In this document: positions 1 to 64,000 of the stretch, in pieces | Numbering within the stretch: position 1 is the first letter of the stretch | Layout of the letters: each line of letters opens with the position of its first letter | Assembly (NCBI GenBank): GCA_958009055.1 | Contig: OY253649.1 | Span: 744,001 to 808,000, forward strand | Direction of reading: 5' to 3' | From: Choricystis sp. odSpoLacu1 | Lineage: Eukaryota > Chlorophyta > Trebouxiophyceae | DNA length: 64,000 nucleotides | Notes under the pieces: generated by a model | Database searches by the model: none | The model's input: the letters and a program-made list of their open reading frames with translations, nothing else | Told to the model about the DNA's origin: nothing | Program-made: the position numbers and the translations under genes

Positions 1-201
1 ACCAAACTGGGTGCGGAACCCAAACACAAACACGGACGCGTCGTCCTTGGCATCGTACATCTTGGCCAGCTTTTCACGCAGTTCAGCCTTGGGCACGGTT
101 GCGCGGCCGGGGTGGAGGACGTCGACCACGAATTGGCGCCGCGCAAGCAGGCGGTTGGTCATGAACTTGCGCGTGCGCACAGTGCACGCTTTGTCGCCCA
201 T
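1..201 (-). CDS. RPS24: 40S ribosomal protein eS24 (partial, runs off the left edge)
   Basis: The reverse strand from an ATG at 199-201 encodes [20 protein letters not shown] and continues with the family's conserved [18 protein letters not shown] and [10 protein letters not shown] stretches. This is a near-colinear match to the N-terminal half of eukaryotic eS24, a small-subunit ribosomal protein of the 40S body. About 67 residues are visible of the usual 130 or so; the rest lies beyond position 1. No splice junction is visible in this piece. The gene is divergent from NDUFA8 across a 712-base gap. Identity is based on the very conserved [16 protein letters not shown] motif and is close to certain. 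Confidence 0.95.
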
Positions 202-913
202 GGTGTTATGACTTGTATGTGGGAAAAGGGGCGAGTGGCTGTGTGGGGAGGGAGGGAGGGAGGGAGGGGAGAGGTGAGCGGTCGATTGGGAGAGGCGAAG
301 AGCCGGCGTGCGGCGGGCTGTGTGTCTGGCGACGCACGCTCCCCTCCCAGGCCTGCGATCGCGGCCACCACAGAAGGTGGAGACGCATGCGTCACGCTCT
401 GGAGCGCGCATCACGAGGGAGCCGGCACAGGAGCGAAGCGGGAGGGCGCGGCGTGCGTTTGTTTTGGGCGTCGGCCGGCGGCCGTCGAGCACGGGGGTGG
501 GGGGCCGCTTCCACACGCCTTGTCACGCGCACGCGAAGCCGCCACCACACACGCTGCGTGCAACTGGGGACAAGCTGCAGCGATGCGGGGCAGGGCGAGC
601 GGGCGAGAGGGGTGGCGGCGGGGAAACAGCGGCGCGGCGGCCCCAGCTCGCCGCGATCGAGGTGCGGAGCGCGCCCCGGGAGCGCTGGGCACGCGCCTCG
701 CTCCAGCTCCTCTTTCCCGCCGGCAGACCACAGGTCACCACAGCAGCAGTGCGTGGGTGTGGGTAGCAGGCGTCGATCCGTACCTGGTGCAAGCGGGGAG
801 ACACGCGCGAAAACGGGCGAAAGGAGTGGGAGTGCAACGCGGGCGAGCGACGTCCCACTCTCGCGAGACAATTCACCGCTTCTCTCCGCCCTGCGCGCCG
901 CGTCCGAGACCTC
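202..913. promoter_or_regulatory. Divergent intergenic region between RPS24 and NDUFA8
   Basis: This gap separates two divergent genes and must hold both promoters. It is very GC-rich and open in several frames on both strands, but none of the frames resembles a protein. A (GGGA)n purine run lies at about 245-270. A CACTCTCGC element at 856-864 lies 49 bases before the NDUFA8 ATG. I see no TATA box I would trust. Confidence 0.4.
856..864 (+). promoter_or_regulatory. CACTCTCGC candidate promoter element
   Basis: Exact copy of a 9-base motif found in six promoter-sized gaps of this window. It lies 49 bases upstream of the NDUFA8 start codon. Its function is inferred only from its recurrence and position. 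Confidence 0.35.
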
Positions 914-1460
914 ATGGCCGACGACGCACCACCCCCCGTCTCCGCCGTCCTCATGGCGGCCGCCAAGCACGTCGCCGTCGAGTGCGCGGCCGCGTCGGCC
1001 GCCTTCATCGCGTGCAAAAAGGGCGACAAAAACCCCGCAACGTGCCTGGCTGCCGGCGACGCGGTCACCGCGTGCGTGGCGAGCCTGCTCAAACGGGCCA
1101 CGGATGCTGCCCCCGACGAGTTGACCAAGTATGTGGACTGCCTGGAGTACAATAGGTGAGTGGAGGAGAGGGAGAGGAGGGAGGGAGATGAGCGCGGACT
1201 TGGGGCACAGGAGAACCGTTGTGCACGCCTGATCTGGTGCCGCGTTGTGCGTGGCAAGGCAATCACGTTTCCTTGCATTCAAAGGGGGACGCTGCGAAAC
1301 GCCGGGGCAGGCAGAAAGAAGAGAAGAAGCTTGGGAACACACCCCCACCCTTGCTCACCCCCTCTCCCCTCCCCTCCACAGCAACAAGTTTGAAAAGTGC
1401 CGCAAAGAGCAGGCCGCGTTTGAGGCCGCGTTCCCGGCGGGAGGGCGCAGTGCATCGTGA
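914..1460 (+). CDS. NDUFA8: Mitochondrial complex I accessory subunit NDUFA8 (CHCH protein)
   Basis: Two exons, 914-1155 and 1382-1460, joined by a GTGAGT/CAG intron of 226 bases, give 106 residues. The protein carries the double CX9C (CHCH) cysteine pattern of the plant/human NDUFA8 family: VLMAAAKHVAVEC, then FIACKKGDKNPATC, then a second pair ending YNSNKFEKCRKEQAAFE. The ending NKFEKCRKEQ matches the family signature closely. NDUFA8 is imported into the intermembrane space by the Mia40 relay and sits at the hinge of the complex I membrane arm. The intron splits a Ser codon (AG/C), and the acceptor choice is supported by the resumed homology. Length equals that of the plant proteins. It converges with PGK downstream. 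Confidence 0.9.
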
Positions 1461-1993
1461 GGAGGGGGCGGTGTGGCGTGTGTTTTATTGTTTCCTGTTT
1501 CGCCGCCTCTGCGTGTGATCCAGCCCCTTAACCCAGCTTTCTTTTCTTTTTCGCACACACGCATGCTATGCGTGAACTGTCAGCGACGCGCTGTTTGCTT
1601 TCTCACACACACCGTCATAAAAAAAAGCGCGCGCAGGCAGGGGGAGCGGCCGAGTGTTTACACGCCCGCCCACACACACCCGCCTCCACACACGCCCCTC
1701 TCTTTGTCTTTTATAAATCGCAAAAAAGGCAGCCCAGCGTTGGTGTGCGCGATCTCCTTCCCAAAACGGGGCGCCAAAACGCAAAAGGATCCGTGGTTTC
1801 CCTCGCTTCAACCGTCCAAAAAATAGCGCGCACCGCCCGCCCATTGTCGTGTGCTGTGTAAAGAAGAAAAAAGGGGGGGGGGGGGGGGGAAGGGGTGCGG
1901 ACAACAGGAGGGCGGATGCCCGTCTGCTGTTGCCACCCCTGCCTCACGCCACCCCCGATCAAAAAGGCTCTCTCTCTCTCTCTCCACGCGCGT
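1461..1993. other. Convergent intergenic region with G17 tract and CT repeat
   Basis: This gap lies between the 3' ends of NDUFA8 and PGK and holds both 3' untranslated regions. It contains a run of 17 G at 1873-1889 and a CT dinucleotide run at about 1967-1984. No coding potential is recognisable. Confidence 0.5.
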
Positions 1994-3979
1994 TCAAGCC
2001 GCCACAAACGCTTCGTCCAGCGCCGCCACACCCGGCAGCACCTTGCCCTCCAGCAGCTCCAGGGAGGCGCCACCGCCGGTCGAGATGTGGGACATCTTGT
2101 CGGCGAGGCCTGCCTGCTCAACGGCCGCCACCGAGTCGCCGCCACCAATGATCGTGATCGCGCCCTTGGCCGACATCTCGGCCAGGGTGTCGGCCACGCC
2201 GAACGTGCCCTTGGCAAATGCCTCCATCTCGAACACGCCCATGGGGCCGTTCCACACGACGGTCTTGCAGTCTGACAGGGAGGCCTGGAACGCTTTCAGC
2301 GAGTCGGGCCCAATGTCCAGCCCCATCCAGCCGTCGGGGATCGCGTCAATCGACACCACCTTCGTGTTGGCGTCCGCCGCAAACTTGTCGGCGATGATGA
2401 CGTCGGTAGGCAGGATGAACTCGACCCCCTTCTTCTTGGCGGATTCAATCAGCGAGCGCGCGAGGTCCAGCTTGTCCTCCTCCACCAGGGACGCACCCAC
2501 CGCCTTGCCCTGCGCCTTGTAGAAGGTGAAGATCATGCCGCCGCCCAGGAACAGTTTGTCCACTTTGTCGAGGAGGGACTCGATGACCCCAATCTTGGAG
2601 GAGACTTTGGAGCCGCCGACGATCGCGGCAAACGGGCGCTTGGGGTTGGAGACGGCGCCGTCAAGGTAGTCCAGCTCCTTCTGCAGGAGGAAGCCGGCGA
2701 CAGAAGGCCTAGGGAGGAGGGGGAGGGGGGGAGGAGAGGGTGTGAGTGTGTGTGCGCGTGCGGATGAAACAAAAAACGTTTTGAACCACCCATCCACACC
2801 CAAACACTCACTTCAGGTACTTGGTCACGCCCTCCGTCGACGCGTGCGCGCGGTGAGCCGTGCCGAACGCGTCGTTGACGTAGAGGTCGGCGGCGGCCGC
2901 CATCTTCTCGGCAAACGCGGCATCGTTCTTGGTCTCCTCCTTGTAGAAGCGCACGTTTTCGAGGACGATCAGGTCGCCGTTGGAGGCGGCCTTGGCGGCG
3001 GCGGCCACCTTGTCGCCAATGCAGTCGTCAACCTTGGTCACCTTGGTGCCGGCCAGCAGTTCAGTCAGGCGGGGGACGACCGGGTTGAGGCGGAACTTGT
3101 CCTCGGGGCCGTCCTTCGGGCGGCCGAGGTGGGACGTGAGCAACACTTTGGCCCCGTTCTTCAGCAGGTACTGCAGCGTCGGAATCGCAGCCCGGATGCG
3201 GGTGTCGTCCGTGATGTTGAGGTCTTTGTCGAGGGGGACGTTGAGGTCGGCGCGGACCTGAGGAAAGGGTCGGTTGGGTGGAAACGAGGGGTCAGCGACC
3301 GTGCGTGCGCGCGCCTTGCGCGCTCCTCGCTCGTTCGTTGCCCCCGCATTCCCACCGCCTGGCCACGGCCTGCCCCCCCGACCGCCACTCATCACGACCA
3401 CGCATCACACCCCCCGCGTCGACCGGGGCGGGCGGGGGGGGAGGCAACGCCGGGTGTGCGGGCAGGAGGCGTGCTGTCCGCTCACCCGACGCGAGTCGTT
3501 TGGCCACCGCGAAACCTCCCCGGTCCGCAGCCGGGCCGGCGCATTGGGGGCGGCCGCGCCCTCCCGCCACTCATCCGCCACCACACACTGCATGAACTCA
3601 CCAGCACGACTTTGCCCTCGAGGTCGGCCTTGGTCAGGTCGCCTGAGGGGAAGGAGGAGGGCAGGGAAACGAGGAGGGAAAGGGTCGGACGGCGCCCACC
3701 AAAAACCCGCGGACGCTTGTCGTTTCGGGCGTGCATTGCCCCCCTTTCCACGCTCCCACCCTCCCACTCGCCACACTCACCAACCGACTTCTTGGCCTCA
3801 GCCACAAACGAGGGCAGGGTGACCTCCACGCGGCGCAGGGGGGTCACGCGCGCGGCGCGGCGGGGCGCAGGCGCGGCAACGCGCGCGGCGGCGGCGCGGG
3901 GGGCGGCCGCGGCGCGGGGGGCGGAGCGGCGGGAGGCGACGGGCGCCAGGGAGGCGCGGGAGGCGAGGGCGAAGGCCAT
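1994..3979 (-). CDS. PGK1: Phosphoglycerate kinase, plastid form
   Basis: Exons (reverse strand) 3781-3979, 3602-3642, 2812-3257 and 1994-2708 join to 466 residues. The first ~60 residues, beginning [16 protein letters not shown] and rich in Ala/Arg/Pro, form a plastid transit peptide. The mature part starts at [20 protein letters not shown], followed by ADLNVPLD (substrate loop), [10 protein letters not shown], the [10 protein letters not shown] segment, [19 protein letters not shown] and the nucleotide-site [11 protein letters not shown] transfers phosphate between 1,3-bisphosphoglycerate and ADP; in the plastid it drives the ATP-consuming step of the Calvin cycle. Exon 2 is only 41 bases. 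All junctions use GTGAGT-type donors except the third exon's donor, and all keep frame. Two PGKs may exist in the cell; the transit peptide points to the chloroplast one. Confidence 0.96.
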
Positions 3980-4197
3980 AGTTTTGTTTTTGGGGAGCGC
4001 GGAGAGGAGGGAAAGATCGGGACGAAGTGTGGGGGGGTCGCGAACAAGCGAAAAAAAGATCATCACCTCGATTAACATCAACCGACACTGCGTGGGCGTG
4101 CGACAGACGCACGCACAGCGTCTCAAAAGGAACCCGCGAAACAAATAATGCACACACACACACACGCACTTCACGCCTTTACGAAAAAAAACAACAA

Positions 4198-5803
4198 TCA
4201 ACCCCTCCCCCCCGCCCGCCTCCACCACCTGCGCGGCGCGGGCGTGGGTGCCAACGCGGCCTCCGCCGCCACCAGGGCGGCCGCGCTCGGCGAGGCAGGC
4301 TCGCTCTCAGCAGCAGCCATCAGGGACAGCGAGCTGGTGCGAGGCGCCAGCTTGGAGGCGCCCAGCTTGGCCGACAGTGTCAGCTGAGGCGGCGGCGGTG
4401 GCGGCGGGTGCGTGGCCGCCGCACGCGCGGCGAGCGAGGCGGCGGCGTGGGGCGACGTCGCCCCCAGCCAGTAGGAGCAGCGCTGCAGGAGGACGCCAAA
4501 GCCGCCACACATGATGAGGGCGCCTGTTGTGGTGGGGAGAGAGGGAGGATGTTGAGGCGCCTTGTCTTCTCTTCCTTGGCGTGCTAACCACGTCTCTCTT
4601 CCCCACACACACCCTACTCACCCACAAGCGCGATCAACACGTCCCCCCTGGCCCCCACCGCCTCCTGGGCGGCGGTCGCCAGGTACTCAAACGTGCACAC
4701 GCACAGACCATCGCCTTCCTCAAACAGAGGGCGCAGAGGCAGGTACACACAAAACTTGTTCTCGCAGGACGCTGGGCGCGGGGGGGGCGGGTCGGACAGG
4801 GATGTGTTGGCCCGCGTCACGGCGGCGCGGGCGGTCTGGTTGGCCAGGGCGACTGCCGCGTGAACGACGGTGTCTCGGAACGTGGCGGCGGGGGCGGCCA
4901 GGACGCCGCCGATCCCGGTGCCCGACCCCACAAACGACGAGTAGGCGTTGTTGGCAGAGTTCGTCATGCGGGCGGACAGCTTGGTCTGGGCTTGGGCCAG
5001 CGCCTCGGAGACCGCAGCATTGAAGTCAGCGTTGTCGCCCGACGCGGTCGCATCAATGCCCAGTTGCACCGTGTGCCCCACCCCCCACGACGCGGCGCAC
5101 GCGGCCGCCATGACTATGGCAAAGAATTCGGCGACGTAGATGCAGGCGGCGCAGGCAGCGATGAGGCGGCGGCGGGAGGCAGTGGTCTGCACGGGGGACG
5201 CCGCCGCGTGGGCGGCGTGCGCGTGGGTGGCGTGGGACCGGGCCAGGCAGGCGGCCGCGGTGGCGGCGATGGTGAGGGCGGAGGCAAAGGCGGTGGCGAC
5301 CTGAGAGAAGGGTGGGTGGGTTGGTTTTGGGGAGACGCGCAAAAGGCAGCGCGCGGGGGGGGGGTCGTGTTTCGTGGCGCTGCGTCCCTGTTTTGACCAC
5401 GCCCATTCCATGAACGTGATACTATGACACCGTTCAAGGCACACACGAGGCACGGAGACACGCTGCAAGCGCCATGCCACGGCGCGTGGCATGGCGAGCG
5501 CGCGCGCGCGCGCGCGCGCGCGCCAATGCGGGGTGCTGCGGGTCGCCCCTCCCCGCCACACCGTCATCCACCGCCCCCTCAACCCACACAAACCCGCACC
5601 TTGTGCGCCGTGAACAACGCCGTCAGCACGGCGTCGTCCTGGTACTTCATGACGACGGCCAAGCGCTCGTACTCGCGCGCGCCGCGCACCGAGAACACGC
5701 AGAAGACGGCGAGGCCGGCCCACACTGCGACCGCGGCGATGACAGCATCCTTGGGGAGGCCCAGGCCGATGCAGGGGGGGCGGCGGCGGCGGAGGGAGGG
5801 CAT
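4198..5803 (-). CDS. Four-pass membrane protein A, family not recognised
   Basis: Exons 5600-5803, 4622-5300 and 4198-4523 give 402 residues. Hydrophobic segments lie at about residues 19-39, 69-88, 114-138 and 286-306, leaving a ~145-residue loop between the third and fourth. The loop ends in the cysteine pattern SCENKFC...GLCVC (C-x4-C-x15-C-x-C), and the C-terminal tail contains a Pro7 run. The first donor is GTGCGG rather than GTGAGT. The next gene (6015-7127) has the same membrane layout and a near-identical cysteine pattern, so the two look like tandem paralogues. The layout (short N-terminus, paired helices, Cys-rich outer loop, last helix) is loosely like tweety or prominin proteins, but I see no diagnostic motif and assign no function. 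Confidence 0.75.
5498..5523. repeat. (GC)13 dinucleotide run inside an intron
   Basis: A 26-base perfect alternating GC run lies within the first intron of membrane protein A. Such runs can adopt Z-DNA and are prone to length change. Confidence 0.9.
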
Positions 5804-6014
5804 GGTGTGGCTGGGGAGAGAACAAGGGTTTGGGGAGAGCGTGATTTTTTCTTATTTTTTCTCTCTCGCTGCACTGCGCTGCCCTCTCGCCCGCCCCTCT
5901 CCGAGGCAAAAGTGAGGGGGCGGCACGCGCGCTCTCGCCTGTGGTTTCGGTTTGCACACACACTCTGTTTCAATACACTCCGCGCGAGAGTCACGCACAC
6001 TCTCTCCCCCCCCG

Positions 6015-7127
6015 TCACGGCGCCCCCAGCGCCCCCGCCCACACACCGCCACGGGCGGCCATCAGCACGTGGGCCAGCGTCAACAAAGACCCACCCACCA
6101 CCGCCGTCTTGAAGTTGCTCGTCGACCGCCGCGCCCGCGCCGCGATGGACACCAGCGCCGCACCATCGCAGACGCACTTGTTGGCGTCGGCCAGGAACGG
6201 CACAAACGAGAGGTCGAGGCACGCAGACGGACATGCCTTGGCGGACAGGAGGGCGGACTCAGCGGCAGGGGGCAGGCCCAGCGCGGTGGAGAACTGCTTG
6301 ACTTCGCGGTCCAGGGCGGCGCCCGCGCCCGCGCCTGCAGAGGGGCGCCCCTGGAGCGCGGCAAACGCGGTGTTGATCAGACCCTTGCCAAACGGCAGCG
6401 CGCCCCCCAGCGTGTCCACCGCGCGCACGGTGGACATGTCGGCGTTGTGCACGATGCCGGCCGCCTTGTCGTACAGGGCAGTGGCGGCGGACGTCGTGGT
6501 TTGGAGTGCGGATGCATACGCGAGCGCGCCCGTGCACGCGGCCAGCATGAATGCCGACCACAGAGCAGCGGCTGCGAGGATGGCCAGCGGGACGGTGGGT
6601 ACGCGGGGCGCCCAGCCGCCACCTGCGCCGTGCAGGGCGCGCGCGCCGTAGGCCAGAGCAGCAGCGCACGCGAGCGACGCGGCTGCCAGGATCGGTGCAA
6701 ACTCGGCGGCCGTGATTCCCAAGCCCCGGACGGGCCCGAAGCTGGACGGCACGTTGCTGTGTGGAGGGTTTGGAGGGGGTGCGTGTGAGTCTCACCCGGC
6801 CGTGCCCGCTGGCCCGCCACCCACCCAGAGACCCGCAACAACAACAAACACTCACCCGAGCGCCGACGCGGCCTTGTCGATCGCCGCCACCTCGGCCAGC
6901 CCCCGCGCCCCAAAGATGCAGGCCAGGCACAGCCCCACCAGCAGCAGGATGAGGAAGACGGCCAGCTCGACGGGCCACGCGCGGCGGGCGACGGTCGTGG
7001 GTTTGGTGGTGGGCGCCGCGTCGGTGAGCGCTGACACACGGGACGCCGGGGTCGGCTTGGTGGCGGTTGGCACGCGGGGCTGGGTCTCCACGTCCAGAGC
7101 CGAGTCGGGGCGCGGCTTGGTGGCCAT
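6015..7127 (-). CDS. Four-pass membrane protein B, paralogue-like neighbour of A
   Basis: Exons 6856-7127 and 6015-6756 give 337 residues, spliced at GTGAGT/CAG. A polar N-terminus (MATKPRPDSALDVET) precedes hydrophobic segments at about 51-74, 108-128, 145-170 and 308-328. The loop before the last segment contains ACPSAC...NKCVCDG (C-x3-C-x14-C-x-C), closely matching protein A. The order helix, helix pair, ~140-residue outer loop, helix is the same. Both genes lie head-to-tail on the reverse strand, about 210 bases apart. I do not recognise a named family; a tandem duplication followed by strong divergence is the simplest reading. Confidence 0.75.
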
Positions 7128-7490
7128 TTTGAGGTTGGTGAGTGGGGGTGGGGTAGGGTAAGGCGGCGTGGGGAGGGGGGGAGGCGGGGTGCGGCGGGTG
7201 GCCAGCGATGCGACAGCTATCGAATGCTGAATCCGTGAACACGCGCTCTGCGTGGTCACTGGGGCCGTGTGGCGTGAATTTTGCACCACGTATTAGTCTC
7301 CCAGGTGTGTGGAGGGGGTGGAAGCTGCGGGCGAGGGGCGGGGGAGGCGGGGAGGCGGCGGAGAAGCAGAATGGAACGACGCGAGTTGTGGGGGCCCTCG
7401 ATATAGGTGCGCCTTCTCCTTTCACCTCGAATAAACATTGAGCCACGAGACATACATACCTTCCCACACACAAACGAAAGCAAAACACTC
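7128..7490. other. Intergenic region between membrane protein B and PPR gene
   Basis: The gap holds the promoter of membrane protein B (reverse strand) and the 3' region of the PPR gene. GGGGAGGCGG-type purine runs lie at about 7335-7360. No convincing open frame is seen. Confidence 0.4.
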
Positions 7491-9489
7491 TCACCTCCTC
7501 CGTTTAGCCACCCACGCCTCCAGCACGCCCGCCGGCACCGTAATGCGCGCCCCCGTGCCGGGCTGTGTGCCCCCCGCCGGCAGCAACCTCAACTCATCCT
7601 CCAGCAGGCGAGCCAGGGCGGCCCGGGCGCCCGGGCGTTCGGGGGAGCCCAGGTCCACCTCCGAGCCGCCTGAGGGGACGGGATCGCCGGCTGCGAGGCG
7701 GGCGAGGGCGCAGAGGAGCGCGGCCCGCGCTTCGGGCGCGTCGAGCGACGCGAGGGCCACCGGCGCGGCCGCCCCTGCAGCTGCGGCGGCTGCGGCAGAC
7801 GTTGGAGATGCTGCCGCGACACCCAACGCAGGCAGCAGCAGGGCGGCCAGGTCGCCTCCTGCCGCCCCTGTGTCGGCGAGGGCAGACGTGAGAGCAGCGA
7901 GGTCCTTGGCGGGCAGTGGTTTGCCGGCAGCCGCGGCGCCCGCCGCCACCCGGGCCGCGTCGGCAGGCCGCCCCGCATCCATCAGGGCGGCCGTCAGCAG
8001 GCGGTAGCCTGCCGCCCGGGGGCGGCCTCGGCGGGGGCCCCACACCGCGCGGCGAAAGGCGGTCAAAGCGACGTCGGCCGCGGCAGGCGTGCGCGCGGCG
8101 CTCCACAGAGCCTCATAGCAGCCGGCGTCCGGCTTGACGCCGTCGGAGCCCACGATCTCGGTAAACAGCTTGGCCGCCGTGTCCGCGTCGCGCGCTCCCG
8201 CGGCAAAGGAGAGGAGGACGGTGAGCGTCACCACGTCGGGCGGGACGTTTGAACGCCGCATGTCTTGCAGCAGCGCCAACCCCGCCGCCAGCGTGTCCGC
8301 TGACGCTCCACGCCCAGGCGGGGGCGCCATGGATTTGAGCACCAAGTTATACGTGAGCGGGGTGGGCATCACGCCCGTGGCTGTGAGCTCTTGCAGTGCG
8401 GCGGCCGCGTCGCCGCTGGCGAGCCCAAACGCGTCGGCCACCAGCCGCGCGTGCCACACGTCCAGGCTGGGCACGGTGTCTGATGGGGAGGCCGCCACCA
8501 TGTCTGTCCACAGGCGGCGGGCGGCGTCGGGCAGGCCGCCCCGGCCGGCCGCGACGAGGAGAGAGCCCCACACCGCGCGGGTGGGTGTTGCTCCCACAGC
8601 AGCCATGTCGTCCAGCACGCGCAGCGCCCGCCCCGCGTCGCCCGCGTAGGATAACACTTTGACGGCAGAGTTGTAGGTGTACTCGTCGCCCGGGGAGCGG
8701 GCGGAGCGGAGGGAGGCGAGGACGCGTTCTGCTGTCGCGACCGCGCGCGCCGGGTCGCGCCGCGCAGACCGCATCGCCGCCTTGAGCAGCGTGTTGCGGC
8801 TGACGAGGTCCAGAGTGCCGCCCGCCGCGACGGCGGCGTCAGCCAGGGCTAGCGCGCGGGGCAGGGGGCCCCACGCTGCAGCGTTGAGGGCTGTGTTGAG
8901 GGGCAGCACGTCTGCGCGCGTCCACACGCCCTCCGCCACGCCGTCTTCATAAAGACGCACGGCAGCCCCCGGCCGCCTGAGCACGCCAAACGCGGCCACA
9001 CCCTCCAACAGGATGCGGGCCTGGGTGCCGGGGGAGGACGGCAGGCGGGCGTCTGCGCCGGCGGCAGAGAGCAGCATTTTGACGGCTGCGGGCGACCTGC
9101 GCCGCGCAGCAGCTTTGATGGCGGACCCCCAGTGCACGCCACCGTGTAGGGGCAGGGCGCCGATGGCGGCCGCCACGTCGGCGGGGCGGGCGCGCTCGCC
9201 CAGGGCGGCCGCGAGTCGGGCCGCTGCGCGACGCGGCAGCGGTTCGCGCGTGCGGGCGGCGAGTGCAGCGACAGCGTCCAGCGCTGCACTCGCCGCCCCT
9301 GCGTCCACCATCGCCAGCGCGGCTTCCGTCACGCGCTCCGCCCAGGCGGTGCCTTGGGGCGTGCTGGCGCCTCCCGCGGCGGCTTCACGGTCGAGCGCAC
9401 GCCACGTGGCGACCGCGGCGCGCTTCGCGGCGTCAGCGTCACTGTCGCGTGGCGTCGACCCAGCCGCCGCAGCCACCACCACCCCCTCC
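7491..9489 (-). CDS. Pentatricopeptide-repeat (PPR) protein, 5' end unresolved
   Basis: One long reverse-strand frame ends at a stop at 7491 and encodes a helical-repeat protein with typical PPR signatures: DEYTYNSAVKVLSYAGDAGR, MPTPLTYNLVLKSM, NVPPDVVTLTVLLSFA and KPDAGCYEALWSA. PPR proteins bind organellar RNA in mitochondria or plastids, one base per repeat. The frame stays open upstream through 9662, overlapping the last exon of the zinc-finger gene in another frame. No ATG occurs between that gene's stop (9490) and an internal Met codon at 9309-9311. The start is therefore in the overlap, in an unseen upstream exon, or at that internal Met, which would lose any targeting peptide. The family call is firm; the N-terminus is not. 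Confidence 0.75.
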
Positions 9490-10192
9490 TCACAACGCCA
9501 TGCCCGCCAGCGACCGTCTGGCGGCGCCGTCGTCGGGGGCGCCCATGCCGGCCGCCGCGTCGGCGTCGGCCTGCGAGTGCGGCTTGGCGCCCGCCAGCTG
9601 CTTGAGCCGCCGCTTGTGGGGCTTGGTCGCGGAGTGTTTGGCCAGGGCATGGTTGGACACAAAGTAGCGGGCGCAGGAGACGCAGTAGTGGGCGCCCGCG
9701 CCGGGCGTGTCGTCGTCGAGCAGAGCGCTGGAGAGAGGGGGGAGGGTGCGGGAAGGGGTGAGAATGTGGCGTTTTGCGTCGCCTCTCTCCGTCACAGACA
9801 CACGCACACGATCAACACTCAACACTCACCGGCCTATCGTGCCGACGGGGCCGACCAGGGCGCCGCCCACGCGGCGCACGACGCTCACTTGGGAGCGCAC
9901 GTCCTCCCAGACCTGTGTGGTTTGTGGGGTGGGTGTTGGGTGTTGGAAGATAGAACAGTCCGACACTGTCCTGCCTCCCACTGGCGGGCAGCCGGTGGCG
10001 GGCGAGGCGAGGCGGCGGCGTGGGGCGCAAAGCCGCCGGCCACAACGCGAAAATGCGGCCGCCCGCGTCCTCCGCGCACACCTGGTCAATGTGGCGCACT
10101 TCAAAGCCCGCGCGCAGGGCGGCCTTGTTGGTCTTCTTGGTGTTGGTCTTGCCGCCGACTCCGCGCTTCCCGATGCCGCCCTTTTTGGCCAT
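9490..10192 (-). CDS. ZNF593: BUD20/ZNF593-type C2H2 zinc-finger protein (60S biogenesis)
   Basis: Exons 10082-10192, 9830-9912 and 9490-9727 give 143 residues. The first exon is basic (MAKKGGIGKRGVGGKTNTKK) and ends RHIDQ, leading into VWEDVR like the family's DLDQIHEDL. The zinc finger is HYCVSCARYFVSNHALAKHS followed by KPHKRRLKQL, the hallmark of BUD20/ZNF593. Yeast Bud20 is a shuttling pre-60S ribosome export factor, so the same role is likely here. The donor after exon 1 is GTGTGC, unusual in this window; the other junction is GTGAGT/CAG. The 3' end abuts and probably overlaps the PPR transcription unit. Confidence 0.88.
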
Positions 10193-10338
10193 GGCGGGAG
10201 AGAGAAGAGGAGGAAACACGTTCAAAACACTGGCTTGATTTTTTTTTTTCGCAGTCTCTCTTCACAGTGTCACGCAAAGAAGAACCCGCCCACCGCCCAC
10301 ACACCACCATCCATCCCACCCATCCAACCACCACTCAC

Positions 10339-11678
10339 TCAATCCGCCACAATTCGGGACAACGCCTGGATCAACTGCTTCAGGTTGCCCCGCACACGCG
10401 CGTCGCCCGTGACGCCACCCACGTCGCGTGCCACCGCTTCCACGTGCTCCAGCGTGCGCGTCAGCGTGCGCACCGCGTCCCGCAGGGCGGACACGTTGTC
10501 TGGGGTCAGGACGTCGCCCTGCAGGGCCCGTATGTCGGCTGCCGCCGACGCGGCGGACGCGGCCAGCGATTCAACGGAAGGCAGCAGGCCGCCCGCCCTC
10601 AGGTCGGCCAGCAACGGCGCCACATCCTCAGCCAACGCCGCTGCCCGCGCCAGCAGGGGCCGCGCTTCCTCCAGGGCGGCGCAGGCTAACTCAGCCGTGT
10701 CCAGGGCGCGGTCCACGCCGTCCGCGGCTTCGAACTTGGTCGCCATGCGGGTCATCACGTGGACCAGGTCATCCATGGCGACACCGGGAACACCCTGAAT
10801 CCTGCCCCTGTGACACACAACCACGCCCTCGGCTTCACAGGCAGTGGAGTCGAGAGGGGAGGCGCCACCCGGGGGGGGCAGGGGGCGGCGCGGCGTGACG
10901 TCGATGAGGGGTTCAGCGATGAGGCCTGATTGGTTGGCCTCGATCAACGCGTTGCGCGGGATGACGGTGCCTGCATCCCGAATCTCGGCCAGCACGGCCA
11001 CCGACTCCAGGGAGGATTCCACGGACAGGACGGAGCCGACGGGGACGCCGCGGATGCGGACGGGCGTGCCGACACCGATGCCGCAGGCCAGGGGGAACTC
11101 GATGACGCACTGGTAGGGGCGGCCCCGGCGGCCCAGTTTGCCGCCGCGGGCCCAGGTGACGAGGACGAGGAGGAAGCCTGGGGAGGTAGGAGGGGGGTAG
11201 AGTGGGGTGGGTGGGGTGTGTTTATACCAACGATGCCACCTCTCTTCATTGCTCCCTCGCCCGACGCCCCGCCATATGTTGCGAGTCACCGGGTCGGCCC
11301 CTACGTTGAAATGAAACGCGAAGCGGCTCCCCACACCGCCGCGCCACCCTCCCCAACACCGCACTTACCGACGCCCGCCAAAACAAACAGGCCGACCCCG
11401 CCCTCCCAGAAGGACGCCCTCCCAAACCCAAAGTCGCGCAGCGGGCGCACCAGGCCGTCAAAGAAGCTGGGCGTGTTGCTGTCGCCCTCGTCGCCAGCGG
11501 CCGGGGGGACCGCGCGCGGAACGTGGGCGTAGCGCACGGGCAGAGGGGCCAGGGGGCGCGGGGGCGCGGGGCGGCGGCCGTTTGTTGAGTGAGAGCCAGA
11601 CGGCCGTGCCACCGCGACAGGGCGGACCGGGCGGGCGCAGGGTCGGGCGCTGCAGCGCGGCGCGAATGCGGTGCGCAT
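10339..11678 (-). CDS. TGD2: MCE/MlaD-domain lipid-transfer protein, TGD2-like
   Basis: Exons 11369-11678 and 10339-11177 give 382 residues, with a GTAAGT donor and CAG acceptor. A transit-peptide-like N-terminus precedes a single membrane helix (about 93-110, FVLAGVGFLLVLVTWARGG). The MCE domain follows: YQCVIEFPLACGIGVGTPVR and IRGVPVGSV. A C-terminal helical region contains LVHVMTRMATKFEAADGVDR. TGD2 is the substrate-binding subunit of the chloroplast inner-envelope ABC importer (TGD1/2/3) that brings ER-derived phosphatidate to the plastid. Bacterial MlaD has the same domain and single anchor. The gene lies 146 bases upstream of the BUD20-like gene's start, on the same strand. Plastid localisation is inferred from the family. 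Confidence 0.9.
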
Positions 11679-11849
11679 GGCGCACAGAGCGTTTTTTTCG
11701 CCCGACTGCGTTTGCCGACACGCGGGGACGCGTGCAGTGGAAGCGGTGGTGTCTCACACGCTCTCACTCTCCCTCTGCGGGACGGAGAGAGGGGGAGGAG
11801 CGCGAACAGGGGCGCCAGAGAAAAGGAAAAAACAGGAAGGAGAGTGTTC

Positions 11850-12998
11850 CTAAAGGCGAAAAGGCTCTCGCCTCACCACAACGCCCACCTCACACGCGTC
11901 GACCGCCGTGACTGAACGGGCGGCTGCGGCAGCCGCCCGGTCCACGCCATGCAAGCAAATTACCATGCCCGATCGCCGAGTCTGCGGGATCGCCCTGTTG
12001 ATGTCCCCAAAGCACAGCACGTCGGAGCGATCACCGAGCGGGGTCCCCCACTTGGCGTGACTCGCACCGCGCGGCACGCGCACGCCACCCCACGAGGCGT
12101 GCAACACGTCTAACACGCTGCTGCTGGGGCCACAGGACGCGGCCAAGTTGCCGGCTTCAGGCCAAGTCGACACCGCGAGCGTGGCGCCGACCGTGGCAGC
12201 AGTGACAGTCCAGGCGTCTGCCGGCGGATCTCCTGTTGTGGCGCACGCGGATAGCGAGGCTTCTGGACGCACGCAGGTCGCTCCAGTAGGTGGTGGGGGT
12301 GGCCAGGGGGCGAGTCCAGCCAGGGGCGCCAACCCCGGAAACGCGGCCGCCGCGGTCCGTGGCACCACCGCGGCGTAGACGCGCGGCGCAACGGCGGTCG
12401 CCAGCAAGCTGGTTAAAATTGTAGCAGTCTCGTTGCGTAGACTTAAGCAAAAGAAGTGTTGGCTGTGCACGCGTTGCGGGGGCAGCGGGCCAGCAAACGC
12501 GTCGACCGGCGGCCAGTGCGGCACCGAGTGCGCCAACCAGAAGCCGCGACCTGTCTCAGCCTGCAGCGCCAGCACGCCCTTGGCGTGAGCGCCGGCCGAG
12601 GACGCGGCGGCAGAGGGGGGGGCATCGTTCCACAGGGCAAAAGGTGTGCGATCATACACCGGCGCGAGCGTGCCTGCCAGCAGTGGGCCCGTGTCTAAGC
12701 CTGTGTGGATGCTGTCAAAGGCAGCACCGTCAGAATCAGCATACAGGTAATCCAGGCCGTGGGGCAGGGTCAGCGCTGCCCACCACGAGACGGGGTGGCC
12801 GTGTTGGCCGATGCATTGGGGCGTGGCGCGCGTCGTGGTGGCGCCCGCCGCCAAAGCCAGCAGGCAGAGGAGAGTGTAGACAGTCACGAACGACGTCGTG
12901 GCGTGTGTCGGGCGGGCCGGAAGGCAGGAGAACAGGAGATGAAAAGGACAGCAGTGAGTTAAAACCCAGAAAAACAGAAAAGCAGCGCATCCATTCAT
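11850..12998 (-). CDS. DNASE2: Deoxyribonuclease II (acid endonuclease)
   Basis: A single exon encodes 382 residues. Two hydrophobic stretches at the N-terminus (about 4-24 and 38-52) suggest a signal peptide or anchor. The body follows the DNase II fold: PQCIGQHGHPVSWWAALTLP, YDRTPFALWNDAPP, HAKGVLAL and the strongly conserved FWLAHSVPHWPP. The C-terminal catalytic signature is SHAKWGTPL...LCFGDINRAIPQTRRSG, with the catalytic His at about 314. The enzyme cuts DNA without metal at acid pH in lysosome/vacuole-like compartments, leaving 3'-phosphates. It is best known from animals and slime moulds and is patchy in algae. The only in-frame Met near the start is the one used. The stop of RAD9 lies just upstream on the same strand, leaving about 24 bases between the genes. 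Confidence 0.9.
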   Translation of the reverse strand: MNGCAAFLFFWVLTHCCPFHLLFSCLPARPTHATTSFVTVYTLLCLLALAAGATTTRATPQCIGQHGHPVSWWAALTLPHGLDYLYADSDGAAFDSIHTGLDTGPLLAGTLAPVYDRTPFALWNDAPPSAAASSAGAHAKGVLALQAETGRGFWLAHSVPHWPPVDAFAGPLPPQRVHSQHFFCLSLRNETATILTSLLATAVAPRVYAAVVPRTAAAAFPGLAPLAGLAPWPPPPPTGATCVRPEASLSACATTGDPPADAWTVTAATVGATLAVSTWPEAGNLAASCGPSSSVLDVLHASWGGVRVPRGASHAKWGTPLGDRSDVLCFGDINRAIPQTRRSGMVICLHGVDRAAAAAARSVTAVDACEVGVVVRREPFRL

Positions 12999-13021
12999 CT
13001 CCTACGCACACAGCACATCAT

Positions 13022-14295
13022 TCACGACGCCGGCATCAAAGCAGGCGGCGTCGCGGCCACGCCTTCGCCGTCGCCGTCGCTGGCGTCATCATCGTCGACC
13101 GCGTCACCATCGCCGTCCTCCTCCCCCGACGACGGCACCACCACCGCGGGCGCCGCGCACAGCGTCACTCCCGGCGTTCTCTGGAACGCGTACGGATCGA
13201 CTGGCGCGGGGGCGGCAGCAGGCGGGGGCGCGGCAGCAGCTGTGCGCGCGCGCGGCTGCGGCGCCTGCGCCCGCGCCGCCTGGTGCGACGGCACACCCTC
13301 CCCTGCATCCTCCTCCTGCTGGGTGGCCAGCACCAGTATGACGTCCGGCGTGGCGCCGTCCCCGCCAAACGTGCCCCCCTCACGCGGTGCGGGCGCCGCG
13401 CGCGCGGGGCGCCCCGGCCCCCCAAACGCGACGTCCACGTCGGCGCCCAGCGTGTCGCACAGCGGCAGCAGGGCGCGCAGGTCGCGGGAGGACAAGGTGA
13501 CGCGCGCGCCGCGGGGCGGGGCGCGTACGCAGCGCAGCGACGCGGAGCCTCCCCCTAGCTGCAGCCGGGCAGAGGGGGCGGCCGCCCGCTGGGCCGAGGA
13601 TGAGGAGGCACCACCCGCAGGCCCCGTCCAGGACTCCAGCTCCATGGTGGCGTGGCCGCCAGCGCCGGGAAGGGGTGGAGGGCCGACAGCTAGTGTCGCG
13701 TGCGGACCACCCCCTAGCGACGCCAACAACGTGCCCAGCTCCCCTGGGGACGCCACAAACCCGGCAGTCAACGAGGCTTCATCCACAGTGGCATTCAGAA
13801 TGGTGGCGTCCAGGGCGGCCACCCGGAAGCGTTTGGTGAGGCCGGTGTCTGAGGTGACAGTCACACTCGCCTCTGCCAGCGCGGGAGCCAGCTCCAGGGC
13901 CACCGAGTCCGCCCGCCCACCCCGCAGGGCGGCCAGGATGTGTTTGGCGGGGACGGCGGCCCGCACGGCGGCCTCGTTGAACACTTCGTACCCCGCGAAG
14001 AAGGGGGCGGGCAGCGTGGCGGCCGCGTACGCGCTTTGGGACGCGTTGAGGGCGCGCAGGGTGCAGCGGTCGGGGAAGGCTTCGATGAGCAGGTCGGGGC
14101 CTGGGGCAAGAGAGGTGGGGATGGGGAGGTGAGGCGGGCTAGGGTCCGTTTGGCCGAAGCCAACGCCACCCCCCTTTCCACTACCTCACCTATCTTGCCC
14201 AGAAACTGGATCACCGCCTTGAACGCGCGCATCGTGCCGCCTGGGCCGCCCACTACGCGCGCGCGCAGCACGCCGGCGGTCGGGGCGTCGACCAT
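13022..14295 (-). CDS. RAD9: RAD9 subunit of the 9-1-1 DNA-damage checkpoint clamp
   Basis: Exons 14190-14295 and 13022-14100 give 394 residues, with a GTGAGG donor and CAG acceptor. The PCNA-like part begins FKAVIQFLGKIGPDLLIEAF, then RCTLRALNASQSAYAAATLP and FFAGYEVF, matching the RAD9 N-terminal domain. The segment ending in the block TLSSRDLRALLPLCD is the second clamp fold. The C-terminus, from about residue 290, is disordered, rich in Ala/Pro and then acidic (SSGEEDGDGDAVDDDDASDG), like the phosphorylated tail of RAD9 that recruits TOPBP1/DPB11. RAD9 with HUS1 and RAD1 is loaded at damaged DNA and activates the ATR pathway. The gene is divergent from RAB5IF. Confidence 0.9.
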
Positions 14296-14499
14296 GATGT
14301 GGGGGGGGGGGGGGCAGCGTGCGCAGCGTGAGAGCACGAAAAGTTTTGCGCGGCTTCGCCCCACTCGTCACGTGTTCAGACGCTGGCGTTGATGCACGTG
14401 AGCGTGGTTGAGGCGAGGGGACGCGTGCCGAGGGAGGCGGGGCGGGTGCCGAGGCTCCCGATGCTGCAGAAACGAAAACGGATTGGCAGAGTGTCTGAA

Positions 14500-14508
14500 C
14501 ACTCTCGC
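14500..14508 (+). promoter_or_regulatory. CACTCTCGC candidate promoter element
   Basis: Exact copy of the recurring 9-mer, between the divergent RAD9 and RAB5IF genes and 72 bases before the RAB5IF ATG. Its first bases also form the right arm of an inverted repeat (AGAGTGT-CTGA-ACACTCT) starting near 14488. Confidence 0.35.
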
Positions 14509-14580
14509 AAGAACCAAAGCGAAAGGCTGGGCGACAACCCGCCGCCAGCCACACGCACACGCTCCCACACACTCCTCCAC

Positions 14581-15143
14581 ATGGCCTCCCCCAGCCGCCC
14601 CACCACCTCCGCGCCGCCCCGGCCAGCAGCGCCCGCGATCCCGGCGCGCGGCCCGCGCCGCGTGGTGTCCCTGCTGTCGCGCGCCTCGTTTGGGCCGGCG
14701 GGTCGGTGGGAGAAGGTAAGGAGAGAGGAAGGAAAGGGGGACAATTGGAGGTGGCAACTCGACGCGGCCTGTCCCAGCACGCATTGGCTGCGACCTGTCA
14801 AAAACCGGCCGACCACCGCCTTGATCAACACACACCAACACACACGCCCTCTTCTACACACTCTCAACAGGAAGACATCCTGGACACCATGTACTGGATG
14901 CGCGTCCTGCTCGCCCTGGTCGGCGGCGTCGCAGCCGGCGTCGGCGGCCGCACCGGCGCGCCCGTCTTCTTCCTCCACATAGCGGTCAACGTCGTCGTCG
15001 TCCTGGCCTGGGCGCGTGGCGTGGGCGTGGATGATGACGACGTGGGCGGCCTGGGCGGGCTGGTGGGGCAGGGCCTGAGCCAGGCGATCGCCCTGTTCAC
15101 GCTGACCTGGATTCTGACATACACGCAGACGGTGGCCAAGTGA
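14581..15143 (+). CDS. RAB5IF: RAB5IF/OPTI-like ER membrane protein (EMC6 superfamily)
   Basis: Exons 14581-14715 and 14871-15143 give 135 residues with a GTAAGG/CAG intron. After a Pro/Arg-rich N-terminus, the conserved core reads EDILDTMYWMRVLLALVGGV, then a second hydrophobic span (FFLHIAVNVVVVLAWARG), a short loop with several Asp, and IALFTLTWILTYT. This is the Rab5-interacting-protein fold shared with EMC6. The EDILD-YWMR start favours RAB5IF (C20orf24, called OPTI), a small ER protein reported in the multipass-translocon GEL complex with TMCO1, and also in respiratory-chain assembly. Role here is inferred from family. The gene converges with the TTL-like gene, leaving 112 bases between stops. 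Confidence 0.82.
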
Positions 15144-15255
15144 ATGCGTGTGCGCTGTGCGCGTCCTGAGTCGCTAAATATTCTTTGCAGTGTTCTGTTG
15201 TTCTTTCAAAAAAAAAGTTTTCAGTTCAGTTTTCTTTTCCCCCTCCTTTCTCATC

Positions 15256-16905
15256 TCACGCACACTCTGCCAGCAACCGTGCCGCCGCCACAATGTCGTC
15301 ATCCGGAGGCATAGGGTCCGGCGACCCCAGCACGCCCGCGTCCGCGCCACGCTGTGCAATCAACGCGAGCGCGCGTGGCGCGGCGCCCGCCAGCGCGCGC
15401 GCGCACCACACCCCCAGCCGGCTGGTTGCGCACGCCCGCAGCGTGCGGCGCCACAGGGGGCGTGGTGTGGTGGTGGCGGCGTGGGTGGTGGCAGCCTCCA
15501 ACCCCGCTACCACGGCGGGCGCGAGGGGCGACCACCCAGTGGCGCGCGCGGCGGCCGCTTCGGCCGCTGCCGCGCGCACGGCGGCGGAGTCCACAGAGTC
15601 CAGCGAGCAACGCACAGTGGATGGTGCCTCTTCATCTCTCTCCAGCGTTTTCGCCACAAACGCGACCAAGGCGGCCGCTGCTGCCTCCTTTTCGCCATCA
15701 AACGCGGCGGTCGACTCCGACGGCGCGTTCTCCCGCCCCGCCTTGCCCATCCTCGCAAACGAGGGCGTTTCATTTATCTCCAGCAACACAGCCCGCCCTT
15801 CCGGCGTCACCGCAAAGTCGGCCCCAATGAGCTGGGCGCCGACCGAGCCTGGTGGGCGTGCATCAGCAGCAGCCACCAGCGTGGGCGCCGCAGCCGCCAG
15901 CGCCGCCCCAAACGCGGCCTCCATGTCTCGGTGCAGCTGGTGCGACCAGACGGTGGCGTCGCGAGGTGGTGGCACCACGTGGCGCGGCAGGTCGGAAACG
16001 CGCACGACGGTCGAGGCGTCACGCCCTGCCAGCCACAAATTCACGACTCGGTCATCGCCTGGTGCCCCCGCTGAAATGGCAAACCCGCCATTAAACAGGT
16101 AGGCACGTGGGGAGGGAGCGCCCGCGGTCAGCAGGGCCCAGGCACGGATGTAGAAGCGGGCGGGGGGAGACCCGTGCGCCGCGTCGGGGGCGGCGAGCCT
16201 CGCTTGCGGCTCTATGAAGGACTGCAGCACGCCGGAGCGGACGTGAGGGACGGCGGTTGCCGTGTTTAGCTGGCCACCATCTAGCACGGTCACGCCGGCA
16301 CCGCGGTGGGCAATGGTTTTGAGGGCCCAGGAGTGTGGAGGCGCCACCCCCTCGCCTCCCGCCACCGCTGCCACCGCGTCCCAAGTGCGACGCGGCAAGT
16401 CGATCGACGCCGCGAGCCCAGCATGGCCTCCATCCCCGTACGCGGCGGCGGCGGCGGCAGCGGCCGCCGATTTGGAGGTGAGGGCAGTCGCCCCCGGCAC
16501 ACAAGCAGGCCGCGCACTTGCCCGCGCCACGCGCCACGCCCGCTCGCACGCGGAACGGGGGGCCCAGTATAAGTCCCAGGCTCGAGGGTGCCAGTACCCT
16601 TTGGCCGTCAGGGTGGGCTGGGTGACGTAGGCGGCCAGCGTGGCGTGTGGGGAGGCCTAGTAAAGGAGGGAAGGGGAGGTGTGTTGGTTTGATCAAGGGT
16701 GTCCGTCCCTCCACCCCGATCCATTGCCCCCTAATCACCTCAAACACTCTCTCACCTCCACCGCTTCGCGCAACGGCAGCGTCTCGCCGCGGGCGAAGCC
16801 GTACGCGTCGACCCACACGCGTGCGTGGGTCGTGGTCGCGGCTGCAGCGGAAACGCCGGCAGTCAGGAGCACGCTGGACAGGGTGAGGAGAGTGGGCCAT
16901 CGCAT
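15256..16905 (-). CDS. TTL-fold (ATP-grasp) protein with N-terminal signal peptide
   Basis: Exons 16756-16905 and 15256-16656 give 516 residues, with a GTGAGA donor and TAG acceptor. The N-terminus MRWPTLLTLSSVLLTAGVSA is a typical cleavable signal peptide. The body resembles tubulin-tyrosine-ligase proteins: WALKTIAHRGAGVTVLDGGQ, VLQSFIEPQ, ARFYIRAWALL and the metal/ATP-site block GADFAVTPEGRAVLLEINET. TTL enzymes ligate amino acids to tubulin or other C-termini using ATP. A secretory version would not meet cytosolic tubulin, so a Golgi or surface substrate is more likely. I cannot name a subfamily. It is divergent from a small secreted protein 186 bases away, so both products may enter the secretory pathway. 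Confidence 0.78.
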
Positions 16906-17090
16906 TGGTGCAGAGGGCGTTCCTCGTGACGCGAGCGAGATGTATTTCAACGTTTGCAAGCGCATGCCGCTCTTCTTCTGCGTCGCGACGACGGCGTGTG
17001 TTCGGAGTGTGCCACTCCGAATTGGTGTTTCTCTCCTCTCGCGCTCCTTTCGCGAAACACCCGGCACACGCGCACACACACACCACCTTC

Positions 17091-17810
17091 ATGCGGCTCA
17101 ACCTCAGCCTGGCCGCCGCCGCCGTCGCGGCTCTCGCCCTCCTCCTCCCCCCCGCCGCGGGCTGGCGCACGCGCGGCACGGTGGACGCCCTGCCCCCTGC
17201 CTGCGGCGCCGACTTGGACGCCCTGCTGACGACGCACTACCCCGACGTCAAACTGCCGTCCGGGGCGACCGCCCCCAGCGAGTGCGGGGCGACGGTGCGC
17301 GACGCGCTGAGCGTGAATGTGACGTCCAAGTGCCCTGATGAAGCGACGCTGGTGGCGTGCTTTAATGTGAGTGAGAGAGATGGAAAATGGATCTGACGTG
17401 GGAAGGCAAGGGGGTCGGCGGAAGGGAGAGAGAAGGAGGGGAGCAGCGTTTCATCATGCTCACTCACACGCACGCCCCATCTCCACCCACAGAACGCACG
17501 CGGCGCGTGGACCGGCTTCATCGCCAAGTGCGAACTGTTTGCAGGCGTGCCGGCGGCCGGGGCCCCGCCCTCGTCCACGCGTCGCCTGACCGCGGCCGAC
17601 GCAGAGGCGGAGGGCGAGGGTGAGGGCGAAGGCGAGGGCGCCTCCCTGGACGGTCAAGGCTGCTTCCCCGCGTTTGGCACGGCAGCCGACTTTGGCGCCT
17701 GGCTGGATGGCAGGTTCACGGAGCCGGTGCGGCACGGCAAGTCGTCGCCCGTGGCGATCGCGAGTGTGGTTGTGTTCGCGGGGGCGCTTTTGTCGATGGC
17801 CGCGCTGTAA
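17091..17810 (+). CDS. Small secreted protein with C-terminal hydrophobic tail
   Basis: Exons 17091-17366 and 17493-17810 give 197 residues (GTGAGT/CAG). MRLNLSLAAAAVAALALLLP is a signal peptide. The mature part has several spaced Cys (PPACGADL, SECGATV, SKCPDE, VACFN, AKCELF, GQGCFPAFG). An acidic repeat, EAEGEGEGEGEGAS, precedes the last Cys block. The final ~20 residues (SPVAIASVVVFAGALLSMAAL) form a hydrophobic C-terminus after a polar stretch, as in GPI-anchor signals. A cell-surface, possibly wall-associated protein is inferred. I recognise no family. Confidence 0.7.
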
Positions 17811-18013
17811 GAGCGTGGGGGTTTGTGTTTCTGTGTTGCATTTTTTGTCCTTGTTTGCCTGCGTTTGTTTTTTCTTGTGTGATTCAAAGTCCCAGTCCAC
17901 ACGCTGGCGAGTGGATCGCGTGAAAAATGAGGAGAACAAAAAAGGGGTTTTGCGTCTGCGCTTGTCCTCCTTCCAAGACGACGCCTCGTGTGTGAAACAC
18001 ACCGTCCGATCGT

Positions 18014-18260
18014 CCGAAACCCTCCGGCAGAAAGTCTCGGTTTCCCACAACCATCGTCCACACACACACACACACACATACATACACACTGTCACCAACC
18101 ATGCAGAACGCCACCTTTGCCCTCGTCGCGCTGGCCGCGACCGCCGCGGCCCAGGTGAGAGCACGAGACATTGGAGATGGAGCACGCGCGCAATGTTGAA
18201 ATATAGTCGAGCACCGCCGCCCTCGTTTCCGCCCGCCGCAACTCAACTGCAGACATCACG
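18014..18260 (+). repeat. Direct repeat, copy 1 (5' leader and signal-peptide exon)
   Basis: This segment is repeated at 28451-28694. It includes the CCGAAACCCTCCGGC leader, a signal-peptide exon, its GTGAGA donor and the whole short intron up to an ACATCACG at 18253-18260. Identity inside the exon and intron is almost complete; the leader is looser. Similarity resumes at 18906-19020 against 28695-28811, after 645 bases absent from copy 2. Confidence 0.9.
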
Positions 18261-20788
18261 TTGATTTGAGAGCATTGCGGCTACGCCTGGTGACGCCGCC
18301 AGCGCCACCCGTTTCCCCGGGCAGGCGTGGCGGACCACGCATTGGGTTGGTACAACGCGCGCCATAGGCGCCGGCGCACTCGGCCATGTCCCTCCCTTCC
18401 CGCCACCGCGCACGCCCCCCTTTGGTGGGCCAAACATTCAGGACCGCGCCTGGGGGAGGAGAGGGAAGAGGGGCGCGGCGGGGCTCGTCGCTCCGACATT
18501 TCGCCAAAGCTCGCAAACGTTCACGAGCGAACAGGCGAACTTTCGCGCCCCCGCAAGCCCTACCCCGCCCGGCGGTTGGGCACTCGCCTGCCGCCCTGTG
18601 TATTTTCTCCACCAGCGCCGGCAGTCACCATGTCCCTTTCATTGGCTGAGCATGCGACCTGTCGGGCGGGCGTCCGAGCCCGGGCGGCCAGGCAACTGCC
18701 CCGTTTTTTCATTCCCCGCAACACCCACCCAACACACACTCACCCTCCCTCCTCCGTAAACCCACCCGTTCCATCAGTCTGATGACTGGCGAAACGGAAC
18801 CTGGCTGTGGAAGCAGACCACGGCCAACTGAAGCAACGCCACCGCAACGCTCGGCGTTGCCGCGGGCGCGTCCCCACAACGCTCGATAAAAAACTGGATT
18901 GTCGCTGCCGCCGGGCGCGCGTTTTCCAAGAGTGACGCCCATTTGGAAGGTCGCTGCTGTGGCCAGAGCCCACTCCAACAACACCCTGTCGGGCACGCTC
19001 CTAGAGCTCGCCCTCCAGCCATACCAACTGACCCTCGAGTTGCGCACCGACTCTGCCGTGTCCCTGGCCTGGAGGCTGCCAGGCCGCAGGCGCGGCCGCG
19101 CCGCCACAAAGGCTGCCGCCCTCGACTTGGACGATGTGCTGACGCCCAGCAGCGGCGCGCCGTGCGTGGCCGCGGGCGAGGCGTGCACGTCGACGGCGCT
19201 GGGCGCGTCCGCGCCTGCGCCGGGTGAGGAGGCGGCCGTCGTCGCTGGCCTGCCTGCGGGGGCCAACGTGACGTGCTACGCAGTACCGTACACCAAGCTG
19301 AGACCAGAGTGCTCTGCGGGCCTGTACGTCGCCCTGCTGCCGCCCACGCCGCCCACGCCGCCAACGCCGACCCCCGTGAAGATGCTGAGCTCGAAGAGAG
19401 CCTTTTTCAACAGAACGGCGCTGGGCTGGTACGTAGTGCGCCAGGTCAACAATGCAGGCCCTGGTCGCTGCCTCCACAGAGCTCAGAACTCCACCCTGAT
19501 CGACATGGTGTGCGTTCTTGGCGAGGCCGGGTGCAACGCGCCGCCGCAGGGCATAGCGACGACGCTGGATCCGTCGACGAGCTTGGTGACGGTGTATGAT
19601 CTAACCCCAGAAACATGCTACACCTGCTACGCTCGGGCGACCGGGCCAGACGGCAACCACGTCTGCTCTGCCGGTGTGCGCGCGTTCACGGGGGTGGAGC
19701 CTCCGACAGAATTGCGAGCTGCCGTCACCAGCAACTCCAGTCTGACGCTATCGTGGTCGCTGGCTGATCAGGGCGTACCTGCCTCCACCTATGGCGGCGT
19801 GTGCGTGGCTCAGGGGTTGGCGTGCGACGCTCCATCCGAAGGGGCGTCCCCGCCGCCCGCGCTCAACGCGACGTCTGCGCCCGTGACGGGGCTGCAGCCC
19901 GGCACGCCCTACACTTGCTACGCACAGGCGTTCAACGTGTTGTCGGGCGCGGCACCCTTCTGCTCGACAGGCGTGGACGTGACCGTCATGGCGGCCCCGG
20001 GCGTGCCGACTATCGTGCGGTTGGTGAACGAGACGACGACCAGCGTGACCCTCGCATGGACGCCATCGCCCGTGGGTGTGGCCGCCCATTGCGTTGAGCG
20101 TCATTTGCGTGCAGGCCGGCCTTGGCTGTGCCTCGCCCGGTCAGGGGACGCCGCCCGAGCCCACGCTGAACGCGACCACGGGAACTGTTGTCGATCTGAC
20201 CCCAGAAACAAATGTGACTTGCTATGCATTCGGTATCAACGCTATCGGCAGGTCGTGCTCGACCGGGCTGCCGGTCACAACGTGGCAGCTACCTGACCCA
20301 CCCACGGGCATGCGCGCATTATCCGGCACCACTGCCACAGTGCCATCAGGACGCTGCCGGCTCAGCCAGGCGTGCCGGCCGCGGGCGTGGGCGCGCTGTG
20401 CGTGGCGGCGGGCGGCACGTGCACCGACCTCCCGCTCGGCACCGTGCTGCCGCCCAGTCCCAGCAACACCGTTGCCGTCATCGGGAGACTGACCCCAGAA
20501 ACGCCGTACACGTGCTATTCGTATGCTACGAACCCTGTGGGCACGGCGTGCTCGATTGGGCTGCAGGTTTTTACGCTGATCGCACCTAGCCCGCCCACCG
20601 GAATGCGTGTACTGGACGCCAACAATACAGCGGTGTCTCTCGCTTGGACGTTGCCGGCTCAGCCAGGTGTGCCGACCGCGGTCATGGTCCCGCGGTGCAG
20701 GGCAGGCGTGCCGGGCGAGCGGGGTGCAGCAAAGGCACACTGCTCCATCAGCATACGGCAGGCGGAGGCATTGTTCTGCAAACAATGA
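18101..20788 (+). pseudogene. Fibronectin-III-like repeat protein, decayed
   Basis: A signal-peptide exon (18101-18154, MQNATFALVALAATAAAQ) with a GTGAGA donor heads the unit. From about 18906 to 20700 run at least five ~100-residue modules that look like fibronectin-III domains: each has a Leu/Ala-rich SLAW-type strand, a CVAxGxxC block and a closing LTPETxYTCYA strand before the next PPTxMR. Cysteine spacing is regular, for example VCVAQGLACDAP and CYAQAFNVLSG. The frame shifts once near 20085 (module four) and again near 20360 (module five). Module six breaks off near 20700 with a stop at 20786. In this copy the first acceptor leads straight to a stop (ACA TCA CGT TGA). No intron explains the shifts. 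It probably encoded a secreted adhesive or wall protein. It could alternatively be a former N-terminal part of the downstream GH9-GT2 gene. Confidence 0.65.
18261..18905. other. 645-base segment present only in copy 1 of the repeat
   Basis: This block separates ACATCACG from TGCCGCCGGGCG, which are adjacent in the second copy at 28694/28695. It is therefore either an insertion in copy 1 or a deletion in copy 2. No terminal inverted repeat or target-site duplication is obvious, and no open frame in it is convincing. A reverse-strand frame ending near 18774 (SVAVALLQLAVVCFHSQVPF) may be a gene fragment, but I cannot place it. Confidence 0.5.
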
Positions 20789-21037
20789 CTCCCCGACGAG
20801 CATGATGTGGCGCGAGGGGGCTGTTTTTGCGGGCAGCTGGGAGCGTGTGAGTGGGGGTTTCGCAAGTCTCCGGGCATAGTTACACGGGGAAACTACTGAA
20901 AAAGCACGAAAGTGCCGCTCTGTGAACCCCCCCCCCCCATCTGCGCCCCCTCCCCTCACTTTCCTGTCGCTCCCGCAAAGCATTTCGCGCCAGCCCAATT
21001 GAAGCATCGTTCACGTGCAAACCCCAGCCCCGGCGAC

Positions 21038-24000
21038 ATGGGGCTTGGCCGCGGTCGCTCCCGTGGGGCGCGGTTTTGCACCCTTGTGTGGTCCTGCAAT
21101 GCACTGTCTGCGGCAGTCGCTCAGCACGCGGCGCCACTTCCCGCTCCGCTGTCGTCGACTCAGCGATCGGACGTCATGAGCGCGATGTTTGCACGCCGAG
21201 AACTGGACCCCATCCAGGCGCCAACCGCCAATGCGACCGACGCGGCGCTGGCCGCGGCGGTCGGTACCGCTGCGCTCAGCGGCGTTCCCGGCTTTGAACG
21301 CGTGCAATGCGGCGGATCCCAGTCCTCCAGCACCCTCAACGGCACCGCATTTGGTGTGGTCAACCTGACGACAGGGTTTGGCGCGGCGGGCGGCAGCAGT
21401 GTGGGCCCCTGGCCCACAGACCGCCAGTGCCCCGCATCCGCGCCGACTTGCGGCCAGGCGCCAGTGCCGCCCAACTGGCCGCCCGCCACCAAGTCCACAG
21501 ACTGTTGGCTGTGCGGGGGTGGCGACGTGGCGGCCGTCTACCGTCAACAAGGCGATGCCACCCTGCAGCCTGGTACGCGGTGCCTGACGACGTCGCGAGC
21601 GCGCGCGGCGGGGGGCTGGGTGCGCTCGGTCGACGCAGTGGACACCGGTGGCACGCCCCCCTTTGACGGCCTATCGGATGAACGGCATTCAGGCGTCGAC
21701 TGGCGCTGTGTGGGGGACGCGGCTCACTGGTTTTATTGGGGGCAGGCGTCGGGCCCTCTGTCGGCCGACGCGCGAGCGCGCGTCGGTGAGTGGCGCGGCG
21801 ACACGCTCATCAAAGACCGCGCCCCCAACGGCGCCCCCCTAGTCGGCTCCTTCCTGGACGCGGCCGACGTGTCCAAGTTTGTGTTCCCACTGGCCTACAC
21901 GCTGTCCATGCTGAGCTATGGCGGCTTTGTGGGCGCCGCGCGAGACGCGTATGAGGTGAGTTGTGGGAATGTTTTTTCTTTCGCGTCGGCTGGCCTTTGC
22001 ATCATCCTTTTCTCACTCACTTTGTACCCCAAACTACACACTCACATTGACACTAGGTCGATACCGTGCGCCGCAACGATCTGCGCGCCATCATCAACCA
22101 CGGCGCCCGGTTTGTACTGGCGGCCAGGTATGCGCCTGGCTCCATTGTGGCCTACACCACTGCCCCCGGCAACCTGAACGCGTCGCACGCCGGGTTTTGG
22201 GGGCGGGCGGAGGATATCACCGTTCCGTCCGACGTGGGTTATTTAACCCCCGGCAAACCGTCGGCCGACATCGCGGGTGCGATGGCCGCCGCCCTGGCGG
22301 GGGCTGCCTACGTCAACGTGAATGATGACAATCCAACCGATGATGAGCTGAAAGCGGCGGCCAGTTATGTGGCAGTGGCGGCGGATTTGTTTGAGCAGGT
22401 GAGAGAAGAGAAGGGAGAGGGGAGTTGGGGGCGTCTGAACGACACAACCACACCTTCACACGAACCACTGATCCTCCTTCCAGGGCACAAAATACCCTGG
22501 CCTCCATTCCACCCACGTCGACAACACGCTGCCCCTGTTCTACAACTCATCCTCATACCACGACGACATGGCCCTGGCCGCCATCTGGCTGGCCGTCATG
22601 GTGGGCGGCGCCGACTGGTCGCGCATCCTGCGGTCGGGGTACGGCAGTTTGATCCAGGCGGGCGGTCACAACGCGTCTGAAGCGGCCGACATTGCGGCAC
22701 GCGCCACCACGCTAGCGCTGGAGGCTGGGACACCGCCGCCGCGGTCCGCCCTGGAGTACTGGAATGCGGCCACGGGGCACCTTGACTCTTTTTATTCATC
22801 TCGTCAAGCGCAAAACAATCTGTTGAGCTGGGACAACGTGGGAACGTTGGCGGGGGCGCTGGCGGCGCGCGTGGCGCTCGCGTCAGAGGTGGCCGACCTG
22901 CGCAAATCAGCTCGCGCCAACTTTACGAGCAAAGCCGACATGGTGGACCATTTCACCACGGTGCGAATGGAGTGTGTGTGTGTGTGTGTGTGTGCGTTTG
23001 GTGTTGCGTGTGGGTGTGTTTGGACTGTGCCTCTCGCTCTTCTGATCTCACCTCTCTTTTTTTATTCTCACTCTCTTTATTCTCAGCCAGCCCAACTCGC
23101 CGTACTGTCATGGATGGCCACACCAAAATACGTGCCTGCCGACGTTATCGGCCCTCTGCCCGGCTTTGGCACGGGCGTCAAGTACATTGGCGCCGGCAAC
23201 CTGGCCATCGCGTATGAAAACGCATGGGGGTCGACCCGGCTGACTGCCGCGGCCACCGCTCTCGCCCTGGAGCTGGCCGACCTGGCGGCCGCCATGGACA
23301 AGTACAGCCGACGGACGGCTTGGCGGTGCTGGGCGAGGTCCCAAGCGCGCGCAATCGTCGGCCGCGTGCCGGGCTTCACCCAACCATTCACCGAAGTCGT
23401 GTCGACCGAAGAATCGGCCAACCTCAAAGCGACGGCGATGGCGCCGCTGGTGGACTCCCCCGCCCCCACGGCGGCGTGGCGCTCGTTTGTGGCTGGTGTC
23501 GGCCCGTCCCCACCACGCTTCGTATCGCACCGGGGCGCGTCGTGCCCCACCAACCGGTCCCTGCCCTGCGACTGCTCTGCCTATGTGTCGCCCTCCCCCA
23601 ACCCCACCACCATGTTCGGAGCGCTCGTCGGGGGCCCCAACTCGGCCAAGCCCACCGCCAAAGGGTTTCACGGCCACCTGGATGACCGCACCTCCTACGA
23701 AACCAATGAACCCGCCCTCGACTACAACGCGGGTTGGCTGATCACGACCATGGCGCTGGCGGGGTCCCAGATCGACCAGTCTGCCCTGTCCCCCGACACG
23801 CTATCCACGCACACTCGCGAGTTCCCGGTATCGCACGCATCCGCCGCCGCAGACGCAGACGTATGGGACGCGTGCATCGGCTCGGGGGTTGGCTGGTTCC
23901 CGGTGCTGCCGTCTGCGTTTGTGGCCGATGTGCGCAACGCGTCGGAGCGCAGCATCGCCCGGTATCGCTTCCACCCCGCCGGTACCGGCCGCCTGCGCAC

Positions 24001-27000
24001 GGCTGGATGGCAACCGGCCGGCCTGCTGATGGCGCTGACGACGGCGGGCGTGGCGGCGGCGTACTTTTTGGCCAACTCCGTCGCGGCGGCACGGGGCCGA
24101 GGCCAGTACCAGCTGTGGTACGAGGGCGCTGTGCGCGTGGCTGCCGCCCGGGACGACGCCCGCATGCTGGCCGCGTTGCGTTGTTTGGCCGAGAAAACGG
24201 GAGGCCGCGGCGGCGCCACGCCTCGCCACACTCGCTCCCTCCGCTTCAGCCCTGAGTGCACCGTGCCCGATGGCTCTGGCTTCACCGCCCTGCTTGCGGG
24301 CGCGGCGGGGGCTACGCGGGATGGCGGTGGCTCTGTCGAATGGCTTCTCGCGGCAGGCGCCGACCCACGCGCTGTCAAAAAAGACGGCTGGAACGACACG
24401 GCGCTCCACTACGCGGCCGCCACCGGGTCGGCTCGCGCTGCATGCGCCCTGGTCGCTGCCGCCCCCGGCCTGGCCACCGCCACCAACTTTGCGGGGTGCA
24501 CCCCTGCCGACGTCGCCCGCGACTGCGGCCACGCCGTGCTCGCCGACTGGCTGAACGCGGCGGCCGCAGCCACCACCGATGCAGACGCGCAGATGCCGCC
24601 CCCGCCGTCTGTGGTGGCGTTGTTGACAGCGGCCACTGCCGCTGCTGCGGCGATGCCGCTGACAGAGGCGGAGTTGGCGGACGCCGCCGCCTTTGCGCAC
24701 CGTGGCTACGACGGATGGGGGTCGCACGGCGTCACGCCGGCGCGCGGCGTCACGCGCTTCCGCGTCGCCGCGGTCGCCGCGTCGGCCGCGTGGCTCGGGT
24801 ACCTGCTCTGGCGCGCGCTGCGCACGCTGGAAGAATCGTCGTCCGCTAAGTTTGTGTACAGCGTCGTGTTTTGGTTGACGGAAGGTGGGGTTTTGGTGTG
24901 TGGTGTGGGTGGTTGCGGGTTGGAAGCGGTGAGCTTGGTTGTCCTTCCAACCCATCCTCCCCACCTACTCCCTTCACACAGCCTTTGGCTTCATCATGTG
25001 GTTCCCCCTGGTCATAGCCCTCTGGCGTCAAGTCGAGCGCAAGCCGCGCAACCTGCACAGAATGCTGCTGGCGCCGTCCGCCGCGGACGACGCGAGCATA
25101 GAAGACACCGGACTGGCCCTGGAGACTGACGCATCGCGCACCAACAGTGCTTCCAACCTCGCCACTGTGCCCGGTGGAGCACGTGCATCCGGGTCGGCCG
25201 TGTCGCTGACGTCAACATTGGGCTCGACCACGCTCTACCCAACGGCCGCCATCATCATCGTCTGCTACTCGGAGCCGGTGGACGTCATCCAGCCCACCGT
25301 GCTGGCCGCCCTGATGCAGGACTACCCGCCCGACCGCGTGCGCGTGTTGGTTTCGTGCGACGATCCGCGCCGCACCGACGTGCCGGCCATGGTGGCCATG
25401 CTGCAGCGCATGCGGACGACCACTGCGCGCGCGCTGCCGCGCCTTAACTGCCTCGTCCGCACCAAAGTGGCGGGCGTCACCCACCACGCCAAAGCCGGCA
25501 ACATCAATTCCGCCCTGTTTGCGTCGGGCGTGGCGGGCGACTACATCGTTGTCCTTGACTGCGACATGGTCACCGACCCGCGCTTTTTGGCGCGCACGCT
25601 GGGTCATTTCCTGGAGCGCGACCCGAGCGACGGCGGCAGTAGCACCGCGCGGCCAGCGTCGCCGCGGCCGATCAGCGTGCCTCCGGCTGCGTCGCCCGCC
25701 CCGGACGGGCGGCCGCAGGGCAGCGTGCTGTACTCCGCGTCCCTCGCCGCCGGCAGGCCGCCGCCGAAGCGGGCCGCGTCGCCCGCCCCGGGAGGGCCGC
25801 CGGCCGCCCTCAAGCGTCTGTCCACCACATCCGCCGTGTCTGACTGGACGTCCGCGTCCGCGCTCAAGTGGCGCCGCAAGCAGAGGGCCGGCTTCCTGCA
25901 GACGCCTCAATCCTTTGTCAACGTGGACGCTGCTGACGCGCTGGCCCACAGGTCGCGCCTGTTTTATGGACCCCTGCAGACGGGGCGCGACGGCGCAGAT
26001 GCCGTCTGCTGCTGCGGCACGGGGTGCGTTTTCGATCGAGCCGCGTTGATCAGCATTGGTGGCCAAGCCTATGGTTCTATTACGGAGGATAATAAAACCA
26101 GCATGGCTCTGGCGGCGGCCGGATTTTCATCCATGTACCTCGACGAAAAACTGCAGGCCGGCCTCGCCCCCGACGACGTGCCTGGCGTGTTTGAGCAGCG
26201 CCTGCGCTGGGCGACGGGCGCGCTCCAGATCTGGTGGCGCAGTAATCCGCTGAGCCGCCCTGGCATGACGACCACACAGCGGCTTCTGTACTACGACACG
26301 TGTGCCTACCCGCTGCTAGGGGCGTCCACGCTCGTGCTGTGCGCGGTGCCGATTGTTTATTTAGTGAGTGTGCGATTGATTTTGTGGTGATTTTTCGAGC
26401 GTGTGGAACGCTTTGGCTGGTGGTAGGGAGGCGTGTTTGGTGGGTGGGGCAGCGGAGAGGGGGGGCGCGGTACTTTCACCTTTTTCTTTCCCTCACTTTT
26501 CTTCCCTCCCTTCCCTTGCCTCCAGCTCTCTGGTGTCACTCCCTTCAGCGTGAACAACATGTGGGAACTGTTGCTGGCGTTTGGCCTGTTCTACATTCTG
26601 CAGCGGGCCGCCCTGTGGATTGCCCACCTGTCGATCGACGGCGGCGACGGCGGCGTCGGCGTGGCTGGCGGGGAAATGCTACGCACCACGCAAGTCGGCT
26701 TCTGGCTGGCCCCCTGCAACGTGCGCGCCCTGTTTGCTGTGCTATGGACTCAGACCAAGCTGGCCGTCACGTGCGGCCGCGACGGCGACCTGGGCTTCAA
26801 AGTCACCAGGAAGCAGGCCTCCGGCGTGCACGCCGCGTCGCGGCCGCCCCAGTCGTCCGACTCGGACATCGAGCTGGGCACCGTGTCGGTGGCGTCGTCC
26901 GCGTCGTTTGAGCCGTCGCACAAACCGAGATCGCCCAAACCCAAACGCTGGACGCACGCCATGCTGATGCCAGCGCTGGTGGCGGCCGCACGGCGCGCGC

Positions 27001-27593
27001 GCCAGCACACGTCGTCGTTCACAGACGCGTTGCCGTACGTGTGGATGCACATTCTGTATTACCTGGCCCTCGTGGCTGCTGTCGGCGTCACCATCTGGCG
27101 CGCGGTGACGGGCACCATGGACGCGTGGGCGGGCGCCGTCACTGCAGCCGCCATGGGGTGGGCCCTGCTGATCGCGGCCAGCATGTGGCCGCCCCTCGAA
27201 CTGCTGGTGCCCGACCTGGGGGTGGCGTCCGCCCTCAAACGGTGCCACGCCGCCCTGTTCCGCGACACGTCGCGCGCCACCAAGGTCGCCGCCAGCTCCA
27301 ACGGGTCCGACCTGGGGTCCCGCCTGGGCGAACGCGATGCCCCTGTCCGTCCCCAGCCCATCGTGCGCCGCTTAGGCGCGTTTTCACCCGCCCTCCGCCG
27401 CCCCTCCATCCTCAATCGCAGCGGCTCCCTGGGCCGCGCCGCCTACTGGCTCGCGCCTTCGGCGCGCTCGCGCGTCGTGTGGTTGATCGACTTGTGGGTC
27501 GTGGGCGCACTGGTGGCGGCCGCCGTCATCGACGTCAACCGCGTCGACGTACTGCTCACGTCGGCCGGGTTTAAGTTTGGGGGCAGCAACTAG
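21038..27593 (+). CDS. GH9 endoglucanase - ankyrin - GT2 cellulose-synthase-type fusion
   Basis: Six exons (21038-21955, 22057-22398, 22484-22960, 23087-24884, 24982-26363, 26526-27593) join in frame to 1994 residues. The N-terminus has a hydrophobic stretch (RFCTLVWSCNALSAAVAQ), a signal or anchor. The GH9 part (about 60-860) shows FLDAADVSKFVFPLAYTLSM with the catalytic Asp pair at 274-277 (DAAD for the usual DAGD), WGRAEDITVPSD, FYNSSSYHDDMALAAIWLA, LLSWDN, SHRGASCP, and ETNEPALDYNAGW with the catalytic Glu at 787. A membrane helix (~890-912) leads to an ankyrin segment (~920-1070: WNDTALHYAAATGSARAA, GCTPADVARDCGHAVLADWL). Two helices (~1137-1193) precede the GT2 domain: VVLDCDMV (D1371, D1373), SITEDNKT (D1548) and FEQRLRWATG (QxxRW 1584-1588). 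More helices follow. Topology puts GH9 outside and ankyrin plus GT2 in the cytosol. The likely product is a beta-1,4-glucan made and trimmed by one protein. A (GT)n run lies in intron 3. Confidence 0.88.
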
Positions 27594-28450
27594 GGTTGTG
27601 GTTGAGTGGTTCCGTTTGTGTGAGCTGATGTCGGTTTAGGTGGTGGGGCGCGGCAAGCTAGGGTGAAAGAGTCTGGCTTGCGTGGTTGCATTTTTCTTCT
27701 TCTTTTTTTTGATAGGTTGGTGCTGTGTTTCATCACATGCGTTCCCATTCAGGGAGTGTCCACTTGAGCGTGTGGCAACCATGTAACAGTAGATCGGGGT
27801 CAAGGCTGAATGGCCAGGGGTAGGGGGCAGGGGTCGGGGTTTGATGCGCGCCCGGCGGGTGCCCAAAATACACAAACACCGCTTCCCCTCTCTCTCCCTC
27901 TCTCTGGTCCCTCTCTCGCGGCACGCCGCGTACGCGGCGTGACGCGCTGGCGACGCCCGTCACGCCTAGCACGGGCAATGGGTCGCCCGCCGGCACCAGC
28001 GTCGAGTTCCAGGACGAGGTCGCGTCCAGGCTGACAGCAAGCTGAACGCCATCGATGCCGCGTCCTCCATGCACGTGGGCACCGTAGCGGTCACCTAGGG
28101 CGCGTGGGCGGTGGTCGCGGTGCCGCGCGCGGCCGCCACAAAAATCGATGGTCTGACAAAAATCCGGCCCTGTCGTTAAAACAAGTCAAACAGACACACG
28201 CGCGCGTGCGCGAACTGCTGTGTGTGTCTTCCGCTGCTGCTCAACTGTTCAGGTTTCTTGTTTAGGGGGTGGGGGGAGGGGCGGTTGTGTGTGCGAGAGA
28301 CAAGAGAGAAGTGCTTGGGCCGGGAAAAACACGTGCGTCAACACGCCGTGTGAAAACAAAGAGGGATTCTCTCTTTTGACTGTGTGTGGGGGGGGAAAAC
28401 GAGCAAACGCAATCGAAAAAAGGATTCTCGTCACACAGGTCCCTTGTTCA
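27594..28450. other. Intergenic region after the fusion gene
   Basis: About 860 bases lie between the fusion gene and the second repeat copy. They hold the 3' untranslated region, with TGTAA at about 27783, a T-rich tract near 27700 and CTCTCTCTC runs near 27890-27915. A reverse-strand frame (27733-28074) contains GIDGVQLAVSLDATSSWNST and could be a gene remnant, but it has no recognisable family and no matching exons. Confidence 0.4.
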
Positions 28451-28694
28451 CCGAAACCCTCCGGCGGGAGGAGGCTTTGGTTTCCCACACACCTCGCCCC
28501 CCCCCCTCCCAACTCACGCACTCATACACCAACCATGCAGGATGCCACCTTTGCCCTCGTCGCGCTGGCCGCGACCGCCGCGGCCCAGGTGAGAGCACGA
28601 GACATTGGAGATGGAGCACGCGCGCAATGTTGAAATATAGTCGAGCACCGCCGCCCTCGTTTCCGCCCGCCGCAACTCAACTGCAGACATCACG
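28451..28694 (+). repeat. Direct repeat, copy 2 (leader and signal-peptide exon)
   Basis: This is the second copy of 18014-18260. The exon differs at one residue (MQDATFALV versus MQNATFALV), and the intron of copy 1 is repeated almost base for base. The match continues at 28695-28811 against 18906-19020, then stops abruptly at CCCTCCAGCC. Confidence 0.9.
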
Positions 28695-28980
28695 TGCCGC
28701 CGGGCGCGCGTTTTCCAAGAGTGACACCCCTTTGGAAAAGGTCGCTGCTGTGGCCAGAGCCCACTCCAACAACACCCTGCCGGGCACGCTCCTGGAGCTC
28801 GCCCTCCAGCCCTCGAGTCGTCAACGAGCTCGGGTGGGTCAAGACCCGAAGTGTTGGCAGCCGGGTGGCACACGGCGCGCATGGCGGAAGTATGCCAGCT
28901 CGACCGCGACCTCAAACGTCATGCCACTTGCCAGCCCACACGCCGAATTGGGCGCCTTCTTTGTTTCCGCAAAAAAATAA
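28535..28980 (+). pseudogene. Truncated duplicate of the FN3-protein 5' end
   Basis: Exon 1 (28535-28588, MQDATFALVALAATAAAQ) and exon 2 (28687-28980) join in frame through the same donor and CTGCAG acceptor seen in copy 1, giving 116 residues. The first ~42 residues after the signal peptide (RAAGRAFSKSDTPLEKVAAV and so on) match the start of the FN3 protein. Past 28811 the sequence is unrelated, and the frame ends at 28978-28980 before any FN3 module. It may be transcribed as a short secreted peptide. More simply, it is a broken duplication, and it flanks the fusion gene on the far side from copy 1. Confidence 0.6.
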
Positions 28981-29051
28981 CTCCTCCCCTTCCACGCCGC
29001 CCGCACGGCGCACCCCCCTGCGTGTGCTGGCTTGCGCTGTCGCATCACACA

Positions 29052-29687
29052 ATGAACCGCCTGGGCTCCACGCGACGCGCCGCCGTCGGCGCTGCCGCCG
29101 CCGTCGGCACTGGGACCGCTGTCGCCCTCGCCCGGCACGCCACGTCCTCGCCCGCGCACCGCCTTCAAACCACCTTGGTACCGTTGCGGACTCCCGGGTG
29201 GCGCGCCCAGCCGTCGGCATCCACGCGCCTCGCCTGCGCAGCTGGCCTGACAGGGCGCTGGAAAAAAGACAAAAACGCGTCGCAAGACATGACGGCCGCC
29301 ATGGACGCTGTCGAGCTGGCGACTCCGCTGCGATGGGCGGTCGGCATACTGTCCACGCTGGACGTGACGGACGACGGGACATCGTTTGGGACGACCATCA
29401 AAGCTGGCGGCGTTTTGGATGTGCGCGAGCGCTACCCGTGGGACCCCGCCGCCCCCACCGTCGTCCACCCGCGCCGCGACAAGCGGCGGGGCAGCCACAC
29501 CGGGCGCGTGCTGCGGTCGGAGGGCGGGCACCCAGTCATTCGGGTGGAGTGGGGCCCGCCGCACGGCGGGGTGTGTGACGACGAGTTTATCCTGAGTGAG
29601 GATGGGCGTGCCTTGATTCAGAGGACGACCATGGTAGTGGATGGGGTGCCGGTGCCGCCGTATGACACGGTGTATAGGCGGGCGTGA
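29052..29687 (+). CDS. Calycin/lipocalin-like small protein, probably organellar
   Basis: A single exon encodes 211 residues. The N-terminus (MNRLGSTRRAAVGAAAAVGT) is Arg/Ala-rich, suggesting a transit peptide or mitochondrial presequence. From about residue 72 the pattern LTGRWKKDKNASQDMTAAMD resembles the first strand of lipocalin/FABP-type barrels (GxW plus short strands). It is followed by alternating strands such as DDGTSFGTTIKAGGVLDVRE, HTGRVLRSEGGHPVIRVEW, DDEFILSEDGRALIQRTTMV and VDGVPVPPYDTVYRR. A ligand-binding barrel is a reasonable guess from this strand pattern, but I cannot name the family. Confidence 0.7.
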   Translation: MNRLGSTRRAAVGAAAAVGTGTAVALARHATSSPAHRLQTTLVPLRTPGWRAQPSASTRLACAAGLTGRWKKDKNASQDMTAAMDAVELATPLRWAVGILSTLDVTDDGTSFGTTIKAGGVLDVRERYPWDPAAPTVVHPRRDKRRGSHTGRVLRSEGGHPVIRVEWGPPHGGVCDDEFILSEDGRALIQRTTMVVDGVPVPPYDTVYRRA

Positions 29688-29763
29688 GAGAGAAGAGAGA
29701 GAAGAGAGATGGTGTTTAAGTGTGTAGTCGCAGTTTTTCAGTGTTTCATTGCCCCAACCCTCT

Positions 29764-30496
29764 TCACTGCCACGGCGAAAACGGCAGCGGCTTCAACAGC
29801 TGCCGCGTCACCGCGCCGTGCGCGTCTCCTCCGCCGTCGGCCGCGATCCGGGCGCCGACGGCGGAGTCCACGTCGTCAAACCGCCACACGCGCAGACGTG
29901 TTCCGGGGCGAGGGCCCACCAACACGCTGCCCTCGATGGCCAGCCTCCCCCCCAGCCCCGCCAGCACGGGTGCGTCCGAGTCGGGGGTGGACCCTCGGGG
30001 CGGCGTGCTGGTCATCAGGCTGCACTCGAAGATGCCGGGGGGGCGGGCGCCCCCCCCCCGCGCGCGCGCTGCGCTCTGCCAAGTCGCGAGCCGCGCCCGC
30101 CGCCTCCGCAGGCACGCCCACCAGCATGGACGCCTGATGTGAGACGCAGGCGCGGGACGCGGACAGGTAGTCGACCGCCCACTCTTTGGTGGCGGCCAGC
30201 TCTGCGCGCACGTGGTCGCGGCGGACGAGGTCAGGGTACAAATACATGTGCGTGACCCGCGTCAACGCTCCCCCCACCTCCGTGGTGAACATGGCTAGAA
30301 ACGGCATGCGCAGGCGCAGGTGGATGGTCTCCCGGGTCAGCTGGAGGAAGGTGGCGACCGCGTCGGGTTTGAGCGTATATTCTCGAACCTCCAGGTATTC
30401 CGAAAACACGGGCGCGGGGGACGCGCTGTGGTGCCGGGTGGAGGTGGGGGCCCACCGCGACAGCGCGGCGGCCGCGTGGTGGGCGGCGCGCCGCAT
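29764..30496 (-). CDS. NIPSNAP-family protein, frame broken at a C10 run
   Basis: The reverse-strand ATG at 30494-30496 opens a frame with YLEVREYTLKPDAVATFLQL, MPFLAMFTTEVGGALTRVTH, MYLYPDLVRRDHVRAELAAT and VSHQASMLVG, the NIPSNAP ferredoxin-like domain. The N-terminus is a mitochondrial-type presequence. At 30037-30059 (G7 then C10 on the plus strand) the frame must shift by one base to continue as GIFECSLMTSTPPRGSTPDS...LRVWRFDDVDSAVGARIAAD, ending at 29764. The continuation reads sensibly as the second half, so the break is a homopolymer error or a recent indel. NIPSNAP proteins act in mitochondrial quality control. The gene shares a 155-base divergent promoter with the lipase. Confidence 0.75.
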
Positions 30497-30651
30497 TTTG
30501 GGCTCGTTTCTGGTTTTCGTTTTGCCAGCGTCGAGTGGCGTCAGCACCAAGGAACAACGTCGGGTTGTTTTTGTTTCTGTGCGGGCCCTCTGCCCTCCAC
30601 TCTGCGCGCCACGCCCACCCTCCCTCCACACAACACCCCCACTCCGCTCCA
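30497..30651. promoter_or_regulatory. Short bidirectional promoter, NIPSNAP / C2-lipase
   Basis: Only 155 bases separate the two divergent start codons, so both promoters and both 5' leaders must fit here. No canonical TATA box or motif copy is visible. Confidence 0.45.
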
Positions 30652-32418
30652 ATGCACACCCTGCGCACTGTCCGGCCGGCGGCCGTTGCCAAACACCCGC
30701 CAACCGCCGCCCCAACGCCCGCATGCGCCCGCGTTGCCCCGCGCCGCCGCATCGCGGTGGCCGCACAGCCCAACGACGCGGTCACCGACGCCGCCAAAAA
30801 AGCTATCGTCGACAAAATTGGACAAGATGTGGCCGAAGCCGCCGCCGTGTCCATGGGGGCGCCCCCGGAGCCGCGCCTCCCTGGCGCGCGCCCGTTTTCG
30901 ACCGCGCTGGCCGTCGGCCTCGCCTCAGCCGCCTTCGACTCGTACTACCAAGCCCTGGGCACTGACGAGACTGCTGCCTGGACGGAGGCGAGCGGGACGA
31001 GGGTGCAGTACATCAACTCGGGAGCGCTGGCCGCTGCGGCTCGCGGCTTGTTGACCGTGACCCTCGCGTCTGCTGATGGCCTGACCGCCGCTGACGCCTG
31101 GGGCACGAGCGACCCCTACGCCGTCGTAAGCGTGGGCTCCTGTGGTCACAAGTCGGCCACAGTGGCGCGGTCGTTGACGCCGGAATGGAATGAAAATTTT
31201 GATTTGTATGTCGCGCCGGAGGGCGTGCCGGGGGCCGACACGCTGCGCGTCGAGCTGTGGGACGCCGACCTCCTCTCCAAGGACGACCCTCTGGGCACTG
31301 GCGAACTGTCATTAACCGACATCATCGCCCGTTGCGCCCAGGGGGAGAGCGTGACGCTGCCGTTGGCGGGGGAGAAAGGGGACGCGGGCACCGTGTCCCT
31401 CACCCTCTCCTACAAACCACTGGCTGGCGCCGACTTGGACGCCCGGTCCGCCGGCGAGCTGGGCGCCACTGACACCGCCCTCGAGCTGGCCCGCATGACG
31501 GAGGCGTGGCGCAAGCTGGCGGTGAATGTGGGGGACATTGCCGCGCGCGGTCTATTCGAGCCGGCCACATTTGTCGAGTCCCCTCCCAAGGGTGGCACCG
31601 ACACCCAGGCCTGGGTCGGCTACTCCACCGAGCTGCGGTCCATCGTGGTCGCCTTCCGCGGCACTGAATCGCTGATCGACGTCCTGGTGGACGCCAACAT
31701 CATCCCCCACGGCTACGACCCTTCGTATCCTTTTCCTCCTTCATCCCGTGTCTCCTCTCCCGACCCCCGCCCGCCCGTGCCTGAAGGCCACTGGGTTCAC
31801 TCCGGCTTCTTCAACGCTTATGCCTCCGTCCGCTCCGCAGTGTGGCGTGTGGTGGATGAATGCATGGCCGCGGCCGGGGGCGGCGCGTTCCACGTGTATG
31901 TGTGCGGCCACTCGCTGGGCGGCGCGCTGGCCACGCTGGCCGCCTATGACGCCGCCTTCACCACCTTCCAATCTGGCACCGTCTCTGGCCTCACCATGTA
32001 CAACTTTGGCTCCCCCCGCGTCGGCAACGGCGTATTTGCTGACGCGTACGATGCTGCTGTGCCCGACACCTGGCGCATCGTCAACGCCGACGACGTCGTC
32101 GCGCGCGTCCCGCGCGCCGTGGGCTACCGCCACGTCGGCCACACGGTTGGCATTTCCATCGATGGCACCTTTAAAAATGATGAGGAAGCTGTGGATGTGC
32201 TGGAGGGCGAGTCGGTGGACGGCGTCGCGCGGTCGCTGGCCAGCGCGGCGGTGGCCGCCGTGTCTGGCGATGGCGACACCTCAGCGTTGACCGCCACTGT
32301 CACGCGGGAGATCGATTTCGCCAAAGCCCTGGCCTCGGGCGACGCCCTGGCCCAGCACCGGGAGGCGCTGTACTTTGAGACGCTCACGAAGGTGGTGCGC
32401 GCGATCACGGGCGCATGA
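30652..32418 (+). CDS. Class 3 lipase with C2 domain, plastid-targeted
   Basis: A single exon encodes 588 residues. The first ~40 residues are Ala/Pro/Arg-rich with almost no acids (MHTLRTVRPAAVAKHPPTAA), like a plastid transit peptide. A C2 domain occupies about 132-245 (LLTVTLASADGLTAADAWGT, SDPYAVVSVG, SLTPEWNENFDLYV, LRVELWDADLLSKDDPLGTG) and keeps the calcium-binding Asp pattern. The alpha/beta-hydrolase follows with SIVVAFRGTES and the nucleophile elbow VCGHSLGGALAT (Ser at 421). The likely catalytic Asp lies in IVNADDVVARVP and the His in YRHVGHTV. Such lipases release fatty acids from galactolipids or triacylglycerol, and the C2 domain would dock them to membranes. A TGTAA signal lies about 115 bases after the stop. 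Localisation is inferred. Confidence 0.9.
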   Translation: MHTLRTVRPAAVAKHPPTAAPTPACARVAPRRRIAVAAQPNDAVTDAAKKAIVDKIGQDVAEAAAVSMGAPPEPRLPGARPFSTALAVGLASAAFDSYYQALGTDETAAWTEASGTRVQYINSGALAAAARGLLTVTLASADGLTAADAWGTSDPYAVVSVGSCGHKSATVARSLTPEWNENFDLYVAPEGVPGADTLRVELWDADLLSKDDPLGTGELSLTDIIARCAQGESVTLPLAGEKGDAGTVSLTLSYKPLAGADLDARSAGELGATDTALELARMTEAWRKLAVNVGDIAARGLFEPATFVESPPKGGTDTQAWVGYSTELRSIVVAFRGTESLIDVLVDANIIPHGYDPSYPFPPSSRVSSPDPRPPVPEGHWVHSGFFNAYASVRSAVWRVVDECMAAAGGGAFHVYVCGHSLGGALATLAAYDAAFTTFQSGTVSGLTMYNFGSPRVGNGVFADAYDAAVPDTWRIVNADDVVARVPRAVGYRHVGHTVGISIDGTFKNDEEAVDVLEGESVDGVARSLASAAVAAVSGDGDTSALTATVTREIDFAKALASGDALAQHREALYFETLTKVVRAITGA

Positions 32419-32679
32419 TTGTGTTGTTTTTTTGAAGAAGAAAAAACATGAATGTATGTGCAGATCGGCGTCATTGTGTGGGTGTGTGCTTGCGTGCACA
32501 TAGAGAGAGAGAGAGGGCGGGAGGCTCCATATGCGTGTAACAGAGAGTTTCTAAGCTCTCGGCTTAAAAGACAGAAGGGAAGGGTCGATGGTTTCATGTT
32601 GTTGTCTCACGACGCAAAGAAAAAAACTGGACAGAGACTTTGTTTGAACCTCCCCTCTCTCTCACCACACACACTCACA

Positions 32680-33300
32680 TCACCTGCGCACACGCGGCCG
32701 AGCCACCGCCCCCAACCTGGCCGGCGCTCGCACCACCAGCGCGCTGGGCGGCGGCGCTGCCGGCTTCCTCGGTTCGGGCGGCCCAAACGAGGGCAGCACG
32801 CCACTGGCTCCACTCGGCACCGCGTCGCACGCGTCCGACACGTCGGTCGTGCCTCCCGCAGACGGCGGCCATGTCAGGGGGCGAGGCTGGGAGGGGGCGC
32901 GTGATCCACCGGTCGACGGGGGCGGCACGCCGCGCACACGCTTGGTCCGCGTGGTGGAAGGCGGCACCGGCTCCCGTTTCACACCGCGCCCGCGATTCGC
33001 AGACTGCATCCCCTCCTCCTCACTCCAGCCGCGGGGCGAGGCCAGAGGCGACATGGCGGCCCGGCGGGCGGCCCGCGCGGCGCGCGTTCCGATTGCCGCG
33101 TCCACGGCGGCCGATTCGAACAGCTTGCTCAAGTCGCGCGGCACCAGGGGGCTCAGCGGGGAGGTTGTAGAAGCGTCGGCGGCGCTGCCGAAGCGGCGGG
33201 CGCCGGGCGGGGACAGGGGCAGGCTCTCGTCGCACGCGAGCGCATCACCGACTCGGGCTCGCGCGGCGCGCAGGGCCGCGTGCGGCGGGCGGGGCGGCAT
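32680..33300 (-). CDS. Hypothetical disordered protein
   Basis: This is a 206-residue open frame divergent from EXO1. It is rich in Pro, Ala, Ser and Arg. The only region with helix-like character is VPRDLSKLFESAAVDAAIGT, about residues 53-80, and a basic cluster near GVKREPVPPS may be a nuclear localisation signal. No family is recognised. Open frames are common by chance in such GC-rich DNA. I keep this one because of its length, its position in an otherwise empty 1.1-kb gap, and a start facing a shared promoter with EXO1. Confidence 0.45.
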   Translation of the reverse strand: MPPRPPHAALRAARARVGDALACDESLPLSPPGARRFGSAADASTTSPLSPLVPRDLSKLFESAAVDAAIGTRAARAARRAAMSPLASPRGWSEEEGMQSANRGRGVKREPVPPSTTRTKRVRGVPPPSTGGSRAPSQPRPLTWPPSAGGTTDVSDACDAVPSGASGVLPSFGPPEPRKPAAPPPSALVVRAPARLGAVARPRVRR

Positions 33301-33577
33301 GTGCCGCGCCCGTGAGGGTGCGTGGCTTGCGTGAGGTGTACGTGTGAGTCTGGGCGCCGTCCGCTGGGCTCAGCGCGTGGGACGAGCGAGCGGGAGAGTG
33401 AGCGCGCGAGAGAGTGTTGTCGGCTGTCGATTCAAAGCGTTTTTTTGCTGTTTTCACTCCCTCTCTCTCCTTCCTCGTCCCGTTTACGAGAGGCAGGGGG
33501 CGCGCGTTCTCCCTTCTCAGTCGCCACCTCAAACGCACACGCACACACACGCAGCACCACCCCCCTCACACACCCAA

Positions 33578-35027
33578 ATGGGTGTCTCCGGCCTGCTTCC
33601 CGCGCTGCGCGACGTCACGCAGCCCGTGCACGTGCGCGAGTACAGCGGCCGCGCCGTGGCGGTTGACGCCTACTGCTGGCTGCACCGCGGTTCGTACAGC
33701 TGCGCCAAGGAGATGTGCGAGGGGGAGCCGACCGACGGGTAAGTGTTTTGGCTGTTCGGCGTTGGAATGGGGGGCGTCGTGCTGCCGCGCCGGGGGCATC
33801 GCCCCCTCCACTTCCCGCACAGGGCTGCACATGTACACACACTGCTCGTAGAGTGCCAAAACACACGCTCACAACCCAAATTTGGCCCCCAATTCACCAG
33901 CTACATCTCCTTCTTCATGGACCGCGTCCGCGTCCTGCAGGCCGCGGACGTCCACCCCGTCCTCGTGTTCGACGGGGGGCGCCTGCCCGCCAAAGCGGGC
34001 GAAGAAGGGACGCGCCAGAGGTGAGAAGGTGGTGGACAGGTGGACGCACACACGCGCGCGCACCGCCACCATCACGCCGCATATAGACTCGCCCTCCTTC
34101 TCCTCTACCTCCACACAGAAACAAGGCCGCCAACCTGGCCCGCGCCCGCGCCCACGCCGCCGCCGGCAACCACGGCGCCGCCCTGGACTACTACCGGCGG
34201 TCGGTGGACATCACGCCCGGCCACGCGCGCCGCGTGGCGCTGGCCGCGGCGGCCGTGGGTGCCACGTGCGTCGTGGCGCCGTACGAGGCGGACGCCCAGA
34301 TGGCCTACCTCGCCCGCACGGGCGCTGTGGCCGCCGTCGTCACAGAAGACTCGGACCTGCTGCCCTACGGAGCACCGACCGTGCTCTTTAAACTGGACCG
34401 CGACGGCACCGCGCAGCGCGTGCGCCTCGCCGACGTCCCGTCCGCCCGCAACCCCCGCCTGTCCGGCTTTGACTCATCCATGTTCATCGAACTGTGTGCG
34501 TTGTCTGGGTGCGACTTTGTGGAGTCGCTGCCTTCCGTTGGCGTCAAGACGGCCGCCAGACTGATGGCGAAGCACCGCTCCGCGGACCGCGTCGTGCGCT
34601 CGCTGCGGCTGGCGGGGAAGACTGTGCCGGGCGACTATGAAGCCCGGGTCGCGCGCGCGGTGGCCACCTACCGCCACCAGCGCGTGTGGTGTGAGAAGGA
34701 GGGGCGGGTGGTGCACCTGACGCCGCTGCCAGAGGCAGGGTTGCCCCCCTGCCTGGCCACGCTGGCCACCGCCACGCCCGATGATGATGGCACCCACTTT
34801 CTGGGACCGCCGTTGGAGGCTGGCGTTGCGCAGGGTGTGGCGGAGGGGCGGCTGGACCCCATGACGCGGCGCCCGTACACGGCGCTGCCGCCACTGCCGC
34901 CACCACGCACGGCGGGTGGAGGGGGCCGCGCCATGCCCCCTCCCCCCGCCCTGCCTCCCGCCCGCACGCTGGCCAACACGCTGGCTAGCATGTGGCGGCG
35001 GGCGGGGGCCAGTGTGCGCCCTGCGGG

Positions 35028-35065
<38 letters not shown>

Positions 35066-35778
35066 GGGCGTCGCAGGCAGCCTGCTTCCCTCGGCGCACC
35101 GCCCGCTCCGACGATGGCTTGCCGCCGTCGGCATCCTATATCACGGGATTCAAACGCCCCGCCCCGTGTGCGCGCGCAGCCGTGCACGCCGACGGCGCCG
35201 CGTCGCAGCCGCCGACGACGCTGGGCGCTGTGTCGCAGGGGCCGCCGTCTCAATCGACGCTGCCGTCATCCGCGCCTGCCATGCTGGAGGGTGGAGCCAT
35301 TTTGGATGAAGACAACGTGGACGACGACGTCGCCCAGCTGGAGCAAGAGATGGCGGCCGAGCGCGCTGCGGCGCACGTGACGCCTGCGCGCGCGGCGGCT
35401 GTTGCCGCCCTCTCGCCCTCGTGGCCGGGTGGCGCCACGCCCACCGGGTGGCGCGACTTTTATGGCGACACACCGCCCGCGTCGGCGGCCAAGAAGGAGG
35501 CGCCCGCCGCCCAACGGCGGTCGGCACACTTTGCTCAGTCGCCAGAGGAGGCGGCGGCGCCACCACCCCCGCCGCCGCCGCCACCCCACACCAAGCGGGC
35601 GGTGGTGGCGGGCCTGTTTGGTGGGCTGGACCACGTTTCTGGCGTCGCCGCCGCCGCGAGAAAAGCGGTGAGCGGTGGCGACAGCGGCGACGAAAACGCT
35701 GAGGCGCGCGGCGGCGGCGGTGGCAAGCGCGCCAAAGGCAACGCGTTTGCCCGGTTTGCGTTCAACAACGCGCGGTGA
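33578..35778 (+). CDS. EXO1: Exonuclease 1 (XPG/FEN-family 5' nuclease)
   Basis: Exons 33578-33738, 33901-34020 and 34119-35778 give 646 residues (GTAAGT and GTGAGA donors). The XPG-N part starts MGVSGLLPALRDVTQPVHVR, with AVDAYCWLHRG and HPVLVFDGGRLP. The XPG-I part has VAPYEADAQMAYLARTG and VVTEDSDLLPYG, with the metal-binding Glu/Asp residues, and the helix-hairpin-helix has SGCDFVESLPSVGVKTA. The EXO1-specific YSGRAVAVD and GEPTDG-YISF features separate it from FEN1. EXO1 resects DNA ends and excises mismatched strands in the nucleus. The C-terminal ~300 residues are low complexity, include a Pro12 run from a (CCG)12 tract, and may hold MLH1/MSH2-binding peptides I cannot pinpoint. Confidence 0.93.
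35029..35064 (+). repeat. (CCG)12 trinucleotide repeat coding for Pro12 in EXO1
   Basis: Twelve perfect CCG codons lie in the disordered EXO1 tail. Length variation here would not shift the frame. Confidence 0.9.
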
Positions 35779-35905
35779 GTGGAAACAAAGCTGTGTGCGT
35801 GTGTTTTTATTAGAGTGCCTCTGATTGTCTGTGAGCAGCGCGCTGTGGGGTGTTAACCGAAATGACAGAAAAACTGAAAAACACATCAACTCTCTCTCTC
35901 CTTGG

Positions 35906-36708
35906 TCACTCGTCCGGAAACAACGCCGACTTCTTCTTGTTGACCACCACAAAGAAGTGCTTCTTCTCAAACCCAGCGTCCTTGTAGGTGACCAGCACGA
36001 GGTCGGCCGCGCGGGCCGCGACGTCGCCCTGCACCTCGATCTGTTCCCCCCCTTCCGGCGTCTTGGTGACGGACGCGCCCGACGCAAACTTTTTGCCCAT
36101 CAGTTTGGCGGCTTCCGCCAGCTTGACGCCAAAGAGGTCGAGGCCTAGGGGAGGGAGGGTGGGTGGATTGAGGTTGGCCGTTTGTGCCTTGTCTTCTTGT
36201 GCCGGCTTTCCCCCTCCTCTCTTCCTCACACTCACCCGACACTGTCGTCACGCTCTTCTTCTTGCCCCGCGTCGCCACCTCCATGACGACGGCCGGCTCC
36301 TTGCCCTTCTTCTTGGACTTTTTCTCGGGCTTGGCCGGCGCTGCCGACGCCGCCGCGTCATCGCTCACGGCCAGCTTGGCCACGCCCTCCGCCGCCGCGT
36401 CGGCCGAGGCGGCTGCAGGCGCGTCACCAGACGGCTCGGGAGCGGTGGCATCGCCGCCGTCTTGTTGGGCTTTCCAGCTGTGTGGGGAGGGGAGGCGGGG
36501 GGTGAGTTTGGTGTGTCGCAAAAAACATCCTCCTCCAGCCACACGCACACACACACACACCACACACGCACCGCTTGTACTCGTCGCAGTTGGTGGGCAG
36601 GAACTCGTTGAACTCGGCGGGCACACCCGTCACCGAATCGTACGCGACGACGAGGGGGGGGGGTGCAACGCGGTCGGCCGGGGGGGTATCCACGTCGGTT
36701 GCGGCCAT
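35906..36708 (-). CDS. DENR: Density-regulated protein DENR (SUI1 domain)
   Basis: Exons 36572-36708, 36236-36477 and 35906-36144 give 205 residues. The N-terminal part includes VTGVPAEFNEFLPTNCDEYK, with the conserved Cys and Tyr-Lys context of DENR. A charged, Ala-rich linker follows. The C-terminal SUI1 fold starts VMEVATRGKKKSVTTVSGLD and runs through GKKFASGASVTKTPEGGEQI, IEVQGDVAARAADLV and ends FVVVNKKKSALFPDE. DENR with MCT1 recycles 40S subunits and helps reinitiation after short upstream frames. The first donor is GTGCGT inside a CA-repeat stretch; the next is GTGAGT. The gene is divergent from the GT61 gene. Confidence 0.92.
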
Positions 36709-36955
36709 GGTTGGAAGGAGAGATGCTGCGATCGTGGAGTGGGGGTGGCGATGGGGGGCAAGTGCGAGCGGGAGAGGGAGAACGGCGGAGAAAAACGGGA
36801 TTGGGTGTCTGCAGAGAAAAAAAAAAAAACGCGGCCGACGCGCCTTTCTCTCGCTCCCTCTCGGTCACCGCGCCCGAGAAACGGACGTTCCACACACGAC
36901 GCACACACGCACCAGCGCGCCCCATACAATCCACCAAAACCGAAATGACACCTCC

Positions 36956-38461
36956 ATGACCGCGGCACAGCGGCCCCCGCGCCACCAGCGCGCGCTCACA
37001 GCCGCGCTCGCTGTCGCGCTCGCAGCCGCGGCAGCCCAGCTGTGGGCGTCCGCCCCGCCTCGGACACACGCTTTGTCGCTGCCACGCGGTCCATTTCCAT
37101 GTGGCTGCGTGTGGCGGTCGAAGGGACGGGCGGTGGAGTTTGCGGTGCGGCGCGGATGGTCCGCCACACCGCCGCCCGCCTGCACCGCCGCCGCCACGAC
37201 GCAGCCGTGGGGTGGAGCAGGACGCGTCGGCGGAATCAACCTGCCTCCACCACCGCCCACCAGCATCGCGTGTGGGTGGGCGGCCTGCACCCTCACACAC
37301 GCGTGGCTCTCCGGCGGCGGCCCCACCCTGCACTCCCTCCACCCGTCCGGCTGGCGTCATGCCACGCACACCACCCAGCTCACCCGCAACACCAGGCTGG
37401 CCCCGTTAGCGTTGGGCGACGCGGCCGCGTTCGCGGGGGCGGCGGCGCCAAGGGTGGCGGGCGGGACGACTCTTGTTGTCGACTTCACATTTTTCAAAAA
37501 ACACGGCGCCATCGCGCACTGGGCCGAGGTGGGCGCCCAAATTGTGGCGTCGCTGGCGGAGTCTGAGGGTGAGGGTGGCGGAGGCGCCTCCTCTTCAATC
37601 GCGCGGGTTGTCCTTTTACACGCGCCGCGCGCCGCGCTGACGCCCTGGGTGCGCACCGCGCTTGCGGCCGCCCTGAACACGACGACCCACCTGCCCCCCA
37701 TCATTGTGCAGGTGGATGGTGGGTCGGCCGAGGGCCAGGTCGGTGCGCTGCTGGAAGGCGATGACAGCGCGGCCGCCTCTGGCTGGCTCCTGCTCGAACG
37801 CGCCATCGTGCCACGCGACGTTTTCACGGGGGGCAGGCGCACCTTTCACACGCCAGCCGCAGCGGCCACGTGGCGGGCCGCGTTTCACGAGGCGGCGGGG
37901 GTGGCGCTGCCGCCGCCCGGTCGGCACGGCAACCACATGCCCACCATCCTGCTGCTGCGCAAGTCGGCCGATAGGCGCATCCTTAATGAAGCCGCCCTGG
38001 TGGAGGCGTTGACGACGGTGGGCATCGTGACTCAAGCCGAGTGGACGAGCGAGACGGGGGTCGCCAGCCAGCTGGCGGAGATCGCAGCGGCCGACATCCT
38101 GGTCTCCACCCACACGTCCGCCTTGGCGGCCGTGCAATTGGTGCGGCCTGGCACCACCATCATTGAGCTCATCCCACGCAACTGGGCGTGGGGCGGGCTG
38201 GACACCAGTTTTAGGGATGCTGCCGCCGCGCGCGGCGGCGTTTTGCACGCGGCGTGGCGTGCGCGCGCGCGCGCCGAGACTGTGCCCGAGACCCCGCGCG
38301 ACGGCGCCCGCTTTGGCCACTGGACGCCGTCCCAGTGCGTCACGGAAGCCTGCGTGCACGCGGCCGCGGCGGCGGACGTGGTTGTGGATGTGGGCGCCGT
38401 TTGCGCGATGGTCATCAACGCAGCCCGCGGTGACCCGCTGCCGCCGTGGCCGGCGCCTTAG
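36956..38461 (+). CDS. GT61-family glycosyltransferase (type II membrane protein)
   Basis: A single exon encodes 501 residues. A short basic N-terminus and one hydrophobic segment (ALTAALAVALAAAAAQLWA, about 14-32) make it a Golgi type II protein. The C-terminal half carries the GT61/DUF563 signature: HMPTILLLRKSADRRILNEA (the R-R-I-x-N motif), AAADILVSTHTSALAAVQLV and RPGTTIIELIPRNWAWGG. GT61 enzymes transfer xylose, arabinose or GlcNAc to glycans or proteins; the donor here is unknown. The frame is set by ATG 36956; an ATG 11 bases upstream is out of frame. TGTAA lies about 30 bases past the stop. With the GH9-GT2 gene it adds to the wall-glycan content of the window. Confidence 0.85.
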   Translation: MTAAQRPPRHQRALTAALAVALAAAAAQLWASAPPRTHALSLPRGPFPCGCVWRSKGRAVEFAVRRGWSATPPPACTAAATTQPWGGAGRVGGINLPPPPPTSIACGWAACTLTHAWLSGGGPTLHSLHPSGWRHATHTTQLTRNTRLAPLALGDAAAFAGAAAPRVAGGTTLVVDFTFFKKHGAIAHWAEVGAQIVASLAESEGEGGGGASSSIARVVLLHAPRAALTPWVRTALAAALNTTTHLPPIIVQVDGGSAEGQVGALLEGDDSAAASGWLLLERAIVPRDVFTGGRRTFHTPAAAATWRAAFHEAAGVALPPPGRHGNHMPTILLLRKSADRRILNEAALVEALTTVGIVTQAEWTSETGVASQLAEIAAADILVSTHTSALAAVQLVRPGTTIIELIPRNWAWGGLDTSFRDAAAARGGVLHAAWRARARAETVPETPRDGARFGHWTPSQCVTEACVHAAAAADVVVDVGAVCAMVINAARGDPLPPWPAP

Positions 38462-38616
38462 AGAATGGTTGAAAAAAGACGTGGCACAAATGTAACAATG
38501 GACACGCGCACGCTTGAACAAACATAAAGAAGACACAACGACGCGCACACACACTTTGATCCCCCTCTCTCTCCCGCCGCCGCTCCTCTCACTCTCCCGA
38601 CCTCCCACACAGTCTC

Positions 38617-41391
38617 TCAGTCATACGCAATGTCGATTCCCTGCTTGGCCGCCGCCTCCGGATCCTCGCGCGGGTTGGCCTCCCGCCGCCGTCGCAGCAG
38701 GTCGTCGGGCGCGGGCACCGCTGGCGGCGGCCCCGCAGCGCGCGGGCGCCCGCGCCGCTCGGACTGCGCCGCGCCCTCGCCCTCGGACGCGCTGCCGCCC
38801 CCGTCCGAGGTGGCACCACCCTCGCTCGCCTCGCTGCCGCCAGCAGCTGGGCGGGTCCGCCTGCGGGAGCCTGAGGGGGCGTCGCCACCGCGGAGGTCGC
38901 CGCCGCGCAGGGCGCCGCGCTCGCCGCGCTCGCCACCCCGCTCGCCACCACCACCGCGCGCGCGCGTCTTCAGCACGGCCGCCCCCGCGCGCGGGTCAAA
39001 CTCGTGCGCGATGACGACGACTTCGGGGCGCTTGCCGTTGAAGGCGCGCGCCTCCCGGCGCAGGGCGTCGGAGACGACTCGTTCGACGGCAACCAACAAA
39101 GCATCAGGCGGAAGACGCGCGACGGCGGCCTCCGCCGACCGCACCAGCCGCTCCAACAGGCGCCCGGCATCCACCCACATGGCGCGCGTGGTGATGCGCA
39201 CCCGGGCGCGCAGGCGGGGGGGGGCGCCGGCGGGAGGCCGGCCGGCGGAGGGAGGGGGCGGCGCGCGGACAACGTCGACGGCGGCGACGACGACACCATC
39301 CGTCGCCAGCCGCGTCCTCTCGTCCAGCGCCATCTCGGCCGCCGTCCCGGTGCCCCGGTTGCCGTCGTTGTAGAACATGGTGAGTTGGGCTTCGCCCACC
39401 ACGCCGACGTCGTAGCCGGAGGCGCCGTCGGGGCCGGGTGGGCCTGCCGGGCGGGGCGCCGCGCCGCGCCCCGAGTGCGCGCCACCCACCAGCCCCGACG
39501 ACGCATGCGTCGACGCCGACCCCTTGGGCGCCACCCCCAGCATCTGGCCGTTGCGGATGACGGACACGTCGCGCACACCGTTGGCGCGAGCCAGGTTGGC
39601 GTGTTCGCACAGGAATGAGTACTCACCGTGCACGGGCAGAAAGTGGTGGGGTTTGACCAAACGCAACACTTCCTCCAGCTCGCCGCGGCACGCGTGCCCC
39701 GACGAGTGCAGCCCTTCATCCCTGGACGCGGCCAGCGTGACGCCGCGGGCGGCAATGGCATTCATCATTTCAGTGACGCGCGTCTCGTTGCCGGGAATGA
39801 CTTTGGCAGAGTAGAGGACGAGGTCGCCCGGCCCCAGCTTGAGCGTGGGCGACGCGCCGTGCGCAGCTAACGAGAGTGCCGCCCTCGGCTCTGCCTGCGA
39901 CCCAGTCGTCACCACCAGCAAGCGGGACGGGTCGATCCCATCCGCGTCGGCGGGCGATATTAAATCAGCCGGGTCAAAGGGGGCGAGGCCGACACGGTGG
40001 GCGGCGGCGAGGTAGGTGTTGAGCGACATGCCCATGAAACACATTTTCCTGCCCGCCGCGTCGGCGGCACGCTTCAGCGCGCCTAGGCGGTGCACATTCG
40101 ACGCAAACTGGGTCGCCACGATGCGCCCCTTGCCCGCGTGCCCCAGCACGCGCTCCGCGAGGCGTTTCTCGACGGAGGCTTCGGACACGGTGCGTCCCGG
40201 GGAGAGGACGTTGGTCGAGTCAGACATGTAGAGCGCGACGCCGTCGCGGCCGAGCGCGTCAAACGCCGACCGATCAAAAATTTGACCGTCCAGCGGGTTC
40301 TCATCAATCTTCCAGTCGCCGGAGTGGACAATGGTGCCGTGCTCACTCCTCAGCACAAAGCCCATGCAGTCTGGGATGGAGTGAGTCACACGTAAAGGTT
40401 CGCACTCAAACGGCCCCAACGCAAACCGTTCACGCACGCCCACCGTGATGAAGCGGCGGCCGTCGCCCCACAGGTTGTACTCCAGGGCGCGCCTGCGCAC
40501 GAGCTGCATGGGGAAGGCGCCCGCGTAGATGGGGGTGGCGGGGTCGAGGGCGGGCAGGACCCAGGGGAGGGCCCCGATGTGGTCTTCGTGGCCGTGGGTG
40601 ATGAAGACGGCCTCAATTTTGTCGCGCCACTGGGCCAGGAAGGAGGTGTCGGGCAGAATCTTTTGCATGCCGAGGTCGGTGAAGCTATGTGTGGAGGTTT
40701 GGGGTAGGGGTTGGCACTCGAGCCTTTCTGTTGTCTTTCTACCCACCCTCCTCCCTCTCTCCACACACTCACTCTGGAAACATCAGCCCCGCGTCCACCA
40801 GGATGTAGCGATCATACACACCAATCAGCATGCAGTTCATGCCGATTTCACCCAGACCGCCGATGGGCAGGATGCGTATGGGCGGCCCCTTGCCCGACGG
40901 CGGCCCGGGAAACGCGCGGTGGCGCGCGTGCGTCAGGGCGGAGCCAAGGTGCTCCGAACCGTCGGACCGCACCATTTGGCGTTCGGCTGAGTGGGTGGGG
41001 GTGGTGGTTGGTGGGTCAGAGGGTGAGGGTCCGTCAGAGGAAAGGAGTGAAGGCGAACGAGGGTGGCGGCCCGCGGGCTGGTGGGTTCTCGGCTCCTGGC
41101 GCCCGCAATCTGGTCACACTACCCCGCATAGGCGTGCATTTCACTCGTCCGGCACCAGCTTGACACAGGCACCGGCGGGAGGAGCGCGTGGCAGGGCGCC
41201 GCGACGAAAACAAATGCAGCCACCGCAAGCAAGCGGCTTGTTTGCACCCCCCCAAACAGGCACTCACTCTTCGCACGAGCCACCACGCTCAACGTGCCAG
41301 ACCCACCCCGGCGCCTGACGCCGTTGCCAGCCGACCGGGCGGCGGCCGGCAGGGCTGGCGACCGGGCCAGCGGGCGCGGCGAGGTGCGCAT
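38617..41391 (-). CDS. RNJ: Ribonuclease J, plastid-type
   Basis: Exons 41268-41391, 40773-40986 and 38617-40684 give 801 residues. The first exon alone encodes a transit peptide ([20 protein letters not shown]). The catalytic body begins [20 protein letters not shown] and DAGLMFPDFTDLGMQ. It has the metallo-beta-lactamase motif [13 protein letters not shown] (His142-His147), the second-motif segment [49 protein letters not shown] and [20 protein letters not shown] with HFLPVHGEY. RNase J is an exo/endonuclease that matures 5' ends and removes antisense RNA in chloroplasts. After about residue 640 the protein has a long Arg/Gly/Ser-rich tail, then the conserved-looking [20 protein letters not shown] end. 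The 5' exon was chosen because it keeps frame and supplies a targeting peptide. Confidence 0.93.
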
Positions 41392-41562
41392 GTGGGGTAG
41401 TCCGTGTGCGTCGGGACAGGGGGCTTGCACGCGCGCAGAGTGTGGGTGGGCGGTGTCGATGTGCGTGTGCTGATACAGCAAACAGGTGGTGAGCGAGGGA
41501 ACGGGAGCGAGAGGGGTGGGGCGGGGCTTGCCTCTCAGATTTCGGCGAAAGTCTTTGCTCTT

Positions 41563-41571
41563 CACTCTCGC
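41563..41571 (+). promoter_or_regulatory. CACTCTCGC candidate promoter element
   Basis: Exact copy of the recurring 9-mer, 11 bases before the ATG of the 876-residue gene and about 170 bases from the divergent RNase J start. Confidence 0.35.
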
Positions 41572-41582
41572 GCTCGCTTTCA

Positions 41583-44213
41583 ATGGCATCAGCGTTTGCC
41601 GTCTCCCAGGCCGCGTCCCGCCGCGCCACGGTCGACGCCCTGGTGACCGCCCTGTGTCACACCGACGATGCACGACGAGACCGGCACGCCGTGCTGGCCG
41701 CCGCCGCGGCCGCCACGATCGAGTCGCATACGTTTCGCGACGCGCACCCGCGCGACGTGCGGGCGGCAGTCGCCTCCCTGGCCCGCCGCCTGACAGCAGA
41801 CGCGCAGCACGCAAAAGCAGGGGCGCTGGAGGCCGCGTCGGACGCTCTGCTGGGGGATGACGACGCGGACGCGGGGGTCGGCACGCGCCTGCTGGCGACA
41901 CTGCTGGCGCTGGCTGGGCGGCCGCTGGCGACACCGCTGTCGGCGGCGGTGCTGGGGGCTGTCAGGCCAGCTGCTACGGCGGCGGACGACGGCAGAAGCG
42001 GGTTGGGGCGCGTCGTGTCCCACACACTCGACTCCCCCGCGTCGTCGTCATCGCTGTCAACGCCCCTTGCCTCGGACGACGACGGCGAACAAGCCAGATA
42101 TTCACGACGCTCGATGGACCTGCTGTCGCCGCTGCCGTCGGAGCGCTTCCCCGTCGCGGTGCGCCTGTCGCGCGCGCCGCCGCCCACGCCGCGCGCGGTG
42201 TCGCCGCCGCCCACGCCGGACGGCTGCCTGGCCCGCTGGCTGGGCACGGCGGCAGACGCGGTGGATGAAGCCACACTCATTGACGCCGTCATCGCCGCCA
42301 TGGCGCGCGGCGACCCGACGGCCGGCCCGCCGCCCGCCGCGCGCACGCCTGCCCTATCCCCCGGCGCAGTCGCCGCGCTCATCAACCGCCACGTGGCCCC
42401 CGCCACGCGGGCAGGCGCCCGCTTGACCGCCCACGCCGCCGCCCTGGCCCGCACCGGGGACGCGGCGGCGGTGGCGCTGGGAGTGGCTTTAACCACGGAG
42501 GCTGCCGCCGCGCGCGCGCACGCGGCCACCACCTGCCGCGCTGCCACGCTGGCCGCCACCGCGATCGCATGCCGGGACGCGGGGCGCCGTCTGAGGATTC
42601 TTCTGGCTGCGGCCGATGTGGCGGCGGGCGCGGGCGTGGCCGCGCCCGCGTGCTTGTTTGGTCTAGCAGACACCGTTGCATCGACCGGCCACCCCACCGC
42701 AGCCGCCGACGCGGGCGCCGTGCTGAGGCTGGCCCTGGCCACCGCGGCCCCCGGCATCACCGACGCACAGCGCGCGCTGCGAGGCGAGGGTGGTGGTGTG
42801 TGTGTGGCGGTCGGTGGCACCGCAGTCGCCGACGGCGCCGCGGCTGCAGACGCGCTCACCGCGCTGGGAGCCGGCGTGCGCGGCGTTCCCGCCCTGGATG
42901 GTGTTCAACACGCCGTACTGATTGCAGCTGCGGCAGCTGTGGCGGGTGCGGACGTGGTGGTTGCGACACCACCCACGCTGTCTCCGCCGCGGTCGCCGTC
43001 GCCGCCCGCCACACCGCCCGCCACGCCGCCCCCCGCGTCCCAAGACCCTGCCTCCGTGGCCGCCTCCCTGGCCGCCCTGGCTTTGACGCCGTCCATGGGG
43101 AGCGGGGTGGTCAAACACAACGCTGCCGCCGCGGTGGCGTTGAAGCCGTCACGGGAGGCGCAGGTCCCCCCGGCGGCCGCAGCGTGGCGCCTTGCGTCCG
43201 CCGCCCCCACCGTGGCCGCCCCCGCGGCCGCGGTGCAGCGCGCGCTCACCCTCCCTCTGGCCACCGCGGCGCGCATACCGTCCACCCTGCTGGCGGCCAC
43301 CCTGGACGCGGCGGGCGGGGCGCGGGCCGGCCTGGCTGCGTTGACGGCGGTCGCGTTTTTGGGCGCGCCCGGCCTACGCGCGCCGCTCGCCGACGCTGTG
43401 GCGACCGTCCTGGCCACCCGCTCCCCCGGCCCCGCGGCGGCGGCAGCCATTGAAGACGCGTTGCGTGGCGTGTGTGCAGCGGCGCCGGGGCTGGGGGCGG
43501 GGCTGCCGGCTGTGTCTGTTTCAGCACACAGCATGGCAGCGACACCAGAAACGTACCTCCCCCGCGCCGGCACGGCAGCCGACACGCGCGCCTTTGACCT
43601 TTTGGTGGCTGTGCCCACCTCCTTCAGCATTCTGTGCCCGCCCGACGGCGGCGCCGCCTCGTTGGGGCGCGTGCTGGCCGCTGCGCTGGCCCCCGCGCGC
43701 GCAGCGGCCGCGCTCGCGGCCACACTGCGCGACAGGCGAGCCCCCCGCCCCCTGACGACAGACGCCGGCGCCTCTGTCGCCCCCTGCTGGCGCGCCGCCC
43801 AGGCTGTCACCCTGGCCCTGCGCGCGTGCGCGGACGACTGCGGCGCAGCGCTGGCCGCCGCCGCCGCGCACGCGGACGCGGCGCACGCGGCGCCCTCCCC
43901 CACCGCCACCTCCTTGGCCCTAGCCCACGCCCGCATGCACGCCGCCGCGTCGCGCGCCGTGTGGAGCGGGCGGCGGCGCTGGTGGCGAGTGGCGCGGGGC
44001 GGGGTGGACGCTGTGTGCGACGCGGCGCTCGCGCTGGCGGCGCGCTGGCCGGCGGTCGACGCCGCGAAAGATGCGTGGGACCTGCTGGCGCGGGGCGCGG
44101 ACGAGTTGGCGGCCGCGGCGGCGGCCGCGACCGAGGCGCGGGCGGGCGCGGCGGCGGCGCGGTTGGGCGTGTTGGCAGCGGCGGTCGCGGCAGCGGCAGA
44201 GGGTGGGCGTTAG
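41583..44213 (+). CDS. Large intronless Ala-rich helical protein, unknown
   Basis: A single 2.6-kb exon encodes 876 residues with no in-frame stop. More than a third of residues are Ala. The sequence alternates helical blocks (TRAGARLTAHAAALARTGDA, RDAGRRLRILLAAADVAAGA) with Pro/Ser linkers (TPPTLSPPRSPSPPATPPAT). No signal peptide, membrane helix or catalytic motif is visible. The spacing of amphipathic helices is compatible with HEAT/ARM-like repeats, but I see no clear repeat consensus. The start ATGGCATCAGCG follows the promoter motif closely. It is convergent with the next gene, with only 39 bases between stops. The reading frame is very likely real; its function is unknown. Confidence 0.75.
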   Translation: MASAFAVSQAASRRATVDALVTALCHTDDARRDRHAVLAAAAAATIESHTFRDAHPRDVRAAVASLARRLTADAQHAKAGALEAASDALLGDDDADAGVGTRLLATLLALAGRPLATPLSAAVLGAVRPAATAADDGRSGLGRVVSHTLDSPASSSSLSTPLASDDDGEQARYSRRSMDLLSPLPSERFPVAVRLSRAPPPTPRAVSPPPTPDGCLARWLGTAADAVDEATLIDAVIAAMARGDPTAGPPPAARTPALSPGAVAALINRHVAPATRAGARLTAHAAALARTGDAAAVALGVALTTEAAAARAHAATTCRAATLAATAIACRDAGRRLRILLAAADVAAGAGVAAPACLFGLADTVASTGHPTAAADAGAVLRLALATAAPGITDAQRALRGEGGGVCVAVGGTAVADGAAAADALTALGAGVRGVPALDGVQHAVLIAAAAAVAGADVVVATPPTLSPPRSPSPPATPPATPPPASQDPASVAASLAALALTPSMGSGVVKHNAAAAVALKPSREAQVPPAAAAWRLASAAPTVAAPAAAVQRALTLPLATAARIPSTLLAATLDAAGGARAGLAALTAVAFLGAPGLRAPLADAVATVLATRSPGPAAAAAIEDALRGVCAAAPGLGAGLPAVSVSAHSMAATPETYLPRAGTAADTRAFDLLVAVPTSFSILCPPDGGAASLGRVLAAALAPARAAAALAATLRDRRAPRPLTTDAGASVAPCWRAAQAVTLALRACADDCGAALAAAAAHADAAHAAPSPTATSLALAHARMHAAASRAVWSGRRRWWRVARGGVDAVCDAALALAARWPAVDAAKDAWDLLARGADELAAAAAAATEARAGAAAARLGVLAAAVAAAAEGGR

Positions 44214-44252
44214 AAAGTTAGTTTAGCTTGTTTTTATGTAGCATCACGCGCT

Positions 44253-45433
44253 TCACTTCCACCCCGACCACTTGCTCGCCCCCGCCACCACTTTTACGGG
44301 CCACGCCCCCGCGCCGCGCGGCGCGCCGCCGGCGTCGCCCCCACACGCGCGCGCGACCCCCACCGCCGCCGCCGCCACGCAGTGGCAGGAGACAGCCACG
44401 CAGCCAGCCGCCAGCCAGACAGCCAGCGCCAGGGCGGCGGCTTGGAGGCGCCCCCCTGCGCCGGCCACAGTGGCGTCCAGCTGGCGCAGCGACGCGCCAA
44501 ACCCCCACGGCACCAGGGCTGCGGCCACCGCACAGGCGGCCAGGACGCAGGCGAGGCGGGGGTGCAGGTTGGTGGCGTTCAGGGACGCTTTGCATCCGAG
44601 GCAGCAGGGCGTGATGGAGGCTTTGTGTGGGAGGGGAGGGAGGGAGGGGGACGGTTGAGTGTGGGTCGGTGTGTGAACCCTCCTTTCTTTCATGTCGCTC
44701 TCACTTCTCCATCATCCCTACCCGTCAAAAAATTGCCGCGCACGCTCAGCGCGGTGTCCAGCTTGACCCGGGTGGCGGCGGCGTCGCCGTCGTGCTGGTG
44801 GGGTGGGGGGGCAGGGTGATTGTTGGGGGTTGAGAGAGTACAGCATCAATAAACACAATCTATTTTTTTCTTCCCTTCCCCTCTCACCTTCTCAAAAGCC
44901 TCTGCCGCTTCATCCCACAGCAGCGCCCCTCCGCCGATGGTGGAGTTGGCCAGCTTGTGGCCAGAGTGCCAGGCGGAGGCGGCCACGCAGGCGCCGCACG
45001 CGGGGCAGCGGCGCGTTGGGCGGTCGCCTGGTGTGTGTGGGGACGAGAGGGGTGGTTACGACACGCCGTCGGGCTCCTTCCCTGCACACACACCAACGCG
45101 CACACACTATCTCTTACCAGTGTACGGACACACCGCGTCCCCCGCTTTACCCTCCACCTGGGCCGTGCGCCACGGCCGAGCGGCAAGGCGGCGCCCGAGC
45201 GCGCGCGTGCCGCCCACACACAGCCCTGTCGCCAGCCCCGCCAGCCCGCCGGCCACCGCCAGGACGACGGCCACAATGGTGGCGATCTCGGGGGCCCGCA
45301 CGGTGCCGGCGTGGACGCGGGGGGCGGAGAGGGCGGTAGCGGCGACAAGGGCGGCGGTCGCGGCTGCAAGGATCGAGACGGCGGGGGGGAGGGCGAGGAA
45401 GGGGGCAAATGGGGCAAAGGGGATGGTGTCCAT
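44253..45433 (-). CDS. Multi-pass membrane protein with CxxC zinc-like motifs
   Basis: Exons 45118-45433, 44888-45027, 44722-44794 and 44253-44620 give 298 residues. Two hydrophobic segments near the N-terminus (ILAAATAALVAATALSAPRV and TIVAVVLAVAGGLAGLATGL) are followed by a soluble middle with VCPYTGDRPTRRCPACGACV, a cluster of CxxC-type cysteines. The next exons give KHDGDAAATRVKLDTALSVR and ITPCCLGCKASLN, a second cysteine group. Two or three further hydrophobic segments end the protein. Four in-frame junctions support the model. A membrane-bound metal-binding protein is inferred; no family is recognised. Confidence 0.68.
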
Positions 45434-45541
45434 GGTTTTGTGTTGAGGGAGGTGTGTGTGGGTGGTGGGTGCGGGTGGTTGAACAAAAAGGGAGAGGGGG
45501 CGTGACCGGTGGTGGCTTCGAGCGGTCGGTTGAACGACGAC

Positions 45542-45550
45542 GCGAGAGTG
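45542..45550 (-). promoter_or_regulatory. CACTCTCGC candidate promoter element (reverse)
   Basis: GCGAGAGTG, the reverse complement of the recurring 9-mer, sits midway between two divergent genes. A near copy in the other orientation (CACTCTCTCGC, 45561-45571) makes an imperfect inverted pair. Confidence 0.35.
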
Positions 45551-45731
45551 CGGGCCGTCGCACTCTCTCGCTTCAATCTCATTGTCCGCATCCCACGCGC
45601 CCCCTCCCGCCCCTGTTTCATCAACCTCCTGTCCCCGTGGCAACCAACCTCACCCATAGTACCCACCCCGGCCGGCGTTCCACCCTGCTCGTGACCCCAA
45701 CCGCGCCGTCGACGGTCAACAATCTATTCAC

Positions 45732-46724
45732 ATGCGGCCACTCACGCTCGCCTTCACCCTCGCCCTCACCCTGGCCACCGCCACCGGCGCACGCACACCT
45801 CTGTCCATCCATCTGGACGCGTCCGTGACGCCCGCTGCCGCGTCCCTGCCCAAGGGTGCGTCCGTGTTGTTCACGCTGGCTGCAAAGAACGCGACCTTGT
45901 CCGTCGGCGCCGACCCGGCCACCCCCAATTCCGGCCACCTGAACCTGGGCGGCGTATCGCAGCGGTCCACCTGGTTCACGGAGCGGTCGGTGCGGCGGGC
46001 GGGCACGCTGCCGACGGCGACGTTGGTGTCGGCGCCCGCCCTGGCGCTGCCCGATGAGACGGGGGCCGCCGTCTGGCTCGGAGCCCCGAACGTCGCCGTC
46101 ACGGGCACCAACAAGCATGGTGGTGAGATGACGGCCGTGGTGACGTTTCGGGGGGTGGCCCCAGCGTATGATGGGGAGAAACACACGCTGAGTGTCGCTA
46201 TCGATGTCATTCCGCAGCCCGTCCTCCTGGGAGCCGCCCCGGGCGCCCCCCCCGTGCCTGTGGCGGGGGACGGCCAACCGTTGGAAAACCCACCCGCCTG
46301 GGCCACCGACCTGGCGACTGCTGCTTGGCGCGCGCGGCGGGAGGAGGCGGCTGCCGCACGGGCTGCCGCCAACACGACTGAGCCGCCGACTGCCGCCACC
46401 CTGCAGATCGACGGCGTCATCCTGTTCATCGACCAAACAGACACAGGGGCTTATCTGCTGATGCCGGGCACGCCGGCGTCTCCACCTCCGCCGCAGTATT
46501 CTCCTTCCCCTCCGCCCCCCTCCTCAGTGACCGTCGTCACCGCTCCCCAATGCCTGTCCACCATGTCCCCCGGTTGCAGCCCCTGGTCGGGGTGGTATGG
46601 CGGCGGCTATGGCGACTACTATGGGTATGGAGGATCGTACAGCATGACAGGTTACCAAACGGGGGTGGTTGCGGGTGGTTCAGGTGTCGCGGTCGGTGGC
46701 ATGGGCATCGGCCTGGCCGGGTGA
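45732..46724 (+). CDS. Secreted protein with Pro linker and Gly/Tyr-rich tail
   Basis: A single exon encodes 330 residues. MRPLTLAFTLALTLATATGA is a signal peptide. A ~150-residue domain follows (ASVLFTLAAKNATLSVGADP, NLGGVSQRSTWFTERSVRRA), whose core resembles the WFSDRP-type segments of other secreted algal and bacterial proteins; that comparison is tentative. After a second block (TLQIDGVILFIDQTDTGAYL) comes a Pro-rich linker (SPPPPQYSPSPPPPSS) and a C-terminus dominated by Gly/Tyr (YGGGYGDYYGYGGSYS). This architecture fits an extracellular matrix or wall protein with a cross-linkable tail. A TGTAA signal lies about 215 bases past the stop. Confidence 0.75.
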   Translation: MRPLTLAFTLALTLATATGARTPLSIHLDASVTPAAASLPKGASVLFTLAAKNATLSVGADPATPNSGHLNLGGVSQRSTWFTERSVRRAGTLPTATLVSAPALALPDETGAAVWLGAPNVAVTGTNKHGGEMTAVVTFRGVAPAYDGEKHTLSVAIDVIPQPVLLGAAPGAPPVPVAGDGQPLENPPAWATDLATAAWRARREEAAAARAAANTTEPPTAATLQIDGVILFIDQTDTGAYLLMPGTPASPPPPQYSPSPPPPSSVTVVTAPQCLSTMSPGCSPWSGWYGGGYGDYYGYGGSYSMTGYQTGVVAGGSGVAVGGMGIGLAG

Positions 46725-47129
46725 CGAAGAGGTGGTTGCCCCTCATCGTCTTGGGTGGTTTGTGTTTTTTGTTGTGCACAAACGGGGTTTTTGTTTCCCC
46801 CGTCCGCGCCCCGAGCGCGCCGTCCCTTTTTGTGCCTGGCACAAAAAGGGACAGAGGAAAAGGATGTGCCTGGAGTTTTCGTTTGATCGCGCCAAGTTTT
46901 TGTCTACTTGCTTTGATTTGTGCACTTGTATTGTGTCTTGTAACCACTGTTTTTTGGGAGTTTGTGCATGGAAAAAGTTGAGGCACGTGTTTTTGGGGAG
47001 GTCAACGCCACGCCGCGTTGACGTCGTCGCCGGCCACTACAATTGCCCTTGCTTTCTTCACGCTTCTGCCGCTGCCGCTGCCGCTTCTGCCGCCCCCGCC
47101 CTCCCCCCCTTAGTCTCCCAAACAGACCA
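46725..47129. other. Intergenic region between secreted-protein genes
   Basis: It is less GC-rich than its surroundings, with T-rich stretches and an inverted repeat in which TTTTTGTGCC and GGCACAAAAA (about 46828-46850) could form a hairpin in the 3' untranslated region. TGTAA follows near 46938. No gene is seen. Confidence 0.45.
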
Positions 47130-47531
47130 ATGCGTCTCCCCCTCCTGCTCATCCTGTCTTGCGCCGCCCTGGCGGCCGCGTCCGCCGACACACCCGCGCC
47201 CGCACTCGCCGAGTCGGGCCACAAAAAAGCGCGGGCCACAGACGCGGCCGACGACGCTGCCCCTGCTGACGTGGCGTGGGCGGTCACAGCTGCCAGTGGC
47301 CAGCCGCTGGCGGGGGGCGCGGGCAGCGGCATCGCGTCCGCGGCGCGCGCCGACAATGCGCCTGTCGCTCCTGCTGTCGAGTCGGGCCGCACGGTGCCGG
47401 CCACTGTGGCGGTTGGCGACATTCCCGCCGCCGCGACCGCGCCCGTGGCGCCCAACCCGGATGAGCCGATGTATGGGGTGACGCCTGATGTGCCGACGAC
47501 TGCGCCGGCGGGGGGTGTGGGCGGCGCGTGA
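47130..47531 (+). CDS. Small secreted Ala/Pro-rich protein
   Basis: A single exon encodes 133 residues. MRLPLLLILSCAALAAASAD is a signal peptide. The rest is low-complexity Ala/Pro/Gly/Val with no Cys and no predicted fold, ending YGVTPDVPTTAPAGGVGGA. TGTAA lies 88 bases after the stop. It sits in a run of three same-strand genes, all with signal peptides. A structural wall or matrix role is an inference from composition and neighbours. Confidence 0.6.
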   Translation: MRLPLLLILSCAALAAASADTPAPALAESGHKKARATDAADDAAPADVAWAVTAASGQPLAGGAGSGIASAARADNAPVAPAVESGRTVPATVAVGDIPAAATAPVAPNPDEPMYGVTPDVPTTAPAGGVGGA

Positions 47532-47874
47532 AGGTACAGAGCGAGAGGCGATTTAATTTTTCACCCCCTTCTTCATTATTTACGCGTCTGTGTTCCAAGG
47601 TGCGGTTGTTGTGTGCGTATGTAATTGTGACGGTGGTTTCTAGTAACACGGATGAGGGGGGTGTGGGCCGACAGACGGAAACAGATTTTTGGAGGCGGTT
47701 GAAATCTTTACTAGAGCGATTGACCACACACGCCGCGTCCTTCTTCCTCCCTCTCCTCCCCATGCTCGCGCTCCCAACACTCCAGCACTGCGTGTTGTAG
47801 TGTCAACCCTGCACTCCAGCTGGTGGTGCTGCACAGTACCGAGCCGGCACACTGGCGCACCCCACCCCCCCACA
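47532..47874. other. Intergenic region, 3' UTR and promoter
   Basis: This gap holds the 3' end of the preceding gene (TGTAA near 47618) and the promoter of the next. No further coding signal is seen. Confidence 0.4.
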
Positions 47875-48333
47875 ATGGGTCCCTCCATCTTGTTCTCCGT
47901 GCTCCTGCTTGCCGCCACGCTGGCCCCTCCCCCCACCTCCGCCCGCGTGTTGGCGCAGCAGAGGGATGCTCTTGAACCGGCGGCGGCCGGTGCCACCCGG
48001 CTGGCCCGCAAGATGGCCACCGCGCTGACCGTGCCGCCGGTCGCTGAAACGACGACCCCCCCCACCCCACACTTCCGGTTGGCCCGCAAGCTGGCCCAGA
48101 CATACTACCTGCTGGCCTCCACCGGGACTGCATCCCCGCCACCGCCGCAGCAGCAGGCGTCGGCGTCTCCGTTCGACAGCACCCCCTACGGAAACGTGTT
48201 GCCGGCCGCGCCAGGCCTCCTTCCGCGCGGAGACATCAGGCTGGACAACAATCAAATGCTGAACTTCTCGCACCCGCTGTCCAACATGGGGTATGGGGGC
48301 GGGGGGGCGCAGCCCACGGGTTTTGGGCGGTAG
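47875..48333 (+). CDS. Small secreted protein with repeated RLARK motif
   Basis: A single exon encodes 152 residues. MGPSILFSVLLLAATLAPPP leads a signal peptide ending near TSARVLA. The mature chain has two RLARK(M/L) blocks (TRLARKMATA and FRLARKLAQT) separated by a Thr/Pro stretch. A Pro/Gln segment (SPPPPQQQASASP) follows, then a Gly-rich end (MGYGGGGAQPTGFGR). The dibasic blocks could be processing sites. It is the third secreted protein in a row. I recognise no family. Confidence 0.6.
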   Translation: MGPSILFSVLLLAATLAPPPTSARVLAQQRDALEPAAAGATRLARKMATALTVPPVAETTTPPTPHFRLARKLAQTYYLLASTGTASPPPPQQQASASPFDSTPYGNVLPAAPGLLPRGDIRLDNNQMLNFSHPLSNMGYGGGGAQPTGFGR

Positions 48334-48498
48334 CAGAGTAAGAGAGAGAAAAACAATTTTATCCGCCTTTTCGACTTGCCGCCTCCCGCGTGTAGACAGC
48401 GTTTTGCTCGCTTTTTGTGACTTGGGTGTTTATGTCGTTGATTTGGTTTGTTAAAGAAAAAAAACATAGAATTAAAACTCCACCCAACTCTCTCCCCT

Positions 48499-51400
48499 TC
48501 ATCCCCTCCCCTCTGCCGCCGCCCTCGCCAGCACAGGTGCCACCGCCTCATTCAGCAGAGCCGCCACCTCAGCCAGCACGGCAGGCGGCGCGTGCGGCGC
48601 CGCCAGGGCGGCCGTGACACGCGGGAACAGGGTGGCCAGCAGGCGCGCCGCGCGGTCGGGGGGGGCGGAGCGGACAGCTGCCAGGGCGGCGACCGCGAGC
48701 GGCGCGCGCGCGGCCGCTTCCGCGCGCGCCGCAGCGGCAGCAGCCGGCGTGCCGGGGCTGGCATCCGCCGACAACGGCGCCTCCGCGCCCGCCAGCTCGA
48801 TGGCGGTGAGCGCACGCGCCGCCGCGGCCGCGACGCGGGTTTCGGCCGCGACCGCGCGTGCGCCGTCGCGCGCGCCGTCCGCGCGCACCGCGTCCGCCGC
48901 GGACGCAGCCAGCAGGACGGCCCCGGCATCCGCCTCCAGCGTCAGCAGGGGCGGGTCGGGCAGGCGGCGGGCGGGGGGGACAGAGTCTTCTGCTTGAGCG
49001 GACGCCAGGGACGCGCACAGCGCGCGGTCGCCGTCGGCCGCCGCGCCGCGGGCGGCCGCATCGGCCAGCGCGTCCAGAAGGGACGCCACTGCGTCGGGCG
49101 GGGCGGCGTCGCCGTGGCGGGAGAGGGCGTCCGCGATGGCGGCGACGAGCAGGGTCTGCACTGAGACGCGTGCGCGCGCGTCGGCCAGGCGCCGCGCGCC
49201 CCGCGCCGCGCGACAGGTAGCCCCATGCCTCGACACCTCCTGCCGCGTCACGTCCAGCCACCAAAGCCGCCAAATCGGGCGCCGTGTCGGCCAGGGCGGC
49301 CGCCATGCAGGCGGCCAGTGACCGCCAGGCGTCGTCGCCCGCGACCGGGGCGACCGCGTCGACCAAGCGGGCGAGTGCTGCCACCCCGACCGCCGCGAGC
49401 GGCGCGTGTGGGCGGCGCACCAAAGACGCCAGCAGGTCCAGTAGGCGGGGCAGCAGGCCGGCGGTGGCAGGCCAGAACTTGGCGGCGACGTCCACTGTGC
49501 GGGCGAGGCAGCGCGTCGCGGTCGCGTACAGCCACGCGTCTGCGTCGGCGGCCACATCGTCGCCGCCCTCCCTCCCGTCCGCCGCCGCCGACGCAAACGT
49601 GGTGGCGCGCGCGTCTCCCGCGCGCACGTGGTCAAACACGGGCAGCAGGGCGGACGCGTAGACGCGGTCCCAGAAGGCGGGGGAGAAGGAGGCACCGTGC
49701 GCGGCGAGCGTGTCGAACAGCACTTCGAGCGCTGCGTGGCGCGTGTCGGGCCTGGGGTCAAAGGCGAGCTCGCCCAGCCCCGCCAACAAGGGGAACCAAG
49801 CGTGCAGGCGGGAGTCGTCTGCTGGGGTGGTGGTGGTGGCGGTCGCGGCCAGGGGGGTGCCTGCCGGGCGGATGCGAAACGCGCCAGGGTGGGGCAGCGG
49901 CGTCGCAGCGTCATCACCGCCGCCGCCATCCAACGCCACGTCTCCGCCCGCCAGCCTGTCCGCGCAGAACCTGAGAAACGCGATCGCGTTCAACCCCACG
50001 TCGGGCGGGGAGGCGGCGTTGGCGAAGGCGACGAGGCAGTTGACCGCGTCGTGGAAGGCAGCTGCTTCAGGATCAGCGACAGATGCAAAAGAGTCGCGCA
50101 CCACCCGCTCCACTGCATCAAAAGCCACGCGCACGACGGCGGGGGATTCGTCACCCGCGGCCGCTGTGAACGCCATGAACATGGAACGCCTCCCCGACTT
50201 GATGGAGGATGCGCGTGCGGCTGCCAGTTGGGCGAGGCAGCGCACTGCCAACTCGCGCACCTCCGCGCGGCGCGACCCGCGCACGATGCCGACAAAGGGG
50301 CGCAGGCACTCGGTCTGAAACGAAAAGTTGGCCAGTTCGTCGCGCTCCAGAAACTTGGCGGCCAGCTGGCGCAGGGCGTCGACAGTGTAAAGTGCGACCG
50401 CGAGCGAGGGGTGCGCGCCTGCAGACACAAAGAAGGCAGCCAGCGGCGCCCACAGCCTCGACCAGACGAGGCGGACGCGGTCCATGTTGAAGTGGGCCAC
50501 CTCCACGATTTTGGAGGTGGAGAAGACGCGGGGCGAGGGGGAGTCGAGCTCGGAGGCGGCGACGTCGACCAGGGCAGCGACGAACGAGGCGGCCGCGTCA
50601 GCACTCAGCCGGCCCGAGTGCACGTACAGGCGGGCGAGGGCGTCGGCCAGGTCGGGGGCCGCGTCCAGGACGGAGGGCGGGGGGAGGGCGATGGCGGCGG
50701 GGGGGGGGTGCGAGCGGGGTGTCGCGCAGAGAGGTCGGCGCGTCGGCGCGCGGTGTGGACGCCGCGGCGTCCGAGGCGCGCCCAAACAACCCCCCACCCG
50801 TGCTGCGCTTGGGCGGGGGCGGCACTGGCGCCACCTCTGGCGGCGCAAACATGGCGGCGTCCGAGGGGGCGCCCCCAGAGGCGGCGGCAGAGGTGACCAG
50901 GTCCCAAAGAGAGGCGGCCGTCAAAACGTCGCGCCACGCGTCCACACTCAGCGCGTCCCCCGCGCCCGAGTCGGCGGTCGCCACCAACGCACGCAGCGCG
51001 GCCACGTGCTTTAGCTGCATGGTGGCGGGTGCGTGCAGCCTGGTGCGGGCCGCCAGGGCGGCTGCAACAGAGCGCACGGGGCCTGGCGCGGCGAACGCGG
51101 CCGCCGCGCGCGCGACGGCCGCCAGGCCCGACACGCACGCGTCGGCGGTGCCGCCCCCCGCCCCCGTGTCCGGGGCCGCGTCAAAGGCGGCGCCCAGGGC
51201 GGCCACCGTGGTGGCCGCCATCGCGTCCAGCAGGGCGCGCGCGGCGTCGGGGCCGGCGGCGGCGGCAAAGGCCGCGCCGCGCGCGGCATCCCGTAAAGCC
51301 GCGTGCGTCGCGCGCAGGGCGGCGTCCGAGGGTTCAGGAGCAGTGGGTCGCGCCCCCCCACCCCGCCCTGGCACCAAGGCCACGATGGCATCCATCCAGG

Positions 51401-54308
51401 AGCCGGCGGCGGCAGCGGCTGCAGCCGCGGGGGCAGCAGCATCAGTGTCGCGCATCCGGATTTCGTTCGACACGATGCGATCATACAGGTCACTCAAAAA
51501 GGCTTCCGGCAGGTCGGCGCCGTCGTCAATGCCCCGGTTGTTGCGCACAAAGTCGGCTTTGGTCATCTTGGCTTTGACCTGTGGATTGTGGGCGTCCGTG
51601 TTGAGCATGACGACTGAATAGGCCAACACATAAGCGACGTCGGCCGACCGAAACGTGCCCGGGTTGCACGCGACGTAGCGCTGGGCGAACTTTTCCATGA
51701 GCCTGTCTATCTTTTGGGCTTCGCCAGGGAGGCGGAAGCCGGCCAGGAAGTGGCGCAGGGCGGCGTCAAACTCGAGGCACGAAAAGTCGAGGGCATCGAC
51801 ATAGGCGTGCATGACGGCGACCGCGCCGCCGTCGCGTTCACCCAGGTAATCGCCCACAGCCGCCTTGTCCAGGCCGAGGCCGGTGCGGGCCAGGAAGGCG
51901 GCCACATCGGAGGGGGACGGCCCCACCATGCCGGAGGCTTGGAGGGAGGCGAGCCCCTTGCGCGGGTGTGCGTTGAACGCGGCGACGCCCGCACGGAAAT
52001 CCCGTTTATAAGCGCGCCGCGCGGCCAGCTCGTCGGCCGCGTCGGTGGTGGAGGAGGAGGGAGGAGGAGGGACGGCAGACGGCCCTTCGCCTGCGTCCGC
52101 CAGGGTGGCCGAGCCGCCCGCCGCGGGGGACAGCGTGCGCGCACCGGCCGACGCGGCCGCGGCGGCGGCCGCGGCGACCGCGGACGCGACCGCCGCGCGC
52201 GCGGCCGCATCGGCGTCCACCCAGTCCGCCAGGGAGCGGGGCAGGGAGGCGAGGCAGGCGGCGGCTGCCGACCGCAGGGCGGCTTCTTCGGGGGCGGCCG
52301 CCACGGCGGCCGTGCTGCTGCCGTCGGGCGGCGCGGCCGCTCGCGCGAGGGCAGCCACCGTCCTCTCCACCAGCGAGGCAGCCTCCACGTCGCAATCAAA
52401 GTTGAGGAACAGGTCCACCAGGAGCTGGCCGTCGGCCGCCACGCGGGCCAGGCAGCGCAGGGCGGTGGCGCGGGCCAGCGGGTCGACGGCGGGGGGGGGT
52501 GGCGGAGGCGGTGGCGCTTGCGCCCCCGGAGGTGGCGGCTGCGGCGCGGGAGGCGCCGGCGGCGGTTCCAGCGGGGCCAGCAGCAGCATGGGGTAGAAGA
52601 CGCCCGTCTCCGCCTTCAGGCCCGCCCGCAGGCGCAGCAGGGCGGCCGTGAAAATCGAGGCCGCCGCGCGCGCTGCTGCTGGCGACGGCGAGCGCCCATT
52701 CTTCAACAGCGCCAGGCACAGGTGCTGCCTCACAGCCGCCGTCAGGCGGGCGTCGGCCGCGAACACGGGCCCCGCGTTGGACACGACGGCGGCCAGCAGG
52801 TCGAGGGCCAGGGCGCGACCGCGCGCGGCCGCGCCGTCGGCGCCACCGCCGTCTGCCGGCCGCACCGCCAGCTTGCAGAGCGCCCGAAACACAAAGTATG
52901 CGTCCCGGCGCAGCACGGCGTCCACACCGTCCGCGTCCAGGCCGCCAGGGGCGGTGGCGCCGCCGGAGTGAGCAGCTTTCGCGGCCGCGCGCGCGCGACC
53001 GCGGCGGTCGTGGGGCGCGCGTCGTCGTCAGGAGCGGCCGGCGACAGGGGCGACCGCGGGGCGCCGTCACCACCCGCCGCAGCGTACGTGGGGGAGGAGC
53101 ACAGAGAGTCGCCACCACCTCCATCGGCCGAGACGGTGCGCCCAAACGCACCATCGAGCGTCGCGGCCGCAGCCGCTGCCGCCGCGACGGCAGCACCGCC
53201 CCGCCACGCGTCCGCGATCGCGTCCGCCACAAAGGACGCGGCCGACGCAGCAGTGGAGGCGGCCGCCGCCCCCGCCGCCAGGGCGGCGGCGCCGTCGGGC
53301 GGGGGCAGCGCGGCAGGTGGCGGGGCGCGCGGTGCGCGAGCGCGCTTCGAGTCTGCTAAACGTCGTCACCGTGATCTGGAGCAGGGAGGCGCGCGCGGCA
53401 GCGGCCGCAGCATCCGACCTCGCCACCAAAGCCACGCTGTAGGCGGCGCGCAGGGCGAGGAGGCGGGCGGAGCCGTGCAGGTGCAGCGACGGTGATGCCG
53501 CCGCCGCCACCAGCCCACGCAGCGCGGCCAGGGCGGCGCCATCGTCGCCGGCGGCCACGTCATCCGCTTTGGCCAGCAGGGCGATGGCGGCAGCGTGGGG
53601 GGGCATGGGGCCGGCGCGGGAGGAGACGGTGTGGACGCCGCCCCCCACAACGCCGTGAGCCACGAGCCGCGCCGCGGCATCCAGCGCGGGCGTCGCCAGG
53701 GGCGGCCTCTTGGTGGACGCGGCCGCCGTCAGCACGGCCAGCAGGCGGGCCGCCCCCGCGGACGGCACGGTGCCGACAAAGGGCTCGTTGGCGGCGTCCG
53801 CGCCCGCGGCGTCGGCGTCGCCAGCCGCGTCGGCGGCGGTGGCGGGGGCGGCCGTCACTTGGCCGCCCTCGCACACCGCCACCTCGCCGCCGCCGCCGTC
53901 GCCACTGAAGTCGGCCGTCACGCGCAGCGCGTCGTCGGCGGGTGGAGGGGGCGGCTCGTCGCCGGTGTCTGGTGTGGACGGGCGCGGCGGGGTGACGCCT
54001 CCCGCACTCGCGGCGGCGGTGGCTGGCGGTGCCGGCGGCGGGGCGGAGGGTTCGGCGTCCTCGCTGCCGGGCACGATGTGGCGCAGCACGTCGTCCAGCT
54101 CGAGGAGGAGGGACTGTGAGGAGGGGGGAGAGGGTGGTGTCGGGTGAGGCTGCACCGTTGTCGCCCACAACACTCCCACCACAGCCCACCCCACACCAAC
54201 CGCACTCACCCGCGCGTCATGTCGCAAATTGTTGTACTTGCGCCCGGCGGCCGCCTCCACGATCGCTTCGAGGCATGGCCGCACCAGGTCGGCCGCTGGG
54301 GATGGCAT
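48499..54308 (-). CDS. BIG-type ARF guanine-nucleotide exchange factor (Sec7), frameshifted
   Basis: Exon 1 (54210-54308, MPSPAADLVRPCLEAIVEAA) splices by GTGAGT/CAG to a long exon reaching a stop at 48499, about 1900 residues. Order: DCB region (LLLELDDVLRHIVPGSEDAE), HUS region (VLRRDAYFVFRALCKLAVRP, LLVDLFLNFDCDVEA), the Sec7 domain (PSDVAAFLARTGLGLDKAAV, FRLPGEAQKIDRLMEKFA with the catalytic Glu, and YSVVMLNTDAHNPQVKAKMT), then HDS repeats (IVEVAHFNMDRVRLVWSRLW). BIG proteins activate ARF1-type GTPases at the trans-Golgi. The frame must shift near 53345, 52990, the G10 run at 50699-50708, and about 49200; three sites are GC-repeat or homopolymer tracts. No splice pair explains them. They are sequence errors or inactivation. 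Confidence 0.8.
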
Positions 54309-54350
54309 GGTTTGTTTTTTGCCTTCTTTGTTGTTAAAAGGGCTCAGGTT

Positions 54351-54980
54351 TCAGCGTCCGCTCTTGGGCGGCGTGAAGTGAGACAGCAGAGCGTCCAGGC
54401 GGGACTGTGGGTGGTGTGTGGAGGGAAGGGAGTTGGACGGTGGTGGTGTGTGGAGGGAAGGGAGTTGGACGGTGGTGGTGTGGGAGGAGCAATGGCGCGC
54501 GAAAAGCCATCCCACCAACTAACGGCCACTCCCCACGCCCTGCGCCGCCCTCCCAATGCGGCATCGAGCGGTGCGCGTCTTGTGACTCGCACTGCGCGGT
54601 CTGGCGGCCGGGCATCGTGGGCTTGCGGGGCGCAAGACACGCCAGAGGCGTCCAGCGCGACTGTTACCACGCACCCTCTACCCCCCACTCCCGCCCCCAA
54701 TCGACCACACAACACTCACCCTGGGCAACCTTGCCACCCACTCCAGCACGCGCGCCGCGGACGCCGCGTCGGCCGGGGTACCCCCGAACGCGCCGCGCAG
54801 TGCAGCCCGCGCGTTGGCTCGCGCCTTGGCGCCGGCGGGGCCGCCGAGCGACGAGGCGGCGCGGAGCAGCCGGCGGGCAAGTGCGGCGTCGATGGTGGCG
54901 CGGTGGAAGGGGAGGGGCTCCCCTTTGCAGAAAACAGAAAGCAGCGAGAGTGTTATGCAACGCGCAATCGCTTCGTCCTT
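54351..54980 (-). CDS. Small LYR-like protein, start codon not found
   Basis: Two reverse-strand exons, 54720-54980 (open part) and 54351-54404, join through GTGAGT/CAG with frame kept. The chain reads KGEPLPFHRATIDAALARRL, LRAASSLGGPAGAKARANAR, GGTPADAASAARVLEWVARL, then SRLDALLSHFTPPKSGR and stop. The helix pattern (L-x-x-LLR, then ANARAALRGAF, then a third helix) is like LYR/complex-assembly proteins of mitochondria, but the LYR triplet itself is not clear. No ATG lies between the upstream in-frame TAA at 54981-54983 and the conserved-looking part, so an upstream exon, a non-ATG start or an indel must be invoked. The splice supports a real gene. Confidence 0.4.
54411..54482. repeat. 32-base tandem repeat in an intron
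   Basis: Two perfect copies of a [23 protein letters not shown] unit (54411-54442 and 54443-54474) and the start of a third lie in the 315-base intron of the LYR-like gene. Confidence 0.9.
54944..54952 (-). promoter_or_regulatory. CACTCTCGC candidate promoter element (reverse)
   Basis: GCGAGAGTG, the reverse complement of the recurring 9-mer, ends 38 bases before the sorting-nexin ATG. Confidence 0.35.
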
Positions 54981-54990
54981 TTATTCAACC

Positions 54991-56906
54991 ATGGAGCCCG
55001 ACGACCCGCTCCAGTTTGCGTCCGTCGCGCTGGACGCGCCCGTGGAGACTCAGGCCACGTTTGGGGGCGCGTCCGAGCCGGTGGCGCCGCCCCCGTCCCC
55101 GCCCCCTGCCGCCGCGGACGAGCCTCCCCCGCCGTACGAGAGTGTGGTCATGGGCGCGGCCAGCGTGTCGGTGAGTTGGTTGGATGTGACGTGGGTTGTG
55201 CGTTGTGTGTGTGTGCTCGGCGCGTGGCGGTGGGCGAGAGAAAGGGGCGCGCGCATCAACCCATTGCTCTGCGCGCGCTGTCCCTCATGCTCCCCGGTTC
55301 TCCACCCCCCTCTATCCACACTGCAGGAACCGGCGCCGATACAGGTGTGTGATTTGAAACATGCGAGCGTGGGCGTGGTGCTGCACTCGAACCAAAAAAC
55401 GGCAACCAACCCACCCTCACCCTCTCTCTCCTCCCAGCCCATCCCCGGCGCCCTGCCGCCGCCGCCCGTGCTGCCGCTGTACGAGGTCACGGTGTCGGAC
55501 CCAGTCAAGCATGGCGAGGGCGTGTCGGTGAGTGAGAATGGAGGGGGGTGCTAGAGCCACCGGTCGTCTCTCGCTCGCCTCTTTTTTTTTTCATCCACCA
55601 CCTTCCCTCTCTTCCTCCCACAGGCCTACGTCTCCTACAAAGTGGCGGCCCGCCGCCTGGATCCCGCAGCCTCGGGCGCTCCTCCCCCCCCCGACGTCAT
55701 TCGGCGGTTCTCTGATTTTGCCTGGCTGCGGGCCGCCCTCCGCGCCGCGCGCGCGGGCGCGGTCGTCCCCCCGCTCCCCTCCAAAAGTGTGGTGGCCAAG
55801 TACTCCGCGTCCGCCGAGTTCATCGAGGGGCGGCGGGCGGCGCTGCAAGTGTTCTGCAACCGGGTGGTGAGTGTGAGGAAGAGACGGGAGGGGGGAGCGG
55901 GGGGGTGGCGCAAAGCAAAACACTCTCACCCACCACCCTCTTCACACAGGCCGCCCACCCCATGCTGGCCGCCTCCCCCCATGTGTCCGCCTTCCTCACC
56001 TCCCCCGAGGACGACTGGGCGCTGCACATGGCGGACGCCGACGCGCGCGCGGCCGCCGCGGGGGAACCCACCCCCTCGTCCGGCGCGGCCCTGCCCCCAC
56101 CCCCCCCCTCGTCTCCCGCCGCCGCCGCCCGCAAAAAGCTGGGGGGGGTCCTGGGCCGCCTGCGCGACCTAGGGGCGTCGGCTGCGGCTGCCATGAGTGG
56201 GCGCCCTGTAGCAGACGCCGACGCTGCCCTCGCGTCCGCCGACCCAGAGTTCCTGGCCGCCCGAGACTACGTCGCCTCCCTCGAAATCCACCTGGGCGAC
56301 CTGCACCGCGCCGCGTCCCGCCTGGTGCGCAAGCAGGCGGACGCGGGGGCCGCACTGGCAGAGTTTGGGGGGGCAGCCGCCATGCTCGGTTCATCAGAGC
56401 CTGGCCCCCTGGGCGCCGCCTTCTCCGGCCTGGCTGAAGCGGCAGACATGCTGGCCCGCGTGTCGGCGGTGCAGGCGGAGAGGTTGGTGGCCTGTTTTGA
56501 GGCGCTGCTCAAGGAAGCCGCGCGTGGCGCGCGTGCCGCGCGCGACGCGGTGGCCGACCGCTCCACCGCGGTGGCGGCCGTGGCAGCCGCCCGGGCGGCC
56601 GTGGATGCGAAGCGGGTGCGGTTGACGCGTCTGCGGGCGTCGCCGGGGACTCCTGAGGCAAAGCTGAGGGAGGCAGAGGCTGACCTGCTGTCTACACAGC
56701 GCGCGGTGGACGCCGCGCGGGCCGCGTCCGACGCGGCCGCCGCCACGGCAGCCGCCGACTTGCCACGCTACCAGGGTGAGCGTGCGGCGGGGTTGGCCAG
56801 TGTGCTGGCTGATTTCGCGGCGGCACAAGCGGCCGCTGCAGCCGACGCGGCGCGCGTGTGGCGGGCGTACGCGCCCAAGGCGGCGGCCGCGGCGGATGGA
56901 GGGTGA
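54991..56906 (+). CDS. SNX1: PX-BAR sorting nexin (SNX1/SNX2-like)
   Basis: Exons 54991-55170, 55327-55344, 55438-55527, 55624-55866 and 55950-56906 give 495 residues. The N-terminus is acidic and Pro-rich (PSPPPAAADEPPPPYESVV). The PX domain spans about 85-190: YEVTVSDPVKHGEGVSAYVS, IRRFSDFAWLRAAL and PPLPSKSVVAKYS, with the phosphoinositide-binding Arg in RRFSDF. The C-terminal ~250 residues are long Ala-rich helices (YVASLEIHLGDLHRAASRLV, AERLVACFEALLKEAARGAR, LREAEADLLSTQRAVDAARA), typical of the BAR dimer. These proteins tubulate endosomal membranes with retromer. Exon 2 is an 18-base microexon (EPAPIQ) with a GTGTGT donor. All phases are zero. Confidence 0.9.
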
Positions 56907-57233
56907 GGGAGGGAGGAACACGATCGGGTGTGTTTCCTTTGGTGGTGTGTAGGAGGTGGCGTGTAAAAGAGACGACGAAGAGGGGGCGAGACGACGAGCG
57001 AACGAGAGCCGTGCAAACAAAGCGAAGCCGGCGCTCTTCTCACATTTCTCCTCCCCTTGCGCTGCTCCTTCTCCTCCCCTCCCCTCCTCCGACACTGCGC
57101 GCGCGGCTTCTTGCACGCAGGCGTCTGACCCGGGGCGGACTCTCGGCACACCGCGTCTGCGAGCCCACTTTTGACCGTCCGCTTCGAAGGCGTTGCCCGC
57201 CACCTCTCCCCTCTCTCCTGCCCGCCACTCACC
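56907..57233. other. Intergenic region before DXS
   Basis: This gap combines the SNX 3' end with the DXS promoter and leader. It contains a purine-rich stretch around 56960-57010 and a CT-rich stretch at 57045-57085. No gene is seen. Confidence 0.4.
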
Positions 57234-59611
57234 ATGCACGCGCATTGCCCCCTCGCGCACCGTCCCGTCGCTCGCGCGACCTCGCGCCCCGCCGGCGGGG
57301 CGGCGCGCCGGCCGGCCGCGGCGCGTGCGGCCCCCACCAACGGCGCCGCCGCCGGCGTGCCGGAGCCCGCCGCCGCGTTTGACCCGCGCCTCTCGTCCGA
57401 CGAGATCGAGCAGTGGGAGGACAACGGGGGGCCGCCCACCCCGTTGCTGGTGAGTGGAATGGGGGGAGGCGAGGGAGAGAGGGGGGGAGGGCGCGCGGGG
57501 CGTTGAGCCCCAGAGGCTCGCGGCCACCGCGCAAAGCAACGACGCCTCGACCCTTACCCGTTTTTCCTGCCTCGCTCACCAACGCCCGCCCCGCCCCCCC
57601 CCCCCCCACACACCCACACCCACACACCCACCACCACCACCAGGACACCGTCAACTACCCCGTCCACCTCAAAAACCTGTCCCTGCCCCAACTCAAACAA
57701 CTCGTCAAAGAGTTGCGCTCCGACATCATTCACACCGTCTCCAAAACGGGGGGCCACCTGGGCGCCTCCCTGGGCGTCGCCGAGCTGACCGTCGCCCTGC
57801 ACTACGTCCTCGACACGCCCACCGACCGCATCGTGTGGGACGTGGGGCACCAAGCGTACGGCCACAAGATTCTGACGGGGCGGCGCAAGCAGATGCCGAC
57901 CATCCGCCAGCACGGCGGCCTGTCGGGGTTCACCAACCGCACCGAGTCCGAGTACGACCCCTTTGGCGCGGGCCACTCGTCCACGTCTGTGTCCGCCGCG
58001 CTGGGCATGGCGGTGGGGCGCGACTTCAAGGGGGCGGCCAACACGTGCGTCGCCGTGATTGGGGACGGCGCGATCACGGGCGGCATGGCGTACGAGGCGA
58101 TGAACCACGGCGGCTTCCTGGACACCAACATGATCGTCATCCTGAACGACAACCAGCAGGTGTCCCTGCCGACGCAGTACAACGGCAAAAACCAGGACCC
58201 CGTCGGCGCGCTGTCGTCCGCGCTCGCGCGGTTGCAGGCCAACCGCCCCCTGCGCGAGCTGCGCGAGCTGGCGAAAGGGGTGACCAAACAACTGCCTGAA
58301 CCCCTGCAAGAAGCCACCGCCAAGATTGACGAGTACGCGCGCGGCATGATCAGCGGGAGCGGGTCGACCCTGTTTGAAGAGCTCGGCCTGTACTACATCG
58401 GCCCCGTCGACGGCCACAACCTGGACGACTTGATCGCCGTCCTCCAGGACGTCAAAGCGGCGGCGACGGTCGGCCCCGTCCTCATCCACGTCATCACGGA
58501 GAAGGGGAGAGGGTACTCGCCCGCGGAGGCCGCGTCCGACAAGATGCACGGCGTCGGCAAGTACGACCTGCGCACCGGCGTCCAGGTCAAGGTCAAGACG
58601 GCGGCCGGCTCCTACACCAACTACTTTGCAGACGCCCTGGTGGCTGAAGCGGAGGCCGACTCCCGCGTCGTCGGCATCCATGCCGCGATGGGGGGGGGCA
58701 CGGGCATGAACCGTTTCGAGGCGCGCTTCCCCGACCGCACGTTCGATGTCGGCATCGCGGAGCAACACGCTGTGACCTTTGCCGCGGGCCTGGCCACCGA
58801 AGGCCTCATCCCCTTCTGCGCCATCTACTCGTCCTTTTTGCAGCGTGGCTACGACCAGGTGGTGCATGATGTGTCGCTGCAAAAGCTGCCGGTTCGCTTC
58901 GCGCTCGACCGTGCCGGCCTCGTCGGCGCAGACGGCGCCACCCACTGCGGCGTCTTTGACACCGCGTTCCTGGGGGCCCTGCCCAACATGGTGCTGATGG
59001 CCCCCTCGAATGAGGCTGAACTATGCTGTGCCGTGGCGACGGCTGTGGCCATAGACGACTCCCCCTCCGCCCTGCGCTTCCCGCGCGGCACTGGCATCGG
59101 CGTCGACCTGGCCGCCGCCGGCGTCGCCCCCAACATGAAGGGCACGCCCTGGGACCTGGGCAAGGGCGTGGTCAGGCGGTCGGGGTCTGACGTGGCATTC
59201 CTGTGCTACGGCACACTCACCAACGACGCGCTCGCGGCGGCCGAGCTCCTCGCCACCGGCCACGGCGTGTCCGCCACCGTCATCGACATGAGGTTCTGCA
59301 AGCCTCTGGACACGGCTTTGGTGCGGTCTGCCGCCAAAAACCACCCCGTGTTGATCACGGTGGAGGAGGGGTCGGTCGGCGGCTTCGCTGCCCACGTGCT
59401 CCAGTTCCTGGCCCTCGACGGCGCCCTCGACGGCAGCCTCAAGTTCCGCCCCATGACCCTGCCCGACCGCTACATCGAGCACGGCACCCAGGCTGACCAA
59501 CTGGCGGAGGCGGGGTTGACGCCCGCCCACATGGCGGCCACTGCGCTGTCGTGCCTGGGGCGCAAGGACGCGACGGTGGCGGGCGTGCTGGCTGGCATGA
59601 AGAGTGAGTGA
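57234..59611 (+). CDS. DXS: 1-deoxy-D-xylulose-5-phosphate synthase, plastid
   Basis: Exons 57234-57449 and 57644-59611 give 727 residues (GTGAGT/CAG; the intron holds a long C run near 57596). The first ~50 residues ([20 protein letters not shown]) are a transit peptide. The core begins [20 protein letters not shown] and [20 protein letters not shown]. Thiamine-diphosphate binding is shown by [20 protein letters not shown] followed by ILNDNQQVS. Later motifs are [31 protein letters not shown] with the conserved Glu, and [20 protein letters not shown]. The C-terminal domain has MRFCKPLD and [19 protein letters not shown] condenses pyruvate with glyceraldehyde-3-phosphate, the entry and control step of the MEP isoprenoid pathway. 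The start gives a plausible transit peptide; an upstream in-frame ATG at 57171 is less likely. Confidence 0.97.
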
Positions 59612-59949
59612 ATGAGAGTGTGCGTGTGTGTGTTTTTCTTGTCTATACACATCCCCGCGACTTCTGGCGATTTTTTCTTCTTCATTTTTGGGTGGGTCTT
59701 TTTTTCGTTGGCGGCGGCGGGCGCGAGTGTCGAGTGAGAGAGCGAAAAACGAGCGTGGAGGAGAGTGGCGCGGGTGGCCCCCAAGCACACAAGTGTAGAA
59801 CTTTCTTTTTTGTTTCGTTTGTTTGGGACGCAAGACAAAAACACAAGGAGGGAGGGGTTGAGAGAGAGGGCTGACGAGGAACGACAGCGGCCACTCTGCT
59901 CGCTCGTTTGCATCCCTCTCGCTCTCCACACCCCCAAAACCCGCTCGCC
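59612..59949. other. Intergenic region between DXS and DUF3700 gene
   Basis: T-rich after the DXS stop (about 59630-59710), then purine-rich. A CCCTCTCGC at about 59912-59920 is one base off the recurring CACTCTCGC element. No gene is seen. Confidence 0.4.
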
Positions 59950-60915
59950 ATGCAAGGCTTCGTCGCCATTTTTGATGCAGGTATGTGCCCGTGTTGAGAG
60001 CTATCACGTGTCGAGTGCGTTTGCGGCGACGGAGATCGCGAGGCGGCGGCGTGGGGGGCGGGGGGCTGACGAGGGTCGAGCCATTCGGCGACCGTACCAC
60101 CCCCTCCCTCTCCACCCACCCCACCTCCCCCAGATCTGGCCCCTCCTCCGCCCGGACTCTCCCCCTTTGCCCCGGGCGCGGACGCCGGCGCCCTGACCTG
60201 CCACGCTGCCGCCGAACTGGGCCGGCTGATGGGGGACACCCCCTGCGTCGACGCGCCCCCCCACTCCGGCTTCGCCGCCGCCGCGTCCCCCGCCGCCGCC
60301 GTCCACCGCGTGGGCGACGTCATCGCCATCATCCACCAAGCGGAAGCGGCCGACATCGCGCTGGACGCGACCGCGGCGGCTGCCGCGCTTTTGGACGCCG
60401 ACGCCGACGCCGACGCGTCCGCCCTGGAAACCGCCCTCGCCTCCCTGGCCGCCCTGTCGACCGTCCCCTGGGCCATGGTCGCCTTTGACGCCGGCACCCG
60501 CCGCGTGGTGGCCGCCCGCGACGCGGCGGGCGGCGGGGAGCTGTGGTGGGGTGTGTCCCCCGGCGGGCTGCTGGTGCTGGCGTCCACTGCCGCCGACGCG
60601 GCGGCCGCCGGCATTGGGGAAAGCTCGTCCCTGTTCCCCGCGGGTGGCGCCTTCATCGCGGCAGACACGGTGCCCTCGTCCCCGGGTGCGCGCGGGTTCA
60701 CGCTGGTGGGGGTGACCCCCACGCCCGGGCGTCTGCTGTCGTTTGTGGCCAACGATGACGAGAACGACGCCGACGACCAGGAGGAGGGCGCCGCCCACGG
60801 GCACCACCACCGCCACTTCCGGGAGATGCGCGCTGTCCCCCGCCTCGACGTGGGCGGCGCGCTGTGTGGTGCGGTGTACCGGGTCGCGTCCGCGCCCCGG
60901 TTTGCGGTGATTTGA
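59950..60915 (+). CDS. DUF3700 / aluminium-induced-like Ntn-hydrolase-fold protein
   Basis: Exons 59950-59980 and 60134-60915 give 270 residues; the donor is GTATGT. The N-terminus MQGFVAIFDADLAPPPPGLS matches the start of plant AILP1/TSJT1 proteins. Further matches are VPWAMVAFDAGTRRVVAARD, GELWWGVSPGGLLVLASTAA and the C-terminal MRAVPRLDVGGALCGAVYRV. These proteins share the class-II glutamine-amidotransferase fold but lack an obvious N-terminal catalytic Cys, and are stress- or sugar-responsive in plants. The YGL/LRDR motifs of the plant proteins are not clear here. The insertion NDDENDADDQEEGAAHGHHH is acidic, then His-rich. The first exon is only 31 bases, chosen because it restores the family start. 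Confidence 0.82.
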
Positions 60916-61071
60916 GGAGAGATGAGAGGTGGGTGTGTTTGTTCGAGTGTTGTGTGTACGTGTATGTGTGTGCCTTGTGGTGGTGCTGCTCGTCGTGTGA
61001 GTTTGGGCGTTTGGGCTGAAAGGGGTGTCGTTTTTTTCGTGGAGAAGAGAGAGTGCAAAACGACAACACAA

Positions 61072-61080
61072 CACTCTCGC
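61072..61080 (+). promoter_or_regulatory. CACTCTCGC candidate promoter element
   Basis: Exact copy of the recurring 9-mer, 69 bases before the YJU2B ATG. Confidence 0.35.
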
Positions 61081-61149
61081 CTTTCCTCTCCCCGTTTCTC
61101 CCTCCGCGTGCCGCCCCGCCCCGCCCGCGGGCGACAGCGAGGCCGCACC

Positions 61150-62102
61150 ATGTCGTCCCTCGCCGCAGCGCGCGCCGACAACTTCGTAAGTGCGGGGCCA
61201 AAAAAGACGCGCCATGCGGTCCCTCTCTCCCATGCCCTCTCTCACCCACCCACCCCACCCACCCACCCACACAACAGTACTACCCCCCCGACCACGACCC
61301 GGCCAAAGGCTCCATCAACGCGCAACAAGGGTCCCACCCCCTGCGCGCCCGCGCCGCCCGCCTGACGTCCCATGGCATCCTGGTCGTCCGTTTCGAACTC
61401 CCCTTCCCCGTGTGGTGTGGCGGCTGCTCCCACTTGATGGCCAAAGGCGTGAGGTTCAACGCTGACAAGAGCGCTGTCGGCCAGTACCACACGACAACGA
61501 TCTGGAGGTTTGAGATGCGGACGCCGTGCTGCAACCACCGCCTCATCATCCGAGCCGACCCCGCCGCCCGAGACTTCATCGTGGAGGACGGCGGCAGGCG
61601 CAAGCTGGTGCGGGATGCGGGGCTGGAGGCCCAGCTGGCGGACGGCGACACGAGTGGGCGGGCGGTGCTGGAGGACAGGTGTGTCCGGGCGGCGATGCGG
61701 GCCGACCCCTTTTCCGCGCTCGAAACCGCGGCCACAGACGCCGCCCGCGGCGCGGAGGAGGGGCGAAGGCTGGTGTCCCTGGCTCGTGCGGCGTCAGTGC
61801 GCGGGCGCAACGATTACGGCGCCAACCGGGCGGCGCGCGACGCGGCGCGGGGGGCGCGGCGCGCGTCTGCGGCCGACCGCGCGCGCGGGGAGGCCATCGG
61901 GTTGCGCGTCCCCCTGCTGCCCGCGTCCGACGCAGACGCCATGGCGGCCGCCGCCGTCATCGGCACCCGGGACGGCGTGCGAGCCAGCAGGAATGCAGTG
62001 GCCGCGCGCGCGGCCGCGCTGAAACCGCGCGCCGCGGCGGGCGGGCCGCGCCGCGCGGGGGAGGCGCCACCATCGGCGGTCGTCGTGAGGCGCAGGCAGT
62101 AG
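61150..62102 (+). CDS. YJU2B: YJU2B/CCDC130 splicing-factor family (Cwc16/Saf4)
   Basis: Exons 61150-61185 and 61278-62102 give 286 residues (GTAAGT/CAG). The core is the family signature YYPPDHDPAKGSINAQQGSH, PLRARAARLTSHGILVVRFE, then FPVWCGGCSHLMAKGVRFNA, YHTTTIWRFEMRTPCCNH and DFIVEDGGRRKL. The CxxC and CC pairs form the zinc site. This protein sits at the catalytic spliceosome or aids use of non-consensus splice sites (Saf4 in fission yeast). The C-terminal third is Ala/Arg-rich and less conserved. A tiny first exon (12 residues) is usual for this model and is supported by the resumed YYPPD start. Confidence 0.92.
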
Positions 62103-62161
62103 AGTGTGTGTGTGTTTTAGAGATCTGTTTTTGTAGAGTTTCGAGTGTCTAGATCATCATT

Positions 62162-63873
62162 TCATTCCGTTTTTCTCCGCCTCAACGCCACGACCCGCCC
62201 CAGCGCGTCGCGCTCGCCACGCCACGCCACCGCGGCTGCCCCCACCGCCGCCACGCCCGACACCGCCACGTGCGCGCCCGCCGCCCTCCAGAAAAGGGGG
62301 GCGCCGGCGCCACAGCGGGCGCCCAGGAAGGCTCGGTCGGAGACAGCGGCGACGGCCGACGCTGCTGCCAGCGCGCACAGTGTGCTGGGAGCAGGCAACG
62401 CGTCCTTTGCAGCCGGCGCATCCTTCCCCAGCAGCCTCCTGACAGCGCCCAGGGACCACCCGATGCGGAGCACCATGGCCACCGCGTCGGCGGCGACGAG
62501 GCCGGGCGCGCCCGAGGCACGCGCACCGACCGCCGCGGCCGCCGCGCCCGCCGCTGCGATCGCGCACAGCGCGCCGTTGCCGGCCGCCAGCTCTGCGGGG
62601 CCGCCACGCGCATGCACAAAGGCTTCCAAGACGCCGTTGGCGGCCAGCAGGGCGGTGTAGGCGGCGTAGGCGGCGAGGGCGGAGGGGGCGGCGGTGTCGC
62701 ACGCCCAGCGATCGCCGTACGCGCCGCGGACGAAAGCAAACGCGAGCGGGGGGCCCAACGCTGCGCCCGCCACGCCCACCAGCGTCACCGCCCGCGTCAG
62801 TAGGGCCAGCAGGGCGCCCGCGTCGGCGGGGGGGCAGCGCCGGGCAAACGTGAGAAACGCGGCTTCCTCGATCGGGGCAAAGAGGGTGCGCACCGCGAGC
62901 GACGCCACGTTGGCTGCCAGGCCGTACTCTCCCTGCGCCCCCGCGCTGGCCGTCGCCGCCAGCACAGCTTTGGAGCCTTCAGCCAGCACCAGCTTCTCCC
63001 CTGCTTGCACGGTGAAGCCGGCGACAAGGGCCAGGGTGGTGCGGTCGAGGAGGGGGGGCGTGGCGGCCGTGGTCGCGCGGCGGCGGGGGGACCGGCGCGT
63101 GCGCCGGGTGGCGGCCGCGGCGCGCGCGTCGGGCGCAAACTCGGCGACGTGGGCGAGGAGCCAGGTGAGGGCGTAGGCGAGCTGTGTGTGGAGAGGAGGG
63201 GGTGAATGAGAGGAAGAAGACGAGTAAAAACCCTTCCCTCCTTCCCTTCCTCCCCCCCACACACCTGGGCCACCGACAACGCGACGCCAGCATCCCACCC
63301 TCCCCTCGCCAGCAACACCAGCCCCACCACGCCCCGCACCAGGGTGCCGCCCGCTTCCCCGATCACCCGTGGCCGCAGGCGGCCACGTGCCGCAGCCAGG
63401 CAAAACAACGGCTCCGCCGCCACCTCGACCAGGGCAGCCGCGATCTGCAGGGCCAGGGCGGTGGCTCGGGAGGATCCCGGGGCCACGCCGCGTCCCGCGA
63501 TCCAGGCGACGAGGGCGGCCAGGGGGAGCGCGGCGGCCGGGGCGAGCGCGCCCGTCGCGAGCAGCGCGCGCGCGGGGGCGGCCGCCCCCCCCGTGATGCA
63601 GCCGCGGCGCACGCCTTCGCGGGCCAGCAGCAGGATGGTGGTGTTGATGAGGTGGAACTGGACGGCGGCGACCTGTGGGGTGTGTGGTGGGGGAGAAAAA
63701 AAAAAGGGGGGGAGGGTTGAAAAAAACAAAACACCACTGCTTTTTGACAACCAACCCACACAATTCCCCCCCCCCCCCCCCTCTCACACTCACTCCGTAC
63801 GCGTCTGCAGTCAGCATGCGCGTGGTGACCAGGTTGAGGGCAAACGTGACGGCGCGGGTGGCGACTTGGGAGG
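62162..63873 (-). CDS. RFT1: RFT1-like lipid-linked oligosaccharide transporter (5' partial)
   Basis: Exons 63794-63873, 63265-63672 and 62162-63181 (GTGAGT/CAG, GTGTGT/CAG) encode 27, 136 and 339 residues. The sequence begins ASQVATRAVTFALNLVTTRM and continues VQFHLINTTILLLAREGVRR, then a hydrophobic chain. The conserved block VQAGEKLVLAEGSKAVLAAT, GEYGLAANVASLAVRTLFAP and IEEAAFLTFARRCPP is diagnostic for RFT1, an ER protein of the MOP/MATE flippase superfamily required for Man5GlcNAc2-PP-dolichol use in N-glycosylation. About ten hydrophobic segments are visible. The first exon, probably about 30 residues, is not resolved between 63874 and the right edge; a start inside that stretch lacks a clean donor. 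Confidence 0.88.
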
Positions 63874-64000
63874 CTGTAGGGGAGGGGAGGGGAGGGGGAG
63901 GTTAAATCGTTGTTTTTCTCTCTCCCTGCATCCGAGACCGGCGTTCTGACAGCAGCCAGACCGATGGCTCCATCGACACTAACCACGGCGGGAGGTGTGT

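Follow-up and report, generated by a model that had tools for sequence, protein, structure and literature searches.

Why cellulose synthesis needs a cellulase, such as KORRIGAN or BcsZ, is a long-standing question that is hard to test with separate enzymes, and in both BcsA/BcsZ and plant CesA/KORRIGAN the same expected pair of activities is divided between separate proteins. A locus of the green alga Choricystis sp. odSpoLacu1 raises the question of whether synthase and hydrolase can instead be built as one chain. Within the window, meaning the whole stretch of 64,000 nucleotides that was analysed, the 1994-residue product of six exons on the plus strand (21038-27593) contains GH9, ankyrin and GT2 domains together (Table 1).

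The proposal in the preliminary description that six exons join in frame into 1994 residues was borne out, as the joined exons form an open frame unbroken by a stop, all five introns run GT..AG, and a second copy of the gene agrees. This copy, on contig C7 (C7:4560-11309, minus strand), encodes 1999 residues with the same domain order and splice sites, and its protein is 80.8% identical to that of the window over 1990 codon pairs. DNA similarity between the copies starts at 21205, 167 bases inside the gene, and continues as far as 27587; both flanks are without a match. Intron 1 is missing from the C7 copy, so that its splice sites are directly visible. The four shared introns measure 85/179, 126/142, 97/98 and 162/331 nt (window/C7), and these differences in length, including that at the 24884/24982 junction, are never a multiple of three; therefore, only splicing keeps a single frame in both copies. 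The pair has evolved under purifying selection (overall dN/dS 0.156, YN00), with dN/dS of 0.087 in the GH9 segment and 0.081 in residues 1481-1660 of GT2, and with weaker constraint in the domain-flanking residues 1-225 and 1071-1260. Because the C7 copy keeps order, frame, identity and constraint, a chance open frame is excluded. A tract identical in the two copies is probably the result of gene conversion between them.

The reading that two adjacent genes were wrongly joined is rejected. The C-terminal part of GH9, including E787, lies in one frame of exon 4 with the ankyrin repeats, and these two parts therefore belong to one chain. At the position of intron 4, a third GH9-Ank-GT2 protein, P0001, which keeps the GH9 acid and lacks its N-terminal half, reads through in frame. 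Both C7 and P0001 show the same arrangement, and the chain of ankyrin and GT2 is conserved more widely, including in P0065, whose source name is that of a transcript assembly. A scan of 24000-25300 gave no promoter-like site and one terminator-like site against 0.6 expected, using bacterial models that are ill-suited to a eukaryotic host. Pfam matches, exon 4, C7 and P0001 thus bear out the earlier claim of one gene, which can be read securely from sequence as encoding a single chain of GH9, helix, ankyrin, GT2 and membrane bundle.

Table 1. Features of the GH9-ankyrin-GT2 gene (window coordinates)
Feature	Positions	Strand	Residues and remarks
Exon 1	21038..21955	+	1-306; candidate signal peptide (judged visually), N-region with Cys, first part of GH9 with DAAD; C7 start aligns
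Exon 2	22057..22398	+	307-420; GH9; joined to exon 1 without an intron in C7
Exon 3	22484..22960	+	421-579; GH9
Exon 4	23087..24884	+	580-1178; C-terminal portion of GH9 (E787 included), a membrane helix, the ankyrin repeats, start of pre-GT2 membrane region; single unbroken frame
Exon 5	24982..26363	+	1179-1639; remainder of pre-GT2 membrane region, then the catalytic domain of GT2
Exon 6	26526..27593	+	1640-1994 and stop; membrane helices, FxVTxK motif
Intron 4 (97 nt; 98 nt in C7)	24885..24981	+	sole junction joining ankyrin to GT2
GH9 domain, introns included	21722..23749	+	about 229-800; Pfam PF00759 in two stretches; matches solved GH9 1ks8
GH9 DAAD (D274, D277), equivalent of DAGD	21857..21868	+	274-277; alignment
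GH9 catalytic acid E787	23708..23710	+	alignment
Membrane helix between GH9 and ankyrin	24017..24073	+	890-908; hydropathy 1.75, over threshold
Ankyrin repeats	24329..24559	+	about 994-1070; PF13857, PF13637 above cut-off
GT2 region, intron 5 included	25227..26588	+	about 1261-1660; D1305/D1306, HAKAGN, D1371/D1373, TED 1546-1548, QRLRW 1584-1588
392-nt tract identical to C7	25587..25979	+	1381-1511
FKVTRK, fits FxVTxK	26796..26813	+	1730-1735; motif match

Are both halves of this chain plausible enzymes? The Pfam GH9 model scores 162.6 bits on the window protein against a cut-off of 27.7, and D274, D277 and E787 line up with the D, D and E of four reference GH9 domains. A substrate-binding motif of GH9, HHR, reads S-H-R in the window protein, C7 and P0001, the first His being replaced by Ser and the second His and the Arg retained. 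In the tree the window GH9 sits on a long branch of about 2.5 changes per column. Its complete set of catalytic residues makes it a candidate for an active beta-glucanase. The processive-GT2 set of D, DxD, TED and Q..RW is complete as well, and all motif positions given earlier for the two domains proved exact. Pfam matches Cellulose_synt (PF03552) at 85.3 against a cut-off of 24.7 and Glyco_tranf_2_3 at 54.1 against 27, and the closest solved structures to GT2 are BcsA, at 127.2 bits, followed by CesA, at 62.8 at best. FKVTRK fits FxVTxK, the motif of the gating loop in synthases of the BcsA type. The bacterial BcsA/CelA model TIGR03030 reached 192 against a cut-off of 699.1, as scored on the incomplete P0001 rather than on the window protein. 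Neither a PilZ domain nor the N-terminal zinc finger of plant CesA is among the nine Pfam families found in the window protein (E up to 0.001).

The topology suggested earlier, with GH9 outside, is plausible, with weak support from the window gene itself. The segment ahead of the ankyrins also passes the hydropathy threshold in C7 and in seven of the eight relatives scanned, the exception being P0068. In five of the eight (P0061, P0064, P0067, P0069 and P0072) four to six basic residues cluster on the ankyrin side of this helix, which favours an ankyrin part inside; P0065 (3/3) and P0071 (3/2) are without such a bias, and the flanking basic residues number 2/2 in the window protein and 2/1 in C7. 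The putative signal peptide was judged visually, as neither the window copy nor C7 has an N-terminal segment that exceeds the threshold. Of the two pre-GT2 helices, the first (near 1143-1162) passes the threshold in relatives only, and an Ala-rich stretch (1087-1105) does so in the window copy, not in C7.

In the window protein Ank_5 (29.3) and Ank_4 (26.7) both exceed their Pfam cut-offs, and Ank_2 falls below its own (22.3 against 27.3). The idea that this ankyrin part is unique to the window gene did not survive the family search, in which 11 of 18 proteins besides P0001, seven of them from named green algae, have both ankyrin and GT2 Pfam matches. For example, such TM-ankyrin-GT2 proteins were found in Micractinium, Chlorella sorokiniana, Scenedesmus, Klebsormidium nitens, Nannochloris and others. 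Like the window gene they have ankyrins ahead of a GT2 of the same clade and, in seven of the eight scanned, a pre-ankyrin membrane helix, and TED, Q..RW and FxVTxK are nearly invariant among them; unlike it, none of the 11 has a Pfam GH9 match. Three relatives (P0065, P0069 and P0071) instead carry a GH26-like ectodomain in the N-terminal place of the window GH9, for which the best solved match is Endoglucanase H, through a module that we take to be a lichenase, with mannanases second. P0063 lies in the Ank-GT2 group of the tree and has no ankyrin Pfam match.

A domain-architecture search, suggested earlier as a check, gave a divided answer. The order of the window gene was repeated in P0001, and no further GH9-Ank-GT2 protein was found among the matches listed from the best 7999 and 8000 candidates by shared words that the protein searches scored, which is weak evidence of absence. 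GT2 and GH9 in one protein, with GT2 first, occurred across Trebouxiophyceae in 37 of the 56 matches listed (best 8000 candidates by shared words), and in the genome of the window itself at four loci. Indeed, GT2 fused to GH9 has been reported in Coccomyxa subellipsoidea C-169 (Blanc et al. 2012, PMC3446292). The claim of a distinct, perhaps undescribed design therefore holds only in part: the covalent GT2/GH9 pair was already known, and what has no report in the literature searched is the GH9-TM-ankyrin-GT2 order with the catalytic residues of GH9 intact. In the titles, abstract starts and passages of the open-licence literature we recognised no report of GH9-ankyrin-GT2 proteins or of ankyrin cellulose synthases.

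The trebouxiophyte GT2-GH9 fusions share with the window gene a cellulose-synthase-like GT2 and a GH9 in one protein, but they have the reversed order, no ankyrin and a GT2 that the tree places in another clade. In addition, the acid Glu is missing in 42 of 42 aligned GH9 rows of this kind, and the first Asp in all 41 rows with residues there. These rows are L025, L026 and 40 members of the 53-protein set P0004-P0056, including three GH9-only predictions (P0017, P0019 and P0055), P0045, which is blank at the Asp columns, and P0024, partly a read-through prediction of L026; outside the alignment are ten proteins without GH9, three with GH9 and a short C-terminal part (P0009, P0035 and P0044), L027 and L028. 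Within the alga's own genome, L028, of GT2-GH9 order, keeps the GH9 acid, and L025, L026 and L027 are without catalytic residues. The same genome also encodes a free GH9 (L032) and a GT2 match, L013, without synthase motifs (by eye).

In the GT2 tree the window GT2 joins seven rows of the Ank-GT2 family (99/99) and falls outside the GT2-GH9 clade (100/100). L026 pairs with P0009 of Botryococcus (96/88), and relatives of this kind point to a trebouxiophyte host. From the set P0004-P0056 this tree drew 18 of 53 proteins, including four with GT2 alone (P0047, P0048, P0051 and P0056), and left out P0072, whose model lacks the Q..RW part; the GH9 tree took 15 of the 53, and a bacterial second GH9 domain (P0003), a long branch, was dropped from the AU-tested version. 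Because the window GT2 groups with Ank-GT2 proteins and the window GH9 lies outside the dead clade, the window gene as a simple permutation of a GT2-GH9 fusion is not favoured, although AU tests holding the fusions together do not formally reject a link (p-AU 0.07 for GT2 and 0.26 for GH9). The trees favour a separate origin of the two kinds of fusion, and this lineage probably joined a GH9 to a pre-existing TM-ankyrin-GT2 synthase, independently of the GT2-GH9 event. We lean towards the broader view that GT2-GH9, GH9-ankyrin-GT2 and GH26-like-ankyrin-GT2 are separate weldings of hydrolase to synthase on at least two scaffolds, the ankyrin scaffold accepting exchangeable outer hydrolases, and the hydrolase being live in some lines and a dead but conserved exit module in others. 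No claim is based on the predicted structure of one GT2-GH9 fusion, P0018 (1125 residues; pLDDT 81.5, pTM 0.71).

How might the chain work? With moderate confidence, and reading activity, product and topology from sequence features, we propose that the gene encodes a processive beta-glucan synthase and, tethered to it, a hydrolase that would edit the emerging chain. Working in the cytosol, the BcsA-like GT2 would make a beta-1,4-linked glucan, which it would thread through its own membrane channel. GH9 would enter the secretory lumen by an N-terminal signal, be held outside by the first helix, and cut or trim the emerging chain in cis, relieving tangles, setting length or freeing the synthase, work that a separate KORRIGAN or BcsZ does in other systems. 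The cytosolic ankyrins may serve for docking or regulation, as relatives without a hydrolase have them too.

The product that GH9 edits could be a beta-glucan other than cellulose, for instance mixed-linkage glucan or glucomannan; this is compatible with the tethered-hydrolase reading and has a substantial chance, if one short of even. The resemblance of the relatives' GH26-like ectodomains to Endoglucanase H, and next to mannanases, points that way, as does a passage in which green-algal BcsA-like CslO/CslP-type enzymes are said to be near a fungal mixed-linkage synthase (PMC9915684), but GH9 and the similarity to BcsA fit cellulose equally well. We think it rather unlikely that GH9 serves in this fusion as a module that binds glucan or guides its exit without cutting, as it seemingly does in most GT2-GH9 fusions and as GH6 seemingly does in tunicate CesA. 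The residue losses throughout the aligned GT2-GH9 kind, the description of the GH6 of tunicate CesA as likely functionless (PMC10334666) and the S-H-R in place of H-H-R would suit such a module, but the three core catalytic residues are present in window and C7, P0001 keeps the acid, and the GH9 segment is strongly constrained. That GH9 is cleaved once translocated, leaving two enzymes that are made together and work apart, is improbable: only the lower constraint of the domain-flanking regions hints at it, whereas there is no sign of a cleavage site and residues 801-905, directly after GH9, are constrained (dN/dS 0.088, window versus C7).

If the broader view of repeated weldings is true, these proteins would offer natural active/inactive pairs for asking why synthases need a cellulase. 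A built-in hydrolase sets a 1:1 ratio and, were the topology as proposed, its position at the channel exit. The alga itself holds a natural series, with the window and C7 copies live-looking in one order, L028 live-looking and L025, L026 and L027 without the residues in the other, and L032 free. Compared with BcsA/BcsZ, the window gene encodes the GT2 for which BcsA is the closest solved structure, but as one chain with GH9 and with no PilZ domain found. Tunicate CesA, like the window gene, unites synthase and hydrolase domains in a single chain, but its hydrolase is a GH6, is C-terminal and is missing the catalytic Asp (PMC10334666). The class-wide GH9 without catalytic residues parallels this tunicate GH6, which suggests by analogy that a hydrolase fold may itself be of use at the exit even when it does not cut.

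The six exons that the preliminary description had joined into about 1994 residues translate into exactly 1994 aa without a stop, and Pfam matches for all three proposed parts, GH9, ankyrin and GT2, indeed lie in this one chain. GH9 scored 162.6 bits and Cellulose_synt 85.3 bits, ankyrin families were matched, and four more GT2 models were at or just over cut-off (54.1, 36.6, 23.4 and 21.9 bits). The translated chain bears the catalytic motifs at the positions originally assigned to them, together with further GT2 motifs: D1305/D1306 (the Asp pair in the first GT2 motif), HAKAGN, and FKVTRK at 1730-1735, a match to the gating-loop motif of BcsA-type synthases.

Four lines of evidence argue that the locus is one gene rather than two. 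In exon 4 alone, E787 of GH9, the ankyrins and the helix at 890-908 are encoded in a single frame. Contig C7 of the same genome carries another copy, of 1999 aa, whose amino-acid identity to the first is 80.8% across 1990 codon pairs and whose introns match window introns 2 to 5 in position; since none of the paired intron lengths (85/179, 126/142, 97/98 and 162/331 nt) differs by a multiple of three, a common frame requires splicing. DNA similarity between the copies gives way to unmatched flanks on both sides. Their dN/dS (YN00) is 0.156 for the whole gene and ranges from 0.08 to 0.42 in nine scorable segments; the two segments lacking a YN00 value are an identical insert and the ankyrin, for which dN is 0.074 and dS 0.542 (NG). 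In P0001, a 1114-aa protein from an ENA record (79% identical), GH9, ankyrins and GT2 follow one another in one chain, with the counterpart of window intron 4 read through in frame. Finally, ankyrin plus GT2 in a single chain constitutes a conserved family, of which one member, P0065, carries the source name of a transcript assembly. At the level of sequence, the chain, its domain identity, its catalytic residues and its constraint are established.

The two copies also differ in intron 1, which the C7 copy lacks; one of these close paralogues has gained or lost it. A stretch of 392 identical nt, within coding sequence that is about 82% identical overall, is probably the product of recent gene conversion. 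Directly upstream of the gene lies an open frame encoding a fibronectin type III domain, and 9 kb downstream is one with a GT61 domain, possibly another wall-sugar enzyme.

Coordinates of the principal features (C numbers denote contigs of the same genome)
Feature	Sequence	Position	Strand
GH9-ankyrin-GT2 gene	window	21038-27593	+
Intron 1	window	21956-22056	
Extent of similarity to C7 copy	window	21205-27587	
Tract identical to C7 copy	window	25587-25979	
Fibronectin type III frame	window	18890-20296	
GT61 frame	window	36506-38461	
Second GH9-ankyrin-GT2 gene	C7	4560-11309	-
GT2-GH9 copy (L027)	C4	310500-320000	
GT2-then-GH9 locus (L028)	C16	263500-273400	
GT2 of fusion clade (L033)	C3	1012000-1021900	

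With window aa 1478-1740 as query, 18 proteins were listed: P0001, 11 that combine ankyrin and GT2 Pfam domains without GH9, P0063 (GT2, ankyrin unmatched), P0070 (two GT2), and a Bremerella protein plus three more with TPR and GT2. Three relatives, P0065, P0069 and P0071 (named Chlat1, presumably Chlorokybus), carry an extended N-terminal domain ahead of the helix and ankyrins. This domain makes up a single family, with identities of 37 to 56%, and has one Glu in an (H/Q)EMNG motif and another in IPE(V/T). It passed Pfam GH26 in P0065 and P0069 (22.2 and 20.8 bits; cut-off 20.2), with no such match in P0071. Used as a profile, it retrieved 22 solved chains, named as Endoglucanase H (with receptor fusions among them), beta-mannanases, GH26C, YdhT and one computational-design entry; these are GH26 enzymes or constructs containing one. 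The same TM-ankyrin-GT2 scaffold thus bears a GH26-like domain in some proteins and GH9 in others, and its outer hydrolase may be exchangeable.

The 17 GH9 matches in the genome represent seven loci. At six of them (window, C7, C12, C1:626-630k, C4:314k and C16) a same-strand GT2 match lies no more than 1.6 kb away, and GT2 precedes GH9 in the last four. Both domains share one uninterrupted reading frame at C1:626-630k, and C12 gives a stop-free spliced model of 1083 aa; at C4:314k, which has in-frame stops, and C16, the fusion is based on GT2/GH9 adjacency and readable exons. The stops in L027, at two positions that are Tyr in relatives, perhaps mark a decaying copy. L028 reads DAGD and the acid Glu in its GH9. 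The seventh locus, C4:1140k, has complete GH9 motifs and a signal-like stretch upstream in a different frame; genome GT2 searches gave no nearby match. The GT2 of L033 ends in a short stretch that by eye resembles a GH9 start, a possible loss of the hydrolase.

Among the 56 matches listed for the C1:626k model, 37 contained GH9 plus a GT2 Pfam domain (including P0024, 100% identical to the query). By these relatives the host is probably a trebouxiophyte, and GT2-GH9 fusion is common in that group; sources include Coccomyxa, Myrmecia, Trebouxia, Elliptochloris, Symbiochloris, Botryococcus, Apatococcus, Auxenochlorella, Chlorella and Micractinium. When 42 such GH9 rows were aligned, two from this genome and with L028 outside, the first catalytic Asp was present in 0 of the 41 rows with residues there, the second in 7 of 41, and the acid Glu in 0 of 42; all three occur in the window copy and in four reference GH9 proteins. 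The GH9 of these trebouxiophyte fusions is thus conserved as a pseudo-hydrolase joined to a cellulose-synthase-like protein. Catalytic residues are missing from L025, L026, L027 and 40 other proteins of this kind.

Might both kinds of fusion share one GT2 lineage? In a 42-row GT2 tree, the three GH9-ankyrin-GT2 rows join seven rows of the ankyrin-GT2 family, including Scenedesmus, Chlorella and two Micractinium (support 99/99), and a further 20, of the GT2-GH9 kind (four GT2-only), form a separate clade with L033 (100/100). Constraining both kinds to join cost 19.7 log units (p-AU 0.07), so a single GT2 grouping is disfavoured rather than rejected. GH9 domains without catalytic residues form one clade (90/100 in one tree, 100/100 in another), with the window GH9 on a long branch outside; a tree joining the two was not rejected (p-AU 0.26).

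In the window protein, GH9 would lie outside and ankyrin plus GT2 in the cytosol; GT2 would make glucan and pass it through its channel, and GH9 would cut the emerging chain in cis. This topology draws on BcsA homology and, in five of the eight relatives scanned, on basic residues that flank the helix on its ankyrin side; in the window and C7 copies the helix flanks are neutral. No N-terminal segment of either copy exceeded the hydropathy threshold, and a putative signal peptide, better in C7, was judged by eye; the first pre-GT2 helix exceeded the threshold only in relatives. Counting against this mechanism are SHR in place of HHR in the window GH9, and the sister fusions without catalytic residues, which show that GH9 need not cut to be retained in a fusion.

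In the portions of the open-licence literature searched, we recognised no report of the GH9-ankyrin-GT2 order, of GH9 having lost its catalytic residues across the class, or of GH26-like ectodomains on ankyrin-GT2 proteins. The word ankyrin does not occur in the main text of PMC10762512, nor is it mentioned with the green-algal BcsA-like families CslN, CslP and CslO in the sections seen of the preprint describing them (PMC9915684). In excerpts of the respective papers, the GH6 of tunicate CesA is thought functionless (PMC10334666), and GT2 fused to GH9 is described in Coccomyxa (Blanc et al. 2012, PMC3446292). The GT2/GH9 fusion is thus already known, and the window gene is a variant on it.
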